Source of the DNA: Anaeromusa acidaminophila DSM 3853 | GTDB taxonomy: Bacteria > Bacillota > Negativicutes > Anaeromusales > Anaeromusaceae | Reading direction: 5' to 3' | Assembly (NCBI RefSeq): GCF_000374545.1 | Contig: NZ_KB894595.1 | Span: 1 to 64,000, forward strand | Length of the DNA: 64,000 nt | In this document: in pieces, positions 1 to 64,000 of the stretch | Position numbering within the stretch: the first letter of the stretch is position 1 | How the letters are laid out: each line of letters begins with the position of its first letter | Notes under the pieces: generated by a model | The model's input: the letters and a program-made list of their open reading frames with translations, nothing else | What the model was told of the DNA's origin: nothing | Database searches by the model: none | Made by a program: the position numbers and the translations under genes

Positions 1-194
1 GGATACACTCGATTACTTTTCTGCGGTTTTAAGCCAGCTTCACCTTCTGACTGGTACTGAAAAATCCATCTCCTCACTAGTTTCTGATCAACTTCCAGAG
101 TGTTTGCTATATCGGCTATGCGCATGCTTTTGGCCAAATACCTCTTGCAAGCATCTATCTTCAAAGTGGCCGATACTTTTTCTTTATGTGGCAT
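1..194 (-). CDS. IS3-family transposase OrfA, N-terminal part
   Basis: The minus-strand reading frame begins with ATG at 194-192 (MPHKEKVSATLKIDACKRYL...) after a GGGGG ribosome site and runs off the window edge after about 64 codons. The sequence has the charged N-terminus and helix-turn-helix of IS3 OrfA proteins (SMRIADIANTLEVDQKLVRRW), which bind the IS ends and, by programmed frameshifting with OrfB, form the DDE transposase. Whether the element is intact cannot be told from here. Confidence 0.75.
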   Translation of the reverse strand, partial: MPHKEKVSATLKIDACKRYLAKSMRIADIANTLEVDQKLVRRWIFQYQSEGEAGLKPQKSNRVY

Positions 195-250
195 AAAATT
201 ACCCCCAGACAAGACAATGTGTTTTTTCATTGTCCTATCTAGGGGTAGCA
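1..250 (-). mobile_element. IS3-family insertion sequence, one end only
   Basis: The window opens inside an insertion sequence whose 5' end lies near 250. Read on the minus strand, the end begins TGCTACCCC and carries a nearby GGACA block, followed by an SD and the first transposase ORF; this matches the TG...CA ends and layout of IS3-family (IS150-like) elements. The other end, orfB and the target duplication are outside the window, so the exact boundary at 250 is inferred from the TG terminus. Confidence 0.7.
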
Positions 251-297
251 TATCACTTTCCGAGTGCGGTCCTTTATCGATAAATAAAACGCTAAAC

Positions 298-352
298 GTC
301 GTAGCCCTCCTTCGTACCCTCCATGTACTCCCTTTACTCCTGTTACCAGTCC
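298..352. repeat. Dispersed CCCTCC/ACTCCC-type intergenic repeat, copy 1
   Basis: Pyrimidine-rich stretch with the order GTAGCCCTCC, CGTACCCTCC, TACTCCCTTTA, CTCCTGTT. The same ordered blocks recur at 10606, 15347, 25488 and 48617 with 60-80 percent similarity by eye. It lies between the IS end and the DUF1904 gene; nothing else is visible from 251 to 362. Confidence 0.6.
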
Positions 353-362
353 GGTCTTCGTT

Positions 363-689
363 TTAGAAATGAACCCCGTTTTCGTAGTACCGAAGCTCTT
401 GCAATGGGATAAAGAATACATCGACTTGAGCGTGTCCGGCTAGGCGTATGTGGCGAGTGATTGCCTCGGCGGTACGGTCCTGTACGTCTTGGCCTCGTTC
501 AAACCAATTGACTTGCACTAAGGGTGTTGCAGCTGTTCGCTGGCCGTCAAAATAATAGGTTGAAGCCGGCACTTCCAAGGTGAAGTAGTCTCGGGGACAG
601 CCGACGATTTGTTCTAGTTCATCGACGAGGGCGGTGCTGAAGGCTTGGACGTCTTTGCCGGGAAGACCTTTGAATATCAATTGCGGCAT
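363..689 (-). CDS. DUF1904 family protein (tautomerase-like fold)
   Basis: A protein of about 108 residues beginning MPQLIFKGLPGKDVQ. Its pattern (short beta strand after Met-Pro, a PRDYFTLEV segment, WFERGQ, and a C-terminal YYENGVHF) fits the DUF1904 family of small Firmicute proteins related to the tautomerase superfamily; no function is established. The start was chosen at ATG 689, 7 nt after AGGAGG; ATG 692 is only 4 nt away. Longer upstream reading lacks a ribosome site and overlaps the divergent promoter region. The gene is divergent from the acetyltransferase gene at 834. Confidence 0.75.
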   Translation of the reverse strand: MPQLIFKGLPGKDVQAFSTALVDELEQIVGCPRDYFTLEVPASTYYFDGQRTAATPLVQVNWFERGQDVQDRTAEAITRHIRLAGHAQVDVFFIPLQELRYYENGVHF

Positions 690-833
690 CATGGTTCCTC
701 CTGTTAATGAATTATAGTGTATAGCATTTCGCGCCAGAGGCGAATAGTTCCTGCTGGAAATGTTTGAGAGCAGGAATCCGGCAACGGGTCCAGAAAAATA
801 GTATAAAAATAAGACAGAGAAGAGGTAACGGAA

Positions 834-1331
834 ATGGCGGAGGTTGTTTTTCGGGAAATGCAGGAAGAATACTTGGATGCGGTGCGGGATATTTATCTGC
901 ACTATATCCTCAATTCAACAGCGACCTTTCATGCACGGCCGCTGACGCGGGAGGACATGCGGGAAATTGTTTTTTTTGAAAATGAAAAATATAAAACCTT
1001 TGTTATTTTTCGCGAGGAAGAGCTTTGCGGGTATGTGCTCTTGACGCAACATAAGAAAAGAGAAGCTTATGATACGACAGCGGAAGTAACCGTGTATTTG
1101 AAGCCGGGGTGCATTGGGGGCGGGCTGGGAAGTTTGGGCCTGCAGCATTTAGAACAATATGCCCGAAAGCAAGGGATTCATGTGCTGGTAGCTACGATTT
1201 GCGGCGAAAACGAAAAAAGCATTCGCCTAGTAGAACGAAACGGCTATTTTCGGTGCGCTCATTATAAAGAGGTAGGTCTTAAGTTCGGGCAATACTTAGA
1301 TATTGTAGGGTATCAAAAAATTTTAGCGTAA
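834..1331 (+). CDS. GNAT-family N-acetyltransferase (phosphinothricin acetyltransferase-like)
   Basis: 165 residues with the layout of the Pat/MnaT group of GNAT enzymes, which acetylate small amines from acetyl-CoA: an N-terminal acceptor region with IYLHYILNSTATFH, a central strand (ELCGYVLLTQ), an acetyl-CoA-binding loop (residues about 85-100, glycine-rich GCIGGGLG) and a C-terminal NEKSIRLVERNGYF motif typical of these enzymes. The loop is more glycine-rich than the usual R-x-x-G-x-G/A. A weak AGAGG site precedes the ATG. The substrate is unknown. Confidence 0.75.
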   Translation: MAEVVFREMQEEYLDAVRDIYLHYILNSTATFHARPLTREDMREIVFFENEKYKTFVIFREEELCGYVLLTQHKKREAYDTTAEVTVYLKPGCIGGGLGSLGLQHLEQYARKQGIHVLVATICGENEKSIRLVERNGYFRCAHYKEVGLKFGQYLDIVGYQKILA

Positions 1332-1430
1332 GAAATCTGTCAGGATTGCTTTAGGAAAGCAATAGGAGACTGTTATGGTTTGCAGCAAGCGCTGCTTGTA
1401 CAATGATTGCATACGAAAGGGGGAGTATGC

Positions 1431-2234
1431 ATGAAATATGGATATAAGGTATTGTTGTGGCTGCTTCTTTGGCAGGGAATGGTTTTGGGGCAGGCTTTGG
1501 CCGCTCCCAGCGAGGTGCGTGAGGATTTAGCGGAGTATTTTCAAGGCTTTTCCGGGACTTTTGTATTATATGATTTGGAGACGGAGCGATATATTGTTTA
1601 TAATGAAGAGCATAGCCGGAAACGATTGTCTCCCTGCTCCACCTTCAAGATACCGAATTCTTTGATTGGACTGGAAACAGGAGTCGTGGATAAGGAAGAC
1701 GTATTTACCTTGAAAAAATGGGATGGGACCCGTTATGATTTTCCCTATTGGAATCACGACCACACGCTGGCGTCAGCCACGAAGGAATCGGTAGTCTGGT
1801 ATTTTCGAGAATTGGCAAGAGATATCGGCGCTGTAAGAATGCAAAGCTATTTGCAAATGATCGACTATGGCAATAAAGATATTTCCGGCGGGCTGACGCA
1901 ATTTTGGCTGGGTTCTTCCTTGCAGATATCGGCTCGGGAGCAAGTGCGGTTTTTGGCGCGTTTAGAGCGGGGAGAGCTGCCGTTTTCTCAAGATACGCAG
2001 GCCATTGTGTATAAGAATATCACTGTGGCGGAGAAAAATGGCGCTATCCTTATGGGGAAAACCGGTTCGCGCTTGCAGGACGGACATTGGAATTTGGGCT
2101 GGTTTGTTGGTTTGGTGAAAAAACAGGGAGAAACGTATGTGTTCGCAACCAATATTGAAGGAGCGGATGGGGCCATGGGAGGTAAGGCCAGAGAGATCAG
2201 TCTGGCGGTATTGAAGAAAATGAACGTATTGTAA
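1431..2234 (+). CDS. Class D (OXA-type) beta-lactamase
   Basis: 267 residues with a cleavable signal peptide (about 1-25, ending QALAA) and the full class D motif set: S70-T-F-K73 with the catalytic serine, S120-V-V122, Y146-G-N148, W159 and K210-T-G. These enzymes hydrolyse beta-lactams in the periplasm or at the cell surface through an acylated serine and a carboxylated lysine. The ATG at 1431 follows AAAGGGGGA; an upstream in-frame codon at 1407 has no ribosome site. The gene ends 13 bp before the MogA-MOSC gene, whose AGGAGG overlaps this stop, so the two may be cotranscribed. BlaR-type sensors share the fold but carry a membrane and protease region that is absent here. Confidence 0.9.
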   Translation: MKYGYKVLLWLLLWQGMVLGQALAAPSEVREDLAEYFQGFSGTFVLYDLETERYIVYNEEHSRKRLSPCSTFKIPNSLIGLETGVVDKEDVFTLKKWDGTRYDFPYWNHDHTLASATKESVVWYFRELARDIGAVRMQSYLQMIDYGNKDISGGLTQFWLGSSLQISAREQVRFLARLERGELPFSQDTQAIVYKNITVAEKNGAILMGKTGSRLQDGHWNLGWFVGLVKKQGETYVFATNIEGADGAMGGKAREISLAVLKKMNVL

Positions 2235-2247
2235 GGAGGCGCTGGGG

Positions 2248-3186
2248 ATGAAATCCTATGAAATGGCGGTTCTGGTTTTGAGCGACAAGGGCGCGCGCGG
2301 CGAGCGGCAGGATCTGAGCGGTCCTGCGGTTCGTGAAGTATTAGGCGCGCAGTATCCGGTTGTGTATTATAAAATGATCCCTGATGAAAAAGAGGAAATT
2401 ATCCGGGAACTTTGCTATATTTGCGATGAACTGGCGCCGCCGTTGCTAATTACTTCCGGCGGGACCGGCTTTTCCGAACGGGATGTTACGCCGGAAGCGA
2501 CCATGGAGGTAGTGGAAAAGCTTACGCCCGGCATTCCGGAAGCCATGCGCTTCTACGGCATGCAGAAAACGCCGAAAGCCATGCTTTCACGGGCGGTAGC
2601 CGGTATTCGGGGCAAGACGCTGATTGTGAATCTGCCTGGCAGTGTAAAAGGCGTGAAAGAGTCGTTGGAAGCCATTGCTCCGGCGTTGGCTCATGGCCTG
2701 GGGATTTTGCGCGGCGATGCCCAAGAATGCGGGCAGCCTAGTGCGGAAAAACGGGCGTCCGTGCTGGCGGTGAATCGCAGTGAGAAAAAAGGAGAAATCA
2801 AGGTTCCTATTGCTAAGGGATATTTTGCGGTGGATTGCGGCTTGCAGGGAGACGCTCATGCTGGAGACTGGCACCGTCAGGTGAGCCTCTTGGGCTATGA
2901 GAGTTTTGAGAAGATACGGCAACTGGGCGTAACTGATCTGGAACCCGGTGTTTTTGCGGAGAACTTGACGACAGAAGGCATAGAACTCTTTACGCTGCCT
3001 GTGGGAACTCGCCTCCAAATTGGCGAGGCGTTGCTGGAAGTGACGCAAATTGGCAAGGAGTGTCATCTAGGCTGCGCCATTCGCGAAAAAACAGGAGACT
3101 GCGTCATGCCCAGAGAGGGTATTTTTGCAAAGGTGCTAAAGCCGGGCTGGATTGCTCCAGGAGACTTGATTGAGATTGTAGCATAA
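2248..3186 (+). CDS. MogA-like molybdopterin adenylyltransferase fused to a MOSC domain
   Basis: 312 residues in two parts. Residues about 1-160 are MogA/MoaB-like with the TSGGTGFSERDVTPEA signature (about 69-84) that binds molybdopterin for adenylylation. Residues about 168-312 form a MOSC domain (KGYFAVDCGLQGDAHAGDW, then GKECHLGCAI), a sulfur- and Moco-binding module related to the Moco sulfurase C-terminus. MogA-MOSC combinations are known in anaerobic Firmicutes. An AAGGAGG lies 9-10 bp before the ATG. It opens a run of Moco genes with gaps of 9-23 bp or an overlap, so coupled synthesis with moeA and mobA is likely. Confidence 0.88.
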   Translation: MKSYEMAVLVLSDKGARGERQDLSGPAVREVLGAQYPVVYYKMIPDEKEEIIRELCYICDELAPPLLITSGGTGFSERDVTPEATMEVVEKLTPGIPEAMRFYGMQKTPKAMLSRAVAGIRGKTLIVNLPGSVKGVKESLEAIAPALAHGLGILRGDAQECGQPSAEKRASVLAVNRSEKKGEIKVPIAKGYFAVDCGLQGDAHAGDWHRQVSLLGYESFEKIRQLGVTDLEPGVFAENLTTEGIELFTLPVGTRLQIGEALLEVTQIGKECHLGCAIREKTGDCVMPREGIFAKVLKPGWIAPGDLIEIVA

Positions 3187-3199
3187 GGGGTTGCAGAAA

Positions 3200-4216
3200 A
3201 TGAAAACCATTAGGACGCAGGATGCGCTTGGAACCGTCCTGTGTCATGACATAACAAAGATTGTGCCGGGAGAGTTTAAAGGTCCGGCGTTTCATAAGGG
3301 TCATATTGTGACGGAAGAAGATATTCCCGTGCTTTTATCTTTAGGCAAAGATCATCTCTATGTATGGGAACTGCAAGATGGATTTGTACATGAAAATGAC
3401 GCCGCCTTGCGTTTGGCCAAGGCGGTAGGCGGCGGTGGTCTTGCCATGACAGAACCGGAGGAAGGCAAGGTGAATCTTCTTGCCGAACAAGACGGTCTGC
3501 TGCTGATCGACGAGGAGCGCTTGCTGCGCTTGAATTTGCTGGGCGAAGTGGCGGTGGCTACCCGCAGCCAAGAACGGACGGTGAAAAAGGGCGATATTGT
3601 GGCTGGGATTCGTGTGATCCCGCTGGTTTTTGCAGAAGAAAAAATGCAGGAGGCAGAGGCCATCGCTGCGGAGATGGACGTCATTTCCGTACTGCCGTTC
3701 CAGCCCTGCAAAGTTGGGATTATTACAACGGGAAACGAAGTGTATTACGGCAGAATTGCTGACCGTTTCGGGCCGGTTGTAAAAGAAAAAGTGGAAGTCT
3801 TTGGCTGCACTGTGGTGCGGCAGGCGCTTGTGCCGGACTCGGCGGAGGAAATTGCCCAAGCGGTGCAAAGTCTACTGGCGGAAGGGTGCCAGTTGATTTT
3901 GACTACAGGCGGCATGTCGGTGGACCCGGATGATGTGACGCCGGCCGGTATTCGTCTGGCCGGCGCCAGAATTGTTTCTTACGGGGCGCCGGTTTTGCCT
4001 GGTTCGGTATTCCTGATGGCGTATATGGGAGTTGTGCCGGTACTGGGACTGCCGGGCTGCGTCATGTACAACAGTACGACTGTTTTTGACTTGGTGCTGC
4101 CCTTGGTGTTGGCTGGGAGGGTAGTAACCCGGGAAATAATCGCTCGCTGGGGCGTAGGCGGCTTATGCTTAAATTGCGAGAGCTGCCATTTTCCAGATTG
4201 TTCGTTTGGGACGTAA
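3200..4216 (+). CDS. MoeA/MogA-like molybdopterin-binding protein with C-terminal cysteine cluster
   Basis: 338 residues. The middle holds a MoaB/MogA/MoeA-type molybdopterin-binding domain (GIITTGNEVYYG near 172-183, TTGGMSVDPDDVTPAG near 235-250, and a VLGLPGCVMYN loop). The extreme C-terminus has four cysteines, C323-x2-C326-x2-C329-x4-C334, followed by SFGT. A metal site there is an inference. The start is ATG 3200, about 9 nt after AAGGGG; a TTG at 3191 lies too close to that site. It is a second MoeA-type protein next to canonical MoeA; a role in molybdate insertion or in delivery to a particular molybdoenzyme is plausible but unproven. Confidence 0.8.
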   Translation: MKTIRTQDALGTVLCHDITKIVPGEFKGPAFHKGHIVTEEDIPVLLSLGKDHLYVWELQDGFVHENDAALRLAKAVGGGGLAMTEPEEGKVNLLAEQDGLLLIDEERLLRLNLLGEVAVATRSQERTVKKGDIVAGIRVIPLVFAEEKMQEAEAIAAEMDVISVLPFQPCKVGIITTGNEVYYGRIADRFGPVVKEKVEVFGCTVVRQALVPDSAEEIAQAVQSLLAEGCQLILTTGGMSVDPDDVTPAGIRLAGARIVSYGAPVLPGSVFLMAYMGVVPVLGLPGCVMYNSTTVFDLVLPLVLAGRVVTREIIARWGVGGLCLNCESCHFPDCSFGT

Positions 4217-4239
4217 TGAGATGAGGGAGGAGCGGCTTT

Positions 4240-5466
4240 GTGAAGAAAAATGTGTCCATGGAAGAGGCGCAGCAGCTTTTTGCAGCGCAGGCTGCGCCTG
4301 TGGGAGAACGAAAGATATCCCTGGCGGAAGCGGCGGGAAGCGTGTTGAGCCGGGATGTGTTTGCGCCTCTGGACTTGCCTCCTTTTGATCGTTCGCCCTT
4401 AGACGGCTATGCGCTGCGGGCGGCGGATGTCCGCCAAGCCTCCAAGGTACAGCCGGTGGCCTTGCGGGTTGTGGAAGAGGTGCGGGCTGGCTTTGTCGCT
4501 TCCCGGGAAGTAGACGAAGGCTGCGCCGTTAAGATCATGACCGGCGCGCCTTTGCCGGACGGAGCCGATGTAGTAGTGCCTTTTGAAGACGTGGAACGTA
4601 AAGGCGGCGTGGTGTGCATTACTGCACCAATGGCAAGCGGCAGCAATGTCATATATGCTGGCGAAGACTTTGCGGCAGGAGAATTGGCAGCTAAAAAAGG
4701 GGCTCTTCTAACGCCGCCTCTTGTGGGGCTGTTAGCCGCCTTGGGCATGGAAACGGTTCCTGTTTACGGGAAATGCAAGGTGGCTCTCTTCAGCACGGGG
4801 GACGAGCTGATAGAACCGCCGCAAGCGTTGCGGCCGGGGGCAATTTACAATTCGAATCTACATAGCCTGCGCGCCTATTGCCGCATGGCGGGCGCGGAAA
4901 CCGTGGCGCTTGGTACAGCGGTTGATGAAGAAGGGGCGATTACAGCACAGTTGGAAGAAGCGCTGCGGCAAGCTGACTTGGTGGTGACCACAGGCGGTGT
5001 ATCCGTAGGAGACTATGACTTGCTTCCGGCGGCCTTGCAAAAGGCGGGTGCCAAGGTTTTATTCCACGGCTTGGACATGAAACCAGGTTCGCCAGCTATG
5101 GGAGCGGTCTGCTGGGGTAAGCCGGTCTTGGCGCTTTCCGGTAATCCGGCAGCGGCGTTGATTGCCTTTGAGCTCGTGGGAGCGCCGCTTCTGAAAAAAA
5201 TGCTGGGGTGGCAAACCGTTCTGCCGCAGCGGGTTGACGTTATTTTAGATGATGAGTTTGCGAAGGCCAGCGGGCAGAGGCGCTTTGTGCGGGTGCGGTT
5301 AGAGGTGCAAGGGACGCAATTGCATGCCAAACTGGCGGGGAAGCAGAGCAATGGGGCGCTGCAGTCTATGGTAGCAAGCAATGCTTTGTTGGATGTGCCT
5401 GCAGGCAGCGGGCCGTTGAAAGCAGGTCAGCTAGTTACGGCGGTGTTGACAGGACCTTTGGCGTAG
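4240..5466 (+). CDS. moeA: Molybdopterin molybdenumtransferase MoeA
   Basis: 408 residues, the normal MoeA length. It inserts molybdate into adenylylated molybdopterin in the cytoplasm. Motifs in order: SPLDGYALRAAD near 48-60, MTGAPLPDGADVVVP near 100-115, the FSTGDEL and TTGGVSVGDYD molybdopterin loops, ALSGNPAAALI, and the C-terminal MoeA domain IV (VRVRLEVQG). The start is GTG 4240, 9 nt after GGGAGG at 4225. It stands between the MoeA-like gene and mobA in the Moco cluster. Confidence 0.93.
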   Translation: MKKNVSMEEAQQLFAAQAAPVGERKISLAEAAGSVLSRDVFAPLDLPPFDRSPLDGYALRAADVRQASKVQPVALRVVEEVRAGFVASREVDEGCAVKIMTGAPLPDGADVVVPFEDVERKGGVVCITAPMASGSNVIYAGEDFAAGELAAKKGALLTPPLVGLLAALGMETVPVYGKCKVALFSTGDELIEPPQALRPGAIYNSNLHSLRAYCRMAGAETVALGTAVDEEGAITAQLEEALRQADLVVTTGGVSVGDYDLLPAALQKAGAKVLFHGLDMKPGSPAMGAVCWGKPVLALSGNPAAALIAFELVGAPLLKKMLGWQTVLPQRVDVILDDEFAKASGQRRFVRVRLEVQGTQLHAKLAGKQSNGALQSMVASNALLDVPAGSGPLKAGQLVTAVLTGPLA

Positions 5467-5475
5467 GAGGAGAAG

Positions 5476-6075
5476 ATGGCGGTAAGCGGCATTGTACTGG
5501 CAGGCGGGCGGAGCTTGCGCATGGGCAAGGATAAAACGCAGCTTATGTGGGGGCGGCATACGCTGCTGGAGAACGCGGTTTGCCGCCTGCGGGGTCTTGC
5601 GGACGATATACTTGTTGTTGGTAGCCTGAAAGATACATGTTGTTTGCCGGGAATCCGGCAAGTGCAGGACCGGTACGCGGGCTGCGGTCCATTGGGCGGC
5701 ATTCATACAGGGCTGCTGGAGGCAAAACACGAGGCGGTCCTAGTTCTTTCCTGTGACATGCCTTTTGTAACCGCAGAATTGACGGCGTTTTTAGCAGCTA
5801 AGAAAGAGGGATTTGCCGCGGTAATTCCGCGTTGCCGAGGGCATGTAGAACCTTTGTGCGCAGTATATGCTCGCAGTTGCTTACCTGTTATCGAAGACTT
5901 GCTGCAAGCGGGGGATAATCAAGTGCGGCAAGTTTTTGCCAAGGTTAACACTTGTTATATAGAAGAAGCGGAATTGGAACGGTTTGGTGATGTGCAGCAG
6001 TTGTTTTTCAATCTAAATACGCCGCAAGATTGGCAGGAGGCTTTACGCCGCAAGGAGGTAGGGTATGGAAACTAA
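5476..6075 (+). CDS. mobA: Molybdenum cofactor guanylyltransferase MobA
   Basis: 199 residues with the nucleotidyltransferase signature LAGGRSLRMGKDK at residues 8-20, the substrate segment GPLGGIHTGL and the SCDMPFV metal-binding motif. MobA joins GMP to molybdopterin to make bis-MGD-type cofactors for DMSO-reductase-family enzymes such as formate dehydrogenase; a CMP-transferring MocA would serve hydroxylases instead, and the two are hard to separate by eye. GGAGG lies just before the ATG. The 3' end overlaps the MobB-fusion gene by 11 bp, pointing to translational coupling. Confidence 0.9.
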   Translation: MAVSGIVLAGGRSLRMGKDKTQLMWGRHTLLENAVCRLRGLADDILVVGSLKDTCCLPGIRQVQDRYAGCGPLGGIHTGLLEAKHEAVLVLSCDMPFVTAELTAFLAAKKEGFAAVIPRCRGHVEPLCAVYARSCLPVIEDLLQAGDNQVRQVFAKVNTCYIEEAELERFGDVQQLFFNLNTPQDWQEALRRKEVGYGN

Positions 6076-7192
6076 CAAAATTCCGATCGTCTCCTTCGTC
6101 TCGGCTTGTTCCGGGGCCGGTAAAACGACCTTGCTGGAAAAGGTTGTAGCCATTTTAAAGCAGCGCGGCTTGCGTTTGGCGGTAATCAAGCATGATGCGC
6201 ATCGTTTTGAGATGGACCACCCAGGCAAGGATACCTGGCGTTTAGCGCAAGCAGGAGCCGATGTCGTGGCCATTTCCTCGCCGGAAAAAGTTGCATTGCT
6301 GGAAAAGGTACCTGCTGAAAAATCACTGGATGAAGTGTCGGCTATGATTTCCGGCGTGGATCTCATTTTGACCGAAGGCTTTAAACAAGGCGGCAAGCCT
6401 AAAGTTGAAGTGTATCGCGCCGAACTCCAAGCGTCTCTACGCAGTTCCGCGGAGGAATTGCTGGCGATTGCCGGCGATGCGTCCTTGCCGGGGGTTCCTT
6501 GTTACGCCTTGGATGACGCGGCTGGGATTGCGTCGGAGTTGCTGCGTTATCTGGAAAGCTTTCAACAAAAGAAAAGTATGATAAAGAAGACAGCCGCTTT
6601 GCAGGTTGGGATCGTGCTATTTCCGCAAGTGGAAGAGCTTGATTTCATAGGGCCCTTTGAAACAATCAATTATGCTAATAAAATACGGCCCGATTCGATT
6701 CAGGTGCATCTGGTAGCGGAAAGGAATGAGCCGTTGCAGGCGTTTAATGGATTGCGGTTGTTGCCGGATTGTACACTGGCGCAGTGTCCGAAGTTGGATA
6801 TTGTAATTGCCCCTGGAGGCAAAGGTCGCTTTGCAGCCATGAAGAATCCAGTGATTCAGGATTTTTTGCGGCGACAGGCAGTCTGGGCTCGTTATTTGAC
6901 ATCGGTATGCACAGGGGCTTTTTTATTGGCCGAAGCAGGGCTGCTTCTAGGTAAACGGGCGACTACCTACCACACGGCCATGGAGGAGTTAGCGGCTTAC
7001 GGCGTGAAAACGGAAGCGAGCAAAGTAGTTCAGGACGGAAAGGTCATTACCGCGGGCGGTGTCAGCTCCGGCTTGGAACTGGGGTTGTATTTGCTGCAGT
7101 GTTGCTTTGACTTGGACTTAGCATGCGAAGTCGCGCGGAAAATAGAATATGAGGCGGGTTTGGATTTTTTGAATAACCTGTCACGGACTTAA
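6065..7192 (+). CDS. MobB GTPase domain fused to a DJ-1/PfpI (isonitrile hydratase-like) domain
   Basis: 375 residues. Residues 1-165 are MobB: a P-loop at 14-22 (CSGAGKTT), the conserved IKHDAH and DLILTEGFK segments; MobB binds GTP and assists MobA. A short linker (ESFQQKKSMIKK) leads to residues 176-375, a DJ-1/PfpI domain with the nucleophile elbow SVCTGAFLLAEAGLL, putative catalytic Cys282, and a GKRATTYHTAMEEL segment as in cyclohexyl-isocyanide hydratase and AraC N-terminal domains. No HTH follows. The frame is open across the junction, though Met172 would be a natural start for a separate protein. The role of the second domain in Moco chemistry is unknown. Confidence 0.85.
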   Translation: METNKIPIVSFVSACSGAGKTTLLEKVVAILKQRGLRLAVIKHDAHRFEMDHPGKDTWRLAQAGADVVAISSPEKVALLEKVPAEKSLDEVSAMISGVDLILTEGFKQGGKPKVEVYRAELQASLRSSAEELLAIAGDASLPGVPCYALDDAAGIASELLRYLESFQQKKSMIKKTAALQVGIVLFPQVEELDFIGPFETINYANKIRPDSIQVHLVAERNEPLQAFNGLRLLPDCTLAQCPKLDIVIAPGGKGRFAAMKNPVIQDFLRRQAVWARYLTSVCTGAFLLAEAGLLLGKRATTYHTAMEELAAYGVKTEASKVVQDGKVITAGGVSSGLELGLYLLQCCFDLDLACEVARKIEYEAGLDFLNNLSRT

Positions 7193-7263
7193 TCCGATAA
7201 AGCGATAATCGTGTAAGTAATGGGATACTATATGTGAATGAAAAGTTAATTGAGTGCATATGG

Positions 7264-7299
7264 AAAAGGGACTGCAGCTTTTTGGCCGCAGTCCCTTTG
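7264..7299. terminator. Bidirectional terminator between convergent genes
   Basis: An 11-bp stem (AAAGGGACTGC paired with GCAGTCCCTTT) lies between the convergent MobB-fusion and symporter genes, with A and T runs on its two sides, so it can end transcription from both directions. Confidence 0.75.
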
Positions 7300-7326
7300 A
7301 TTATTCTAGTTTGCTTATTTGGTTGC

Positions 7327-8733
7327 TTAGGCGCACTCTTCTTCGACAACCGCAATGCTCTCGCGGTCTAGCGCATAGGTAAGGAAAAACGTACCTAAAC
7401 AGGCTAGCCATTCGAGATAAATCACATGCGGCAGGATGCGTACGGCCGGTACGGTCTGCCAGAGGACCAGAACGACGACGCCGGTGAGGATGGTGTTGAA
7501 AGCCGAATTTTTGCGGCAAAATCTGGGGGCGAACAGGGTGAACAGTACAATAACGCTGAAAGCCGCCATGAGGCTGAGGCCGATCATAAGCGTGCTGATA
7601 ATGCCGCTGATGGTCATGGCCAAGGTCAGTGTTAAAAGGCCTAAAAGGACAACCGCGCCTTTTGTGATGCGCAGGAAATTTTGCTCGCTTACATTAGGAT
7701 TGACGAATTTTTTATAGATATCCTGAGAAAACAAGGTGGCGGAGCTGAGCAGCAGGTTGCAGGCGGTAGAAACGTCGGCGGCCCAAAGGGCGGCCAGGGT
7801 AATACCTGCCAACACTGGGTCCAGGGACATAATGGCTTTCGGCAGCGCCAACGCAGGGCTGACATCAGGGAACATGGATTTCGCCATTACGCCCATGAGA
7901 GCGCTGACAAAGCCGATGGGGAGCATCATCAAGCCGCCGATAATGAAGCCGCGCTGAGCCGTGCGGACGTCTTTGGCGCCCAAGGAAATCTGGATGATGC
8001 TTTGCAGTGAAAGATTAACGGTGACAAGAACCACAATCCAGGTGATAATGCCCATAACGCCGACGCCGTCAAAAAAATCCATGTAGGGAACGTTTTGCGG
8101 CAACTGCAGTTGGAGCTTGTTCAAACCGCCGACCTGGCTGACGCCGACGATGGTAGCCAGGATAATACCGATGTATTTTAAACTGACGTTGAGGAGGTTG
8201 GAAAGGCTGGCGGACCACATGCCGCCGAGGGAGGTAATGCCGATAAATACAGCGGCGCTGGTCAGCATGCCTGTAGTCAAGGTGAAGACCTCCGGCATAA
8301 GGGCGCAGAGAATGCTGCCGCCGGCAATGTATTGTAAGGACATAACGACAAGCTGCACAATGATTTGGCAGGCAATGCCGGCGATCATGCCTTTTTTGTC
8401 ATAGTAGCGGCCTAAAAGTTCCGGGATAGTGGTAATGTTAAGCTCACGATATTTTTTGGCGACCAACAGTCCCATGACGATGGCGCCGATGCCCCAAGCA
8501 GTGGTGTACCAGCCGGCAGACAAGCCCACCTTGTAAGCTTGCTCGGCTACGCCGATAGTGGAAGCGCCGCCGACAGCTAAGCCGACGATAGAGACGGTAA
8601 TCAAGGGGGTCGTCAGCTTGCGGCCCGCTAAGACATAGTTCGTCGCCGAACCGGCGGAGCGGCGCTTGGCATAGTAGCTGATTGCGAATAAGAGCACAAT
8701 ATAAAGACAAACGATTAAAAAAGCAATATTCAT
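7327..8733 (-). CDS. Sodium:solute symporter (SSS) family permease
   Basis: 468 residues, almost all hydrophobic, with about 12-13 membrane segments. The N-terminus (MNIAFLIVCLYIVLLFAISY, then a short basic loop and NYVLAGRKL) and the GGASTIGVAEQAYKVGLSAGWY segment are typical of the SSS family (PanF/PutP-like), which couples solute uptake to sodium. The substrate cannot be read off. The start is ATG 8733, 8 nt after AGGAGG; an in-frame start at 8763 lacks a site. A T-box leader upstream ties expression to a charged tRNA, so an amino acid or its precursor is the likely cargo. Confidence 0.85.
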   Translation of the reverse strand: MNIAFLIVCLYIVLLFAISYYAKRRSAGSATNYVLAGRKLTTPLITVSIVGLAVGGASTIGVAEQAYKVGLSAGWYTTAWGIGAIVMGLLVAKKYRELNITTIPELLGRYYDKKGMIAGIACQIIVQLVVMSLQYIAGGSILCALMPEVFTLTTGMLTSAAVFIGITSLGGMWSASLSNLLNVSLKYIGIILATIVGVSQVGGLNKLQLQLPQNVPYMDFFDGVGVMGIITWIVVLVTVNLSLQSIIQISLGAKDVRTAQRGFIIGGLMMLPIGFVSALMGVMAKSMFPDVSPALALPKAIMSLDPVLAGITLAALWAADVSTACNLLLSSATLFSQDIYKKFVNPNVSEQNFLRITKGAVVLLGLLTLTLAMTISGIISTLMIGLSLMAAFSVIVLFTLFAPRFCRKNSAFNTILTGVVVLVLWQTVPAVRILPHVIYLEWLACLGTFFLTYALDRESIAVVEEECA

Positions 8734-8807
8734 AATTTCTACCTCCTGAAGTATCTTACCCATGAAAAAAGTATATGCTTTCTTTCAGGCTGGCCAGCAA
8801 ACTGAAA

Positions 8808-9113
8808 GAAAAAACCGCCCCTCTGATAGAGGGACGGTTGAAGCCGTGGTACCACCCAAATTGAATCTTGAGAAATAAAAAAGAGTCGTACCGAAGGGGC
8901 GACAATGCCGCGGTACCACCCTGTTTCAATCCGAAGATCTACTCATACGCCCGTAACGTGGGCTTTGCGGCACAGCCTACTTTGAGTTCAGCCTGCAGTT
9001 CCGAAAGGAACTTCATTTCGTTTGTTCATCTGGCTTGCACCAACCGCCAGCTCTCTGTATGACAAGGACGAAACTACTTTCTTTCATCATCACCAGTAAA
9101 CGCAATTCAATTG
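8808..9113 (-). promoter_or_regulatory. T-box riboswitch leader with two antiterminator/terminator modules
   Basis: On the minus strand the leader has a stem I distal part with the GGTTGGTGCAAGCC motif, a candidate specifier segment CTGAACTCAAAGTAGG (CTC, leucine, is the best guess), and then two T-box consensus sequences: GGGTGGTACCGCGG at 8922-8908 and GGGTGGTACCACGG at 8857-8844. The first is followed by a weak hairpin and T run. The second is followed by a perfect 12-bp GC-rich terminator (AACCGTCCCTCT with AGAGGGGCGGTT). A TTTCTTTCAG/CTGAAAGAAA hairpin (8779-8811) then precedes the symporter ribosome site. Uncharged tRNA should favour read-through. Confidence 0.85.
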
Positions 9114-9121
9114 TTAAACTG

Positions 9122-9151
9122 ATTATAGCTAGGTGATTGTATACTTGTCAA
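9122..9151 (-). promoter_or_regulatory. Sigma-A promoter for the T-box/symporter unit
   Basis: On the minus strand TTGACA (9151-9146), an 18-nt spacer and TATAAT (9127-9122) give a near-consensus housekeeping promoter placing the transcript start close to 9113, just ahead of the T-box stem I. Confidence 0.8.
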
Positions 9152-9257
9152 CTGTTTTTTAGCAGATAAGGGCAACGGCTGAAAGGAATCGTGCTTTGAA
9201 AAGCGAATGTATGGTAAAAGAAACTGTAGTTAATCTGCATAATAGGAAAGGGATTTT

Positions 9258-9920
9258 ATGGAGTACCTTATTTCATTTCTAGAAGGGATTATTACCTTTG
9301 TTTCGCCGTGTATGCTGCCTCTTTTGCCGTTGTACGCCGCTTATTTTGGCGGCGGCGCTTCTTCGGGCAAAGCGTTATTGCATGCGTTGGGTTTTGTCTT
9401 GGGCTTTACTTTGATTTTTGTTACCATGGGGGCTTTTGCGGCGACGGCAGGTTCTTTTTTGCGGGAGTACCAAGGACAGGTTGATTTGGTAGCTGGCGCG
9501 ATTATTGTTCTATTTGGCTTGAATTATGCGGGGCTATTTTCAATTGGTTTTTTGAACCGTACCTATGCGGTTGACGTGCAGGTGCGTCCTTTGGGAGTGG
9601 GCTCGGCGATTCTTTTCGGCATGGTCTTTGCATTAGGGTGGACTCCTTGTGTAGGCGCTTTTTTGGGTTCGGCGTTGCTCTTAGCTTCGCAACAGGATTC
9701 GGAGGTTCGCGGTATAGTGATGCTTCTTTGCTATTCTCTGGGGCTGGGGATACCTTTTGTTATAGCGACGATGCTGCTGGATCATCTCAAAGGCGCTTTG
9801 GCGGCGGTGAAAAAAAATTATCATGTGATTAACAAGATTTGCGCGGCCTTGCTTATTGTTTTAGGCTTGTTAATGATGTCCGGTTGGTTGGGAGTGTTTT
9901 TAGGGATGCTTAGTTTTTAG
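9258..9920 (+). CDS. ccdA: CcdA-type thiol:disulfide transporter
   Basis: 220 residues with six predicted membrane helices and the two conserved cysteines of the CcdA/DsbD-beta family, in VSPCMLP (C18) and GWTPCVG (C131). These proteins carry reducing equivalents from cytoplasmic thioredoxin across the membrane to extracytoplasmic thiol proteins. The next gene, 9 bp on, encodes a membrane-anchored CGPC thioredoxin, its expected partner. No cytochrome c synthesis genes are seen nearby, so a general envelope thiol-reduction role is equally possible. Confidence 0.9.
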   Translation: MEYLISFLEGIITFVSPCMLPLLPLYAAYFGGGASSGKALLHALGFVLGFTLIFVTMGAFAATAGSFLREYQGQVDLVAGAIIVLFGLNYAGLFSIGFLNRTYAVDVQVRPLGVGSAILFGMVFALGWTPCVGAFLGSALLLASQQDSEVRGIVMLLCYSLGLGIPFVIATMLLDHLKGALAAVKKNYHVINKICAALLIVLGLLMMSGWLGVFLGMLSF

Positions 9921-9929
9921 GAGGCAATG

Positions 9930-10499
9930 ATGAATAAGAAAATTTTAGCATTAGTAATTGTCTTGGTCGTTGTGCTGGTCGGAGCTGGCGTTGCGTATCG
10001 GTCACTGACGACAGATACGGGGACGCAAATAAAGCAAAGTCAAGAAGCGGCAAGTTCGCAGGGCGGAAAAACCGCTAAGCGACAGGCGCCTGATTTCTCG
10101 GTGTTGGATGCCGAAGGCAAACAGGTGTTATTGTCTTCTTTGCGAGGCAAGCCGGTTGTTTTAAATTTTTGGGCTAGCTGGTGCGGGCCTTGCCGAGAGG
10201 AAATGCCGGATTTCCAGCAGGTATATACATTGTACCAGGGACGCGTGCAGTTTATGATGGTCAACTTGACAGACGGCTCGCGGGAAACCCAGGGGAAAGC
10301 CGCGGAATTTGTGAGGCGCAATGGTTTTTCGTTTCCTGTATATTACGATACGAAACAAGAAGCGGTAAAAGCGTATGGCATTACCGCCATTCCTACGACC
10401 TTCATTTTGGATGCGGACGGGATGGTGGTTAGTCAGTCCCAAGGGGTTATGCGCAAAGAAGTCTTGCAGAAAACATTGGAGCAAGTGCTGGCGCGGTAA
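9930..10499 (+). CDS. Membrane-anchored TlpA/ResA-like thioredoxin
   Basis: 189 residues: an uncleaved N-terminal anchor (about 5-24), a low-complexity linker, and an AhpC/TSA-TlpA thioredoxin domain with WASWCGPC (C85, C88) and the cis-proline segment GITAIPTTFILD. It probably reduces disulfides outside the membrane, using electrons from the adjacent CcdA. AGGAGG overlaps the ccdA stop; ATG 9930 has the better spacing (5 nt) than the ATG immediately before it. A terminator hairpin follows at 10549. Confidence 0.9.
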   Translation: MNKKILALVIVLVVVLVGAGVAYRSLTTDTGTQIKQSQEAASSQGGKTAKRQAPDFSVLDAEGKQVLLSSLRGKPVVLNFWASWCGPCREEMPDFQQVYTLYQGRVQFMMVNLTDGSRETQGKAAEFVRRNGFSFPVYYDTKQEAVKAYGITAIPTTFILDADGMVVSQSQGVMRKEVLQKTLEQVLAR

Positions 10500-10548
10500 T
10501 TAGACGGACACGGAAGACTGAAAGCGAGTTGAACAAGAGAACCTAATG

Positions 10549-10589
10549 AAAAACGCGGCCATTCGAATTTTTTCGAGTGACCGCGTTTT
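10549..10589 (+). terminator. Terminator after the TlpA-like gene
   Basis: The stem AAAACGCGG / CCGCGTTTT with an A/T-rich loop is followed by TTTTAATTC; it closes the ccdA-tlpA unit and may also act on the opposite strand for cbiO. Confidence 0.65.
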
Positions 10590-10605
10590 AATTCAATTCT
10601 ATATT

Positions 10606-10652
10606 CCGTAACCCTCTGTTGTATCCTCTGATTCTCAGGTTCTCCTGTGCAA
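10606..10652. repeat. Dispersed CCCTCC/ACTCCC-type intergenic repeat, copy 2
   Basis: A degenerate copy (CCGTAACCCTC, GTATCCTCTGATTCTC, TTCTCCTGT) of the intergenic repeat seen at 298, 15347, 25488 and 48617, located between convergent tlpA-like and cbiO genes. Confidence 0.45.
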
Positions 10653-10663
10653 AAGTTTTTGCG

Positions 10664-11422
10664 TTACCCTTTCACCTTCGAGCAGATGGGGCATTTTTGC
10701 AAAGAGAAAGGCAGCTCCAGATGCGCCTGGGCTAAGAGATCTTGATCCGTAAAGATGCTTTGTGTGGGACCGTCGGCGAGGATGCGTCCGTTTTGCAGAA
10801 CCACGGTACGCTCGCACAGTTCCAAGGCCAGGTCAAGATCATGAGTGGCAATGAGTTTGGTGTGCTGAAAGCTGCGCAAAAGCTGCAGCACACTGCGCCT
10901 CGCCCAAGGGTCTAGGAAAGCGGACGGTTCGTCCATAACCAAAATAGCGGGTTCCATGGCCAGGACGGTGGCGATAGAGACGACGCGCTTTTGACCGCCT
11001 GAAAGACGATACGGCGGACGATCATTGATATCCCAAGCGCCGACGCATTCCAAAGCCGTGCGGACGCGACGGGCTACCTCGTCGGCGGGAAGACCTAAAT
11101 TTTGCGGACCGAAAGCGACATCTTCGTATACTGTCGGCATAAATAGTTGATCGTCAGGATCTTGAAATACCATGCCGACGGTGCGGTGAATATGATTTAA
11201 AGTTTCCTTGGCAACGGGAAACCCGCCGATATTTACGTCCCCGGCAGTAGGAAGAGCGGCGCCGCAAACATGAGACAGCAGTGTGGTTTTGCCGGAACCA
11301 TTGGCGCCAACAATAGCGACCGCTTCTCCGTGCCCGATGTCCAAAGTGATATTTTGCAGAGCAGCGGTACCATCCGGGTACAGATATTGCACATCGGTAA
11401 AAGTGACTTTGTGATGACTCAT
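10664..11422 (-). CDS. cbiO: ECF transporter ATPase CbiO
   Basis: 252 residues with Walker A (VGANGSGKTT), Q-loop (VFQDPDDQLF), ABC signature (LSGGQKRVV), Walker B (AILVMDEP) and the switch histidine (ATHDLDLAL). CbiO hydrolyses ATP to drive cobalt or nickel uptake with CbiM and CbiQ. The C-terminus ends with a CPICSK pair of cysteines. The start ATG 11422 follows GGAGG and overlaps the cbiQ stop in an ATGA, so translation is coupled; an upstream start at 11500 lies within cbiQ and has no site. Confidence 0.92.
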   Translation of the reverse strand: MSHHKVTFTDVQYLYPDGTAALQNITLDIGHGEAVAIVGANGSGKTTLLSHVCGAALPTAGDVNIGGFPVAKETLNHIHRTVGMVFQDPDDQLFMPTVYEDVAFGPQNLGLPADEVARRVRTALECVGAWDINDRPPYRLSGGQKRVVSIATVLAMEPAILVMDEPSAFLDPWARRSVLQLLRSFQHTKLIATHDLDLALELCERTVVLQNGRILADGPTQSIFTDQDLLAQAHLELPFSLQKCPICSKVKG

Positions 11423-12231
11423 GGGGAACCTCCTATCAATAGGCTGCCGAGAATTAGCGGTAGATTGAATTGGCGGCAGAGCAAAAAAAATGCGCTCCAC
11501 GCAAGAAAATAGCCTGTATCACGGCTGCGCCAGGAGGGTAGGAGGTTGCCGGGCATTTCTCCGCTAAAGCCCCGGCAGCTCATGGCCTGGTAGATCCGTT
11601 CCGCTCGTTCCATACTGCGAAGCAGCCATTGTCCAAGAAGTGAGCCCCAAGCATGCATGGCTATGGCATTTCCCTGAAAAGAACGCATACGGTAGGCTTG
11701 CAAAATGCGGCTGCTTTCTTCTAATAATAGATGCAGATACCGGTAAAGAAATAATAGTTGAACCACAAGGGCTTTGGGGCAACCTAACGTACGTAAGGAG
11801 GCGCAGAGCGGCTGTAAGCCAGTCGTTGCAATTAGCAGCAAAGACGCGGATACGCTGAAAAGCAGCTTGCAGGCAATGACGCCAAAGGAAACCCAGCCTT
11901 TAGAGATAGTAAATCCCCCCGGTAATATGTAAATAGCTTGGTCAAAAAAAGGATTAAATAGGCCGAGCATGAGAACAACCGGGGCGGCTATCAGTAACCG
12001 TTTGGCGATGACGGCGGGAGGGATGCCGCCGAGAGTGCAGAGGCCAATCGGGTATAGGCAAAGCGGTAACAGCGCCGAAAACTCGTATTTATTAAAAGAA
12101 GCGAGGATGAGTAAAAACAACAGTGTTGTCAGCAGTTTAGTTGTGGGATGCAGCTGTTGAAGGAACGCTGTCTGAGAAGACAATGCTTCCAGACAACGCA
12201 AATCCAGCCAGGATGATTCGGCCTTAAGCAT
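11419..12231 (-). CDS. cbiQ: ECF transporter transmembrane protein CbiQ
   Basis: 270 residues with several hydrophobic helices and the cytoplasmic coupling motif AYRMRSFQG plus a second SCRGFSGEM-type arginine motif, the A-R-G signatures by which EcfT proteins grip the ATPase. It links CbiO to the substrate-binding CbiM. It sits between cbiM and cbiO in the usual MQO order. Confidence 0.9.
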   Translation of the reverse strand: MLKAESSWLDLRCLEALSSQTAFLQQLHPTTKLLTTLLFLLILASFNKYEFSALLPLCLYPIGLCTLGGIPPAVIAKRLLIAAPVVLMLGLFNPFFDQAIYILPGGFTISKGWVSFGVIACKLLFSVSASLLLIATTGLQPLCASLRTLGCPKALVVQLLFLYRYLHLLLEESSRILQAYRMRSFQGNAIAMHAWGSLLGQWLLRSMERAERIYQAMSCRGFSGEMPGNLLPSWRSRDTGYFLAWSAFFLLCRQFNLPLILGSLLIGGSP

Positions 12232-12279
12232 AGGCGCATGTAACTCGCTTTCTATTGGGATACAACTTTTTTAGGATAC

Positions 12280-13302
12280 TTAATGATGTTTGGCGACATA
12301 GCGCAGGGCTTTTCCGGTGAAAAAAGCTAAGAATAAGGTGAGGCAAGCGCCAAGCATGCCAGCCACAGATTTGCCCGCGTCTACAGAAGGCCAGGAAGTA
12401 TCTTTGCTATCAGCAGCTGCTTCTGCTGTTTCTTCGCTCTTGAAATTATAGTCCGGGAAGGGAGAGTACTTGTTTTGCCATTGTTGCACCAGCGCATGAA
12501 CCTCACTACTGGCTGTCAATTCTTCTTGGCCGCTTGTTTCTGCGATAGACCACTCCAGCCCGTCTGGTTGTGTGGAGGCAAACCAGGAAAGACCGCCAGC
12601 GATGAAAAGGGCCAGGCAGAAGAAAGCAGCTAAACTAGTTCGATGTATGTTTCTAGTAGGAGCCGGGCCGGATAGTATGTGCGGCGCCGCTTGAGCCAGA
12701 AAGCTGACAACTGCTGCTACAACCAGTCCTTCCACTAAGCCGATGGCCAGATGGATGGGCTGCATCAGCAATACAAAGGTGCCAAAAGGAAGTTCGCTGA
12801 TGCCGGAAAACAATGTTTCTAGAACTACGCTAAAAGCGCCAGCTTGCAGTCCTAATACACCGGCCAAAATGGAAGCAGCAAGGATGCGGCCTTTAGAAAA
12901 AGAGCCTTCGGCAATGGGCTTATATATATAGGGATAAGCCAGATAACAAGGGAAAAAGCCTAGGTTGAAAATATTACAGCCGAGCGCTAAAAGACCGCCG
13001 TCGGCAAAAAATAAAGCTTGGATCATTAAGATAGAAGCAATCGTGAGAAAAGCGGCATGAGGACCCAAAAGAATGGCCAAGAGCAGGCCGCCTCCTAAGT
13101 GACCGCTGGAGCCGGTGGCGGGAATGGAGAAATTAATCATTTGAGCGGCAAAGACAAACGCGCCCAATACGCCCATTAAGGGGACTTTGCGTTCTTCTAA
13201 ATCATTTTGTACTTTTTTGGCAGCGTAAGCGGTCAGACAAGCGGTTACACCCCACATTGCGCCGCCAACTGCTGGAGAAATTAGAGCATCGGCCATGTGC
13301 AT
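12280..13302 (-). CDS. cbiM: Cobalt/nickel substrate-binding protein CbiM with fused PDGLE (CbiN-like) domain
   Basis: 340 residues. The start is placed at ATG 13302 giving Met-His-Met-Ala-Asp-Ala, because in CbiM/NikM the free N-terminus and His2 bind the metal; an AAGGAG lies about 10 nt upstream. Residues about 1-210 are the multi-helix CbiM core (GHLGGGLLLAILLGP, CNIFNLGFF). After a linker comes a hydrophobic segment and a PDGLEWSIAET motif, the PDGLE domain that replaces separate CbiN/NikN. Co2+ or Ni2+ cannot be decided from sequence. No cobalamin riboswitch was recognised; a different structured leader is present. Confidence 0.9.
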   Translation of the reverse strand: MHMADALISPAVGGAMWGVTACLTAYAAKKVQNDLEERKVPLMGVLGAFVFAAQMINFSIPATGSSGHLGGGLLLAILLGPHAAFLTIASILMIQALFFADGGLLALGCNIFNLGFFPCYLAYPYIYKPIAEGSFSKGRILAASILAGVLGLQAGAFSVVLETLFSGISELPFGTFVLLMQPIHLAIGLVEGLVVAAVVSFLAQAAPHILSGPAPTRNIHRTSLAAFFCLALFIAGGLSWFASTQPDGLEWSIAETSGQEELTASSEVHALVQQWQNKYSPFPDYNFKSEETAEAAADSKDTSWPSVDAGKSVAGMLGACLTLFLAFFTGKALRYVAKHH

Positions 13303-13316
13303 ACAAAGGTCACTCC

Positions 13317-13429
13317 TTGTTGTCATTTTCTTTTTCTGGCGTCTTGCTCATCTCCGGCAAGGCGCACAAAAAAGCTCCAATCAGCTTGGAGCATGACTTT
13401 CGTAGTCATTTGACAACCTTCGTGGCTGT
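13317..13429 (-). promoter_or_regulatory. Structured cbiM leader: twin ACGAA-loop hairpins, terminator and alternative SD pairing
   Basis: On the minus strand two adjacent 6-bp hairpins carry identical ACGAA loops: ACAGCC(ACGAA)GGTTGT at 13429-13413 and ATGACT(ACGAA)AGTCAT at 13409-13393. A terminator hairpin GCTCCAA/TTGGAGC with six T abuts them (13392-13368). The 3' arm of hairpin 1 (GTTGTCA) is complementary to TGACAAC just upstream of the cbiM SD, giving a mutually exclusive fold. This looks like a ligand- or protein-responsive leader. The loops recall guanidine-II ACGR loops but are 5 nt, and the gene context is different. Confidence 0.6.
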
Positions 13430-13487
13430 TTTATAGTACACAACATTCTACGTGCCGTGCTGATTTCCTTCTTAGAGTTGAGTATAA

Positions 13488-13527
13488 GAAAGAACCGAGT
13501 TTGCGAAAAAGTAAACTCGGTTCTTTC
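13488..13527. terminator. Terminator after the cupin gene
   Basis: A perfect 15-bp stem (GAAAGAACCGAGTTT paired with AAACTCGGTTCTTTC) lies just downstream of the minus-strand cupin gene; the minus-strand side continues TTATAC and the plus-strand side into GTTTTCTTTTT. Confidence 0.7.
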
Positions 13528-13536
13528 GTTTTCTTT

Positions 13537-13953
13537 TTAATGCATCCAGGAAGTTTTGGTATCCAAGAGGATACCGTCATCTCTGGTGGCCTGGGTTAGA
13601 CTGTGTTCTTGCGCTTGAATGCAGACAAAGTAAAGGTCTTCGCTGTCGCTGGCTTTCCAACTGCGCTCGCCAGCAGGGGCAACACGAATCAGGGCGCCTT
13701 CTTGTACGGGAAATTCTTCGCCGTCCACAAAAAAGACGCCGCTTCCCCGTAAAATCAGATACAGTTCTTCGTTTTTCTTGTGAGCGTGTACAAAGGGCAT
13801 GGCAGTGCCGGCGGCCAAGCGGTTTAGCGACATTTCGCAGCCTGTAAGGCCTAAGTCTTTGCCGACAAAAAGTTTTCCTGAGAAGCCGTTATACTCTTTC
13901 TCCTGTAGTGTTTCAAAAGGACCGGCATTTAAAATAGAATAATTTTTTTTCAT
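13537..13953 (-). CDS. Single-domain cupin protein
   Basis: 138 residues forming one cupin beta-barrel. The metal-site motif 1 is seen as HAHKKNEELYLIL and motif 2 as the GEEFPVQEGALIRVAP region. Enzymatic activity is unknown; many such proteins bind a metal and a small organic ligand. A candidate operator GTGTACATACAC lies 27-38 bp upstream and matches the one before the adjacent marR gene, so the MarR protein probably represses it. Confidence 0.8.
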   Translation of the reverse strand: MKKNYSILNAGPFETLQEKEYNGFSGKLFVGKDLGLTGCEMSLNRLAAGTAMPFVHAHKKNEELYLILRGSGVFFVDGEEFPVQEGALIRVAPAGERSWKASDSEDLYFVCIQAQEHSLTQATRDDGILLDTKTSWMH

Positions 13954-13979
13954 GGTAGTTTCCTACTTTCTTTTTATTA

Positions 13980-13991
13980 GTGTACATACAC
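13980..13991. promoter_or_regulatory. Candidate MarR operator in front of the cupin gene
   Basis: GTGTA-CA-TACAC is a perfect inverted repeat. In the minus-gene-relative context it shares the extended form AGTGTAYATRCACC with the site at 14493-14504, so the two genes are probably controlled by the same regulator. Confidence 0.55.
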
Positions 13992-14031
13992 CTGAACGTT
14001 TAAATGAAAATGGTTGGCTGCTTACAGACTC

Positions 14032-14475
14032 TTAGGGCGCTAATGCCTCTAATTTGTTTAGTAAGGCAGTTAGTTTAGCTGTATCTTCTTTGCCCAGATA
14101 GGTTAGGAGCAGTTCTTGCGCTTTTTCCCAGCAGGACCAGCCTTCTTCTGCGGTTTGCCGCCCTTGGGTTGTCAAGGAAACCAATTTGGTTCGTGAGTCT
14201 TTGCCTTGCTGTAAAATGATAAGACCGTTTTCCAAAAGCGGTTTCATATTGCGGTTTAACGTTGTGCGATCAATGCGCATGTTTTGAGCTAACTGGCTGA
14301 TCGTCAACGCATCCGTTTCTTTGAGGCGGAGCAGCATGGACAATTGAGCGATGGTAATGCCGCATGGCTTGAGCTGTTCATCGTAGAACTGGGTGACAGC
14401 TCGCGATGCACGGCGTACATTCATGCAATTGCAGATGCTGGGTTGTTTAGGGTACGTAAGTAGTTTGTTTTTCAT
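14032..14475 (-). CDS. MarR-family transcriptional regulator
   Basis: 147 residues with the MarR winged helix: N-terminal dimer helix, LTISQLAQNMRIDRTTLNRNMKPL recognition region split over about 55-80 (helix 3 and recognition helix), a wing with QQGKDSRTKLVSLT, and a C-terminal dimerisation helix. Two cysteines near the N-terminus (ICNC, about 14-17) could sense oxidants or electrophiles, but that is inference. It lies upstream of the cupin gene on the same strand, each preceded by the same palindromic motif, which suggests autoregulation and control of the cupin gene. Confidence 0.88.
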   Translation of the reverse strand: MKNKLLTYPKQPSICNCMNVRRASRAVTQFYDEQLKPCGITIAQLSMLLRLKETDALTISQLAQNMRIDRTTLNRNMKPLLENGLIILQQGKDSRTKLVSLTTQGRQTAEEGWSCWEKAQELLLTYLGKEDTAKLTALLNKLEALAP

Positions 14476-14492
14476 AGTTGCAGATTCCTTTG

Positions 14493-14504
14493 GTGCATAT
14501 ACAC
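14493..14504. promoter_or_regulatory. Candidate MarR operator in front of marR
   Basis: GTGCATATACAC, an inverted repeat with one mismatch, 18-29 bp upstream of the marR start. Read on the opposite strand it is AGTGTATATGCACC, matching the AGTGTACATACACC at the cupin gene at 12 of 14 positions. Confidence 0.55.
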
Positions 14505-14626
14505 TTAATTATTTATAGTCTAAAGCTTACTTTAGTTAAAGTCAAGAATAAAGTATAATCATAAATTGAGAAAGTCTTTATGATATAATACAATGCAAAG
14601 AAAACCTAAGAATGGAGAATGTGTAG

Positions 14627-14965
14627 ATGTCGACATTGCCAAATTGTCCTAAATGTAATTCCGAATATACCTATGAAGATCGGGGCCTTTTTATTTGTCC
14701 GGAATGCGCTCATGAATGGGCTGGCGGGGAAGCTGCAGCGACGGAGGAAGGCCTGGTAGTCAAAGACGCCCATGGAAACCGCCTTGCCGACGGCGACGCC
14801 GTGACCATCATCAAGGACTTGAAAGTGAAGGGAGCTTCTTCTTCCTTGAAAATTGGTACTAAAGTGAAGAATATCCGTTTAGTGGAGGGTGATCATAATA
14901 TTGATTGCCAAATTGAAGGCTTTGGCGCCATGAAGCTGAAATCGGAATTTGTGAAAAAAGCCTAG
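14627..14965 (+). CDS. yjdM: PhnA/YjdM-type zinc-ribbon protein
   Basis: 112 residues: an N-terminal zinc ribbon with [21 protein letters not shown] (two Cys-x2-Cys pairs, C8/C11 and C25/C28 approximately) and a C-terminal KOW-like domain ([20 protein letters not shown]). It belongs to the family once named PhnA; despite the name it is not needed for phosphonate breakdown and its role is unclear. AGAATGGAGAA precedes the ATG. It is monocistronic, with a terminator at 15011. Confidence 0.88.
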
Positions 14966-15010
14966 TATTGCATTGTTATGCAAACAATAGTATACTGAAA
15001 AACAATTAAA

Positions 15011-15070
15011 GAAGCACAAAATGGGGAACACCACCAAAAGGGTGTCTCTTCGTTTTGTGCTTTTTGTTTT
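15011..15070 (+). terminator. Terminator after yjdM
   Basis: A long stem starts GAAGCACAAAA and ends TTTTGTGC followed by TTTTTGTTTT; the loop holds a smaller ACACC/GGTGT hairpin. Confidence 0.75.
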
Positions 15071-15112
15071 GTCGTCACTGTGAAGTCAGAACATAAGCTG
15101 TTGGCAAAAAAA

Positions 15113-15300
15113 GCAGATGGCAACATTGTATTTGAGACAAGATTTGCGCTCGCCTCGAAAAAATCGGCGCAGTCGGCAGTTTCTTAACTCGCTGCGCTCA
15201 AACAGGCGAAACTGTGCTCCGTCTTAGCCGATTTTTCGTCCTGCGGACCGTCTTGCTCCAATAAAAGTCTCAAATACAACGCCAGCCATCATGGTTGCCT
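15113..15300. repeat. Nested-palindrome intergenic element, copy 1
   Basis: About 190 bp that can fold into one long interrupted hairpin. Outer arms: GGCAAC plus TTGTATTTGAGAC (15119-15138) with GTCTCAAATACAA (15267-15279) plus GTTGCC. Middle arms: CGAAAAAATCGGC (15156-15168) with GCCGATTTTTCG (15227-15238). Inner arms: CAGTTTC with GAAACTG around CTCGCTGCGCTC. The architecture recurs at 25206 and 43437. It carries no coding potential and fills most of the gap between yjdM and thiS. Confidence 0.6.
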
Positions 15301-15346
15301 TGCTATTGAAAATTTGTATTTACTCTCGTGTCCACCTTCTATTCTA

Positions 15347-15410
15347 TTTACCCGTCACCCTCAGTCGTGCCCTCCCTATACTCCCTATACTCTTGTTTAA
15401 AATTCGTACC
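15347..15410. repeat. Dispersed CCCTCC/ACTCCC-type intergenic repeat, copy 3
   Basis: Ordered blocks TTTACCCGTCACCCTC, CGTGCCCTCC, TATACTCCC, TATACTCTTGTT match the copies at 298, 25488 and 48617. It lies between the nested palindrome and the thiS ribosome site. No TPP riboswitch was found in this gap. Confidence 0.55.
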
Positions 15411-15428
15411 TAAAAGGAGGTGATCGTT

Positions 15429-15623
15429 ATGCGTGTGAATGGCGAGAAAGTTTGCCTGGAAAAATCATTGCCCCTGGCGGCCTATTTGGCGGCAAGAGGT
15501 TTTGACTGCCGCATGGTTGCCGTGGAGCGCAACGGACAGATTGTGCCCAAAGCAGACTATGAGAAAGTAGAACTACAGGAAGAGGATATTCTGGAAATCG
15601 TGCGCTTTGTAGGAGGCGGCTGA
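15429..15623 (+). CDS. thiS: Thiamine sulfur-carrier protein ThiS
   Basis: 64 residues with the ubiquitin-like beta-grasp pattern and the essential C-terminal Gly-Gly (ending IVRFVGGG), which is adenylated and thiocarboxylated to deliver sulfur for the thiamine thiazole. The start is ATG 15429, 8 nt after AAGGAGG; a GTG at 15420 overlaps that site. It heads the five-gene thi operon. Confidence 0.93.
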   Translation: MRVNGEKVCLEKSLPLAAYLAARGFDCRMVAVERNGQIVPKADYEKVELQEEDILEIVRFVGGG

Positions 15624-15624
15624 G

Positions 15625-16437
15625 ATGAAAATTGAAGTTAACGGCAACGAAAGGGAACTGTCCTGCCGCACGGCCTTTGCCGTGAGAGAGCAGCTGGGAA
15701 ACGACACGGATGTGCTGATTGTCAATGGCTTTCAGACAGACGAGGATTGTGAACTGCAGGACGGCGATACGATAGCGCTCATTAAAAAAGGCGTGCTGCC
15801 GCCGCAAGCGGAATTGGAAAGCCTGATGCGCTCCCGCCATACGCCGCATGTGCACGACAAGCTTAAAGCAGGCAAAGTGGCGATTGCCGGTTTGGGCGGG
15901 TTAGGCTCTAATATTGCGGTTATGCTGGCGCGCATTGGCGTTGGCAAGCTGTTTTTAGTGGATTTTGACGTCGTAGAGCCAAGCAATTTAAATCGCCAAA
16001 GCTACTATGTGAGTCACCTGGGCCTACTTAAGACGGAGGCGCTGCAAGAACAACTGGCCCAAATTAATCCGTTTATTCAAGTGGAAACGCGCACGGTTCG
16101 CGTGGAAGAAGAAAATGTAGTGGAACTTTTTCAAGGGTACGACGTGATTTGTGAGGCTTTTGACAAGCCGGCGGCTAAGGCTATATTAGTGAACACAGCT
16201 TTAGAAAAGCTGCCTCAAGCAAAGATTGTGGCGGCTTCCGGCATGGCTGGTTTTGGCAGTGCGAATACGATACAAACACGACAGGTTATGGAACGGTTAT
16301 ATGTCTGTGGCGATTTAGAAAGCGCCGCTTGCCGAGGGCGCGGCTTGATGGCACCGCGCGTACAAGTTTGCGCCGGGCATCAAGCCAATATGGTGCTGCG
16401 CCTGCTTGTGGGCGAATTAGAAGTAGGAGGAATGTAA
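15625..16437 (+). CDS. thiF: ThiF adenylyltransferase with an N-terminal ThiS-like domain
   Basis: 270 residues. Residues 1-65 resemble ThiS (beta-grasp) but do not end in Gly-Gly, so the domain cannot itself be the sulfur carrier. Residues about 72-270 form the E1-like ThiF fold with the nucleotide loop AIAGLGGLGSN and the VDFDVVEPSNLNRQ motif that binds ATP and positions ThiS. ThiF activates the ThiS C-terminus by adenylation. The gene starts directly after thiS (1 bp gap). This fused form is known in anaerobic bacteria. Confidence 0.9.
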   Translation: MKIEVNGNERELSCRTAFAVREQLGNDTDVLIVNGFQTDEDCELQDGDTIALIKKGVLPPQAELESLMRSRHTPHVHDKLKAGKVAIAGLGGLGSNIAVMLARIGVGKLFLVDFDVVEPSNLNRQSYYVSHLGLLKTEALQEQLAQINPFIQVETRTVRVEEENVVELFQGYDVICEAFDKPAAKAILVNTALEKLPQAKIVAASGMAGFGSANTIQTRQVMERLYVCGDLESAACRGRGLMAPRVQVCAGHQANMVLRLLVGELEVGGM

Positions 16438-16440
16438 AAA

Positions 16441-17205
16441 ATGACAGATGTATTGAAAATTGGCGGTCGAGAATTTAAGTCTCGCTTGATTTTAGGGTCG
16501 GGAAAGTTTTCATTGCCGCTGATCCAGGCGGTTATCGAACATGGTGAGGTAGATATCGTGACGCTGGCGCTGCGGAGAGCGAATGTGGGCGGTCAGGAAA
16601 ATATCTTAGAATACATACCGAAGGGCATTACGCTGTTGCCTAATACCTCCGGCGCCCGCAACGCCGAGGAAGCGGTGCGTATCGCCAGACTGGCCCGGGA
16701 GCTTGGGTGCGGCGATTTTGTGAAACTGGAAGTCATAAGGGACTCAAAGTACTTGCTGCCGGATAATCAGGAAACCATTAAGGCAACGGAAATCTTGGCT
16801 AAAGAAGGGTTTCAGGTTATGCCGTACATGTATCCGGACCTAAATGCAGCCAGAGCCTTGGCTGATGCCGGAGCGGCGTCGGTCATGCCCTTGGGCGCGC
16901 CTATTGGCAGTAACAAAGGGTTGTGCACGAAGGAGTTTATTCGGATTTTAATTGAAGAAATTGATTTGCCGATTATTGTTGACGCTGGCATTGGACGTCC
17001 TTCGCAGGCCTGCGAGGCAATGGAGATGGGGGCGGCTGCGGTGATGTGCAATACGGCGATTGCCACCGCCGGCGATGTGGCGCAGATGGCGCGCGCCTTT
17101 AAGCAAGCAGTAGAAGCCGGGAGGGAAGGCTATCTTGCTGGTTTAGGACGGGTGCTGGACGGGGCGGAAGCTTCCAGCCCGTTGACCGGATTTTTGGAGG
17201 CGTAA
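16441..17205 (+). CDS. thiG: Thiazole synthase ThiG
   Basis: 254 residues, a TIM barrel of normal length. The conserved opening [18 protein letters not shown] with the Schiff-base lysine, [20 protein letters not shown] and the phosphate loop [21 protein letters not shown] are present. ThiG condenses DXP, dehydroglycine and ThiS thiocarboxylate into thiazole phosphate. It lies between thiF and thiH, its partner. Confidence 0.95.
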
Positions 17206-17207
17206 GC

Positions 17208-18362
17208 ATGGAAAAAGCAAGAGTCAATCATATGGAATACCAGCCGGGCATGGAGGCGCTGGAGTCGGATGTGCTTGAAAAGGTGCTGAAGCGGACTGCG
17301 GCGTATGAATACCAAAACTATACAACTACGGATGTGCGGCGCGTTTTGGCTAAAGAATCGATCTCGTTGGAAGATTACGGCGTACTGCTGTCTCCGGCGG
17401 CGGGAGACTGTTTGGAGGAAATGGCAGTGCGCGCTCGCTGGGAGACGCGTAAGCATTTCGGCAATTCCGTGCAGATGTTTACTCCTCTTTATATTGCCAA
17501 TTACTGCGAGAATCACTGCGTGTATTGCGGTTTTAACTGTCAAAACCGCATTCATCGGGGCAAGCTGACGCTGGAGGAGATTGAAAGCGAACTGCAGACT
17601 ATTGCTAAAACTGGGCTGCAGGAAATTCTGCTTCTTACCGGCGAGACGCGCAAGCAATCCGGCGTGGAATACATTGGCGAAGCGGTCAAATTGGCGGCGA
17701 AATACTTTTCGACCGTTGGCATTGAAATTTATCCTCTCAATTCGGATGAATACGCTTATTTGCGCGCCTGTGGCAGTGATTTCGTCTGCGTATACCAAGA
17801 AACCTATAATCCGGAAAAATACGAGCAAGTTCATTTGAGCGGACCCAAGCGCATTTTCCCCTATCGTTTTCACGCGCAGGAGAGGGCTTTGTTGGGCGGG
17901 ATGCGCGGTGTGGCCTTCGGAGCGCTTTTGGGGTTGGACGATTTCCGAAAAGACGCTTTTTCCGTTGGCGTTCACGCTTATTTGATTCAGCAGAAATATC
18001 CTCATGCGGAGATTTCTTTTTCTACGCCGCGCTTGCGCCCGTATATCAACAATGCAGCCAATAACGCCAATGACGTTCATGAGAAACAACTGCTGCAGGT
18101 GATGCTGGCGTATCGTCTGCTCATGCCTTTTGCAGGTCTTACGATTTCTACCAGAGAGCGAGCCGGGTTTAGGGATCATGTCATTGGCCTTGTGGCGACA
18201 AAGATCTCTTCCGGCGTCAGCGTGGGCGTTGGCGGGCATAGCGAAGAGGAAAAAGGCGACGAACAGTTTGAAATCGCCGATCCCCGCAGCGTTGACGAGG
18301 TCCATCAAATGGTGCTGGCCCGCGGCTTGCAGCCGGTATATACGGATTATCTGCGGGTGTAA
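17208..18362 (+). CDS. thiH: Radical-SAM tyrosine lyase ThiH
   Basis: 384 residues. The radical-SAM cluster motif CENHCVYCGF (Cys-x3-Cys-x2-Cys) is near residues 104-113. ThiH cleaves tyrosine to p-cresol and dehydroglycine, the anaerobic source of the thiazole C-N unit; aerobes use ThiO glycine oxidase instead, so the gene agrees with an anaerobic lifestyle. The C-terminal BATS-like region (ISFSTPRLRP, TISTRERAGFRD) is complete. Confidence 0.95.
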   Translation: MEKARVNHMEYQPGMEALESDVLEKVLKRTAAYEYQNYTTTDVRRVLAKESISLEDYGVLLSPAAGDCLEEMAVRARWETRKHFGNSVQMFTPLYIANYCENHCVYCGFNCQNRIHRGKLTLEEIESELQTIAKTGLQEILLLTGETRKQSGVEYIGEAVKLAAKYFSTVGIEIYPLNSDEYAYLRACGSDFVCVYQETYNPEKYEQVHLSGPKRIFPYRFHAQERALLGGMRGVAFGALLGLDDFRKDAFSVGVHAYLIQQKYPHAEISFSTPRLRPYINNAANNANDVHEKQLLQVMLAYRLLMPFAGLTISTRERAGFRDHVIGLVATKISSGVSVGVGGHSEEEKGDEQFEIADPRSVDEVHQMVLARGLQPVYTDYLRV

Positions 18363-18364
18363 TT

Positions 18365-18967
18365 ATGGCGGAATTGATTTGCGTGACCCAGCGTAGTTTG
18401 TGTTCCGATGATTTTTTGGAGCGTATCCGCCGTTTGGCCCAGGCGAAGCCGCAAGCGATTTTGCTGCGGGAGAAGGATTTGGGGGAAGCGGATTATGAAG
18501 TGCTGGCGCGGGAAGTGCAGGAACGCTGCGCTCCGTGGGGCGTACGTCTTATCGTGCGCCGCTACGTTGGTGTAGCTAGGCGACTTGGTTTAAGGCAAGT
18601 GCATTTGTCCATGGAAGAACTGCGTCAGGCGGAACCTGGCATGTTAACGGAACTGCAAGTGGGCGTTTCGATTCATGCGGTGGAAGAGGCGACGGAGGCC
18701 CAGGCTTTGGGAGCGGCGTATCTTGTTGCCGGGCACATTTATACGACCGATTGCAAAAAAAAGTTGGAGCCGCGCGGCCTGGACTTTCTGCGCGAAGTGT
18801 GTCAGACAGTCAGCATACCTGTATTCGCCATTGGCGGTGTGACGACGGAGCGGGTGCCGGAGCTGCTGGCTTGTGGGGCAGCGGGCTGCTGTGTTATGTC
18901 AGGAGCGATGCAATGCTCTACACCGGAAGAATATATTTGCAGCATGCTTACGAAAAATCAAATATAA
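18365..18967 (+). CDS. Thiamine-phosphate synthase family protein (ThiE/TenI-like)
   Basis: 200 residues of a TIM-barrel protein with ILLREKDL near 32-39, the VHLSMEEL strand, GHIYTTDCKKKLEPRGLDFL (phosphate region) and PVFAIGGVTTERV plus a C-terminal GAAGCCVMSGAM loop. ThiE joins the thiazole and pyrimidine; TenI is an aminotransfer-independent thiazole tautomerase of the same fold. The first segment VRRY where ThiE usually has the LNDR sequence makes TenI at least as likely. It ends the thi operon. Confidence 0.78.
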   Translation: MAELICVTQRSLCSDDFLERIRRLAQAKPQAILLREKDLGEADYEVLAREVQERCAPWGVRLIVRRYVGVARRLGLRQVHLSMEELRQAEPGMLTELQVGVSIHAVEEATEAQALGAAYLVAGHIYTTDCKKKLEPRGLDFLREVCQTVSIPVFAIGGVTTERVPELLACGAAGCCVMSGAMQCSTPEEYICSMLTKNQI

Positions 18968-19001
18968 ATAAAAAAACAAAACAAAAATGTAAAATGAATT
19001 A

Positions 19002-19030
19002 TTGACAAAGGGAAATGCTTGCGGTATATT
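19002..19030 (+). promoter_or_regulatory. Consensus sigma-A promoter of the T-box leader upstream of the activator gene
   Basis: TTGACA at 19002-19007, a 17-nt spacer and TATATT at 19025-19030 make a strong housekeeping promoter. Its transcript would start near 19037 and run straight into the T-box leader. Confidence 0.8.
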
Positions 19031-19036
19031 TTAAAA

Positions 19037-19357
19037 CATCCTCGGAAAAATTTTATAAACAAAATGTGATGAAGGAACCTGTGCTTTTCGAAACCTGCTT
19101 CAGAGAGTCGGCGGTTGGTGCGAGTCGGCAGCAGCGTAAAAGTGCGAATCATTCCGGAACAGCAAGGCTGAAGCCTCTTGGAGGACTAGGCTGCGCCGGT
19201 CTCAGCTTCCTGCGGGAAGTGCAGTCGTTATTCTGCTAAGGTTGATGGACCTGATGAGAAACAGAGATAAACTCTGTAAAAGGGTGGTACCGTGAGAGCG
19301 ACGCCTCTTGCCCCTTTAAGCTGTCTAGCTTAAGGAGCAAGAGGCGTTTTTGTTTTT
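19037..19357 (+). promoter_or_regulatory. T-box riboswitch leader
   Basis: The stem I distal part has CAGAGAGTCGG and GGTTGGTGCGAGTC; the GCTTCAG/CTGAAGC stem next to the specifier loop covaries with GTTTCAG/CTGAAAC in the T-box at 30862. The T-box sequence AGGGTGGTACCGTG is at 19281-19294, followed by a strong terminator (CGCCTCTTGC, 19302, with GCAAGAGGCG, 19337-19346, then T run). The specifier triplet is uncertain; CTC right after the stem is the first candidate. The next gene downstream is the sigma-54 activator at 19597. Confidence 0.85.
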
Positions 19358-19508
19358 AGAAGTGTGTCAAAGTGTTATACTTAATCTACAGAATAGAACA
19401 AAAATATCACGAAATCTTATATCTTTATCCGCTTGCCTGCAAGGGGGCGTAGAGCTGAAAGGCGCGCCAAAGCTGGATTTGAAAAGAAAATTCCGCAAAA
19501 TTATGAAC

Positions 19509-19526
19509 TTGGCATTTGAATTGCTT
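19509..19526 (+). promoter_or_regulatory. Sigma-54 (-24/-12) promoter
   Basis: TTGGCATTTGAATTGCTT has GG and GC separated by exactly 10 nt, matching the TGGCAC-N5-TTGC consensus. It lies about 70 bp before the start of a sigma-54 activator gene and after the T-box terminator, so it gives that gene a second, independent promoter. Confidence 0.7.
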
Positions 19527-19596
19527 AGTCTTAATAACGTCGTGTTGACGCAAAAGCGGGCTAGAGCGGAAAGGATCAAGGAAAGGAAGGAAGTTC

Positions 19597-21009
19597 ATGA
19601 GTTTATTGGCCTCGCATACGGAGGAAATGTTTTATACCATTTTGGATAATCTGCGGGAAGCCGTCAATGTAGTAGATACCAAAGGCTATATTACTTACGT
19701 GAACCCCAGCTCCGCCAATTATGCTTCTGCGCGCGTCGAGGACATGATTGGTAAACATATTACCGAGTACTATCCGCATGCAGCGCTCTTGGATGTAATT
19801 CGTGACCAAAAACCGCTGTTGGATCAAAAAATGGCGCAAGGAAATGGGCGGACCTTTATTGTGAATGCAGTGCCCTTGTACCGGCAAGGCGAATTTTACG
19901 GAGGCGTTTCCACGTTTCGGGACATTACTGAACTGGATGAATTGGCTCGGACGTTGGAGTATCTGGAAAATGAGTTGACTTTAAGCCAGGGAAGCGGTAT
20001 TTTTGACAGCTTCATCGGCGCGGATGGATCTTTACGCAATGCGATTTTTAAAGCGCAGCGCAGTATTGCTTCGGTCGGCGGTCCGAGGCATTCGGTGATT
20101 TTGGGAGAGACTGGCACCGGAAAGACGATGCTGGCTCAGGGGATGTATCATTTTGCCCGCAAAATTGGCATTTTGAAGGAAGGCGCACCTTTTGTCGAGG
20201 TGAATTGCGCACAGTTTACCAATGCGGACATTGCGGCCATGGAGATCTTCGGTACTGATAAGGGGGCTTTTACGGGCGCCTTCGATAAACCTGGTCTTGT
20301 GGAAGTGGCTAATGGGGGCGTGCTGTTTTTGGATGAGGCTCATGCCTTGGTTCAGCACCAGACCATGCTGCTGAAGCTTATCGAATCCGGCTTAGTGCGG
20401 CGCATGGGAGGTCGGACCGAGCATGAAGTGGATGTCATTATTATTGCGGCGTCCAGCCAAAACTTAAAAGAAGTATTTTTGCCGGAACTTTACCAGCGTT
20501 TGGCTCAGTACCAGATTGAGCTGCCGCCGCTGCGGGAGCGCAGCTTCCAGGAAAAACAGCAGTTTTTGGAACAGTTCGTGGAGCTATACTGTCAAAAGGC
20601 GCAAGCCCGTTACAATGTGCGGCTGAAGGTTCATTTTACAAGCAGTGCGGCGGAGCTGCTTTTAGCGGCGGTTTTTGACCGCAATGTCCGGCAGTTCCGG
20701 GATGTAGTCAATGCTAGTATTGACGCTGTCGCGCCGATGGTGAATCATCTGTCGCAGGGGCATGAGCTGATTAAGCTGGTAGTGGACGAAGATGACATCC
20801 CCATGGCTATGCTGGAAGCGAAAAGCGTCATGAAAGATGCAGCTGCATCGGCGGCAAAGCAGGAGAGCCTGGAAGAGCTTCTTCTCAGTTTGTCGGCATT
20901 GGGTCTGGGGGTGCGCAAGATATCCGCAGAACTGAAACGAAGAGGGATTTCTTTAGCATACTATCAAGTGGCGTATAAGCTGAAAAAGCTGAAAAAAGAT
21001 AGAGAATAG
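19597..21009 (+). CDS. PAS-AAA+ sigma-54-dependent transcriptional activator
   Basis: 470 residues: a PAS sensor domain (about 8-110, with NVVDTKGYITYVNPSS), a AAA+ sigma-54 interaction domain (about 150-370) with Walker A LGETGTGKT, the sigma-54 contact loop GAFTGAF and Walker B VLFLDEAH, and a C-terminal helix-turn-helix (GVRKISAELKRRG). The AAA+ domain is complete, so it should activate -24/-12 promoters. A matching promoter lies just upstream, suggesting autoactivation. nifJ begins 28 bp downstream and is probably cotranscribed. The PAS ligand is unknown. Confidence 0.88.
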   Translation: MSLLASHTEEMFYTILDNLREAVNVVDTKGYITYVNPSSANYASARVEDMIGKHITEYYPHAALLDVIRDQKPLLDQKMAQGNGRTFIVNAVPLYRQGEFYGGVSTFRDITELDELARTLEYLENELTLSQGSGIFDSFIGADGSLRNAIFKAQRSIASVGGPRHSVILGETGTGKTMLAQGMYHFARKIGILKEGAPFVEVNCAQFTNADIAAMEIFGTDKGAFTGAFDKPGLVEVANGGVLFLDEAHALVQHQTMLLKLIESGLVRRMGGRTEHEVDVIIIAASSQNLKEVFLPELYQRLAQYQIELPPLRERSFQEKQQFLEQFVELYCQKAQARYNVRLKVHFTSSAAELLLAAVFDRNVRQFRDVVNASIDAVAPMVNHLSQGHELIKLVVDEDDIPMAMLEAKSVMKDAAASAAKQESLEELLLSLSALGLGVRKISAELKRRGISLAYYQVAYKLKKLKKDRE

Positions 21010-21037
21010 TTTGGGTAAAAAGAAAGGGGCAAGGACA

Positions 21038-24000
21038 ATGAGTAGAAAAATGAAGACCATGGACGGCAACACGGCGGCAGCGCATATTTCGTATGCCTTT
21101 ACCGACGTAGCGGCCATTTTCCCCATCACGCCTTCGTCGAATATGGCGGAGAGCGTAGATGAGTGGGCGGCGCAAGGGCGCAAAAACCTTTTTGGACAGA
21201 CTGTGCAGGTTGTAGAAATGCAATCCGAAGGCGGCGCGGCTGGTGCGGTGCATGGTTCCTTGCAGTCGGGAGCGTTGACGACGACCTATACGGCGTCCCA
21301 AGGCTTGCTCTTGATGATTCCGAACATGTATAAGATTGCTGGTGAATTACTGCCTGGCGTATTTCATGTCAGCGCTCGGGTGGTTGGCGCTAATGCGATC
21401 AGCATTTTTGGCGATCACTCTGATGTGATGGCAACCCGTCAGACCGGGTTTGCGATGCTGGCGGAAAGCAGCGTCCAACAGGTCATGGATTTGTCGGCAG
21501 TCGCTCATTTGGCGGCCATCAAAGGACGCGTGCCATTCCTGAACTTCTTCGACGGCTTCCGTACGTCTCATGAAGTGCAGAAGGTCGAAATGCTGGAGTA
21601 TGATGAGCTGGGGAAACTCTTGGATATGGAGGCGGTTAATTCCTTCCGGCGCGGGGCGCTTAACCCGGATCATCCGGTATTGCGCGGCACTGTGCAGAAC
21701 TCGGATATTTATTTTCAGCAGCGGGAAGTATCCAATGGCTACTGGGAAAAGCTGCCGGAGATTGTTGAAGAATACATGGCGGAAATCAGCAAGCTTACCG
21801 GGCGGGAGTATCACTTGTTCAATTACTACGGAGCGCCCGACGCGGAGCGCTTGATCATTGCCATGGGCTCCATGTGCCAGACCGTCGAAGAAGTAGTGGA
21901 TCATCTGAACGCCAAAGGCGAAAAGGTGGGCCTGCTGAATGTGCATCTGTACCGCCCGTTTTCACTGAAACATTTCTTCCAGCACATTCCGAAGAGCGTT
22001 AAGAAAATTGCCGTGCTGGATCGTACCAAGGAATTGGGCGCACCGGCGGAACCGCTGTACTTAGATGTGAAAAGCGCTTTTTACGGTACAGACTGGCAGC
22101 CTCTTATCGTCGGCGGCCGTTGCGGCGTAGGCGGCAAGGATGTTACTCCGAAGCACATTATGGGTATCTTTGACAACTTAAAGGCAGCGCAGCCTAAAGA
22201 TCACTTTACTGTCGGTATTTTAGACGATGTCAGCCATTTATCTTTGCCGGAAGGTGAGGATATCGATACTACTGTGGCTGGAACCAAAGCTTGCAAATTT
22301 TGGGGTCTTGGCGCTGATGGCACGGTAGGCGCCAATAAATCTGCGATCAAGATTATTGGCGACAAAACCGATCTGTATGCGCAGGCGTACTTTGCGTATG
22401 ATTCCAAAAAATCCGGAGGCATCACGGTTTCGCATCTGCGTTTCGGCAGCCAGCCAATCAAGTCTCCCTATTTGATTGATAAAGCTGATTTTATATCCTG
22501 TTCCCAACAATCTTATGTTGATAAATACGATTTGCTGGCAGGCCTAAAACCGGGCGGCGCATTCCTTTTGAACACCAACTGGTCTGCAGCGGAACTGGAA
22601 ACCCATCTGCCGGCGGCGATGAAACGCTACTTGGCGGAGAAAAATATTCGTTTCTATACGATCAACGCTGTAGGTATTGCGCAAGAGCTGGGCCTTGGGG
22701 GCCGTTTCAACATGATTATGCAGTCGGCTTTCTTCCAACTGGCGCAGATTATTCCCATTGAAAAAGCCGTGCAGTACTTAAAAGATTCCGTAGTCAGCAC
22801 CTATGGGAAAAAAGGCAATAAAGTGGTGGGAATGAATCACGCTGCCATCGACAAGGGGATCGCCGGTCTGGTACAGGTGAATGTGCCGGCAAGCTGGAAA
22901 AATGCATCATCGGCGGCTCAGAGTGCGCAAACGAATGACGTACCGGCGTTTATTAGCGACGTGCTGGTGCCGATGAACCGTCAGGAAGGAGACAGCTTGC
23001 CTGTAAGCGCGTTTCTGCCTCATGTGGATGGTACGTATCCTATGGGAAGCTCGGCTCATGAAAAACGCGGTATTGCCATTAATGTGCCGGAATGGCAGCC
23101 AGAAAACTGTATTCAATGTAATCAGTGCTCTTTCGTTTGTCCTCATGCCAGCATTCGTCCCATTCTGGTGAATGAAGCGGAAAAAGCGGCCGCTCCGGCA
23201 GGCTTTACCGTTAAAGACGCTGTTGGCGCGAAAGATCTCCATTTCCGTTTGGCTATTTCAACGCAAGATTGCACTGGCTGCGGCAATTGTGAACAAATCT
23301 GTCCGGCTAAAGTAAAAGCGCTGCAAATGAAGCCGTTGGCTTCACAGGAATCGCAGGTTGCCCTTTGGGATTATGCGGTGTCGCTGACTCCGAAAAAGAA
23401 CCCTGCTAATCCCTTTACGGTCAAAGGCAGTCAGTTTGAGCAGCCGCTCCTGGAGTTCTCCGGCGCTTGCGCAGGCTGTCTGGAAACAGGCTATGCCAAA
23501 CTGGTGACGCAGCTTTATGGTGATCGGCTCATGGTTGCTAACGCTACCGGCTGCTCTTCCGTTTGGGCGGGGAGTACGCCTTCGGTTCCATATACGACCA
23601 ATCATCGCGGACACGGGCCTGCCTGGGGCAATTCTCTCTTTGAAGACAACGCCGAATACGGTTTGGGCATGGCGTTGGGCGTGAAACAACTGCGTCAGCA
23701 ATTGGCGCAAAAGGTGGCGGAAGCCGCTGCCTTAGACTTGGGTGAAGAGTGGAAAAAGGCTTGTGCGGACTGGCTGGAACATTACGAGGAAGGCGAAGGC
23801 AGCCGGGAACGGGCGGATCGTCTCGGCGCCATGCTGGAAGGCGTAAAGAATCAAAATGAACTCTTGAGCTATTTGCATGAAAACAAGGATTTTCTTGTCA
23901 AGCGTTCTCAATGGCTCTTTGGCGGCGACGGCTGGGCCTATGATATCGGTTTTGGCGGTCTGGATCATGTGCTGGCTTCCGGCGAAGACATCAATGTGCT

Positions 24001-24556
24001 TGTGTTCGACACCGAGGTATATTCCAATACCGGCGGTCAGTCGTCCAAGGCGACGCCAGCGGCGGCTATTGCTAAATTTGCCGCCAGCGGCAAGAAAACC
24101 AAGAAGAAAGATTTGGGACTCATTGCGATGAGCTACGGCTATGTGTATGTAGCGCAAATTGCCATGGGCGCAGACAAAAACCAAACGCTCAAAGCCATTG
24201 CCGAGGCGGAAGCCTATCCAGGGCCGTCCTTGATTATCGCGTATTCACCGTGCATCAACCATGGACTTAAAGCTGGCATGGGCTGCAGTCAGCTTGAAAT
24301 CAAAAAAGCGGTGGATTGTGGTTACTGGGCGATGTATCGTTACAATCCGGTCCTCAAGGAAAGCGGCAAAAATCCCTTTGTGCTGGATTCCAAGGAGCCG
24401 ACGGCGGATTTCCGCGAATTCTTGCTGGGCGAAGTGCGTTATTCGTCTCTCTTAAAGCAGTTTCCTGAACAAGGAGAAGCTTTGTTTGCGAAGACAGAAC
24501 AAGATGCCAAGGAACGCTTGGCTGTCTACAAACGTTTGGCAAGTCAAAGCGAATAA
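21038..24556 (+). CDS. nifJ: Pyruvate:ferredoxin (flavodoxin) oxidoreductase
   Basis: 1172 residues, the length of single-chain PFOR. It oxidises pyruvate with CoA to acetyl-CoA and CO2 and reduces ferredoxin. In order: the domain I opening MKTMDGNTAAAHISYAF with FPITPSSNMAE, the gamma domain, two 4Fe-4S motifs (CIQCNQCSFVCP and CTGCGNCEQICP), the proximal cluster region GACAGCLETGY, and the thiamine-diphosphate motif GDGWAYDIGFGGLDHVLASG with SNTGGQSSKATP. The start is ATG 21038 after AAGGGGCAAGGA; a TTG at 21011 adds a basic extension without a site. It follows the sigma-54 activator gene closely. Confidence 0.96.
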   Translation: MSRKMKTMDGNTAAAHISYAFTDVAAIFPITPSSNMAESVDEWAAQGRKNLFGQTVQVVEMQSEGGAAGAVHGSLQSGALTTTYTASQGLLLMIPNMYKIAGELLPGVFHVSARVVGANAISIFGDHSDVMATRQTGFAMLAESSVQQVMDLSAVAHLAAIKGRVPFLNFFDGFRTSHEVQKVEMLEYDELGKLLDMEAVNSFRRGALNPDHPVLRGTVQNSDIYFQQREVSNGYWEKLPEIVEEYMAEISKLTGREYHLFNYYGAPDAERLIIAMGSMCQTVEEVVDHLNAKGEKVGLLNVHLYRPFSLKHFFQHIPKSVKKIAVLDRTKELGAPAEPLYLDVKSAFYGTDWQPLIVGGRCGVGGKDVTPKHIMGIFDNLKAAQPKDHFTVGILDDVSHLSLPEGEDIDTTVAGTKACKFWGLGADGTVGANKSAIKIIGDKTDLYAQAYFAYDSKKSGGITVSHLRFGSQPIKSPYLIDKADFISCSQQSYVDKYDLLAGLKPGGAFLLNTNWSAAELETHLPAAMKRYLAEKNIRFYTINAVGIAQELGLGGRFNMIMQSAFFQLAQIIPIEKAVQYLKDSVVSTYGKKGNKVVGMNHAAIDKGIAGLVQVNVPASWKNASSAAQSAQTNDVPAFISDVLVPMNRQEGDSLPVSAFLPHVDGTYPMGSSAHEKRGIAINVPEWQPENCIQCNQCSFVCPHASIRPILVNEAEKAAAPAGFTVKDAVGAKDLHFRLAISTQDCTGCGNCEQICPAKVKALQMKPLASQESQVALWDYAVSLTPKKNPANPFTVKGSQFEQPLLEFSGACAGCLETGYAKLVTQLYGDRLMVANATGCSSVWAGSTPSVPYTTNHRGHGPAWGNSLFEDNAEYGLGMALGVKQLRQQLAQKVAEAAALDLGEEWKKACADWLEHYEEGEGSRERADRLGAMLEGVKNQNELLSYLHENKDFLVKRSQWLFGGDGWAYDIGFGGLDHVLASGEDINVLVFDTEVYSNTGGQSSKATPAAAIAKFAASGKKTKKKDLGLIAMSYGYVYVAQIAMGADKNQTLKAIAEAEAYPGPSLIIAYSPCINHGLKAGMGCSQLEIKKAVDCGYWAMYRYNPVLKESGKNPFVLDSKEPTADFREFLLGEVRYSSLLKQFPEQGEALFAKTEQDAKERLAVYKRLASQSE

Positions 24557-24560
24557 ACAA

Positions 24561-24598
24561 TACGTAAGGCAGTATGCAAAAGCATACTGCCTTACGTA
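24561..24598. repeat. Perfect 17-bp inverted repeat after nifJ
   Basis: TACGTAAGGCAGTATGC, loop AAAA, then its exact complement. No T run follows directly (TAAGTGCGTACTTGTTTTT), so it may be a terminator with a displaced T tract, an mRNA-stabilising hairpin, or both. Confidence 0.7.
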
Positions 24599-24677
24599 TA
24601 AGTGCGTACTTGTTTTTAAAGACCCTATTGCTTATGATGAGACCATAGAGTCAATTTGAAAACAAGGGGGATGCGCA

Positions 24678-25205
24678 GTGATTATTACATCTCAAGACGC
24701 GGAACAACGGGGCTTAGAGCAGGTGGCAGATCTAATGTGCGTAGCGGCGCGGACAGCGCCCAAGGCCAAAGGCGTGGATAATTTGGAGACATTGTTGGTT
24801 TCCGGTGAAGAAAAGGACCGTCTGTCCGCTGAAATGCGACGCATTGCGGTAGAATCGGGTATGGCCTTTTTTGATCGGGATGCAGGGTGTCTGGAAAAAG
24901 CGCCGGTGGTGCTGCTCCTAGGGCAGAAGGTTAAACCCATAGGTGTTAAGCCTTGTGGTTACTGCGGCCATGGCGACTGTGCCACCTGTGCGCAAAACGG
25001 CGGCAACTGCGCTATGAGCATCGGCGATTTGGGTATTGCTATCGGTTCGGCGGCGCATGTGGCGTCGGCGCATCATGTAGACAGCCGAGTTATGTTCAGT
25101 GCGGGTCGGGCGGCGCTCAATTTGAAGCTGTTTCCGGCAGAAGTAACCATTGCGTACGCCATTCCTCTCAGTGTGAGCGGCAAGAGTCCTTTTTTTGACA
25201 GGTAA
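24678..25205 (+). CDS. DUF2148 ferredoxin-like cysteine-rich protein
   Basis: 175 residues. The C-terminal half has the conserved cysteine region KPCGYCGHGDCATCAQNGGNC (several Cys residues between about 92 and 113), followed by a glycine/alanine-rich GDLGIAIGSAAHVA segment. DUF2148 proteins are found in anaerobes and may hold an Fe-S cluster; their function is not known. The start is GTG 24678, 7 nt after AAGGGGG; an ATG at 24671 is out of frame. It is separated from nifJ by a hairpin. Confidence 0.8.
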   Translation: MIITSQDAEQRGLEQVADLMCVAARTAPKAKGVDNLETLLVSGEEKDRLSAEMRRIAVESGMAFFDRDAGCLEKAPVVLLLGQKVKPIGVKPCGYCGHGDCATCAQNGGNCAMSIGDLGIAIGSAAHVASAHHVDSRVMFSAGRAALNLKLFPAEVTIAYAIPLSVSGKSPFFDR

Positions 25206-25363
25206 GGAGCCAGTGATTTACTCGCTGTTCACGCCCAAATAGATCTTTTTCCGTTAAACTTTGTCAGAAATCCTCGGCAGAGCGCCGCTATGCCTTCGTT
25301 TTCTTCCTCGTTTAACAAAAAAATCTCTTATTGAGGCGAGGCGCTCATTAAATCATTGGCTCC
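25206..25363. repeat. Nested-palindrome intergenic element, copy 2
   Basis: Outer arms GGAGCCAGTGATTTA (25206-25220) and TAAATCATTGGCTCC (25349-25363); middle arms AGATCTTTTTCCGTTAAAC (25241-25259) and GTTTAACAAAAAAATCT (25310-25326); apical part holds AGAGCGCCGCTAT (25279-25291), also found exactly in copy 3. It begins at the stop of the DUF2148 gene. Confidence 0.65.
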
Positions 25364-25437
25364 TTGGAGTTCGCATTTTAGGTAGCGTACTCAGCGAAGT
25401 AGCAGCTCCTTGAAGTAGAATTACAAAAAGAAAAGAA

Positions 25438-25477
25438 GCAAAGCAATCGTTTGCCCAGCGATTGCTTTGCTTTTTTT
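25438..25477 (+). terminator. Strong terminator in the DUF2148-lytS gap
   Basis: A perfect 12-bp stem GCAAAGCAATCG / CGATTGCTTTGC is followed by seven T. It lies beyond the nested palindrome, so that element would be part of the DUF2148 transcript. Confidence 0.85.
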
Positions 25478-25487
25478 AAAAATTTTG

Positions 25488-25560
25488 TGGCCCTCATGCG
25501 TACCCTCCGATTACTCCCTTTATTCTTGTTCAATTCCCGGGCCTCTCTGATTTCCTTACT
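25488..25560. repeat. Dispersed CCCTCC/ACTCCC-type intergenic repeat, copy 4
   Basis: Clear copy: GTGGCCCTC, GCGTACCCTCC, TTACTCCCTTTATTC, TTGTTCAATTCCC, CTGATTTCCTT. The last two blocks reappear at 48700-48730. Confidence 0.65.
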
Positions 25561-25653
25561 TTCTTTTAATACAGACGGGCAGGAAGCTCTTTTATTTTGC
25601 CAGCGTACTCGCTAGAATAAGGAGAGTGGATAATCACAAACGAGGTGTGCATA

Positions 25654-27369
25654 ATGGAAGATTCCTTGTTGCTAAAAATGGCGGAACGCATGAGTATTGC
25701 GGCGACGCTGGCTTTTTTACTTTCCCAGACATCGTTGTTGCAGCGGCTAAATTATCGGTCAGTGACCATTTTCGACAAAGTGAAGCTGGCTGTGATTTTC
25801 GGATTGATCGGTATTGTCGGTACCTATGCGGGCATTCCGGTGGACGATGCATTAGCCAATTCAAGGGTGGTAGGCGTCATGGCGGCGGGGCTTATTGGCG
25901 GGCCTGTCATGGGAGCTGCCGCCGGGCTGATTGCTGGCGGGCATCGGTATTTTTTGTTTGGCGGTTTTTCCGCTTTTTCCTGTGCCCTAGCCAATCTGGT
26001 AGAAGGGCTGTTTGCCGGGATGGTGCGCAAATGGTATCCTCATGCGGCGCTGCCTTGGTGGGTGGTACTGGCGAGCGGCGTTGTCGGGGAAGTGCTGCAA
26101 ATGGCTATTATTTTGCTGACGGCCAGACCGTTCGACATGGCATTGACGTTGGTAGAGCATATTGCATTGCCGATGATAGTGGCTAACTCCATTGGTTTGA
26201 CTATTTTTATGGCTATTATTCGTATGACTATGGATGTACAGCAGCAAGCTGGCGCGGCGCAGTCGCAAAAAGCGCTGGCGATTGCCGCGGAGACACTGGC
26301 TTATTTCCGGAAGGGCTTGGATGAAGCGTCTGCACAAGCGGCCGCTGATATTATCTATGCTACCGGCAGTTATCATGCTGTGGCGGTAACCAATGCTACG
26401 GAAGTACTGGCTTTTGTGGGAGATGAAGCGGAACACCATCGGGATCGGCGCCATGAATTAACGAAGGCTACCTTGCGGGTGTTGGATAGCGGCGAAATCT
26501 ATGTAGCTAGGACGCGCGAAGAAATTGGCTGTCCTTGTGGTATTTGTCGCCTAGAGAGTGCCATTGTAGCGCCGTTGAAGCGGGGCGAGCAAGTAATTGG
26601 CAGCTTTAAACTTTACTATACGAATTCCAAGCTTTTAAATCAGTCGGATGTGGTTTTTGCCAAAGGATTGGCGCAGCTTTTTTCAATTCAACTAGAACTG
26701 GCGGAAATTGACCGCCAGGCAAAACTGGTAGCTCGGGCAGAGTTGAAAGCGCTGCAGGCGCAAATTAATCCTCATTTTTTATTTAATACGCTCAATACGA
26801 TTACTTCGCTGATTCGCACCAAGCCCGATCAGGCGAGGGAACTGCTGCAGAAGCTGGGCTCTATTTTTCGCTTTGCTTTGCAAAAAGCGGGGCATGCCAT
26901 TACCTTGGAAGAAGAGCTGGCGCAGGTGCGGGCGTATTTGGCGATTGAAAAAGCCCGTTATGAGGAAAAATTGTGTATTGAAGAAAATATTGATGAACGC
27001 TTAGGCGCTTGTCTAATACCGTCTTTGATTATCCAACCTATTGTTGAAAACGCTGTGGTTCATGGTTTGAAGCCTAAAGTAGAAGGCGGAACCATTTGGC
27101 TGGATGTGCAGCAGCGAGGCTCGGATGTGGTTATTGTGATTCGCGATGACGGCGCGGGTATGGATTTGCAGACGTGTCATCCCCTGGAGCAGAATTCAGT
27201 GGCGCATATTGGCATGCAGAATGTACATGAGCGTTTACAGGGACAATATGGCGGCTCCTATGGGCTGACCGTACAAAGCGCCCCGGAAGAGGGAACGGTG
27301 GTCACCTTGGTGCTGCCGTGCAAGACAAGGAGTGAAGAAGAGCATGCTCAGCAGCATCATTGTGGATGA
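25654..27369 (+). CDS. LytS/BtsS-type membrane sensor histidine kinase
   Basis: 571 residues. N-terminal 5TM-LYT domain (five or six helices, about 1-190, with NSRVVGVMAAGLIGGPVMG and GGHRYFLFGG), a GAF domain (about 220-350, with the Cys-rich IGCPCGICRLESA), then a His_kinase/HATPase module with the phospho-accepting histidine in NPHFLFNTLNTI and N and G boxes (QPIVENAVVHG, RDDGAGMD, HIGMQNVHERL). ATG 25654 lies about 9 nt after GAGG; the upstream GTG is too close. It overlaps the response-regulator gene, and with the downstream cstA it resembles the pyruvate-sensing BtsSR-BtsT system of enterobacteria. Confidence 0.88.
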   Translation: MEDSLLLKMAERMSIAATLAFLLSQTSLLQRLNYRSVTIFDKVKLAVIFGLIGIVGTYAGIPVDDALANSRVVGVMAAGLIGGPVMGAAAGLIAGGHRYFLFGGFSAFSCALANLVEGLFAGMVRKWYPHAALPWWVVLASGVVGEVLQMAIILLTARPFDMALTLVEHIALPMIVANSIGLTIFMAIIRMTMDVQQQAGAAQSQKALAIAAETLAYFRKGLDEASAQAAADIIYATGSYHAVAVTNATEVLAFVGDEAEHHRDRRHELTKATLRVLDSGEIYVARTREEIGCPCGICRLESAIVAPLKRGEQVIGSFKLYYTNSKLLNQSDVVFAKGLAQLFSIQLELAEIDRQAKLVARAELKALQAQINPHFLFNTLNTITSLIRTKPDQARELLQKLGSIFRFALQKAGHAITLEEELAQVRAYLAIEKARYEEKLCIEENIDERLGACLIPSLIIQPIVENAVVHGLKPKVEGGTIWLDVQQRGSDVVIVIRDDGAGMDLQTCHPLEQNSVAHIGMQNVHERLQGQYGGSYGLTVQSAPEEGTVVTLVLPCKTRSEEEHAQQHHCG

Positions 27370-28102
27370 CGAGAGGCCGGCCAGAGACGAACTGTGCTAC
27401 CTATTGTCGCTGGTTCCAGGCGTAGCGGTGAAGGGAGAAGCGCAAAATGCCGCCGAAGGAATACAGTTGGCGGCCCAGGAGCAACCGGATGTAGTGTTTT
27501 TGGATATTAGCATGCGAGATATGGACGGTTTGGCGGCGGCGGCATTGATTCGCAAAGTAGCTCCCGGGACGATGATTGTGTTTGCTACGGCTTATGATGA
27601 GTATGCTATCAAAGCCTTTGAATTGGGGGCGGTGGACTATCTTCTTAAGCCTTTTGAGGAAGAGCGGATTCGGCAGACAGTGCAGCGCTTGCAGGCATAT
27701 CAAAAAGAGGAAAAACATGCGGCAGTAGAGCGGGTTGATGAAGTGCTGGAAGAGGCGAGAATTCAAATTGATAAGCTGCCCGTAGAAAAGAATGGCAGTA
27801 TTCGTCTTTTGAATTATGGGGAAATTGTCTACGCTTATGCTAAAGCCGGCAATGTGACCGTTGTAACGGCAAAGGATGAAGCCATCTATAACGGAACGTT
27901 GTGTGAGCTGGAAGAACGCATGAATGGTACGCACATGATGCGGGTGCATAAAAGCTATGTAGTCAATTTAGATAAGATTCGGGAAGTGGTGCCCTGGTTT
28001 AAAGGAACCTATTGGCTAAAGATGGAGCATTATCCAGAAGTAGAAATACCTGTAAGTAAAAGCCAAATTAAAGAACTAAAAATCATTTTGGGCTTAAAAT
28101 AA
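27344..28102 (+). CDS. LytTR-type response regulator (LytR/BtsR-like)
   Basis: 252 residues: a receiver domain with the acidic pair D8/D9, phospho-acceptor D54 and the K near 105 in DYLLKPFEEE, then a LytTR DNA-binding domain (about 145-250, with MRVHKSYVVNLDKI). Such regulators bind pairs of direct repeats. ATG 27344 is used; a GTG at 27332 sits on the AAGGAG itself. It overlaps the sensor gene by 26 bp. A direct repeat upstream of cstA is the obvious target. Confidence 0.9.
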   Translation: MLSSIIVDDERPARDELCYLLSLVPGVAVKGEAQNAAEGIQLAAQEQPDVVFLDISMRDMDGLAAAALIRKVAPGTMIVFATAYDEYAIKAFELGAVDYLLKPFEEERIRQTVQRLQAYQKEEKHAAVERVDEVLEEARIQIDKLPVEKNGSIRLLNYGEIVYAYAKAGNVTVVTAKDEAIYNGTLCELEERMNGTHMMRVHKSYVVNLDKIREVVPWFKGTYWLKMEHYPEVEIPVSKSQIKELKIILGLK

Positions 28103-28106
28103 CTTT

Positions 28107-28139
28107 ATTTCCATTGGCATCCCATAATTTCCATTGGCA
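28107..28139 (+). promoter_or_regulatory. Direct-repeat candidate LytTR binding site before cstA
   Basis: The 13-mer ATTTCCATTGGCA occurs at 28107-28119 and again at 28127-28139, so the copies are 20 bp apart, about two helical turns. Paired direct repeats are the known target type of LytTR regulators; one is encoded immediately upstream. Confidence 0.6.
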
Positions 28140-28175
28140 AGGCATTTTGTTCTGTTTATACGATATGCGTTTATT

Positions 28176-28225
28176 TATTGAATTTTGTATCTTATGCTGG
28201 AATTGCAGTATTACTAAAATTCAAT
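28176..28225 (+). promoter_or_regulatory. Inverted repeat in the cstA 5' region
   Basis: TATTGAATTTT (28176-28186) and its exact complement AAAATTCAATA (28215-28225) flank 28 nt that contain a TATGCT -10-like hexamer and end just before the cstA SD. It could be an operator around the promoter or a hairpin in the mRNA leader. Confidence 0.45.
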
Positions 28226-28242
28226 ATTTGGAGGCAAGTTGT

Positions 28243-30030
28243 ATGGTTATGAATGGTTTGTATCTCGTTCTAATCTCGGCATTGGTTTTGAGCCTGTGCT
28301 ATCGCTTCTATGGTGCCTTCATCGCCGCAAAGGTGCTGGCCTTGGACGGAAAGCGTCCAACACCGGCTGTTGTGCATGAAGACGGTCATGATTATGTGCC
28401 CACCAACAAATGGGTGCTCTTTGGACATCATTTTGCCGCTATTGCTGGCGCAGGTCCGTTGGTCGGACCGGTCTTGGCGGCGCAGTTTGGTTATCTGCCG
28501 AGCATGTTGTGGATTCTGATTGGCGCCTGTTTGGGCGGCGCGGTTCATGACATGATTATCTTATTTGCTTCGATTCGCCATGACGGTAAATCCATTGCGG
28601 AAATCGCCAAAGAAGAAATCGGCCAATCTGCAGGCTTGGCAGCAGCTATCGCCGTTATCTTCATTTTGGTCATTACCATGGCCGGCATGGGGATTGCCGT
28701 GGCAAATGCGCTCTTTAACAGTCCTTGGGGTGCTTTTACCGTAGGGGCTACCATCCCGATAGCTCTTTTCATTGGTGTTTACATGCGTTACCTGCGTCCC
28801 GGCCACATCGGCGAAGCATCTTTCGTTGGCGTGGTTCTGGTGATTGCGGCGGTTGTAGGCGGTGCTTGGATTCAGCATTCTTCATGGGCTCCTTTCTTCA
28901 CACTAAGCCGCGTGCAACTGGATATCATTTTACCGCTGTATGGTTTTGTGGCCGCCGCACTTCCTGTATGGCTGCTGTTGGCGCCTCGAGACTACTTGAG
29001 CACCTACATGAAAATCGGCACTATTGGTGCGTTGGCCTTGGGGATTATCATTGTGCAGCCGCAGATTCATATGCCTGCAGTGACTTCGTTCATCAGCGGC
29101 GGCGGCCCGGTTGTGCCTGGCCCGGTTTGGCCTTTTGTCTGCATTACCGTAGCTTGCGGCGCTATTTCCGGTTTCCACTCGGTTATTGCGACCGGTACGA
29201 CACCAAAAATGCTGACCAATGAAAGTGAAATCCTGCCTATCGGCTTTGGTGCCATGCTGGCGGAATCTTTTATCAGCGTCATGGCTTTGATTGCTGCAAC
29301 CAGCTTGATTCCTGCGGATTATTTTGCAATTAACAGCGTGCCCGAAGCGTTTGCGAAATTAGGTATGAACGTCCAAGAACTGCCTATGCTTTCGCAAATG
29401 GTAGGAGAAAATGTGGCTGGCCGTCCCGGCGGTGCTGTTTCGCTGGCGGTGGGCATGGCCCATATTTTCTCGCAAATTCCTGGTTTGGGCGAATTTATGT
29501 CCTTCCTCTATCACTTTGCCATTATGTTTGAAGCCCTCTTTATTTTGACGATCATTGATGCCGGCACTCGTGTTGGCCGATACCTGCTGCAAGAAGTAGG
29601 AGGCATGATTTACAAGCCGTTGGGAGACGCCAACTGGACACCCGGCGTTGTCTTCACAAGCGCACTGATTTCCTTTGCTTGGGGTTACTTGATTTTTGGC
29701 GGCTCGATTGCCTCCATTTGGCCTCTTTTTGGTCTTTCCAATCAGCTTTTGGCTAGTATGGCGTTGGCTATCGGCACGACGATGCTGCTTCGTATGGGCA
29801 AAGCCAAATACGCCTGGGTTACCCTGGCGCCGCTTTGCTTCATGCTGGTGACGGCGGTAACCGCTGGCTTCTATAACATCTTTGAGTTCTACCTGCCTAA
29901 AGGGCAGTTGCTGTTGGCGGGGGCCAGCGTGGTCATGATGTTCCTCATTGTCTTTGTCATTGTGGACTCTGTTAAAGTATGGCGGTCTATTTTGAAAGAT
30001 ACGCAAAAGAACTTGAAACAAGCCATGTAA
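28243..30030 (+). CDS. cstA: CstA-type peptide/pyruvate transporter
   Basis: 595 residues with about 15-17 membrane helices and the conserved CstA regions (YVPTNKWVLFGHHFAAIAGAGP, shown here only in part; the GALLGP-like LVGPVLAAQFGYLP; HDMIILFASIRHDGKS; GFHSVIATGTTPKML). CstA/BtsT proteins take up pyruvate or peptides by proton symport. ATG 28243 is 8 nt after GGAGG; the longer frame from 28114 contains the control region. It follows the LytSR-like pair, which points to pyruvate and fits the nearby PFOR. Confidence 0.88.
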   Translation: MVMNGLYLVLISALVLSLCYRFYGAFIAAKVLALDGKRPTPAVVHEDGHDYVPTNKWVLFGHHFAAIAGAGPLVGPVLAAQFGYLPSMLWILIGACLGGAVHDMIILFASIRHDGKSIAEIAKEEIGQSAGLAAAIAVIFILVITMAGMGIAVANALFNSPWGAFTVGATIPIALFIGVYMRYLRPGHIGEASFVGVVLVIAAVVGGAWIQHSSWAPFFTLSRVQLDIILPLYGFVAAALPVWLLLAPRDYLSTYMKIGTIGALALGIIIVQPQIHMPAVTSFISGGGPVVPGPVWPFVCITVACGAISGFHSVIATGTTPKMLTNESEILPIGFGAMLAESFISVMALIAATSLIPADYFAINSVPEAFAKLGMNVQELPMLSQMVGENVAGRPGGAVSLAVGMAHIFSQIPGLGEFMSFLYHFAIMFEALFILTIIDAGTRVGRYLLQEVGGMIYKPLGDANWTPGVVFTSALISFAWGYLIFGGSIASIWPLFGLSNQLLASMALAIGTTMLLRMGKAKYAWVTLAPLCFMLVTAVTAGFYNIFEFYLPKGQLLLAGASVVMMFLIVFVIVDSVKVWRSILKDTQKNLKQAM

Positions 30031-30041
30031 GGTAAACGAAA

Positions 30042-30086
30042 AAATGTCCCTGGAAACGGCAGTAAGCCAGCTCCGGGGACGTTTTG
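30042..30086 (+). terminator. Terminator after cstA
   Basis: The arms AAAATGTCCCTGGA and TCCGGGGACGTTTT pair over 14 bp with a few G-U pairs and end in TTTTGTTT. Confidence 0.75.
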
Positions 30087-30246
30087 TTTCCATGCCGGAA
30101 TTTGTAAAAGGAACCGCGAAATACACTTCCTGTTGTCTCTTGTACGCTAGAGAGAGATTTGCTACAATAAGAATACAACGGATAATGATTATGAAATACT
30201 ATCTTTGAGATTTTTGCTATCGCGAGTTGAAAAACGGAGGACGACT

Positions 30247-30528
30247 ATGCTGACTTTTACAGAACCGGCCCGCTCTTTGGCTCGGGAAAAGAAGAAACCT
30301 GTCTATCTGGAAATGGCGCCGATTATCAATGAATGCTGTTTTGCTATGAGAGAGAGTCCGGCAGTGCGTTTTGGCGAACCTAGGGATAAAAGCTTGTATC
30401 AACTGGCTTCCATTGAAGGCTTGTCCGTATATGTACCCAAGGAACTGCCCGATATTCCGCTGAAGATCAACGTGCGCAATATTTTGGGTTGGAAAACCTT
30501 ATTTGTAGAAGGTTGGAAGCTGGCGTAA
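30247..30528 (+). CDS. Small CC/Se-motif family protein (cysteine form)
   Basis: 93 residues. The pattern MLTFTEPARSLA..., a vicinal Cys-Cys in INECCFAMRESPAVRFGEP, then a LSVYVPKELP strand and a C-terminal LGWKTLFVEG resembles the HesB/IscA-like 'CC/Se motif' small proteins, in some of which the second cysteine is selenocysteine; here both are Cys. The family assignment is from memory of its pattern and function is unknown. ATG 30247 follows CGGAGGA; an upstream ATG-less extension from 30205 is less likely. Confidence 0.6.
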   Translation: MLTFTEPARSLAREKKKPVYLEMAPIINECCFAMRESPAVRFGEPRDKSLYQLASIEGLSVYVPKELPDIPLKINVRNILGWKTLFVEGWKLA

Positions 30529-30545
30529 GGTTTATATTAAAAATA

Positions 30546-30585
30546 AAGAACCGCTTTGCCTCGCTTAAAGGGGAAAGCGGTTCTT
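30546..30585. terminator. Bidirectional terminator between convergent small genes
   Basis: The 12-bp stem AAGAACCGCTTT / AAAGCGGTTCTT lies between the stop codons of the CC-motif gene and the basic small protein gene. Confidence 0.75.
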
Positions 30586-30586
30586 C

Positions 30587-30712
30587 TTACTTTTTCTTGC
30601 TGTTTTGTTGCTGCTTGCGCGCTTGTTCCGCTTGGCGGCTAGCAAAGAATTGAGTGCTTTTTTTAGCGGCCAGCTGATTTTTATAGCTGCTTTTGTCGGA
30701 AATTTTGCCCAT
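30587..30712 (-). CDS. Very small basic protein of unknown function
   Basis: 41 residues (MGKISDKSSYKNQLAAKKST...), rich in Lys, Gln, Ser and Ala, with a likely single helix and a KKK end. A good AGGAGG lies 7 nt before ATG 30712, which argues that it is translated; an overlapping ATG at 30718 is only one base from the site. No family is recognised. It could be a nucleic-acid- or ribosome-associated peptide, but that is a guess from composition. Confidence 0.6.
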   Translation of the reverse strand: MGKISDKSSYKNQLAAKKSTQFFASRQAEQARKQQQNSKKK

Positions 30713-30824
30713 GATCATACCTCCTATTGATTCTGTTTCTATTGTAGCATGAATCAATAGACATGTGGGGAGAGAAGTTTGTTGTGAGTTCCATATAACA
30801 AAAAAAGCATAAAAACATAAAAAT

Positions 30825-30854
30825 GTTGACATGTGTGTAAATGTAGATTATAGT
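30825..30854 (+). promoter_or_regulatory. Sigma-A promoter of the first BASS-transporter unit
   Basis: TTGACA at 30825-30830, an 18-nt spacer, and TATAGT at 30849-30854, a few bases upstream of the T-box leader. The second BASS unit has the same hexamers at 58679. Confidence 0.8.
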
Positions 30855-30861
30855 AAGGCTG

Positions 30862-31178
30862 TGGCAAAACTGGAAAATTTCATACGTAAATGTAATGAGG
30901 GAGAACTCTTGCTTTTATGTCGTTTCAGAGAACCGGCGGGTGGTGCGAGCCGGCAACGAAGGAAACAGGATCGTCGCTCCTGAACAGCAACGCTGAAACC
31001 GCAGGGAGTAGGCCGCGCCGGTCTCGGCTTTCTTTAGAAAGTGCAGCCGTTAACCTGCTAGGGTTGTTGGACCCGATGAGAGACAGATGATTTCATCTGT
31101 GAAAAAGGGTGGTACCGCGAGAGTAGCCTCTTGCCCCTTTGAGTCTTGGACTTGAAGGAGGCAGGAGGCTTTTTGTTT
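30862..31178 (+). promoter_or_regulatory. T-box riboswitch leader of the first BASS transporter
   Basis: Stem I has GTTTCAG...CTGAAAC next to the specifier loop and GGTGGTGCGAGCCGG distally. T-box AGGGTGGTACCGCG at 31106-31119 and a terminator formed by AGCCTCTTGCC with the GGCAGGAGGCT segment and five T. The triplet best aligned with the second BASS leader is GCA at 31001-31003 (alanine); ACC is an alternative. It extends to about 40 bp before the transporter gene. Confidence 0.85.
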
Positions 31179-31218
31179 TGCCTGAATAGCGGTTGCGTAC
31201 ATAAAAAACAGGAGGAGA

Positions 31219-32181
31219 ATGAACATGAAAATTTTAGAAATGCTGGCGCGTGGAATTTGCAAAGGAATGCCGTTGTGGGTGGTGATTTTTTCAGCGCTGG
31301 CTTTTTTTCAGCCGGCGCCCTTTAAGGCAATTGGTCCCTACATTTCCTATATGTTGGGGATTATCATGTTGGGGATGGGGCTGACCATGTCCTTAGAGGA
31401 TTTTCGCTTGGTTTTTACAAGGCCTAAAGATGTCTTTTTCGGCGTGTTTTTTCGCTATTTGATTATGCCGATCGTTGGCGTCAGTATTGCCTATGCGCTG
31501 GAACTGCCGCCGGCGCTGGCGGCGGGGATGGTTCTTTTGGGAGCTTGCCCCAGTGGTACGGGGTCCAACGTGATGACGTATCTGTCCAAAGGCGATACCG
31601 CTCTTTCCGTGACGGTGTCCAGTGTAAATACTATTTTAGCACCGGTACTGACGACCTACTTGTTTTCCTTATTGGCGGGCGGCTTGATTCCTATTGACCT
31701 TTGGGGGCTATTTCTGGATAGCGTCAAAATCGTACTAGTACCCGTTGGGCTAGGTGTTTTTTTGCATACCATTGCGCCCAGTGCGGTCAACAAGATGACC
31801 AAAGTGGTTCCTGCAGTATCGGTTATCTTTATTGTGGCAATTATTGCTTCAGTTGTGGCATTAAATGCGTCGAAGATGGCGACGATGGCTTTAATCATCT
31901 GTGCTGCTGTGTGTATCCATAACGTGGTAGGATTATTGTTGGGATACACCGCCGGTCGCGCCGTGGGGATGCCTGAGAAAAAATCGCGCGCCATTACCTT
32001 TGAAATTGGTATGGAAAATTCCGGCTTGGCCGTGGCCTTGGCGTTGGCCCATTTAGATCCTATGGCGGCGCTGCCGGGGGCGTTAATGAGCGTTTGGGAA
32101 TACATTATCGGTAGCTTATTAGCGGGATATTGGGCCAGTAAGCCAGTGGAAGAAGAGGCGGAGCAAGAACTGGCGGCGTAG
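31219..32181 (+). CDS. BASS-family (bile acid:Na+ symporter-like) transporter, copy 1
   Basis: 320 residues, about ten helices. Family features: the LGMGLTMSLEDF segment near helix 2-3, the crossover motif GACPSGTGSNVMTYLSKGD with sodium-site residues, and FEIGMENSGLAVALA. Bacterial BASS proteins related to PanS carry pantoate, pyruvate and other 2-oxo or hydroxy acids with sodium. T-box control points to a substrate linked to amino-acid synthesis. AGGAGG lies 3-9 nt from two ATGs (31219 and 31225); either may be used. A paralogue with its own T-box is at 59165. Confidence 0.88.
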   Translation: MNMKILEMLARGICKGMPLWVVIFSALAFFQPAPFKAIGPYISYMLGIIMLGMGLTMSLEDFRLVFTRPKDVFFGVFFRYLIMPIVGVSIAYALELPPALAAGMVLLGACPSGTGSNVMTYLSKGDTALSVTVSSVNTILAPVLTTYLFSLLAGGLIPIDLWGLFLDSVKIVLVPVGLGVFLHTIAPSAVNKMTKVVPAVSVIFIVAIIASVVALNASKMATMALIICAAVCIHNVVGLLLGYTAGRAVGMPEKKSRAITFEIGMENSGLAVALALAHLDPMAALPGALMSVWEYIIGSLLAGYWASKPVEEEAEQELAA

Positions 32182-32204
32182 CAGGAGCTGTCTGGTAAAT
32201 GCAG

Positions 32205-32246
32205 AATAAAGCTATGGTTGGTTAACTCCGACTATAGCTTTATTTT
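32205..32246 (+). terminator. Terminator after the first BASS gene
   Basis: Stem AATAAAGCTAT / ATAGCTTTATT followed by TTATTGGG; moderate T run. Confidence 0.7.
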
Positions 32247-32315
32247 ATTGGGAGGTTTTTTCGTGAGCAGTTATTGGCGAATTGTGTCGACTCTTTTGCA
32301 GGAGGCGAAGAGCTG

Positions 32316-33212
32316 ATGCGATATTTTCATGTAGATGTTTTTGCAGATAAGCCTCTGCAAGGTAATGGCTTGGCAGTGTTTTTTCCGCCGGAAGCTGGAA
32401 TTGAAGACGGTGGTTTACTTGCTATGGCGCAGGAGTTTAAACAATTTGAAACCATCTTTTTATATCCGCAGGCGCCAGGAAGGGCGCGAGCGCGCATTTT
32501 TACGGTGGAGGAAGAGCTGGCTTTTGCAGGGCATCCGGTGTTAGGGGCGGCAGCGGTTTTGCATGAACTCCATTATCCAAGAGAGGAGCAGGCGGAGTTG
32601 CAGATTGTGTTGCCTGAAAGCGAGGTTGTTCTGCGTTCCACACGCCTTGCGACGTCGTTTCGAGTGGAAATGGAGCTGGAGAAGACGCACTTCGGTCATT
32701 CTCTTTCAGCGGATGAAGCGAAAGTAGTAGCTGCGGCTTTGCAGTTACAGCCGGACGATTTGCACGCAGCATATCCGCTGGAGGTGGCGTCTAACGGACT
32801 GCCGTACTTGTTGGTGCCAGTGCGGCAGCATCTGGAGGAAGCAAGAATTGTAGCGCCGGACTTTGCAGAACTCTTGGCTTTATGGGGGGCGAAGTTCGTA
32901 TATGTGTTTCAGCCGGAGACGCTGGAGGCGCGCACCTGGGATAATCAGGGGTTGGTGGAAGATGTGGCTACCGGAAGCGCGGCAGGGCCTTTATATTCAT
33001 ATCTTGTGCGCCATGGACGCTGCCGTAAAGGCGAACGCATTACTATCAGCCAAGGGCGGCAAGTGGGCCGTCCCAGTCGGATCTATGGTTGGGTGGCAGA
33101 GGATGACAGGGTGACCATCCAAGGAGAAGTAGTCTTTTTTGCCGAGGGAATGTTGGCTGCGAGTGTTGCAGAGCGTTTTGCTAGGAGTGAGGCAGCAGGA
33201 GGGAAAGCATGA
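32316..33212 (+). CDS. PhzF-family isomerase/epimerase-like protein
   Basis: 298 residues of the PhzF/diaminopimelate-epimerase-like fold. Seen: MRYFHVDVFADKPLQGNGLAVF opening (first 20 residues or so), the E-x-FAGHP motif as LAFAGHPVLGAAAV with the family glutamate just upstream, and the second-half VATGSAAGPL motif. Substrates of most PhzF-like proteins are unknown. ATG 32316 lies about 10 nt after AGGAGG. The stop overlaps the next gene's start in ATGA. Confidence 0.85.
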   Translation: MRYFHVDVFADKPLQGNGLAVFFPPEAGIEDGGLLAMAQEFKQFETIFLYPQAPGRARARIFTVEEELAFAGHPVLGAAAVLHELHYPREEQAELQIVLPESEVVLRSTRLATSFRVEMELEKTHFGHSLSADEAKVVAAALQLQPDDLHAAYPLEVASNGLPYLLVPVRQHLEEARIVAPDFAELLALWGAKFVYVFQPETLEARTWDNQGLVEDVATGSAAGPLYSYLVRHGRCRKGERITISQGRQVGRPSRIYGWVAEDDRVTIQGEVVFFAEGMLAASVAERFARSEAAGGKA

Positions 33213-34120
33213 AGGCTCTTTGGAAAAAACCGCTGCGCTTATTTGCGTTGGCAATGGCTGTGATAGGCGTTTTTATCATCGGAATCTCTGGGTACGTAGG
33301 CTGGAATTTGACCCACCCTCCGCGCAAAGCGCTGCAGACAACGCCGGCGGTAGTTGGCTTGTCCTATGAGCCGGTGAGCTTTGTCAGCCGCCAAGATGGT
33401 TTGGATTTGCAGGGGTGGCTGCTTAGAGCGCCGGAAAACCGCTTGACCGTAATCTGCTCGCACGGGTATCGGCAAAATCGCGAGCAGGCGGATGTGCCGC
33501 TGTTGCCGCTGGCGAAGGTGTTGGTAGAGCACGGCATGAACGTGCTGCTTTTCGACTATCGCAATAGCGGCGAATCGGCGGGGCAGATGACTTCCGTGGG
33601 GCAGTACGAAGTAAGAGACCTGCTGGGGGCGGTGGACTACGTGCACAGCCGCCAAGACTTGAATCCCAAGGTGGCGCTCTTAGGATTTTCCATGGGCGCC
33701 GCAACGGCTATTCTGGCGGGAGCGGCGGAGCCATCGATTGCGGCGGTAGTTGCTGATGCGCCTTTTGCAGACTTGACCCGGTATTTAGAGACGAATTTTT
33801 CGGTATGGACGGGATTGCCGGCCGTGCCCTTTAATCGGACGATCTTGGCGGTAACTCCTATCTTAACGGGATTGCAGCCGGAAAAAGTAAGTCCTGTACA
33901 GGTTGTGGGAGAGTTTGCCGGACGACCGCTGCTCTTAATTCACGGCGAGGCGGATGAGGATATTGCGCCGGAGAATAGTTGGGAATTGCAGCAGGCGTAT
34001 CCGGCGGCGGAGCTGATGCTTGTAGCTGGGGCGCGCCATGTGAAAAGCTACCAGCAGGAGCCGATGCATTATGAAGCGGCGCTTTTAAATTTTTTGCGAA
34101 AAGTGGAGATTGCCCATTGA
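33209..34120 (+). CDS. Membrane-anchored alpha/beta hydrolase
   Basis: 303 residues: an N-terminal membrane anchor or signal segment (about 10-30), then an alpha/beta hydrolase with the oxyanion region SHGYRQNRE, nucleophile elbow GFSMGAA, an acid in GEADEDI and catalytic histidine in GARHVKS. It belongs to the serine aminopeptidase/FrsA-like group (YqkD/BAAT-like); the substrate is unknown. Translationally coupled to the PhzF gene. Its TGA stop is part of the -35 of the merR promoter. Confidence 0.83.
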   Translation: MKALWKKPLRLFALAMAVIGVFIIGISGYVGWNLTHPPRKALQTTPAVVGLSYEPVSFVSRQDGLDLQGWLLRAPENRLTVICSHGYRQNREQADVPLLPLAKVLVEHGMNVLLFDYRNSGESAGQMTSVGQYEVRDLLGAVDYVHSRQDLNPKVALLGFSMGAATAILAGAAEPSIAAVVADAPFADLTRYLETNFSVWTGLPAVPFNRTILAVTPILTGLQPEKVSPVQVVGEFAGRPLLLIHGEADEDIAPENSWELQQAYPAAELMLVAGARHVKSYQQEPMHYEAALLNFLRKVEIAH

Positions 34121-34147
34121 CTTAGAGCGCGCTCTAAGGTGTACTAT
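34117..34147 (+). promoter_or_regulatory. MerR-type promoter with a perfect 18-bp operator palindrome
   Basis: TTGACT (34117-34122) and TACTAT (34142-34147) are separated by 19 bp, the overlong spacing typical of MerR-activated promoters. The spacer contains CTTAGAGCGCGCTCTAAG, a perfect palindrome (34121-34138). The TTAGAG/CTCTAA half-sites match the AdhR/NmlR-type MerR operators. The target is almost certainly the MerR gene 40 bp downstream. Confidence 0.8.
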
Positions 34148-34187
34148 GAGTGTCGGGAGTATCTTGCAGGCATGCGGAGGAAGCGGG

Positions 34188-34595
34188 ATGAATTACACTA
34201 TCAAGCAGGTGGCTGAGCAATTTTCTATTTCAGCGCATACCTTGCGATATTATGAAAAAGAAGGGCTGTTGCCGCTGGTGATGCGGGATGAAAACGGAAA
34301 TCGCCTTTTCGGCGAGGCGGATTTGGAATGGCTGGTGCTGATTCGTTGTTTGCGTGATACCGGTATGTCTGTGGGGGAGATTAAAGCGTATGTAGCTCTT
34401 TGTCAGCAAGGAGATGCTACCATTTTTCAACGACGCGAAATAATTGCGCAGCATAAACGGGATGTAGAGAAAAAAATCTGCCGCATGCAGGAATACCTGA
34501 CTCGAATTGACCGGAAACTGCAAGGGTATGACGCGTTTATCGCTGGAGAAAGCTCCTGCGTTTGTCAGCCTGTGCACAGCGCGGCTGGAGATTAA
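34188..34595 (+). CDS. MerR-family regulator (AdhR/NmlR-like)
   Basis: 135 residues: N-terminal winged helix (YTIKQVAEQFSISAHTLRYY, EKEGLLPLVMRDENGNRLF), a long dimerisation helix and a short C-terminus ending CVCQPVHSAAGD with two cysteines that could sense electrophiles or metals. ATG 34188 follows GGAGG; the frame from 34110 lacks a site and crosses the promoter. A MerR-type promoter upstream and the 24-bp gap to the DUF362 gene suggest that it controls itself and that gene. Confidence 0.85.
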   Translation: MNYTIKQVAEQFSISAHTLRYYEKEGLLPLVMRDENGNRLFGEADLEWLVLIRCLRDTGMSVGEIKAYVALCQQGDATIFQRREIIAQHKRDVEKKICRMQEYLTRIDRKLQGYDAFIAGESSCVCQPVHSAAGD

Positions 34596-34619
34596 AAAAT
34601 AATAGTAGGAGGGTCTTTT

Positions 34620-35741
34620 ATGGAAAAAGCAAAGGTCTATTTTACCAATATGCGGGCGACATCCAAAATGAACTTGCTTCAAAAGTTAGAGCATTTGGTG
34701 AAAAAAGCAGGAATGACGGATATTGACTTTAAGGAAAAATATGCGGCTATTAAGATTCATTTTGGCGAGCCGGGCAACTTGGCCTATTTGCGTCCTAACT
34801 ATGCCAAGGTCATTGTAGATGTGATTAAGGCGCAGGGCGGCAAGGCGTTCTTGACAGACTGTAATACCCTCTATGTGGGGCGGCGTAAAGATGCGTTGGA
34901 GCACATGGACGCGGCCTATGAAAACGGTTTCAATCCCTTTGCAACCGGTTGCCAGATTATTATTGGCGATGGTCTGAAGGGTACGGATGAAGCGTATGTA
35001 CCGGTAGTCGGCGGCGAGCATGTCAAAGAAGCGAAGATTGGCCGGGCTGTTATGGACGCGGATATTTTTATCAGCTTGACCCATTTTAAAGGGCATGAAT
35101 TGACCGGTTTTGGGGGCGCCTTAAAAAATATTGGCATGGGCTGTGGCTCCCGAGCCGGTAAAATGGAAATGCACAGCGACGGCAAGCCGCGGGTACGGGA
35201 AAAATCTTGTGTAGGTTGCGGCGCTTGCGCTAAAATTTGCGCTCATAGCGCTATTACGATCACTGCGAAAAAAGCTAGTATTGATCATTCCATTTGCGTA
35301 GGTTGCGGTCGTTGTATCGGAACCTGTCATTTCAACGCCATTGCGGCGGCTTGGGACGAATCAAACGATGTTTTAAATAAGAAAATTGCCGAATATTCCT
35401 GGGCGGTACTGAATGACCGGCCGCATTTCCATATCAGTCTGGTCGTGGATGTGGCGCCGTTCTGCGATTGTCATGCAGAGAATGACGTGCCGATCATTCC
35501 AGATTTAGGCATGTTTGCTTCTTTTGACCCCGTAGCGCTGGACATGGCCTGCGCCGATATGGCTAACAAGGCGCCAGCCATTCCCGGCAGCCATTTGGGC
35601 GAACAACTGGCCGCTCGCAAAGATAGCACAGAGGCGGATCATTTTTGTACGGCCCATCCGGAAACCAACTGGCTTTCCTGCGTGGACCATGCGGAAAAGC
35701 TGGGCTTAGGCACGAAAAAGTATGAACTCATTGAGGTCTAA
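34620..35741 (+). CDS. DUF362 protein with two 4Fe-4S clusters
   Basis: 373 residues. An N-terminal DUF362 domain (about 1-185; AIKIHFGEPGNLAYLRP, FLTDCNTLYVG, LTHFKGHELTGFGG), then two ferredoxin motifs CVGCGACAKICAH and CVGCGRCIGTCHF near residues 198-235, and a C-terminal DUF362 part with VAPFCDCHAENDV. DUF362 Fe-S proteins occur widely in anaerobes; their reaction is unknown and a redox role is assumed. AGGAGG is 9 nt upstream. Probably cotranscribed with merR. Confidence 0.85.
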   Translation: MEKAKVYFTNMRATSKMNLLQKLEHLVKKAGMTDIDFKEKYAAIKIHFGEPGNLAYLRPNYAKVIVDVIKAQGGKAFLTDCNTLYVGRRKDALEHMDAAYENGFNPFATGCQIIIGDGLKGTDEAYVPVVGGEHVKEAKIGRAVMDADIFISLTHFKGHELTGFGGALKNIGMGCGSRAGKMEMHSDGKPRVREKSCVGCGACAKICAHSAITITAKKASIDHSICVGCGRCIGTCHFNAIAAAWDESNDVLNKKIAEYSWAVLNDRPHFHISLVVDVAPFCDCHAENDVPIIPDLGMFASFDPVALDMACADMANKAPAIPGSHLGEQLAARKDSTEADHFCTAHPETNWLSCVDHAEKLGLGTKKYELIEV

Positions 35742-35854
35742 AGTTTTTTAACCGGAATAACGGCAGGATTTTGCCGTTAAAGGCGAGAAATACCCATAAC
35801 TTGGCTGCAGTGAAGCGGCCTTGGTATGGGTATTTTCAATTAGGGGATGACGTT

Positions 35855-36937
35855 TTGAAAATTGGAGCTAGAGTGATTAAGACCGGTATTGCCGTGGCAG
35901 TTACCATGTTTATCTGTAAGCTGCTGGATCTAGAACCTGCTTTTTTTGGGGCTGTGTCAGCGGTTATTAATATGCAGCCTTCTATTTTTTTGAGCTTTCG
36001 GGCGGCTAAGGATCAAATTTTAGTCCATATTTTAGGGGTTTTGGCGGGCTTTTGCTTCGGCTATTTTTTGGGGGTGACGCCTCTTTCGGCAGGCTTGATT
36101 GTTATTTTGCTTATTCCCCTGTATATCAAGCTGGACTTGCACAGCGGCATTACCATGGGGATTGTGGCAGCTCTATTTGTGCTGAGTTCCAGTACAGAGG
36201 AGTTTTTGGTGCATGCCCTGGCGAGAACCGGCGTTATTTTTGTCGGTTTGGGCGCAGCGATGCTGATCAATGTGGTTTTGTGGCCGCCGCGTTATAATCA
36301 AGCGTTGAAAGGAAAATTGCGGCAGGCCAATGAAGCGGCGGTGCTTTATTTTTGCCGGGCGGTCCAAGAATATGTGGGGCTGGAGGGGAGTGAACAACCC
36401 CACATTGAGCCGGAAGAGAAGAAACGGATTTATAAACTGAATAAGGAAGCCAGGCAGCTCTTGGAGTTGATGAGCCGCGAGCGTTATTTAGGGGTGGCCT
36501 CCAAGGAGCAGCCGAAGGAGTGGCTGACGCAGGCGGAAAAACTGATTGATTATAACGAATCCATTGTAAAAAAAGCAAACCGTATTTTTGATTTGCTGCC
36601 TACGCGGGTGGAACGACGACATGACGTGGGCGATCCTCCCGTGAGCGAAGAATTTAGGGCGATTTTAGAAGTGCTCGAAAGCGGCTGTACTATCGTCATT
36701 CGGGTAAACGGCAAGCTGCGTACGGTGATTATTGACGAAGGAACGGTGCAAGTAGAAGAAATTAGCGAGGAATATTGGGAAGCGCTGACCCATGCCATTG
36801 AGCAATGGCAGCCGCGCTTTGAAGGAAGCTATTACATGCATGGCCTGCTGGAGGTGGCGGTGATCGCCAATGAAATCAAATGGGCGACGCGGCAAGCGAA
36901 AATTTTGCTGCAGGAAAGCATGGAAGCAGAAATATGA
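35855..36937 (+). CDS. Aromatic acid exporter (ArAE/FUSC-like) family protein
   Basis: About 360 residues. Four or so N-terminal helices (KIGARVIKTGIAVAVTMFIC, FGAVSAVINMQPS, then GITMGIVAALFVLSS) followed by a long soluble helical C-terminus, the layout of ArAE_2 proteins of Firmicutes that resemble AaeB-type efflux carriers. The start is uncertain: TTG 35855 lies 7 nt after AGGGGATGA and fits the family N-terminus; a TTG at 35771 would add 28 residues without a site. Substrate unknown. Confidence 0.75.
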   Translation: MKIGARVIKTGIAVAVTMFICKLLDLEPAFFGAVSAVINMQPSIFLSFRAAKDQILVHILGVLAGFCFGYFLGVTPLSAGLIVILLIPLYIKLDLHSGITMGIVAALFVLSSSTEEFLVHALARTGVIFVGLGAAMLINVVLWPPRYNQALKGKLRQANEAAVLYFCRAVQEYVGLEGSEQPHIEPEEKKRIYKLNKEARQLLELMSRERYLGVASKEQPKEWLTQAEKLIDYNESIVKKANRIFDLLPTRVERRHDVGDPPVSEEFRAILEVLESGCTIVIRVNGKLRTVIIDEGTVQVEEISEEYWEALTHAIEQWQPRFEGSYYMHGLLEVAVIANEIKWATRQAKILLQESMEAEI

Positions 36938-36950
36938 AGCAGGGAAAAAC

Positions 36951-36998
36951 GAAACAGGCGATGGAAAACGCAAAGATGCGCGTTCCAACGCCTGTTTT
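36951..36998. terminator. Bidirectional terminator between convergent ArAE and dctP genes
   Basis: A composite stem: GAAACAGGCG pairs with CGCCTGTTTT outside, TGGAAAACGC with GCGCGTTCCA inside. It touches the dctP stop codon. Confidence 0.75.
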
Positions 36999-38016
36999 AT
37001 TGCCGCAGTGCGTCAATTTGTTGCAGTAGATCGTTGGCCTGCTGCCCGTAACGGCGCACGTATAATTCGCGCAACGGGCGGGCCTTGGTAAAGAATTCTT
37101 CTATGTTTTCCACTTCGTTGATTTTCAGGCCTTTGTTGCGCAGTTGCTGAAGCAACGCTGCTTCCTCCGAAGCGACCAGCTCACGTTCGTAAGCCTGGGC
37201 CTCCTTGGCGGCATCCAGCAAGAGGTTTTGCTGCTTATGGGATAGCGATTGCCACGTCTTTTCGCTGATGAGGAGCACTTGAATAAAATATTGATGATTA
37301 GTAAGGGAAAGATATTTTTGCACTTCGTAGAGTTTGTTGTGGAAAACTAGAGAAATCGGATTCTCTTGGCCATCCAGAACTTGTTGTTTTAAAATATCGT
37401 AGGTCTCGCTAAAGGGGAGCGGGGTGGGGAGGGCGCCTAAAAAATTTAATCCTTCTATGCTGGCTTGGCTTTGAGGTACTCGCAGACGCAGTCCTTTTAG
37501 ATCTTGAACAGTACGAATCGGTTGGCGGTTGTTCGTAATTTGACGTGCGCCGGCGTCGAAATAACAAAGTACGCGCAAGCCGCTTTGTTGGAGGTTTTTA
37601 TCTATTTCGCGTCCAATGGGGCCGTCAAAAACACGCATCTCATGTGCTTTGTTTTGGTATAAATAAGGCGTATCAAAAATAGCTGTTAACGGTTCATAGG
37701 TGCTTAGAAATCCTACGGACGAAGTACCCATATCGACGGTACCCATGCGCATGTTTTCGTTGCGGTCTCGCATGCTGCCCAATTTGGCATTAGGATATAC
37801 CTGGATTTCCAGAGAGCCCCCTGAACGTTCGCGAACTAAGTCGGCTAATTTTTGAGCGCCGCGGCTCTCGTGCGACGTGGCGTCAGTTTCCGTTCCCAGA
37901 CGGAGGACTTTTTTATCTTCGGAAATGGTTAGCGGTAAGGAAGCGCACCCTATGAAGAGCAATAAGCTCAGAACGATAAGAGCTAGAGCGATGCAACGGA
38001 AACGATACGCGAACAT
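36997..38016 (-). CDS. TRAP-type DctP substrate-binding lipoprotein (orphan)
   Basis: 339 residues. A lipoprotein signal peptide ends LLLFIGCAS, then the DctP fold: LRLGTETDATSHESRG, NAKLGSMRDRNENMRMGTVDMG, LKGLRLRVPQS with the carboxylate-binding arginine region, and EVQKYLSLTNHQY. DctP receptors bind carboxylic acids, but no DctQ/DctM membrane subunits are in the window. ATG 38016 follows AGGAGG. It lies 14 bp downstream of the sensory GGDEF-EAL gene on the same strand, which suggests that it presents a ligand to that sensor rather than to a transporter. Confidence 0.85.
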   Translation of the reverse strand: MFAYRFRCIALALIVLSLLLFIGCASLPLTISEDKKVLRLGTETDATSHESRGAQKLADLVRERSGGSLEIQVYPNAKLGSMRDRNENMRMGTVDMGTSSVGFLSTYEPLTAIFDTPYLYQNKAHEMRVFDGPIGREIDKNLQQSGLRVLCYFDAGARQITNNRQPIRTVQDLKGLRLRVPQSQASIEGLNFLGALPTPLPFSETYDILKQQVLDGQENPISLVFHNKLYEVQKYLSLTNHQYFIQVLLISEKTWQSLSHKQQNLLLDAAKEAQAYERELVASEEAALLQQLRNKGLKINEVENIEEFFTKARPLRELYVRRYGQQANDLLQQIDALRQ

Positions 38017-38030
38017 GGATACGCCTCCTG

Positions 38031-41000
38031 TCAGGTTGTGTGTTGTTGCGCTTGCTTTTTCAGCAAAAGCAGAGCTTCTTCGGCAGGGACGGGACGACTG
38101 AAGTAGTAGCCTTGGATGAGATCGCAACCATAATGGAGAAGATAGTCCATCTGCTCCTGGGTTTCTACCCCTTCAGCGACGACTCGCAGTTTTAGGCTTT
38201 GAGCAAAATGAATCAGCGAGTTAACGAGGCTGTCGTCTTCTTGGGTAATGATGGTGTCAATAAAGGATTTGTCTATTTTTAGAATCTCTACGGGGAAAAG
38301 ACGTAAATGCGTGATTGACGAGTAGCCGGTGCCGAAATCATCTAAGGCCAAGGTGACGCCTAAATTTTTCAACTGCTGCAGTTTGGCGCAGCTTTCGTCA
38401 AGCGCTGTTAATAAAGCGCTCTCGGTAATCTCAAGCTCCAATTGCTGTGCTGCAATACCGGATTCTCTTAAGGCATTCTGGACGGTAGAGACAATCTGCT
38501 CATCGGCTAATTGTTTTGAGGAAAGATTGACTGCGATGCGAATATGCTCGTAGCCTGCAGTAGAAAGCGTTTGCAGAAAGCGGCAGGCTTGTTGCAGTAC
38601 CCAGGCGCCAATTGGAATGATAAGCTGGCTTTGCTCCGCAAGCGGAATAAAGCGAGCTGGTGAAACATTTCCGTGGATAGGGCTTTGCCAACGTAAGAGT
38701 GCTTCAAAAGCTGCTAGACGATTGTCTGCTAAGGAGAGCTGCGGCTGAAAAACGAGCGATAATTCATCATTTTCCAGGGCGCGTCGGAGGCTGTTGGTCA
38801 AAAGTAGTTTTTCTTGAGCTTCACGCAACATGTCGTCTTCAAAAAAACGCCAGCAGTTGCGACCGGCCGCCTTGGCGGCGTACATGGCGTTGTCCGCTTT
38901 TTTAATGAGCTCTTCAACCGAAGTGCCGTCGCGAGGATAGGAGGCAATGCCTATGCTGCCGGAAATGCGAACGGTAGTGGCGGACAAAAGATAATCATGA
39001 CATAAATTTTGCACCAGTAAATCAGCAAGGCGGCTTAATTCCGTCGGATCGACACAGCCAGGCAAAAGGGCGATGAATTCGTCGCCACCGAGGCGGGCGA
39101 TGAATGCATTATAGCGTGAGAGGGTTTCTGATAATTTTTGTCCGGACGCAATAATAATAGTATCGCCGGCGAAATGACCGAAATTGTCATTGATGCTTTT
39201 TAAATCGTCCAAATCGACGAAGAAAATGGAACCGCTTCGCAGCCCATTCTGTTGCGGACGAAGCTCATCTTCGAGGCGAGCCATCAAACTGGCGCGATTT
39301 TGCAGGCCTGTAAGAGCGTCCTGAAAAGCAATGCGGCTAATTTCTTCATGAAGCTCTTTGCGTTGCGTCAACTCTGCCTGCAGGCTTTGTTGCAGTTGCG
39401 CTCCTTGCAAAGCCAGTACGACCAGATCCGCGTATTGCTGCAGCATGTTTCGTTCATCTAAAGCCAAAGGTCGAATCGCATCTTGCCAGGTTAATGTTAA
39501 GCAGCCGATGAGTTGCTCGTGGGAGGTTAGCGGCACCATGATGGCTGTGCGGAGTTGGTTCCAGGGAGGGCGGTTTATGCGGTTGGAGAAAGCTTGGTAA
39601 TCTTCCGTGTATTGCAGTTCTTTAGTGGCGAGGAGCTGAGGGAAGAGTCCTTCGTTTTCAAGCAGCGCTCCCCCTAAATAAGCGCTATGGCTGCCGTTGG
39701 CATAGCGTACAACCATAGTATCTTCTTCCCAAAACGCGATGTGCCCATCTTGGGCGTCGGCTAACTGTAATGCACTATCCAGCATGCTTTGCAGTTGAAC
39801 ATCCAACGCAGCGGTATTGTCCGCTAACAACTGCACCATTGCTTGATGCTGGCGTTCGCGCAGACGTAATTGAGCTTCTTTTTCTTCGCGGCTCCTAATT
39901 TCGCTATGCAACTGATCATTATTTCGGTGCAGCTCATCGGTGACAGCCAACAATTCTTCATTCATAGCGACTAGCTCTTCATTGGCTGCCGTAAGCTCAA
40001 CTTCTGCGCGCATTCGTTCCGAAACTTCTTCTTGCAGAACGCTGTTGGTTTGGCGAAGCTGCTGGCTGCCTAAATCAATGGCGCGGCTTTGGCGCAGTAA
40101 TAAGGCGGAAAGACCGGCAAAAATGAGGAAAGAGAGTAAGCCGTGAGTTAGAGCGGTATTGCGGAGCGGAGCTAGGGCTAAATTTTTGTCCTGTACCGTT
40201 AAAATGGCCCAGGAAGCGGAATAACCGGGTAGGCGGATGGGGGCATAGGTGCAGAAAAAAGTTTCTCCGCCTTCGGCGGTATATTCTTTCGTTCCTTGGG
40301 CGCCGTTGAGTGCAGCTTTAGCAGCTTCCTGCAAGCCGGATGGAAGAGAAATGTTGCTGGTGGTCAGTTGGTAATTATTGTTCTCTAATACAACCTGGCC
40401 TTCAACATCGCGAGAGACTAAGGTTTTTTGTGCAAGTTTATAATTATAGTGTTCGTTTGTTTGCTGCGAGTCTGGGTGAACCACGACGGTTCCTTCCTGG
40501 TCTAGTACATATACATAACGTTCGTCACTGCGATAATACTGACCAACTCGTTCTTGCAGCCCGTCAACACGTATTAAAGCAGCCAATACAGCAGTTAGGG
40601 CATCGTCTTGAAAAACAGGAAAAAAGAGGCCGATGACTGTAGATGGGCTTTGTTGATTGCTGCTGAATGAATAGAAGGAAGGACTGATAAACGGTTGGGG
40701 GTCTTGCAGTATTTGCTGAAACCACCACCGATCTGGACGAGTGGCGGCGAGGCCTCGTACACGAGCCGTTTGGACGCCATCGGGGACGCGCTGGATAATA
40801 AGATTTTCAAACAAACCTTGTTGGGAAAAACGATCCAAGAGATAACGTTGCTGCTTTTGAGGAGAGGCGCTTTTGATTTCCGCGTCTTGTGACATTTCAC
40901 TTCCTATGCGAAAGGCCATTTCTAAAAAGGAAGCTACACTAAGCGCCACCGTTTCGGAATAAATCTTATTTTCTTCACTGAGGCGCCGATAAGCGGAAGT

Positions 41001-41102
41001 TGATAAAAAATAGTAATTAGCGGTATTGAAAAGGAGAAATGCCAATAAGCCCAGAACAATAATTCGTAGAGAAAAATGCATGCTATTTTGTTGCTGAGGC
41101 AT
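38031..41102 (-). CDS. dCache-GAF-GGDEF-EAL cyclic-di-GMP signalling protein
   Basis: 1023 residues: a membrane helix (about 11-33), a periplasmic double-Cache sensor (about 35-300), a second helix (about 320-340), a coiled-coil linker with repeated TAANEELVAMNEELLAVT-type heptads, a GAF domain (about 430-590), GGDEF with intact RLGGDEF, and EAL with AFEALLRW, NLSSKQL, ALDDFGTGYSS and EGVET. Both catalytic signatures are intact, so it may make and degrade c-di-GMP. AAGGAGG lies 6 nt before ATG 41102. It forms an operon with the DctP lipoprotein gene. Confidence 0.92.
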   Translation of the reverse strand: MPQQQNSMHFSLRIIVLGLLAFLLFNTANYYFLSTSAYRRLSEENKIYSETVALSVASFLEMAFRIGSEMSQDAEIKSASPQKQQRYLLDRFSQQGLFENLIIQRVPDGVQTARVRGLAATRPDRWWFQQILQDPQPFISPSFYSFSSNQQSPSTVIGLFFPVFQDDALTAVLAALIRVDGLQERVGQYYRSDERYVYVLDQEGTVVVHPDSQQTNEHYNYKLAQKTLVSRDVEGQVVLENNNYQLTTSNISLPSGLQEAAKAALNGAQGTKEYTAEGGETFFCTYAPIRLPGYSASWAILTVQDKNLALAPLRNTALTHGLLSFLIFAGLSALLLRQSRAIDLGSQQLRQTNSVLQEEVSERMRAEVELTAANEELVAMNEELLAVTDELHRNNDQLHSEIRSREEKEAQLRLRERQHQAMVQLLADNTAALDVQLQSMLDSALQLADAQDGHIAFWEEDTMVVRYANGSHSAYLGGALLENEGLFPQLLATKELQYTEDYQAFSNRINRPPWNQLRTAIMVPLTSHEQLIGCLTLTWQDAIRPLALDERNMLQQYADLVVLALQGAQLQQSLQAELTQRKELHEEISRIAFQDALTGLQNRASLMARLEDELRPQQNGLRSGSIFFVDLDDLKSINDNFGHFAGDTIIIASGQKLSETLSRYNAFIARLGGDEFIALLPGCVDPTELSRLADLLVQNLCHDYLLSATTVRISGSIGIASYPRDGTSVEELIKKADNAMYAAKAAGRNCWRFFEDDMLREAQEKLLLTNSLRRALENDELSLVFQPQLSLADNRLAAFEALLRWQSPIHGNVSPARFIPLAEQSQLIIPIGAWVLQQACRFLQTLSTAGYEHIRIAVNLSSKQLADEQIVSTVQNALRESGIAAQQLELEITESALLTALDESCAKLQQLKNLGVTLALDDFGTGYSSITHLRLFPVEILKIDKSFIDTIITQEDDSLVNSLIHFAQSLKLRVVAEGVETQEQMDYLLHYGCDLIQGYYFSRPVPAEEALLLLKKQAQQHTT

Positions 41103-41349
41103 ACTGCACCTCCTTGTACGTAGTGAGAAAAGAAAAAGTATAAATTTTATAGTTGATGTAATATTCTGGCGGGATCTTGGAGAATCCTTCCTTTTACGGT
41201 AACTCTTTGGGAATTAACGGTGAAAATACACATAAGGTGACAAATTTCCTATATGGTTGGGGGTAAAGATGAATTGGCATAGGAAGTTTTGTTTCTCGGG
41301 GCGTTAGCTAAGTAAAACCAAGATATTTATTTAAACGGAGATGTGTTGG

Positions 41350-43119
41350 ATGTCAATTGTTCAAGGATTTTTGCATTACTATAAACCGTATAAACGTTTG
41401 TTTTACACCGATATGATTTGCGCCGTTCTGGTTTCGATGATTGATTTGGTATTTCCTCAGGCGCTCAATTATTTGACTAAAAATTTTTTGGTGACTCAGA
41501 CTGGAGAGTTTGTAGCTATCGTTGGCTATCTTGGCGCGGGTATGCTGGGATTGTATTTGCTACGTTATGGTTGTCAGTATTATATTACGACCTGGGGCCA
41601 TGTGATGGGGGCTCGTATGGAAAGCGATATGCGTCAGGACTTATTCGAGCAATTCCAGCGCCTCTCTTTTTCCTACTATGACCGTAACAACACCGGTGAG
41701 ATGATGTCCAAGGTGGTTTCCGATCTTTTTGATATTTCTGAGCTGGCCCATCATGGTCCGGAAAATATTTTTATTTCCTGCTTGAAACTGGCTGGCTCCT
41801 TTGTGTTGCTGTTGTTTATCCATGTGCCGCTGACGCTGCTATTGTTTGCGGTGGCCTTAAGTATGACCTGGTTTAGCTACTATCAAAACAAAAAAATGAA
41901 GGTCATTTTTATGGAGAATCGTCAGCGTATCGCGGCGGTTAACTCGCAAGTACAGGACAGCCTTGCGGGTATCCGGGTGATTAAATCATTTGCCAACGAA
42001 GAGCTGGAAAGAGAGAAATTTCGCCGCAGCAATGAAGAGTTTTTGGATTCCAAGGAACGCGTTTACAAGCTGATGGGCCGCTTTCACGCAGGCAATGGCT
42101 TGTTGGAAGGCGTACTATATGTGTTGGTTTTGGTGAGCGGCAGCTATTTTGTGTCTCAAGGCCAACTGGCGGCCACTGATTTGGCTGTATATGCCTTGTA
42201 CATTGCGATTTTTCTTAACCCGTTGGATGTGTTGATTCTCTTTTCGGAACAGTTTCAGAAAGGGTACGCCGGTTTTCGGCGCTTTGCCGAGGTGATGCAG
42301 ATGCGTCCAGACATCGTGGATCGGGAGCCGGCGATGGAAGTAGAGACGGTGCAGGGATGTTTGGAATATGAAAATGTCTCCTTTGCGTATGAAGACAATC
42401 CGGCAGTATTGCATCAGGTGAACTTTACGGTGGAAGCGGGACGGACGGTGGCGCTGGTGGGCCCTTCCGGCGGCGGGAAAACGACGATTTGTTCGCTCTT
42501 GCCCCGCTTTTATGATGTAACTGAGGGGGCTATCCGTATTGACGGACATGACGTACGGGATTGGAAATTAGCTTCCTTGCGCAGCGCCATTGGCTTGGTG
42601 CAGCAAGATGTATATTTGTTTGCGGGCACGATCCGAGACAATATTTTGTATGGACGCCCGGATGCCACGGACAGCGAAGTCATAGCCGCCGCTAAGCAGG
42701 CCAACATTCATGAATTTATTACTTCTTTGGAAAACGGTTATGATACGTATGTAGGAGAGCGAGGCGTGCGTCTTTCAGGCGGCCAGAAGCAGCGCATTTC
42801 TATTGCCAGGGTGTTTTTGAAAAATCCGGCCATTTTGATTTTGGATGAGGCAACTTCGGCGCTGGACAATGAGAGCGAGCGTCATATTCAAAAATCGCTG
42901 GAGCAGCTGGCGAAGAATCGTACCACCTTGATTATCGCGCATCGCTTGAGTACCATTCGCCATGCGGATGAAATTGTTGTCATTAACGAGGGCCGTATCC
43001 AAGAACGGGGCACTCATGGTGAGCTGCTGGCGAAAGACGGTTTGTACGCTCGTTACTACGGTATGCAATTTGCAGGGATGGACGTCGAAAATGACATGAA
43101 TGCAGCAACTTCTTCTTGA
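41350..43119 (+). CDS. ABC exporter, fused membrane and ATPase domains (MsbA/MdlB-like)
   Basis: 589 residues. Six-helix exporter domain (about 1-310, with YYDRNNTGEMMSKVVSDL and GIRVIKSFANE coupling segment) and an ATPase with Walker A VGPSGGGKTT, Q-loop VQQDVYLFAGTIRDNI, signature LSGGQKQRISIARV, Walker B ILILDEATSALD and H-loop IAHRLSTI. It likely works as a homodimer exporting lipids or drugs; the substrate is unknown. ATG 41350 is 9 nt from GGAG, whereas ATG 41341 abuts it. Its TGA stop overlaps the -35 hexamer of the next unit. Confidence 0.9.
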   Translation: MSIVQGFLHYYKPYKRLFYTDMICAVLVSMIDLVFPQALNYLTKNFLVTQTGEFVAIVGYLGAGMLGLYLLRYGCQYYITTWGHVMGARMESDMRQDLFEQFQRLSFSYYDRNNTGEMMSKVVSDLFDISELAHHGPENIFISCLKLAGSFVLLLFIHVPLTLLLFAVALSMTWFSYYQNKKMKVIFMENRQRIAAVNSQVQDSLAGIRVIKSFANEELEREKFRRSNEEFLDSKERVYKLMGRFHAGNGLLEGVLYVLVLVSGSYFVSQGQLAATDLAVYALYIAIFLNPLDVLILFSEQFQKGYAGFRRFAEVMQMRPDIVDREPAMEVETVQGCLEYENVSFAYEDNPAVLHQVNFTVEAGRTVALVGPSGGGKTTICSLLPRFYDVTEGAIRIDGHDVRDWKLASLRSAIGLVQQDVYLFAGTIRDNILYGRPDATDSEVIAAAKQANIHEFITSLENGYDTYVGERGVRLSGGQKQRISIARVFLKNPAILILDEATSALDNESERHIQKSLEQLAKNRTTLIIAHRLSTIRHADEIVVINEGRIQERGTHGELLAKDGLYARYYGMQFAGMDVENDMNAATSS

Positions 43120-43149
43120 CTTTTGTAACAAGGTGTACTAACCTCTAAA

Positions 43150-43434
43150 ACAAGTGAATGATTTGGCGAGGAACAGGAAGAGTACATATGCTGTCTTTGG
43201 CATAGCGAGCTGGTGACCGGGTGACCGGAGGTGAGATGACCAGCCCAATAGGCATAGGGAATGGGCCTGTGAGCCGTCCACCGAAATCAGAGTAGGCTGG
43301 ACCGGGAGCTCCCGTTAACGAGCTAGGATATCGGCGGCAGCCTGTATTTGAAAAAAGGAAAGGCATAGCCTTTCAAACTAGGGTGGTACCGCGAACCATT
43401 TCGCCCCTTTCGGGTGGAATGGTTTTTCTTTTTT
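43150..43434 (+). promoter_or_regulatory. First of two tandem T-box leaders before the PTS operon
   Basis: Stem I 5' part GGAAGAGTACATATGC with the AGTA motif; distal GGTGAGATGACCAGCC; candidate specifier segment CCGAAATCAGAGTAGG (ATC, isoleucine, is the best reading); T-box AGGGTGGTACCGCG at 43380-43393; terminator AACCATTTCGCCC / GGGTGGAATGGTT, a 13-bp stem followed by a long T run. A TTGACT (43116) and weak -10 lie upstream, overlapping the ABC gene's stop. Confidence 0.85.
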
Positions 43435-43436
43435 TT

Positions 43437-43600
43437 GAGCTGCTGACTTGCTTGTATCACGCGCCAGAATCGTTCTTTTTCCGTCTGGCTGCGGCAGAGC
43501 AACCTTGAAAGAGCGCCGCTATTCCTGCGGTCACTCTTACTTGTCAGGCGGAAAAATTACTTCTTCTGGCGGTGCACTCGCGAAGCCAACAGCTCTCTGG
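43437..43600. repeat. Nested-palindrome intergenic element, copy 3
   Basis: Between the two T-boxes. Outer arms GAGCTG (43437) with CAGCTC (43590) and CACGCGCCAGAA with TTCTGGCGGTG; middle arms CTTTTTCCGTCTG (about 43475) with CAGGCGGAAAAA (43545-43556); apical AGAGCGCCGCTAT (43510-43522) identical to copy 2. It separates the two regulatory leaders. Confidence 0.55.
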
Positions 43601-43669
43601 AAGTACGAAAGGGACAACGGAGAGCAGTGCGCTCAGAGTAAAACAGAGAATATAAATGGAGCTGACAAT

Positions 43670-43957
43670 GGCTTCATGAAAAAGCGAAGAACGGGAAGAG
43701 TACATGCAGCACTCTCGGGTGCAGCGAGTCGGCGGCCGGGCGACCGGAGGTGAGATGGCCGATGCTGAGAGCGTATGGAATGGCCCCGGGAGCTGTCTGC
43801 CGAAGGAGACTGTAGGCCAGACCGGACGCCGCCGTTAACAGGCTAGGGTATCGGTGTAGGCCCGTATCCGAAGAAGGAAAGGCGCAGCCTTTCAAATCAG
43901 GGTGGTACCGCGAGTCAATTCGCCCCTTACAAGGGGAGTGAATTGGCTTTTTTATTT
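43670..43957 (+). promoter_or_regulatory. Second tandem T-box leader before the PTS operon
   Basis: Same architecture as the leader at 43150: GGGAAGAGTACATGC, distal GGTGAGATGGCCGATG, specifier segment CCGAAGGAGACTGTAGG (GGA or GAC, undecided), T-box AGGGTGGTACCGCG at 43898-43912, terminator AGTCAATTCGCCCC / GGGGAGTGAATTGGCT with TTTTTT. No convincing promoter of its own was seen, so it may act in series with the first one. Confidence 0.85.
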
Positions 43958-43984
43958 TAACTTAAAAAGTGGAGGCTGATAAAG

Positions 43985-44464
43985 ATGAGTGGAATTGTTT
44001 TATTTCGGATTGACGAGCGTTTAGTGCACGGGCAGGTGGTGACAGCGTGGCTGGGGCATACACAGGCGGAGGAAATTTTGGTAGTGGATGATGCAACAGC
44101 CCAAGATAGTTTGTTACGCTCGATTGTAAAAATGGCAGTGCCGCCGCAGGTCGAGGTTCAAATTGCTGCACTGGAGGAGGCGGAGGAATTGCTGGCGGAG
44201 CTGGAGCTGGAAGCAAGGGTGATGGTGATAGTGAAGCATCCGGAAAGCGCGCGAAAAATACTGGAACAGTATCAAGGAATGGCTTTAGAAATCAATATGG
44301 GTAACGCCGGTATGGCTGCGGGACGGAGCAAATTATCGTCCAGCGTCTATTTGACGGAAGCCGAGGTAGAAGAGCTGCACCGCATTGAATCTTTGGGGCA
44401 TGCAGTATATCTGCAGACAGTTCCGGGGACGGAGCGGAAACTATTGGCCGAGGCGTTGCTATGA
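43985..44464 (+). CDS. PTS mannose/fructose/sorbose-family IIB component
   Basis: 159 residues with the IIB phosphorylation site RIDERLVHGQV, His15, and downstream VVDDATAQD and KHPESARKIL segments. IIB receives phosphate from IIA and passes it to the sugar held by IIC/IID. AGGCTGATAAAG gives a weak ribosome site. It is the first gene after the tandem T-boxes and overlaps the acetyltransferase gene in ATGA. Confidence 0.9.
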   Translation: MSGIVLFRIDERLVHGQVVTAWLGHTQAEEILVVDDATAQDSLLRSIVKMAVPPQVEVQIAALEEAEELLAELELEARVMVIVKHPESARKILEQYQGMALEINMGNAGMAAGRSKLSSSVYLTEAEVEELHRIESLGHAVYLQTVPGTERKLLAEALL

Positions 44465-44952
44465 GTGGAAATAAGGAAGACGTTTCTGTAAAAACAGCGG
44501 ATAAGTCAGATGCTGAAAATATTTTGATTTTGCAAAAAGAAGCGTATGCAAGCGAGGCGGCGTTGTATGGAAAATGGGATATTGAGCCCTTGCGCCAAAC
44601 CTTGGAAGAATTGATAGCGGAATGGGAGGAGCAAGTAATATTGAAGGCTTGCGCAGGAGGCGTGTTGGTAGGGAGTGTTCGCGGTCGGGTGCAGGGAGAG
44701 ACTTGCTATGTGGGAAAATTGATGGTGAAACCAGAGCTGCAGAACCAGGGTGTTGGCAAGAAGTTGTTGCTGGAGTTGGAAAAACAGTTTCCTGCGGCAA
44801 GGCGGTTTGAATTGTTTACAGGAGAAAAAAGTCTAAAAAATTTGCATGTCTACGAAAAGTTGGGATATTGTCCAGAGCGCACGCAAATAGTTGACGATAA
44901 CTTAACCCTTGTTTTTTTGGCGAAATACCGGAAAACAGAACGGAAAGAATGA
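44461..44952 (+). CDS. GNAT-family N-acetyltransferase inside the PTS operon
   Basis: 163 residues: VKTADKSDAENILILQKEAY opening, GSVRGRVQGETCYVGKLMV strands, the acetyl-CoA loop NQGVGKKLLLELE and the C-terminal NLHVYEKLGYC motif. Translationally coupled to IIB and 13 bp before IIC, so its substrate may be related to the PTS cargo, perhaps an amino sugar or amino-acid conjugate; this is inference from position alone. Confidence 0.82.
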   Translation: MSGNKEDVSVKTADKSDAENILILQKEAYASEAALYGKWDIEPLRQTLEELIAEWEEQVILKACAGGVLVGSVRGRVQGETCYVGKLMVKPELQNQGVGKKLLLELEKQFPAARRFELFTGEKSLKNLHVYEKLGYCPERTQIVDDNLTLVFLAKYRKTERKE

Positions 44953-44965
44953 GGAGGCGAAAAAT

Positions 44966-45730
44966 TTGTTTGTAGAAGCGGTATTGATTGGGCTATTGAC
45001 TTGGTTGGCCGGAGGACTTCTTTCATTATCTCTGAGCTGGACTCTCTACATGGGAGCGCCGCTGATGGGCGGCTTGCTGGTAGGGCTTATTCTAGGAGAT
45101 GTATCGTATGGGGTACAGACTGGGGCTATGATTCAAATGGCCTATATTGGCTATATTGCTACCGGGGCGACATTGCCGGCGGATTTGGCGCTTGCAGGGT
45201 ATTTGGCAGTGGCTTTGACCATGATTTCCGGGCAGCCGCCGAGTGCAGGCATTACCTTTGCGGTGGCCCTGGGATTGTTGGGCTTGTTTATTCGCCAGGC
45301 GAAGCTGACGATAAACTCTCTTTGGGTACATAAAGCGGATGGTTATGCGGAAAAGGGAGATACTAGGGGGATTATCCTTATGAATATTGGCGCATCCCAA
45401 CTGGTTCCCTTTGCACTGTACTTTATCCCTACTTTTTTAGCGATCTATGTGGGCGGGGATTATTTGAAACAGCTGCTGGACGCCTTGCCGAAGGAAGTGG
45501 TCGACGGGCTGCGTGTGACAGGAGGGTTGTTGTCAGCGTTGGGTTTAGGGTTGCTGTTGAAATATCTTTCTCGGGGATATTTGCTACCCTTTTTGTTTTT
45601 GGGTTTTGCCATGGCAGCCTATGGCAAACTGGATATTTTGGCAGCGAGCATTATCGGTACAGCATTGGCCTTTTTGCATGTGACCTATCGGTATGGGATT
45701 GGAGGAGAGAAAAGTGGAAAACGACGTTAA
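44966..45730 (+). CDS. PTS mannose-family IIC membrane component
   Basis: 254 residues, hydrophobic, with the IIC (EII-Sor) pattern: GGLLSLSLSWTLYMGAPLMG, GVQTGAMIQMAYIGYIATGATLPAD and GLRVTGGLLSALGLGLLLKY. The start is TTG 44966 (MFVEAVLIGLL), 8 nt after GAGGAGG; reading from 44909 would overlap the acetyltransferase gene without a site. It forms the sugar channel with IID. Confidence 0.88.
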   Translation: MFVEAVLIGLLTWLAGGLLSLSLSWTLYMGAPLMGGLLVGLILGDVSYGVQTGAMIQMAYIGYIATGATLPADLALAGYLAVALTMISGQPPSAGITFAVALGLLGLFIRQAKLTINSLWVHKADGYAEKGDTRGIILMNIGASQLVPFALYFIPTFLAIYVGGDYLKQLLDALPKEVVDGLRVTGGLLSALGLGLLLKYLSRGYLLPFLFLGFAMAAYGKLDILAASIIGTALAFLHVTYRYGIGGEKSGKRR

Positions 45731-46541
45731 AGATAAGGTGGTTCTCACCAAAGGAGATTTGGTTAAATCGTTTTTATGCTGGCATAGTTTTTGTCAGTCT
45801 TGCCACAATTATGAACGTATGCAAGCGTTGGGGTTTACGCATGCAATGATTCCCATTCTGACGCGCTTATATAAAGATAAGGCAGATATTGCCGCCGGTC
45901 TTAAGCGGCATTTGCAGTTTTTTAATACAGAGCCAAACATTGGTTCCGTGGTGCCGGGCATTATGGCGGCATTGGAGGAACAGCGCGCCAACGGCGCGGA
46001 ATTGTCTGATGAGACGATTAATAGTCTGAAAACCGGCTTGATGGGGCCGTTAGCCGGCGTAGGTGATACGGTGACCCAAGGGTTGGTGAAAACCATTTTA
46101 CTGGCTATTGCGGTAGACATGGCAGCGCAAGGATCGGTGCTGGGGCCTCTTTTCTTTTTCTTCTGCTTTACAACCTATACTATGGGCATTGGCTATTTTC
46201 TTTATATGCAAGGGTATCGCTTGGGGCGGGACGCCTTATCGAAAATGCTGGAAGGCGACTTGGTCAGCCGGATTACGGAAGGGTTAACCGTGTTGGGCTT
46301 GATTGTCGTTGGGGCTTTGGCGGCGACGCGCATTCCTGTAAGTACAGGCATTACTTTTGAAATCGGTAAAACGGCAGTGAAGCTGCAAACCATGCTGAAC
46401 AGCATTATGCCTGGTTTGTTAAGCTTGTTGACATTACTGCTGGTTTGGTATTTGCTGCAAAAAGGCAAGTCTGTGCTGTGGATTTTAGGTTTGATGTTTG
46501 TTGTCGGTTTTGGCGGGGCGTATTTCAAAATTTTAGTATGA
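45714..46541 (+). CDS. PTS mannose-family IID membrane component
   Basis: 275 residues with IID motifs: LVKSFLCWHSFCQSCHNYERMQ, GFTHAMIPILTRLY, LKRHLQFFNTEPNIGSVVPGI (first part), LMGPLAGVGDTVTQG and several C-terminal helices. The start is GTG 45714, 8 nt after GGAGGAG, overlapping the IIC end by 17 bp. It completes the membrane complex with IIC. Confidence 0.9.
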   Translation: MENDVKDKVVLTKGDLVKSFLCWHSFCQSCHNYERMQALGFTHAMIPILTRLYKDKADIAAGLKRHLQFFNTEPNIGSVVPGIMAALEEQRANGAELSDETINSLKTGLMGPLAGVGDTVTQGLVKTILLAIAVDMAAQGSVLGPLFFFFCFTTYTMGIGYFLYMQGYRLGRDALSKMLEGDLVSRITEGLTVLGLIVVGALAATRIPVSTGITFEIGKTAVKLQTMLNSIMPGLLSLLTLLLVWYLLQKGKSVLWILGLMFVVGFGGAYFKILV

Positions 46542-46563
46542 GGTATTTTGGGGAGGCGTTTTT

Positions 46564-46959
46564 TTGATAGGAGTTATAGTAGCCAGTCACGGCGGATTGT
46601 GTGGAGAACTTTTAAAGACGGCGGAGATGATTTTAGGACCGACGGTACAAACGGGGGCGGCGTCTTTGGCGGCAGGGACGTCGCTGTCGGATTATGCGGC
46701 GGCATTGCGGCAGGCTGTGGATGAAGTAAAACAAAAAGCTGGCGTATTAGTTCTGGTCGACTTAGCTGGTGGCACGCCCTGCAATGTCGCCGCCGTGCTA
46801 GCGGCGCAAAGCGAAGAAATAAAGGTCGTGACAGGCGTCAATCTGCCCATGCTTTTGGAAGTGCTTAGTCGTCGTGAAGGACTTTCGCTAGAGGAACTAA
46901 CAGAGAGGGCAGTGGCTGCCGGTCTGGGCGGCGTTTGTTGCGTAAATGCAAAGAATTAA
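46564..46959 (+). CDS. PTS mannose-family IIA component
   Basis: 131 residues of the EIIA-Man fold with the phospho-accepting histidine in IVASHGGLCGE (His9), VLVLVDLAGGTPCNVA and GVNLPMLLEVLSRR. It takes phosphate from HPr. The start is TTG 46564 after GGGGAGG. It ends the operon before a strong terminator. No sugar-metabolising enzyme is linked, so the imported compound is unknown. Confidence 0.9.
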   Translation: MIGVIVASHGGLCGELLKTAEMILGPTVQTGAASLAAGTSLSDYAAALRQAVDEVKQKAGVLVLVDLAGGTPCNVAAVLAAQSEEIKVVTGVNLPMLLEVLSRREGLSLEELTERAVAAGLGGVCCVNAKN

Positions 46960-46965
46960 AGTGAA

Positions 46966-47013
46966 AAAAGGAGCCAACTGTTCCTGCTTGCGCAAGAACA
47001 GTTGGCTCCTTTT
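46966..47013. terminator. Strong terminator after the PTS operon
   Basis: A perfect 18-bp stem AAAAGGAGCCAACTGTTC / GAACAGTTGGCTCCTTTT lies between the PTS operon and the convergent cupin gene and can serve both strands. Confidence 0.85.
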
Positions 47014-47051
47014 CGGGGGAGATCAGAATCGCAGTAGTCTAGGTGGAGGAG

Positions 47052-47942
47052 TTATTCAAGGAAGTTAGCGTCGCCGCCGGCAGGCAAAGCGGGGGTGAAA
47101 ATGGAGACGAACTGCAAGTCTTCATCAGCTCCAACACGGGTAGCATGCACGTTGCCGCGAGGATTGACATGGACGTCGCCAGCTTTGACTTGTTTCCATT
47201 CGCCGTTGATTAAGAGTTCGCCGCTACCGCCCATGACAATGACGATTTCATCGGTTGTGGAATGGAAATGGCTTTTCGCTAAAGTTCCTTTGCCACCGTC
47301 ACGAAGCATGACCACGCAGCGAGGCGAGGTGAAAATGGTTTGGCTGGCAATTTTGGGATCTTCCGGTTTTGCGTTGACTTTGTACCATTCTTGATAATTG
47401 GCTAAGATTGCAGTCGGCGGCTTGGAATCGCTTAGGCCGACAGGAATAACCGGCGCTTTGCCGTCGGTGAGGAAGTTGGCGTCGCCGCCGTTAGGCAGAA
47501 CCGGTGTGAAAATAGAAACAAATTTTAGGTCGTCGCTGCCTGCAACGCGGGTAGCGTGAATGTTGCCGCGCGGGTTGATATGTACATCACCGGCTTTGAC
47601 TTGCTTCCACTCGCCGTTGATCAAGAGCTCGCCGCTGCCGCCCATGACGACGACGATTTCATCGGTTGTGGAATGAAAGTGGCTTTTGGCTAAGGTTCCT
47701 TTGCCGCCGTCACGCAGCATGACTACGCAACGGGGGGAAGTGAAGATGGTTTTGCTGGCTATTTTTGCTTCATTGGGCTTTGCTTCGGCGGCGTACCAGT
47801 CGTCGTAGGCAGCTAAGACCGCCGTGTTTGGCGTGGAATCGGTTAGGCCTGTGGGAATAGCGCTTTGCGCTGCGCAAATGGCGGCGCCGAAAAGAAAAAG
47901 CGCAGCGGCGAGACAGAGAAATGTTTTGACTTTAAATTTCAT
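47052..47942 (-). CDS. Secreted tandem-cupin protein with near-identical halves
   Basis: 296 residues: a signal peptide (about 1-28) and two cupin domains (about 30-165 and 166-296) that are almost the same sequence. Each half has FTSPRCVVMLRDGGKGTLAK, a SHFHSTTDEIV metal motif, GELLINGEWKQVKAGDVH and NPRGN(I/V)HATRV. At the DNA level long stretches of the halves also match, so the duplication is recent or maintained by conversion. ATG 47942 is 9 nt after AAGGAG. Function unknown; probably exported, with two metal sites per chain. Confidence 0.85.
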   Translation of the reverse strand: MKFKVKTFLCLAAALFLFGAAICAAQSAIPTGLTDSTPNTAVLAAYDDWYAAEAKPNEAKIASKTIFTSPRCVVMLRDGGKGTLAKSHFHSTTDEIVVVMGGSGELLINGEWKQVKAGDVHINPRGNIHATRVAGSDDLKFVSIFTPVLPNGGDANFLTDGKAPVIPVGLSDSKPPTAILANYQEWYKVNAKPEDPKIASQTIFTSPRCVVMLRDGGKGTLAKSHFHSTTDEIVIVMGGSGELLINGEWKQVKAGDVHVNPRGNVHATRVGADEDLQFVSIFTPALPAGGDANFLE

Positions 47943-48145
47943 AAAATACAACTCCTTTTCTAAAAATAGGTAATGATTTTAAATTCTGTAAATTTCTGCC
48001 TAATCCTGCTTGGAAATGGGAAAATGGCAGGTATGGGGTATACAGAAGGTTTTTAGCAAAAAAAGAAGAACTCTTTTTTTGAAAGTCTTTGGGAGTTGCA
48101 AGGGTCAGCAGTGGTTTTAGCGCAAATTGAGGGAGGATGCGAAAA

Positions 48146-48466
48146 GTGATTGTAAAACATACAAAAGCGACACAGGAAATGCTGCCTGGACTGGGACGAA
48201 AAACACTGGCTTATGGAGAAAAAGGCTTAATGACTCAGTTTGAGCTGAAGGCGGGAGCGGAATTGCCGGCGCACAGCCACCCCCATGAGCAAATTGGCTA
48301 CTTGGTATCTGGCCGCATTGTTCTAGACATTGGTGGCGAAAAGCAGGAGATGGAACCTGGTGATAGCTGGGCCATTCCAGGGGATGTGGTGCATTCAGCA
48401 CAAACGCTCGAAGACGCAGTGGCGATCGAGGTTTTCGTGCCGGTGCGGGAAGATTATCTGGACTGA
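48146..48466 (+). CDS. Single-domain cupin protein
   Basis: 106 residues with cupin motif 1 as PAHSHPHEQIGYLVSGRIVL and motif 2 as GDSWAIPGDVVHSA, giving the usual three His plus Glu metal site. Function unknown. GTG 48146 is 9 nt from GGGAGG; the ATG at 48137 directly abuts that site. It is monocistronic with a terminator following, and is not part of the neighbouring tandem-cupin gene, which faces the other way. Confidence 0.8.
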   Translation: MIVKHTKATQEMLPGLGRKTLAYGEKGLMTQFELKAGAELPAHSHPHEQIGYLVSGRIVLDIGGEKQEMEPGDSWAIPGDVVHSAQTLEDAVAIEVFVPVREDYLD

Positions 48467-48473
48467 GACAGCC

Positions 48474-48518
48474 AAAGACCGCTTTCGCTAGGTTGACTGG
48501 CGGAAGCGGTCTTTTTTA
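48474..48518 (+). terminator. Terminator after the single cupin gene
   Basis: Stem AAAGACCGCTTTCGC / GCGGAAGCGGTCTTT, followed by TTTTT. Confidence 0.8.
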
Positions 48519-48616
48519 ATATACCAGGATTTATAAAACGAACCGCCAAACACACGAAAAACGCGAAAAAGGTTTTCAAGGGGCAAGATCTTTTTTATAA
48601 ATGGCGGCATAACTGT

Positions 48617-48730
48617 CGTATCCTTCTTCTACTCCCTTTATTCCTGTTGAAAATTATACCTCGTAGCCCTCCTGCGCATCCTCGCGTGACTCCGGTTCTC
48701 CTGTTCAATTCCCATATCCCCCGGTTTCCT
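48617..48730. repeat. Dispersed CCCTCC/ACTCCC-type intergenic repeat, copy 5 (double)
   Basis: Two units in series: GTATCCTTCTTCTACTCCC with TTTATTCCTGTTG, then CGTAGCCCTCCTGCGCATCC, GTGACTCC, TTCTCCTGTTCAATTCCC and GGTTTCCTTC. The second half shares its last blocks with the copy at 25488. It fills the gap between the cupin terminator and the next gene. Confidence 0.6.
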
Positions 48731-48787
48731 TCTTTTGATTGGTTACTGTATAATCTATAGAAGAATAAAACTGCAATGAAGGAATAG

Positions 48788-49798
48788 GTGAGCCGAGTGT
48801 TAATTATCAGGCAGGCGATTTTGCATATTTTAGATGTCAATTCCGGGGTGACGGTGTTTTCTGAGCGGGAATTGGACGTGCATAGCGAAAGTGTAATTTC
48901 ATTTTTGACCAAGCATTTGGAAAAATCTCATCAAGATCAGAATGCGAAGAACGGCGTTTTTTTACCGGAGAGCCCTTGCCGGAGGCTGGTAGAGGATTAT
49001 TTGGCGCAGCGTACAGGTTTTATTGATTTTTCCATGTCCATGGCGGAACGGCTCCATGCGGCTATGTCGGAAGAAGACGAGTGGGAGTCCGCAGATTTAA
49101 TTGTATGTGATGTTGCAATCGACGAACGGCGATATGTGGTTTTGTTGAAATGTAATAACCGGGTAGGTTTTACCCATCAGGTGGTGCAGGAAGACGATAA
49201 AATAAAGAACGAGATTATCAATCACTATGCAATTTTACCGGGCTTGGCGCAGAAGCTTGATGAATACGCCTTCATTGATGCGTCCTCGTTTGCTGTGCGC
49301 TTTGTTGACAAAAAGCGTCTGGTGAATGGGGAAGAAGCCTATATTCTGCCGGAAAAAGTATTGTTCTGTACTAGCAGTATTTCGCCGCAGCGTACCATGA
49401 AATTGGTTAATACGATTGCTAAAAAAGTGGCGGAAAATCATGGCGAAAGCGCTGTGGCGGCGGTTACTAAAGCCAAGACGCTGATGGTGGAGCACACGGA
49501 AAGTTCGGAATATCTGGATCCAGTGCAAGTAGGGCGAGAGGTTTTTCATACTTCGCCAGCGATGCAGCAAGAGTATTTGGAAGAAGTACATAAAGCAGGC
49601 ATTAGTGAGGCTGTGCGTATTGATCGGGAATTTTGCGCTAAAAAAGGCAGGCAGCACAAGATAAAGACCGATACAGGAATCGAGATTTCTTTTCCTGTGG
49701 ACTATTTTGAGAACAAAGAGTATATGGAGTTTATTAACAATCCGGACGGGACCATTTCCATTGCCTTGAAAAATATCGGCAAGATTATCAATAGATAA
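48788..49798 (+). CDS. Nucleoid-associated protein (NdpA/YejK-like family)
   Basis: 336 residues. The N-terminal IIRQAILHILDVNSG, a central DLIVCDVAIDERRYVVLLKCNNRVGFTH (in part) and VHKAGISEAVRIDREF match the NdpA-like nucleoid-associated family found in Clostridia and Negativicutes; the exact function there is not known. GTG 48788 has AAGGA 4 nt upstream; GTG 48797 would give an N-terminus closer to the family and is also possible. Confidence 0.72.
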   Translation: MSRVLIIRQAILHILDVNSGVTVFSERELDVHSESVISFLTKHLEKSHQDQNAKNGVFLPESPCRRLVEDYLAQRTGFIDFSMSMAERLHAAMSEEDEWESADLIVCDVAIDERRYVVLLKCNNRVGFTHQVVQEDDKIKNEIINHYAILPGLAQKLDEYAFIDASSFAVRFVDKKRLVNGEEAYILPEKVLFCTSSISPQRTMKLVNTIAKKVAENHGESAVAAVTKAKTLMVEHTESSEYLDPVQVGREVFHTSPAMQQEYLEEVHKAGISEAVRIDREFCAKKGRQHKIKTDTGIEISFPVDYFENKEYMEFINNPDGTISIALKNIGKIINR

Positions 49799-49868
49799 AA
49801 CGAGAAATAATCGAAAAACGGAATCCTCCCTTTGTTGTCCTAGTTTAACTCGGATAGGAGATTAGAAA

Positions 49869-50381
49869 ATGTTTTCTTGGCGTATAACAAAATATAAACC
49901 TGACTATCGTGATGAACTAGGGAGATATACTAAGAATGAGTGGACATCATTTTCTCAAATTGGGGATGAATTTAACGGCTACAAATTTACCAAGGAAGAT
50001 TATGTTATTGTAGAAAACGCTTATGTTGATACAATAATGGCGTTTATGAGTAGTAATAATATAACATCATTAAATGTCGATGGCCTTGAAAAACGTAAAT
50101 TTCAAAAACGAAAAGATGATGTATATTCTGATGAGATGATTAATTTATATTACAATTTAAAAGAAAATGATGTTATAAATGTAGAAGCAATAAAAAATCT
50201 GTCTAGGATGATTTTGAGAGAAGATATTTGGTGTAAACTAGAAAAAGAAAATACGATGTTTATTCATTTTGGTTATGATTATTATATGTATGTTGGTAGT
50301 TATCAATCTTGCGAAAAGGTCATTGAAGAAATTACAAAGAAGGGGCTTTTTGTAGAAAAATATGAGTCTCCATATTCGTGA
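49869..50381 (+). CDS. A+T-rich hypothetical protein, probable orphan immunity protein
   Basis: 170 residues, acidic and aromatic-rich, beginning MFSWRITKYKPDYRDELGRY with WTSFSQIGDEFNG. This opening resembles cytosolic proteins found beside polymorphic toxins in Bacilli, where they serve as immunity proteins; I recall the pattern but could not check it. The gene is markedly more A+T-rich than its neighbours and uses AT-ending codons, a sign of acquisition. No toxin gene is adjacent. AGGAG lies 8 nt before the ATG. Confidence 0.55.
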   Translation: MFSWRITKYKPDYRDELGRYTKNEWTSFSQIGDEFNGYKFTKEDYVIVENAYVDTIMAFMSSNNITSLNVDGLEKRKFQKRKDDVYSDEMINLYYNLKENDVINVEAIKNLSRMILREDIWCKLEKENTMFIHFGYDYYMYVGSYQSCEKVIEEITKKGLFVEKYESPYS

Positions 50382-50456
50382 ATTTTAGGAAACGAAGCGA
50401 GGGGGTGGTTCTCCTCACTTCGTTGTTTCGAGGTAATCTGCCATTGAGGGCGGTTG

Positions 50457-52394
50457 TTATCGAAAGAGTTCTTCGCGCAGTTTGTCGGTGATTGCTTTTT
50501 TTACTTTCTTCGTTACTTCTTCTTTTAATGCTTCTTCGCTTGTGGGGAAGTTGTTTTGGCGCAGCTGTTCCAGTATCTCTTGACTTAATTGGTCGGGATA
50601 AAAAGTTCCCCAATCGGTTTGGATGCTCAGATTGCTGACTTGTGCTTCGGCAGAACCTTCTTTGATAAAGTCGCCAGAAAGCGTTCGAAAGTTTACGCCG
50701 TAAGCTTTACCATTTTGAATGGAAAAGCGGCCTTGGGTGGTGACGGAATTCCCGTGCCCATAGGCTGTTCCCCACATTGATAAAGGACCGGATACATCTT
50801 TGGCTGTTAGGCGTGAGCTATCGAGACCGCTCCCGGATAGGGATAGGGAGTAACTTTCCGCCGCCGTATCGACAGGGCCGCTGGCTGAAATGGAGCCGCC
50901 GGTCGTGTTGCCATGAGCGGACTGCAAGTGCAAAACTTGCCCTTCATATGAGAACGATCCATAGATGTTTTGGACGGACATGTCACTCAATAGAAGGCTG
51001 GCAAGAGAGAACTCCCCTGTTAAGAGCGGCGTTGCTGCTGAACCGGAAAGGCGAGCGTCGATTACCAACGGGCCGTTGGCACTTAGGCTTGGCAGGATGG
51101 CTGAGGGGTTTCCGTCTGGCATGTAGATGGCAAGGGCTAGTTCTTTCGTATCATTCATGCCAATCGTTCCACTGGCGGCAAGGGAGCCGCCAGTCGTGTC
51201 TCCATAAGCAGAGTGCAGACGCAGCTGTTGGCCGGTGTAAGAAAAAGAGGCGTTAATATTAGTGATGATTGCGTTGCCGCAGCGAAGGCTGCCAAGCGTG
51301 AAATCGCCAGTTAGCACAGGGGCGAGGGCTGAGCCGCTAAGGCTGGCTTGCATAGCAAAAGGACCGCTGACATTTAAGCCGGGCAGTAGTGCGGCAGGGT
51401 CGCCAGCCGGCATTTGGAGCGTAAAATCCAGATCTTTTTCATTCGGTATTATGGATAGGCTTCCAGTGGCGGTGACAGGTTGTTCGTGATATAGCGTATG
51501 GATGTCTTGAAAGTAGATGCGGTTATCTTGTTTGGCAAAACTGGCGCTACACTGGGTCAAATTGACGGAGCCGGTGAGGGAAACATTCGAGAAGCTTCCC
51601 GATAATTGTTGTATCTCCATGGCGCCGTCTGGCTTTTTACCAAGCTGTATAAGCAGTTCGTCAAGAAAACCTTCGGCTATTTTAATAGAGTCGTCGGAGG
51701 AGGTCAGTCCCAGCTTGTTCAGATCCAGTTTCCTGGCGGTTAAGGAGAGTTTTGCCTTATCAAAATCTCCCCACTGTCCGGCGAGCATGAAGGTGGCTTG
51801 ATCTGCAAGTCCGGCGATGGAAAGTTCAAATGGGTCATTTTGGTGAAAATCAATTTGACCGTGAAGCTGTTCGACCGTTTTGGTGAAAAAATTTGTTTGT
51901 ATATGTGCCGTGCCATCGCGAATTTCTACAAGTGCGGCAAACTGACTTTCTTCAGTTGTCTTGGGTTTAAGCAAGCCGTTCCAGTTTGAGCTTTCTTGAG
52001 TATAGGTGAGCCATATTTCTGGCCGTTCTATAGTTACGCTGGTAATCAAATGGGGACCAAGCTGTCTGTTTAGCAAATCAAGCCAATCATAGTGCAGTTG
52101 TATCCGTTCAATGGTAGCTAATTGTTCACCCGTAGCGTTTAGAATTTGCACGTTTTTAGCTTCGATGACACCGAGGATGGTTAAGTCAATGGCAGCTGCG
52201 ACAATCTGGCCGTTTATAGCTGCATTAGCTTGTGCAAGGAGAGATTCTTTTGCTTCTTGCTGAATTTGGCAGGCGACAGATTGAAACCAGAAGTATCCTA
52301 GCAGTAATAGTACAATGAATAAGATCGAAAAGATTTTTTTCTTGCTTCCGATGCTCCTTTTTTCTGGCGCCGGGGTTTCATTCTGCTGGATCAC
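50457..52394 (-). CDS. AsmA/TamB-like envelope protein
   Basis: 645 residues: one N-terminal helix (about 20-40) and a long, repetitive beta-rich region with recurring units of the form GDPAALLPGLNVSGPFAMQA, SGSA..P.LTGDFTLGSL, and YGDTTGGSLAASG (three to four copies between about 310 and 560), ending in an amphipathic charged helix. The fold is that of AsmA-like proteins, which span the periplasm and help move phospholipids or assemble the outer membrane. Its presence points to a diderm cell. Start GTG 52394, 8 nt after GGGAGGTGA. Confidence 0.78.
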   Translation of the reverse strand: MIQQNETPAPEKRSIGSKKKIFSILFIVLLLLGYFWFQSVACQIQQEAKESLLAQANAAINGQIVAAAIDLTILGVIEAKNVQILNATGEQLATIERIQLHYDWLDLLNRQLGPHLITSVTIERPEIWLTYTQESSNWNGLLKPKTTEESQFAALVEIRDGTAHIQTNFFTKTVEQLHGQIDFHQNDPFELSIAGLADQATFMLAGQWGDFDKAKLSLTARKLDLNKLGLTSSDDSIKIAEGFLDELLIQLGKKPDGAMEIQQLSGSFSNVSLTGSVNLTQCSASFAKQDNRIYFQDIHTLYHEQPVTATGSLSIIPNEKDLDFTLQMPAGDPAALLPGLNVSGPFAMQASLSGSALAPVLTGDFTLGSLRCGNAIITNINASFSYTGQQLRLHSAYGDTTGGSLAASGTIGMNDTKELALAIYMPDGNPSAILPSLSANGPLVIDARLSGSAATPLLTGEFSLASLLLSDMSVQNIYGSFSYEGQVLHLQSAHGNTTGGSISASGPVDTAAESYSLSLSGSGLDSSRLTAKDVSGPLSMWGTAYGHGNSVTTQGRFSIQNGKAYGVNFRTLSGDFIKEGSAEAQVSNLSIQTDWGTFYPDQLSQEILEQLRQNNFPTSEEALKEEVTKKVKKAITDKLREELFR

Positions 52395-52550
52395 GGGGCA
52401 GTCACCTCCCGATGTTACGTTGCGTGGCAGGCAAGGCAGTGGACCATGGGAATATATGTATGTATCTTCTCGTTGGGATTCAGTTTCCCCTGTGCATTTG
52501 ACTGCGAATTATATCTTTAACCAGTAAAAAATAAAATATTGGAAATGAGA

Positions 52551-52590
52551 AAAGGTTGTTGCCGTATTTTGGGAAATGGCAGCGGCCTTT
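52551..52590 (+). terminator. Hairpin/terminator upstream of the glycosyltransferase gene
   Basis: AAAGGTTGTTGCC and GGCAGCGGCCTTT pair over 13 bp (with G-U pairs) and are followed by ATTTGTT. No plus-strand gene ends here, so it is either an attenuator in the leader of the gene at 52669 or the end of a small RNA made from 52400-52550. Confidence 0.5.
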
Positions 52591-52668
52591 ATTTGTTAAA
52601 GCAGGAGATTAAGAAATGAAGAAAGAAAATTCGGAATGAAAGTTGTGTAGTTGCGAAGGAGGGAGAGA

Positions 52669-53922
52669 ATGCGAATTTTGCTCACCAATACAGGGCCTTG
52701 GGGAACCGGCAGTGGCACGGTGGCGGATGCCGTCATGCAGGAATTGGCGCGGCGGGGGCATGAAGTTATGGCCTTCTTTCCTGATACCGGTTTGCCGGGC
52801 GTTGATAACGACAAGTACTATTTACACCCCGAACGCTATCGGATCGCGGCCTTTCCAACCACTTACGCCGGAGTGGAGTTGTATACTTTTCCGCTTATTA
52901 TTCCGGATCCTAATCCGCGTAACTATCATGACGCTTGGACTTTCAAGAAATTAAGCCGGGCCCAATTGCGGGCGTATTTCGGGTATATGAAACAGGAATT
53001 GCAGCAACTGCTAAATGAGTTCCGGCCGGATATAGTGGAATGTCAGCATATATGGGCGTTGGACCGAGTTGTACATGAACTCGGCTACCCTTATATTGCA
53101 GTTGCGCATCATAGTGACCAGCTTGGCTTTCTGTATGACGAGCGAATGCGCGGACTCATTTTGGAGTCAGCGGGTAACGCCGGTTTTATTTTTGCGATTT
53201 CCGATTATGTAAAGCAAGAAGTGCTTCGTTTGTACGGTCTGACGCCAGAGCGGGTCGTTACGATTCCGAATGGCTATAATCAACAGCTTTTCCAGCCGGT
53301 GCGCCTTAATCGTCGGCAGGTGCTAGAACGATTAGGTCTAGCGCATTTGGAAGCATTGCCGCTGATTGCTTTTTGCGGCAAAGTATCAAAAACCAAAGGC
53401 ATCGATGTATTGCTGCAGGCTAACCGTATCATTCAGCAGCATCATCCGGCGGCATTGCTGATTTTAGGGAGCGGTGATTTGACGCAAATTTGCCAAGGAA
53501 TTTCCGGACCCTATTCGTTAGAGAATGTAATTTATTTAGGTCATTGTCCGCAGGAAGAATTGGCGCTGCTTCATAATCTGGCGACCTTGAGCGTGTTGCC
53601 CTCTCGTACAGAAGGGTTTGGCATTGCCGCCTTAGAGGCTATGGGCTGCGGCAAGCCGATTGTGGCAACCCGTGTCGGCGGTTTGGCTGACTTTGCGGTA
53701 GGAGGCTTGGTTGAGCCAGAGGATGCTCTTGGCTTGGCGGAGCATATTTTGAGGGTGCTGCGGCTGAATGATAGAGACTATAATTCCTTATGCGCCGAAG
53801 CGCTGAGCGTAGCGCATCGGTATTCTTGGCGGATGCTAGTGGAGCGTAGGCTGAGTTATTATGAAACACTTATTGAAAAAAATAAGAAAAAGATAGGCCG
53901 GAATCGTTTTCGAAACAGTTAA
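52669..53922 (+). CDS. Family 4 glycosyltransferase
   Basis: 417 residues of GT-B fold. N-terminal Rossmann half: LLTNTGPWGTGSGTVADAVM, acceptor site VAHHSDQLGF; C-terminal half: FCGKVSKTKGIDVLLQA and the donor-binding E-x7-E motif SRTEGFGIAALEAMGCGKPI. It transfers an activated sugar with retention, probably for a glycolipid or polysaccharide. ATG 52669 follows AAGGAGGGAG; a TTG at 52651 precedes that site. Acceptor and donor are unknown. Confidence 0.88.
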   Translation: MRILLTNTGPWGTGSGTVADAVMQELARRGHEVMAFFPDTGLPGVDNDKYYLHPERYRIAAFPTTYAGVELYTFPLIIPDPNPRNYHDAWTFKKLSRAQLRAYFGYMKQELQQLLNEFRPDIVECQHIWALDRVVHELGYPYIAVAHHSDQLGFLYDERMRGLILESAGNAGFIFAISDYVKQEVLRLYGLTPERVVTIPNGYNQQLFQPVRLNRRQVLERLGLAHLEALPLIAFCGKVSKTKGIDVLLQANRIIQQHHPAALLILGSGDLTQICQGISGPYSLENVIYLGHCPQEELALLHNLATLSVLPSRTEGFGIAALEAMGCGKPIVATRVGGLADFAVGGLVEPEDALGLAEHILRVLRLNDRDYNSLCAEALSVAHRYSWRMLVERRLSYYETLIEKNKKKIGRNRFRNS

Positions 53923-53930
53923 ATTTTTGC

Positions 53931-54088
53931 TATAATCTATAGAGGTGGAAGAAATGGGTCGCAAGACCTGCAAAGGCGAGACTTTTGCAGAGGAAGAATG
54001 ACTGTTGTTGAAAGTGTAGCCGGAGCAGGAAGTTGGAGTGATGAATAGCTGGTTTGCGGTAGCAGCATGATTTTTGGAGGAAGCACTT
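53931..54088 (+). other. Leader of the HD-GYP gene with a chain of tiny overlapping ORFs
   Basis: A TATAAT (53931-53936) is followed by AGAGGTGG and a 15-codon ORF (53954-54001, MGRKTCKGETFAEEE). It overlaps by ATGA a 16-codon ORF (53998-54048, MTVVESVAGAGSWSDE), then a 9-codon ORF (54041-54070, MNSWFAVAA), then a fourth beginning at 54067 inside the main gene's ribosome site. Two GC-capped hairpins (GGTCGCAAGACC; CTGCAAAGG...TTTTGCAG) lie in the first ORF. It may be a translational or RNA control region; chance is not excluded. Confidence 0.4.
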
Positions 54089-55159
54089 GTGACGATAAGA
54101 AAGAAACAACGTCTTTCCTTGGATGAAATACATGAAGGTATGATTGTAGCGGAGCCGGTCTTTTTTGAAGAAGATCGCCCTGTGTTTTTTAGTGAAGGAA
54201 GTATCGTTACGGCTCGCTTGATTCGGTGGCTCAAACGCGCTGGACAAAAGGAACTGAGCGTATATATTGAAGAACAGCCGGCTATGCCGAAAGAAGCAGC
54301 AGGACGTACGTACAAGCTGCTGCTGGGCGGGATGCAGGACATCTTTCAGTCTCTGCGCAAAGGAGCGGCTCTTCAAGATGGGCAAGTGAAGCAATTGGCG
54401 GAAAAGGCGCTAACCGCTGTGCACCAGCCGGATATTTTTCATGTGTTGAATATAGCGGGTCAGTATGATGAGGATTTAATTGTTCATAGTTTGCATGTGG
54501 GGATGTTGTCAGGGCTTTTAGCGCTTTGGAGCAAATTTGATGCAGAGTGTGTTAAAGCGGCGTTGATAACAGGATTACTGCATGATATAGGGAAAATTCG
54601 GGTTCCCGAGCGTATTTTGAAAAAACAGGACTCCTTGCTGCCTCATGAGTTATCTGTATTTAAGGGATATCCTTTTTACAGCTTTCAGATGCTACAGGGG
54701 AATGATTTGCCGGAGAAGGTGTTGGAAGGAGTACTATACCATCGGGAACGTCTGGATGGCAGCGGCTATCCGGAACGTCGCGAAGGCAGCGACATTCCCA
54801 TGGAGGCGCAAATTGTCGCGGTAGTGGACGAGTATATTTCCTTTTGTTCAAAACAGAAAAATGGCGCTGTTTTAGCGGCGCTGGCGATGATTTTGGAAGA
54901 GATGCACATCCGCTTGAATCCTGTATTATGCTTGACCTTGGTAGAGCGGCTGAAAGAAATGTTAATTGGGGCCGATGTAACCTTAGACGACGACAGAAAA
55001 GGAAATATTATTCAATTTTCGAAGCTGTTGACCTTGCGGCCATTAATCAAATTATCGGGAAATGATGAGTATATTGATTTGGAAGTAGAACCGCAGCTAC
55101 AGTTTAGATTGACCGGCGATGTGGCTCAGTTCTGGACAAATCAAGGGAAAAACAGCTAA
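54089..55159 (+). CDS. HD-GYP domain protein, probable cyclic-di-GMP phosphodiesterase
   Basis: 356 residues: an N-terminal region with LSLDEIHEGMIVAEPVFF (a DUF3391-like opening), then HD-GYP with LHDIGKIRVPERIL and YHRERLDGSGYP, both intact. HD-GYP enzymes linearise c-di-GMP using a metal pair. Start GTG 54089 is 8-9 nt after GGAGGA. With the GGDEF-EAL protein at 38031 this gives two c-di-GMP proteins in the window. Confidence 0.88.
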   Translation: MTIRKKQRLSLDEIHEGMIVAEPVFFEEDRPVFFSEGSIVTARLIRWLKRAGQKELSVYIEEQPAMPKEAAGRTYKLLLGGMQDIFQSLRKGAALQDGQVKQLAEKALTAVHQPDIFHVLNIAGQYDEDLIVHSLHVGMLSGLLALWSKFDAECVKAALITGLLHDIGKIRVPERILKKQDSLLPHELSVFKGYPFYSFQMLQGNDLPEKVLEGVLYHRERLDGSGYPERREGSDIPMEAQIVAVVDEYISFCSKQKNGAVLAALAMILEEMHIRLNPVLCLTLVERLKEMLIGADVTLDDDRKGNIIQFSKLLTLRPLIKLSGNDEYIDLEVEPQLQFRLTGDVAQFWTNQGKNS

Positions 55160-55168
55160 CATATGAAA

Positions 55169-55218
55169 AAAAGAAGCTCGTCTGCAACTGCGTTTAGGCA
55201 GCCGGCAGGAGCTTCTTT
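55169..55218 (+). terminator. Terminator after the HD-GYP gene
   Basis: Stem AAAGAAGCTC / GAGCTTCTTT with an inner CTGC/GCAG helix; modest T run after it. Confidence 0.65.
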
Positions 55219-55275
55219 AGTTTTGAGGGAATAACATAATAAAATATTTATCAAAACAGAAGCGAGGGTTAAGAC

Positions 55276-56307
55276 GTGTATAGTTTTAAAAATGATTATA
55301 GCGAAGGGGCGCATCCGAGGCTGCTGGCAGCGTTAGGCGCGTGCAATTTTGAGCAGGCCGAAGGGTATGGCTTGGACCGTTATACACAGGCGGCTGTGAA
55401 GCTGCTGAAGCAGCTTGTGGAGAATGAGACGGTGCAGATTCACCTCCTATCGGGAGGGACACAGACCAATCTGACAGCCTTGGCGGCTTTTTTGCGACCC
55501 CATGAGGCGGCCGTAGCGGCGCAAAGCGGTCATATTTTGGTGCATGAAACAGGCGCGATTGAGGCAACTGGACATAAGGTGCTGAGTGTTCCTTCAATAG
55601 ACGGCAAAGTGAGTCCAGCGGCTGTAGAAGCCATGGTTTTATCGCATGGCGATGAGCATATGGTTAAGCCGCGCTTATTGTATCTTTCACAGCCTACGGA
55701 AATCGGGACGTTGTACTCGGCTTTAGAGCTGCAGGAGTTAAAGAACCTTTGCGAACGCCTGGATTTATATTTATATGTAGACGGCGCCCGGCTTGGTTCC
55801 GCTCTTTGCGCGCCGGGAAATGATGTGGACTTGCCAGAACTTTGCCGCTTGGCGGACGCGTTTTATATCGGCGGTACAAAAAACGGCGCTTTATTGGGAG
55901 AAGCTTTGGTTATTGTCAAAGAAGAACTTAAGAAGGATTTTCGCTATCAAATGAAACAAAAAGGCGCTCTTTTAGCAAAAGGGCAAGTGATGGGCGTGCA
56001 ATTTCAAGAATTGTTCCGAGACGGTTTGTACTTTGAACTAGCGCGACGCGCGAATGCGTTGGCGGCGCGACTGCGCCAAGCGATTGCTGAAGCTGGTTAT
56101 TCGCTTTTAGCGCCAACGGTGACCAACCAGGTGTTTCCTGTGCTGCCTAATCAACTAATTGCCAAGCTGGAAGAGAAATTTTCATTTTATGTATGGGAAG
56201 CGGTGGATGAAAGCCATTCCGCTATTCGCCTTGTGACATCTTGGGCGACGGAGGAAGCGGCGGTAGAGGCGTTTGCTATCGCTTTAAAAGGGAATGCTGG
56301 CCGATGA
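55276..56307 (+). CDS. ltaE: Low-specificity threonine aldolase
   Basis: 343 residues of fold-type I PLP enzyme. Key parts: LSGGTQTNLTAL, HETGAIEATGHKV, YLSQPTEIGTLY, the LYVDGARLGSAL aspartate loop and the PLP lysine in FYIGGTKNG. It splits threonine or allo-threonine to glycine and acetaldehyde. Start GTG 55276 with GCGAGGG upstream. Overlaps the DUF2164 gene in ATGA. Confidence 0.88.
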   Translation: MYSFKNDYSEGAHPRLLAALGACNFEQAEGYGLDRYTQAAVKLLKQLVENETVQIHLLSGGTQTNLTALAAFLRPHEAAVAAQSGHILVHETGAIEATGHKVLSVPSIDGKVSPAAVEAMVLSHGDEHMVKPRLLYLSQPTEIGTLYSALELQELKNLCERLDLYLYVDGARLGSALCAPGNDVDLPELCRLADAFYIGGTKNGALLGEALVIVKEELKKDFRYQMKQKGALLAKGQVMGVQFQELFRDGLYFELARRANALAARLRQAIAEAGYSLLAPTVTNQVFPVLPNQLIAKLEEKFSFYVWEAVDESHSAIRLVTSWATEEAAVEAFAIALKGNAGR

Positions 56308-56546
56308 AGCAAGCTGTAATTGCGCTAGCGCCGGAAACTAAAAAAATGCTCATAGCGAATTTGCAGAACTACTACAGCATAGAGCGTGAAGAAGAACTTA
56401 GCGAATTTCAAGCAGCCTTGCTGTTAGAGTTTATTTTGTCCGACATCGGCGTTTATATTTACAATCAAGCGATTTCCGATGCTCAGAAGTTGATGCAGCA
56501 AAAAACGGAAGAGCTCTTTGTTTTGGAAAAAAGAATCAAAGCGTAA
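56304..56546 (+). CDS. DUF2164 family protein
   Basis: 80 residues; IALAPETKKMLIANLQNYYS, then a helical EFQAALLLEFILSDIGVYIYNQAI segment (quoted in part) characteristic of DUF2164, a small all-helical family of unknown function. Translationally coupled to ltaE. Confidence 0.8.
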   Translation: MKQAVIALAPETKKMLIANLQNYYSIEREEELSEFQAALLLEFILSDIGVYIYNQAISDAQKLMQQKTEELFVLEKRIKA

Positions 56547-56589
56547 GGCGACAGGGTGTTAAGGAGAAAAAAGAATAGGAGGGATATCT

Positions 56590-57111
56590 TTGAAGAAAAT
56601 AATTTTATGCATGGCTTTATGGGTAATGACTTTGCTGGGAGGCGCAGCTCAAGCGCAGGATCTTTCGGACAATCCGATTGATCAAGCGTTTGCGGCAGAT
56701 TTAAATACAGGGCGATCGACCTATGAGCTGAATTATGTGACGAGCGAGTATTGCAAGGCTTGGAAGGCGGAACTAGAGCATGCCGGAGACATTCTTAAAG
56801 GGCAATACGTCTTCGATGCGGATAAAGAAAAGATAGATGCCTATGTAGCAGCAGTGCAGCAAGTGAGTAAGCAGGCGGGCGATGTAGAGCGTCTAAACTT
56901 GTCGGACACGGCGATGGATCCGGTGCAGCGGCATGTGGGAACCGGTGCGACCAGCGCGGGTTTGCTCGCTCAGGCGCGAACCTATAAGGAAGCGACGCTG
57001 TTTTTGATTCGGGCGTATGGCGGCAATAACCCCAAAGAAAAAGCGGCCTATCGGTATCTTTATGCAGGACAAGGAATTGATTGGGACGCAGTGAGGAAAA
57101 AGGCTCAATAA
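56590..57111 (+). CDS. Secreted protein of unknown function
   Basis: 173 residues, with a signal peptide (MKKIILCMALWVMTLLGGAA, cleavage after AQA). The mature part is helical and carries YVTSEYCKAWKAELEH and a C-terminal YRYLYAGQGIDWD. No family is recognised. Start TTG 56590 after AGGAGGG. It precedes another short secreted-protein gene by 26 bp, and the two are probably cotranscribed. Confidence 0.7.
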   Translation: MKKIILCMALWVMTLLGGAAQAQDLSDNPIDQAFAADLNTGRSTYELNYVTSEYCKAWKAELEHAGDILKGQYVFDADKEKIDAYVAAVQQVSKQAGDVERLNLSDTAMDPVQRHVGTGATSAGLLAQARTYKEATLFLIRAYGGNNPKEKAAYRYLYAGQGIDWDAVRKKAQ

Positions 57112-57137
57112 AAGGGAACAGGAAGAGGGATCTTTGA

Positions 57138-57524
57138 ATGAAGAAAAGTATATGGGCGCTGTGCCTTTGCTTGTTAGTGTTGACTGTTTGGGGCGGCGCC
57201 GCGTCAGCGAAGCAGCCGATGACTTGGCAAACTACAATTATTGATGAGGCGCAGGGTTCTTTGTATATTCGAGGCTATTTCAGCAATAGCCCTGCCGGCA
57301 AAACCGTGGATCGAATTGATTGGTTTCAGCCTAATCTAGTGCTTCTTTGCCATGATGGCTCCAAAGTGTCTGTTCATGCCAAAGACATGCGTGCGCAGGC
57401 TTGTTATATACCGCCGGGAGGAACGCAGGAAATGCTTTTTGTAGTGCCTGCGCCGGTAAAATCATGGAAAAGCTGGACCATGAACGCCAAATTCGGTTAT
57501 CACAGTCAGGGAGACGATGACTAG
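57138..57524 (+). CDS. Secreted protein of unknown function
   Basis: 128 residues with a signal peptide (about 1-24, ending GGAASA). The mature 100 or so residues are beta-rich (SLYIRGYFSNSPAGKTVDRI, then PNLVLLCHDGSKV, and FVVPAPVKSWKSW) and look like a single immunoglobulin- or FxLYD-like sandwich. Function not recognised. In tandem with the secreted-protein gene at 56590. Confidence 0.68.
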   Translation: MKKSIWALCLCLLVLTVWGGAASAKQPMTWQTTIIDEAQGSLYIRGYFSNSPAGKTVDRIDWFQPNLVLLCHDGSKVSVHAKDMRAQACYIPPGGTQEMLFVVPAPVKSWKSWTMNAKFGYHSQGDDD

Positions 57525-57572
57525 AAGACGGTTTCTCTGCGTTTTGTATTTTAGGGGAAAGAGGTGTGGAAA

Positions 57573-58682
57573 ATGAAAAATTTGTTTTCTCCTTGCGTTA
57601 TTGGCCGAATGGCGCTTAAAAACCGCATTGTACGTTCGGCGACGGAGGATTGGCTGGGAACGCCGGATGGTCTAATTACAACAGAAAAGACAGCTTTGTA
57701 TGAGCAACTGGCAGCAGGCGGAGTGGGTACGATCATTACGGGGCACGCCTATGTGGCGCATCCGCACGGGCGGGCGGCGCAAAAGCAAAACGGCATATGG
57801 GATGATAAATATGTAGAGGGCTGGCGGGAGCTGACAAGGTTGGTTCACAAGCATGAGGCGCGCCTGGTGCTGCAGTTGGCCCATGCCGGGCGGCAAACGG
57901 TCCCGGAAATTATTGCAGGGGAAATGCCGGTGGCGCCAAGCGATCTTTTTGATGAAGCAGGAGTCCAGACGGCGCGGGCGCTAAGCGAGACGGAATTGCA
58001 GCAATTGGTGCAGGACTATGCGGCGGCGGCGCGGCGAGCGAAGGAAGCTGGCTGTGACGGCGTGCAGCTTCATATGGCGCATGGCTATTTATTAGCGCAG
58101 TTTCTCTCGCCGTATACCAATCGCCGGGAGGATGCATATGGCGGTTCATGGGAAAAACGTGTTCGCTTTCCCTTAGAAGTGGTAGCTTCTGTGCGTCAAG
58201 CGGTAGGTGCGAATTTTCCCCTTTGGATTAAACTGAACACCACGGATGGATTGCCGGAAACTATACAGCCGCAGTTGTCTCGGTCGGAGGTTGTGCAATA
58301 CGCTAAAAAATTTGCGGCTGCTTCGGTTGACGCCATTGAGCTTAGCGGCGGCACGATTAAGGAAAACCGCCTGGTTATGGCCAAACCTGGCATTCGCACG
58401 GCTAAAGATGAAGCTTATTTTCTTGCGGCGGCGGAAGCGGTTAAGGCGTCAGTAGAAGTGCCTGTAATTTTAGTGGGAGGCATGCGTTCGCGCGCGGTTA
58501 TGCAAGAGGTGATCAATGAAGGCAAGGCGGATTTGGTTTCTATGAGCCGCGCTTTTATTTGCGAACCGGATTTAGTGAAACGCTTGGCGGCCGGGCAGGA
58601 AAAGGCCTCCTGCGTGTCTTGCAACGGCTGTTTCAACCCGCAAGGCATTCGTTGTGTTTTGTCGGATAAAAATAAATCTTGA
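57573..58682 (+). CDS. Old Yellow Enzyme-family NADH:flavin oxidoreductase
   Basis: 369 residues forming the FMN TIM barrel: LKNRIVRSATEDWLG, QLAHAGRQT, the HMAHGYLLAQFLSPYTNRREDAYGGS active-site region (partial quote intended: HMAHGYLL and LSPYTNRR), and C-terminal cysteines in CVSCNGCFNPQGIRC, which in the 2,4-dienoyl-CoA reductase class bind a 4Fe-4S cluster. The extra flavin/NADH domain of that class is absent, so it is the single-barrel form. Reduces activated C=C bonds; substrate unknown. ATG 57573 is preferred to a GTG at 57564. Its TGA stop is inside the next promoter's -35. Confidence 0.85.
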   Translation: MKNLFSPCVIGRMALKNRIVRSATEDWLGTPDGLITTEKTALYEQLAAGGVGTIITGHAYVAHPHGRAAQKQNGIWDDKYVEGWRELTRLVHKHEARLVLQLAHAGRQTVPEIIAGEMPVAPSDLFDEAGVQTARALSETELQQLVQDYAAAARRAKEAGCDGVQLHMAHGYLLAQFLSPYTNRREDAYGGSWEKRVRFPLEVVASVRQAVGANFPLWIKLNTTDGLPETIQPQLSRSEVVQYAKKFAAASVDAIELSGGTIKENRLVMAKPGIRTAKDEAYFLAAAEAVKASVEVPVILVGGMRSRAVMQEVINEGKADLVSMSRAFICEPDLVKRLAAGQEKASCVSCNGCFNPQGIRCVLSDKNKS

Positions 58683-59041
58683 CATAGAATTTGTAAACGA
58701 GTATAGTAATAATCGTTACAAAGACATGCCTTAGAAAATTAAATAGAAAAACAAATGTAACGAGGGAGAGCGTTGGTCAATCAAAATCGTTTCAGAGAGC
58801 CGGTGGTTGGTGCGAATCGGTAGCGAGGATTGGGCAAAAATCACTCCTGAACAGCAACGCTGAAATGCAAAAAGTAAGCCGCGCCGGCCTCAGCTCCGCA
58901 AGGAGTGCAACCGTTATCTTGCTAAGGTTGTTAGACCTGATGAGAAGCAGACATATTGTCTGTAAAAAGGGTGGTACCGCAGGAGTTTAGCTTCCTGCCC
59001 CTTTCAGTCCTTGGACTTGAAAGGGGCAGGGGGCTTTTTTG
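58679..59041 (+). promoter_or_regulatory. Sigma-A promoter and T-box leader of the second BASS transporter
   Basis: TTGACA (58679-58684), 17-nt spacer and TATAGT (58702-58707), then a T-box with CAGAGAGCCGG, GGTTGGTGCGAATCGG, and the CTGAAAT/GTTTCAG stem. The candidate specifier GCA at 58867-58869 matches the first BASS leader (TGC overlaps it as an alternative). T-box AGGGTGGTACCGC at 58968-58980; terminator TGCCCCTTT with AAAGGGGCA and TTTTTT. Confidence 0.85.
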
Positions 59042-59164
59042 TCGTTTGGCGGCATGCGCAGCCGGCAGACGCATAGAATACATGTTTGGACGCGTGGATT
59101 CCGGAAACAGGCGTCAAAGCATGGAAAAGCACTATTTTTATTTTATTGGGGAGTGTGCATTTAT

Positions 59165-60136
59165 ATGAGGAACGTATTGGAAAAAACAGCGGATTTTGTT
59201 TGCCGTTGGATGACATTATGGGTTATTTTATTTTCAGCTCTGGCTTTTCTAAATCCGGAACCCTTCAAGCCAATCGGCAAGTATATCTCTTACTTGTTAG
59301 GCGTTATTATGCTGGGTATGGGACTGACCATGTCTTTGAAGGATTTTCGTTTGGTCTTCACGCGCCCCAAGGATGTATTCTACGGCGTCGTGCTGCGCTA
59401 CTTGATTATGCCTGTAGTCGGCTTTCTGGTGGCAAAAGCGTTAGGACTGCCGGCAGCGCTGGCGGCTGGCATGGTACTTTTAGGCTCCTGCCCCAGCGGT
59501 ACTGGCTCTAATGTTATGACCTATATTGCCAAAGGCGATACGGCGCTTTCCGTAACGGTTTCCAGCGTAAATACCGTTTTGGCGCCCTTATTGACGCCGA
59601 CTATTTTCTTGCTCCTGGCGGGCGCCATGATTCCCATTGATACGGAAGCGTTGCTTTGGGATATTGTGAAGATGGTGCTGATTCCGGTAACGGCCGGCGT
59701 ATTGCTGCATATGGCAGCACCCAAGCAAGTGGAAAAAATCAGCAAAATTGTGCCTGTGCTGTCAGTGGTTTGCATTATTACTATTCTTTCTTCAGTAGTG
59801 GCGCTGAATGCTGCTAAAATGGCGACGATGGCCTTGATCCTTTGCGTAGCGGTGGTGCTGCACAATGGCTTGGGATTACTGCTGGGCTATGGTTCGGCAC
59901 GGTCTTTAGGAATGCCTGAAGAAAAGTCCCGGGCGGTATCTTTTGAAATTGGCATGGAAAATTCGGGGTTAACTGTCGCGTTGGCCTTAGCGCATCTGGA
60001 TCCCATGGCGGCACTGCCGGCGGCGATCTGCAGCATTTGGCAGTTTATTAGCGGCAGCCTATTGGCAGGGTATTGGGCCCACAAGTCGGAGCAAATGGAA
60101 TTGCCGGAAGAGACGGAAACGGCTGTCGCGAAATAG
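59165..60136 (+). CDS. BASS-family transporter, copy 2
   Basis: 323 residues, closely similar to the transporter at 31219 along its length, with LGMGLTMSLKDF, GSCPSGTGSNVMTYIAKGD and FEIGMENSGLTVALA. The same PanS-like 2-oxoacid/organic acid range applies. ATG 59165 with GGGGAG about 10 nt upstream; a TTG-based extension from 59039 crosses the T-box terminator and is not credible. Both copies keep their own promoter and T-box, so the whole unit was duplicated. Confidence 0.88.
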   Translation: MRNVLEKTADFVCRWMTLWVILFSALAFLNPEPFKPIGKYISYLLGVIMLGMGLTMSLKDFRLVFTRPKDVFYGVVLRYLIMPVVGFLVAKALGLPAALAAGMVLLGSCPSGTGSNVMTYIAKGDTALSVTVSSVNTVLAPLLTPTIFLLLAGAMIPIDTEALLWDIVKMVLIPVTAGVLLHMAAPKQVEKISKIVPVLSVVCIITILSSVVALNAAKMATMALILCVAVVLHNGLGLLLGYGSARSLGMPEEKSRAVSFEIGMENSGLTVALALAHLDPMAALPAAICSIWQFISGSLLAGYWAHKSEQMELPEETETAVAK

Positions 60137-60152
60137 CGAGAACCTTGCTTTG

Positions 60153-60247
60153 TTGAAAAGAAACCAAGAATGCTATATAATACAATCAATCTTGTACATT
60201 TGAACTAAAGGAGGTTGTTCCTGCCAAAGGAGCAGCCTCTTATTTTT
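60153..60247 (+). promoter_or_regulatory. Promoter and attenuator-like terminator before yqeB
   Basis: TTGAAA (60153-60158), 17 bp and TATAAT (60176-60181) make a good promoter. Only about 25 nt after the expected start, GAGGTTGTTCCT (60211-60222) pairs with AGGAGCAGCCTC (60228-60239) over 12 bp, followed by TTATTTTT, 14 bp before yqeB. The transcript would be stopped before yqeB unless the hairpin is prevented. Confidence 0.6.
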
Positions 60248-60260
60248 CAGGAGATAAACA

Positions 60261-61061
60261 ATGGGAAATTTAGTATTGGTAAAAGGCGGCGGCGACTTGG
60301 CCAGCGGCATTACGCATCGCCTGTTTCGCTGCGGATTTAGCGTGGTAATTAGTGAATTGCCTCAGCCTACTGTTATTAGGCATACCGTAGCCTTTGCAGA
60401 AGCCGTATATCAAGGGCGCTGCAAGGTAGAGGGCGTAGAGGCTGTCTTGAGCAGCGCCGCAGAGGCTGCGGCGGCAATTGAAAGAGGCATTATTCCAGTG
60501 GTAGTCGATGCGGAAGGGACGTTATGGCGCGATTTGCGTCCTTGGGCGTTGGTGGATGCGACCCTGGCAAAACGAAATACTGGTACCTATAGAGAGCAGG
60601 CGGAACTTGTCGTCGGCGTAGGTCCAGGGTTCACCGCGCAGCAGGATGTGCATGTTGTAGTTGAAACAAACCGAGGCCATGATTTGGGCAGAGTGATCCT
60701 GAAGGGGGCGGCCGCTCCCAATACAGGCGTTCCAGGAGCGATTGGCGGTTATACGCAGGAACGGGTACTACGCGCGCCCGCGGCGGGACTGTTTCGCTGC
60801 GTACGGGCGATTGGCGATACGGTGTGTGTAGGGGAAGCGGTAGCCTATGCGGGGGAAGAGCCGGTTTGTACTCAAATTGCCGGAGTGCTGCGCGGCTTGC
60901 TGCATGAGGGACTGCAGGTTGACGCAGGCATGAAGGTAGCGGATGTCGACCCGCGCTGTCGGAGGGAGCATTGTTTTAGCATTTCCGACAAAGCCCGCGC
61001 TGTGGGCGGCGGTGTAGTGGAAGCGTTGTTATATTTGGGGAAAAACGATGGGTTGTTATGA
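60261..61061 (+). CDS. yqeB: YqeB-type accessory protein of selenium-dependent molybdenum hydroxylases
   Basis: 266 residues beginning VLVKGGGDLASGITHRLFRC, then PVVVDAEGTLWRDLRPWALVDA, VGVGPGFTAQQDVHVVVETNRGH and GGYTQERVLRAP. It matches the EF2563/YqeB family that co-occurs with selenium-labelled molybdenum hydroxylases (for example xanthine dehydrogenase) and is thought to serve maturation; the reaction is unknown. It overlaps the next gene by 14 bp. No hydroxylase is in the window. Confidence 0.85.
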   Translation: MGNLVLVKGGGDLASGITHRLFRCGFSVVISELPQPTVIRHTVAFAEAVYQGRCKVEGVEAVLSSAAEAAAAIERGIIPVVVDAEGTLWRDLRPWALVDATLAKRNTGTYREQAELVVGVGPGFTAQQDVHVVVETNRGHDLGRVILKGAAAPNTGVPGAIGGYTQERVLRAPAAGLFRCVRAIGDTVCVGEAVAYAGEEPVCTQIAGVLRGLLHEGLQVDAGMKVADVDPRCRREHCFSISDKARAVGGGVVEALLYLGKNDGLL

Positions 61062-61851
61062 AATTTTGGCCCGAGCGGCGCAAAATGGCGAAGTGATTGA
61101 TGTGTTAACGTTAGTGGCTTGTCCGGAAGATGCGGCTGTGGGGCAAATGCTGCTATTGCATCAAGATGGCCGACAAGACGGAGTTCTTTGGGGCCAAGAC
61201 TTTACAGAAAAAGCAGTAGCGTATATTCGAGAACAAAGCTGGCAGGGGCCGAAATTGTTGCGTCTGGAGCATGATGCAGGCGGCTGTGGTCAGATTTTCT
61301 GGGACCGTTTGCTGCCGGCTCGCAAGGCGATTATTTTCGGCGCCGGTCACATCAGCCGGGCTTTGGCGCAGATGCTGAGCCTATTAGATTTTGAGCTGAT
61401 TGTTGTCGATGACCGCCCGGAGTTTGCCACGTCGGCCTGGTTCCCCGCTGGAACGGAAATCATGTGCCAGGATTTTGCCAAGGCAACGATGCAACTGGCG
61501 GAGCGTATTGATGCGCAAACCGCTGTAGTTCTGGCTACGCGAGGACACCAGCATGATCTTTTGTGTTTGCAGCTTTTGAAGGGAACGACGCCTGCTTATA
61601 TGGGCATGCTGGGCAGCCGCCGTCGTGTAGCGGCTCTCTTTCGGCAATTGGCGGACGAAGGCGTCTCAGAGAAGTGGCTGGCGAGGATTCAGGCGCCGAT
61701 CGGCTTGGACTTGGGAGCGCAAACGCCTGGGGAAATCGCACTTAGCATTGCGGCGGAAATTTTGGGGGTCTTACAAAAGAAAAACGCTCAGCCGCTGCGC
61801 TTGGCACAGGAGGTTTGGCATGGACGCAACGCTGCTGAAAAAAATTTGTGA
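61048..61851 (+). CDS. xdhC: XdhC-family protein with Rossmann domain
   Basis: 267 residues. The C-terminal half is the XdhC Rossmann domain (AIIFGAGHISRALAQMLSLL near 95-115, VVLATRGHQHD, GMLGSRRRVAALF). XdhC binds sulfurated molybdenum cofactor and protects it until it is inserted into xanthine-dehydrogenase-type enzymes. The N-terminal half is a degenerate CoxI-like region. It overlaps yqeB and the short XdhC gene, giving a three-gene operon. Confidence 0.87.
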   Translation: MGCYEILARAAQNGEVIDVLTLVACPEDAAVGQMLLLHQDGRQDGVLWGQDFTEKAVAYIREQSWQGPKLLRLEHDAGGCGQIFWDRLLPARKAIIFGAGHISRALAQMLSLLDFELIVVDDRPEFATSAWFPAGTEIMCQDFAKATMQLAERIDAQTAVVLATRGHQHDLLCLQLLKGTTPAYMGMLGSRRRVAALFRQLADEGVSEKWLARIQAPIGLDLGAQTPGEIALSIAAEILGVLQKKNAQPLRLAQEVWHGRNAAEKNL

Positions 61852-62131
61852 GTTTCAAAAAAGAGGACAAGCGGTCGCTTTGGTGACAATTATCGAAACC
61901 AAAGGTTCAACGCCTCGCAAGGCCGGTAGTCAGATGCTGGTGTTGCCCGATGGCGCCGTGCAAGGAACTATTGGCGGCGGCTGTACCGAAGCTGAGGCGA
62001 AACAGCAGGCGCTTTTGGCGTTGCAGACCGGGAAATCGCATGTATATACGATAGAGATGCTGAATGCCGTGGCGGCTGATGAAGGCATGGTGTGCGGCGG
62101 GACGATGAGTTTGTTTGTGCAGGCGCTTTGA
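61820..62131 (+). CDS. Short XdhC/CoxI-domain protein
   Basis: 103 residues that correspond to the N-terminal CoxI part of XdhC: VALVTIIETKGSTPRKAGSQ, GTIGGGCTEAEA and MVCGGTMSLFVQAL. It complements the Rossmann-type XdhC encoded just upstream, so the two normally fused halves are made as separate proteins here. ATG 61820 lies after AGGAGG and the gene overlaps xdhC by 32 bp. Confidence 0.85.
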   Translation: MDATLLKKICEFQKRGQAVALVTIIETKGSTPRKAGSQMLVLPDGAVQGTIGGGCTEAEAKQQALLALQTGKSHVYTIEMLNAVAADEGMVCGGTMSLFVQAL

Positions 62132-62192
62132 GGTTTAATCCGAGAAACAAGGCGTAGCGACGCTTATAGAGCGAGAATAATCTTCCCATAAA

Positions 62193-62241
62193 GAGAAGGG
62201 CTGTGTTGAAACTTAGTTTCGGCACAGTCCCTTCTTTTTTT
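62193..62241 (+). terminator. Terminator after the yqeB-xdhC operon
   Basis: AGAAGGGCTGTG pairs with CACAGTCCCTTCT (one bulge) and is followed by seven or more T. Confidence 0.85.
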
Positions 62242-62370
62242 CATAGTTACGTCTCTCACGAGGACCACGCAGCGGTTTTTCTTAGTGGGAAGGAATTACG
62301 GCGGTTGGCGCAGAAAAGAATAAATTCGTGTACAACTATTGGACAAGGTTGGAAGGAGACTTCTTGTTAT

Positions 62371-63753
62371 ATGAAAATGGTAATTCTAGCTGGTGGCGGC
62401 GGGACTCGGCTGTTTCCGTTATCCCGCAAAACCATGCCCAAACAATTTTTATCGTTGGGCACGGACCAATCCTTGCTGTGCCAAGCTGTCGGAAGGCTAA
62501 AGGGGATTGTTAAGCAGGAAGACATTTTGGTAGTGACCAATCAAGAACAACTGCATCATGTTAAAACGGAATTGGCCATCTGCGGCGCGCCTAAGGCTCA
62601 CATTGTGACTGAACCAGTGCCTCGCAATACCGCGCCGGCAATCGCGCTGGCGATGGCCTATTGCCGGGAAGAGTTGAACGCCGGAGACGATGAAGTGTTG
62701 CTTGTTTGTCCTGCGGATCATATTATTCGCCCGCCGGAGTCGTTTCAGCAGGCGGCGAAGGAGGGTGTGAAGGCGGCCAAACTGGGTCACCTGGTAACCT
62801 TTGGCGTTCGACCGGCCAAGGCGGAAACCGGCTATGGCTATATTCAGGCGGGTACGCCTTGCGACGGCGGTTTTCGTGTAGAATCCTTCAAAGAAAAACC
62901 GGATGAAAAAACGGCGCAGGAGTATCTGGAAGCAGGAAATTACTATTGGAACTCCGGCATGTTTGCCTTTTCGATGGGTACGATGCGGCAAGAGCTTGCA
63001 GCGCATCAGCCGGATATTGCCGAGCTTTTAGCGCTTGATCTTGAGTCGCTGCGTGAACGCTTTGCAGAGATGCCGGATATCTCTATTGACTATGCCGTAG
63101 CGGAGAAATCAACGCAGGTGCTGACCATTCCGTTTGGCGGCTATTGGAATGATATTGGCTCCTGGGATGCGATTTACGATGTGCTTCCGAAAGACGGCGA
63201 CGGCAACGCCATAGCCGGAGACTGTATGGCGCTGGATTGTAAAAATTCGCTGCTTTTAGGACGCAGCCGTCTGATTGCCGGGATTGGCCTGGAGGACGTG
63301 TTGGTCGTGGAAACCGACGATGTGATTTTGGTGGCAGGCAAGGGCGAGTCGCAAAAGGTAAAAGACTTAGTGGCGGAGCTGAAAAGCTTGGGCCGCAAGG
63401 AAGCGGAGGAACATACCACAGTGTATCGTCCTTGGGGGAGCTATAGCGTGCTGGGGGAAGGTCCTGGATATAAAATGAAGCGCATTGTAGTCAATCCCGG
63501 CGGCTGCCTGAGTTTGCAAATGCATTACCATCGCAGCGAGCATTGGATTGTTACAGGAGGAACCGCCAAGGTTACTGTGGGCGATGAGGTACGCATGGTG
63601 CATGAAAATGAAAGTATTTTTGTGCCTCAAAGCACCAAACATCGTTTGGAGAATCCCGGGAGGATCCCGCTGGCAATTATTGAAGTACAGAACGGCAGTT
63701 ACTTGGGCGAGGATGACATCGTCCGTTTCGAAGACGTTTACGGCAGAGCCTGA
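62371..63753 (+). CDS. manC: Mannose-1-phosphate guanylyltransferase/mannose-6-phosphate isomerase-like protein
   Basis: 460 residues. Nucleotidyltransferase domain with VILAGGGGTRLFPLSRKTMPKQ (in part), TEPVPRNTAPAIALA, CPADHIIRPP and FKEKPD, followed by a beta-helix part and a C-terminal cupin (SLQMHYHRSEHWIVTGGTA region) as in bifunctional type II PMI/GMP. It makes GDP-mannose for polysaccharide or glycolipid synthesis. ATG 62371 with GGAAGGAG upstream; the longer frame from 62203 crosses the preceding terminator. The phosphomannomutase gene follows. Confidence 0.92.
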   Translation: MKMVILAGGGGTRLFPLSRKTMPKQFLSLGTDQSLLCQAVGRLKGIVKQEDILVVTNQEQLHHVKTELAICGAPKAHIVTEPVPRNTAPAIALAMAYCREELNAGDDEVLLVCPADHIIRPPESFQQAAKEGVKAAKLGHLVTFGVRPAKAETGYGYIQAGTPCDGGFRVESFKEKPDEKTAQEYLEAGNYYWNSGMFAFSMGTMRQELAAHQPDIAELLALDLESLRERFAEMPDISIDYAVAEKSTQVLTIPFGGYWNDIGSWDAIYDVLPKDGDGNAIAGDCMALDCKNSLLLGRSRLIAGIGLEDVLVVETDDVILVAGKGESQKVKDLVAELKSLGRKEAEEHTTVYRPWGSYSVLGEGPGYKMKRIVVNPGGCLSLQMHYHRSEHWIVTGGTAKVTVGDEVRMVHENESIFVPQSTKHRLENPGRIPLAIIEVQNGSYLGEDDIVRFEDVYGRA

Positions 63754-63785
63754 ATAAGGCTAACTATAAAAAAGGAGGATTAGGC

Positions 63786-64000
63786 ATGAATTTGACTAAG
63801 GCAGCCTTTAAAGCGTATGACATCCGGGGACGGGTGCCGGAGGAATTGAATGAGGAGCTGGCATACCGTGTCGGCCGAGTTTTTGCACAAATGTATGCGG
63901 CGGAAAAAGTGGTAGTAGGGCGCGATGTGCGCCTGTCCAGTGAAAAACTCACTATAGCGCTTAGTGAGGGGCTCAGCGACGGCGGCTGCGAAGTTATGAA
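63786..64000 (+). CDS. Phosphomannomutase/phosphoglucomutase, N-terminal fragment (runs off the window)
   Basis: The first 71 codons, beginning MNLTKAAFKAYDIRGRVPEE and VVVGRDVRLSSEKL, match the opening of alpha-D-phosphohexomutases (ManB/CpsG). The catalytic serine motif would lie just beyond the edge. AGGAGG lies 8 nt before the ATG. With manC it forms the GDP-mannose branch. Confidence 0.88.
   Translation, partial: MNLTKAAFKAYDIRGRVPEELNEELAYRVGRVFAQMYAAEKVVVGRDVRLSSEKLTIALSEGLSDGGCEVM

Follow-up and report, generated by a model that had tools for sequence, protein, structure and literature searches.

T-boxes normally control amino-acid genes, and the locus described here raises the question of why two of them should stand in series before the genes of a sugar-type carrier, and which tRNA they would sense. 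The locus lies in a stretch of 64,000 nucleotides from Anaeromusa acidaminophila DSM 3853 that was analysed as a whole (hereafter the window). Its features are the following:

43116..43144, + strand: candidate promoter TTGACT-17-TAACCT with a weak -10, read by eye
43160..43411, + strand: T-box leader 1, predicted Trp type (specifier UGG at 43262-43264; bulge UGGU at 43384-43387)
43393..43437, + strand: terminator of leader 1 with T tract (fold -20.6 kcal/mol; scan match 43393-43425)
43439..43672, + strand: spacer between the leaders, unconstrained (low identity to relatives)
43678..43930, + strand: T-box leader 2, predicted Trp type (specifier UGG at 43781-43783; bulge UGGU at 43903-43906)
43912..43957, + strand: terminator of leader 2 with T tract (fold -22.5 kcal/mol)
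43985..44464, + strand: PTS IIB, mannose/sorbose family (PF03830, 141 bits)
44461..44952, + strand: GNAT acetyltransferase, accessory (PF00583)
44966..45730, + strand: PTS IIC (PF03609, 213 bits), with TTG at 44966, preceded by GAGGAGG, as the probable start
45693..46541, + strand: PTS IID (PF03613, 317 bits), start uncertain
46564..46959, + strand: PTS IIA (PF03610, 90 bits)
46966..47013, no strand assigned: long inverted repeat at the operon end, a terminator-like site of 20 pairs

Two complete T-boxes precede a mannose-family PTS operon

Both leaders match the RF00230 model over its full length (Infernal, model positions 1-219), the first with 118.6 bits (E 1.2e-25) and the second with 98.4 bits (E 2e-20), and both exceed the gathering cut-off of 93 bits. 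In the window as a whole four T-boxes score above this cut-off, two of them being the tandem pair before the PTS genes. Each leader has its own terminator hairpin and T tract, and in both the 5' strand of the hairpin is shared with the antiterminator in the predicted folds, so that the two structures compete. Stem I shows changes on both sides of 10 of its 28 pairs, with 99.5% of cells paired, a level reached by none of 500 shuffles and by slid controls at 48% at most; the structure was drawn from the tested sequences themselves and is therefore biased in its favour against the slid controls. The two T-boxes are real, far above chance, and to this extent the first-pass annotation, which had described two complete leaders in series, was right.

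The candidate promoter stretch is 97-99% identical across the four genomes of the genus, and the promoter scan did not pick it up. A search of the spacer for a third, decayed T-box gave no Rfam match at E<=1. One stretch of the spacer, TGGCGGTGCACTCGCGAAGCCAACAGCTCTCTGG, is reminiscent of an inverted or rearranged distal T-box Stem I.

Downstream, IIA, IIB, IIC and IID all belong to the mannose/sorbose family according to Pfam and make up a complete permease, as expected from the earlier description of a mannose-family PTS operon behind the T-boxes. IIC, for which a longer open frame begins at 44909, is related to the solved ManY. All subunits score below every NCBIfam subfamily cut-off, and the substrate is therefore not readable from family membership. 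A convergent cupin-like gene lies beyond the inverted repeat that ends the operon. Elsewhere in the genome, away from the PTS operon, genes for an 87-aa HPr-like and a 571-aa EI-like protein stand side by side, with a PEP-utilizers_C match, and adjoin DhaL- and DhaM-like genes.

The acetyltransferase gene that had been reported as embedded in the operon is there, but not in every genome: it stands between IIB and IIC in G000 and G002 and is absent from G001 and G003, where IIC starts 16 bases after IIB. Given this absence in two of the four species, the conserved unit is the set of four PTS genes and not a five-gene cassette; we rejected GNAT as a defining part of the operon and regard it as an accessory gene that offers no evidence for the cargo. 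Homologues of 42-49% identity are scattered in other genomes. The 49% homologue, in an actinobacterial metagenome-assembled genome, has an unrelated context in which no PTS was recognised.

Both leaders are predicted to sense tRNA-Trp

The specifier position was calibrated on 24 T-boxes of the same genome. In leaders of recognisable genes (pheS, UUC; tyrS, UAC; valS, GUC; glyQ, GGC), a single base separates the specifier from the closing helix after it, and on the other side the S-turn GAA either adjoins the specifier or lies one base away. Under this one-base rule the PTS leaders, GAA-UGG-G-CCUG in box 1 and GAA-UGG-C-CCCG in box 2, carry the specifier UGG. The same arrangement is found in the Trp leaders of trpD (GAA-UGG-U-CCC), trpBA (GAA-UGG-A-CUUG) and an ECF-type transporter (GAA-UGG-A-CCUG), and GAAUGG is kept in all five leaders in all four genomes of the genus. 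The tRNA-Trp gene of the genome has the anticodon CCA and the discriminator G73, with which the UGGU bulge of both PTS leaders can pair by G.U wobble, not by Watson-Crick pairing; a U in the bulge against G73 occurs in 46% of the Trp T-boxes in TBDB (PMC7778990). Specifier position and kinship together indicate that both PTS leaders are Trp-specific.

This assignment departs from the first-pass annotation, which had read different specifiers, ATC and GGA or GAC, and had proposed an AND gate on two tRNAs. Two complete leaders standing in series would suit a gate that senses tRNA-Ile together with tRNA-Gly or tRNA-Asp, but none of these codons occupies the specifier position: ATC is found in CCGAAATCAGAGTAGG, in the Stem III region; the bulge, UGGA in the glyQ leader of this genome, is UGGU in both PTS leaders; and the trpD, trpB and ECF leaders have UGG as specifier just as the two PTS leaders do. 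Calibration on the trp leaders gives UGG (Trp) twice, and when these leaders are compared across the four genomes the different specifiers are ruled out. The locus appears to have two sensors for one tRNA, and a gate on two different tRNAs is extremely improbable. Just as hard to credit is a shift of both specifiers by one base, which would make them glycine codons (GGG and GGC/GGG). Most leaders of the genome do have one base between GAA and the specifier, a spacing with which the PTS leaders would read GGN; yet UGG follows when a single base is left before the closing helix, and U73, which is normal for tRNA-Gly, would not pair with the UGGU bulge. The glycine reading was rejected because the same frame turns the trpD, trpB and ECF leaders into Gly leaders too (GGU, GGA and GGA).

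The tandem is conserved in the genus and akin to the trpD leader

Both T-boxes stand before IIB in all four genomes of the genus, which is the only genus of the host's order in our genome collection and thus supplies few independent witnesses. Box 1 of the window shares 92-94% identity with its counterparts in the other genomes, and box 2 shares 94-96%; the values are 55-58% for the spacer when gaps are counted (74-78% without gaps), 84-87% for IIB and 67-72% for the third codon positions of IIB. Because the boxes are far more conserved than either the spacer or the IIB third positions, both leaders are under selection, and the constraint is strong.

A tree of the T-boxes of the genome groups the two PTS leaders with the trpD leader in one clade (support 0.998), within which no order of branching is resolved. 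Their pairwise identity is 67-73%, and the distal part of Stem I is of a special type in all three (AGCGAG, GACCGG-loop-ACCGGAGGUG).

The trp leaders and other T-boxes of the genome offer several further observations. In the trpD-F-C-E-G operon, the complete Trp T-box is succeeded by another antiterminator-terminator module, which lacks Stem I (AGAGGGTGGCACCACGAG...); this partial tandem (downstream of G000:C15:64890) is kept in at least three congeners. A DAHP-synthase-like gene (G000:C4, after 147743) has a complete Phe-type T-box and then a T-box-like antiterminator, CAGGGTGGTACCGCG, possibly another partial tandem. The Trp T-box of the ECF-type transporter (G000:C1:144225-144477, - strand; specifier UGG, bulge UGGC) is kept in all four genomes and precedes an ECF-type S component-like gene with an ABC ATPase gene next to it, a transporter that is likely to be a Trp importer. 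Within the window, the T-boxes at 58751-59005, 30886-31141 and 19060-19318 group together in the tree, have the putative specifiers AUC, GUC and AUC (Ile, Val and Ile by the one-base rule), and precede two bile-acid:sodium-symporter-like genes and a PAS-domain regulator-like gene. A further T-box at 8892-9099 (- strand) with the specifier UUC (Phe) lies ahead of a sodium:solute-symporter-like gene (7327-8763, - strand).

A proposed steep response to tryptophan starvation

Under the mechanism that we propose, transcription would start just upstream of 43160, and the polymerase would meet two consecutive complete Trp T-boxes, each binding tRNA-Trp through its UGG specifier. When this tRNA is uncharged, its GCCA end would pair with the UGGU bulge, the antiterminator would form and RNA polymerase would pass; with charged tRNA-Trp, the terminator would form instead. 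Since both boxes are predicted to sense one tRNA, and hence to be passed on the same signal, they would not gate two signals but multiply two probabilities, and in vivo read-through would be roughly the product of the two: very low basal expression, with a steep rise as the charging of tRNA-Trp falls. The output would be a mannose-family PTS permease, presumably importing a compound that is useful when tryptophan is short.

Since the tandem switches are kept in all four species, tryptophan starvation probably induces the transporter, and we consider it quite likely that the two same-specificity boxes in series make this induction tight and steep. The earlier proposal that a sugar-type carrier is under tRNA control can thus fairly be upheld, given that the tandem arrangement is conserved and constrained.

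Cargo of the permease and origin of its control

In the phylum sample, the IIC proteins most closely related to the present one have 63, 53 and 48% identity, and IID relatives 58-49%. The closest relatives of both that were found lie in LevR-type operons of other genomes of the phylum (four loci), which differ from the present operon in gene order (LevR-type regulator-IIA-IIB-IIC-IID-BtpA, as opposed to IIB-(GNAT)-IIC-IID-IIA) and in control: they have their own activator and a BtpA-like gene without a T-box, whereas here there are T-boxes and no BtpA (the LevR-like regulator and the BtpA-like gene were named by eye). No relocated BtpA partner was found within the genus. At related PTS operons elsewhere, neither the 13 loci from the phylum (9-10.5 kb) nor the 20 from the class gave a T-box; the latter were taken with flanks of 1.5 kb, so that some operon starts were possibly missed.

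The first-pass annotation had suggested an amino-acid conjugate or amino sugar as cargo, and the Trp specificity of the leaders hints at a Trp-related one. In its broadest form, this would make the PTS a dedicated route of tryptophan scavenging, gated by the two Trp T-boxes, in which the compound imported and phosphorylated contains Trp or indole (such as a glycosyl-Trp or a precursor of the indole-glycerol type). We regard such a route as unlikely, and we know of no description of Trp- or indole-bearing compounds as a class of PTS cargo. The narrower idea that the cargo is a glycated tryptophan (an Amadori compound), taken up for scavenging in the way of the Gfr system of Salmonella, is more doubtful still. 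Trp control would fit a Trp conjugate, and the part of the Gfr literature considered here describes a mannose-family PTS for fructoselysine and glucoselysine, that is, one with an amino-acid link (PMC12675984). The same source gives the Gfr operon the deglycases GfrE and GfrF and, as far as that account goes, reports no T-box, whereas the present operon has T-boxes and contains no SIS-type phospho-fructosamine deglycase, and no such enzyme could be recognised in the genome's set of SIS proteins, named by eye as GlmS, KdsD, MurQ, GmhA and RpiR-type regulators. With SIS proteins only of these other types, an Amadori-type pathway would have to run without a visible deglycase, so that glycated tryptophan is a guess.

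Of a different kind is the possibility that the control was captured: an ordinary sugar or amino-sugar PTS would have been placed under a pair of T-boxes that formerly belonged to a trp-related operon, it would serve in tryptophan starvation solely as a general stress or carbon response, and the cargo would be unrelated to tryptophan. The kinship of the PTS leaders with the trpD leader and the LevR-type regulation of the nearest PTS relatives, which do without T-boxes, speak for such a capture. So does the fact that trp operons in Bacillota typically have tandem T-boxes (PMC12452182), where two complete T-boxes of the same Trp specificity likewise stand in series, each with a terminator. In those operons, by contrast, the target is Trp synthesis genes, here a mannose-family PTS. 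The retention of both leaders in all four species, under strong constraint, speaks against this reading, and it implies that the control has a use at present, however it arose. On balance we find capture plausible but somewhat doubtful.

A PTS under probable T-box control among known systems

T-boxes on amino-acid transporters are common (PMC2494555), and the PTS operon resembles them as a transporter under tRNA control. The transporter families named in that survey are ABC, APC, LIVCS, MFS, NSS, NhaC and the like, with PTS named once, in a reference on ptsGHI. In the part of the literature that was searched, we found no report of a PTS under T-box control; T-boxes and mannose-family PTS are both of known kinds, and it is their combination that we did not find described.

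T-box specificities are a means of assigning substrates to transporters. Two Trp T-boxes conserved ahead of a PTS would mean either that the PTS has a Trp-related substrate or that amino-acid control can extend to sugar-type import. The mode of action of tandem T-boxes has been called unknown (PMC7583486), and with a full tandem before the PTS genes, a partial tandem before trpD and single Trp T-boxes before trpB and the ECF-type transporter, the genus offers a natural set for the function of tandem T-boxes.
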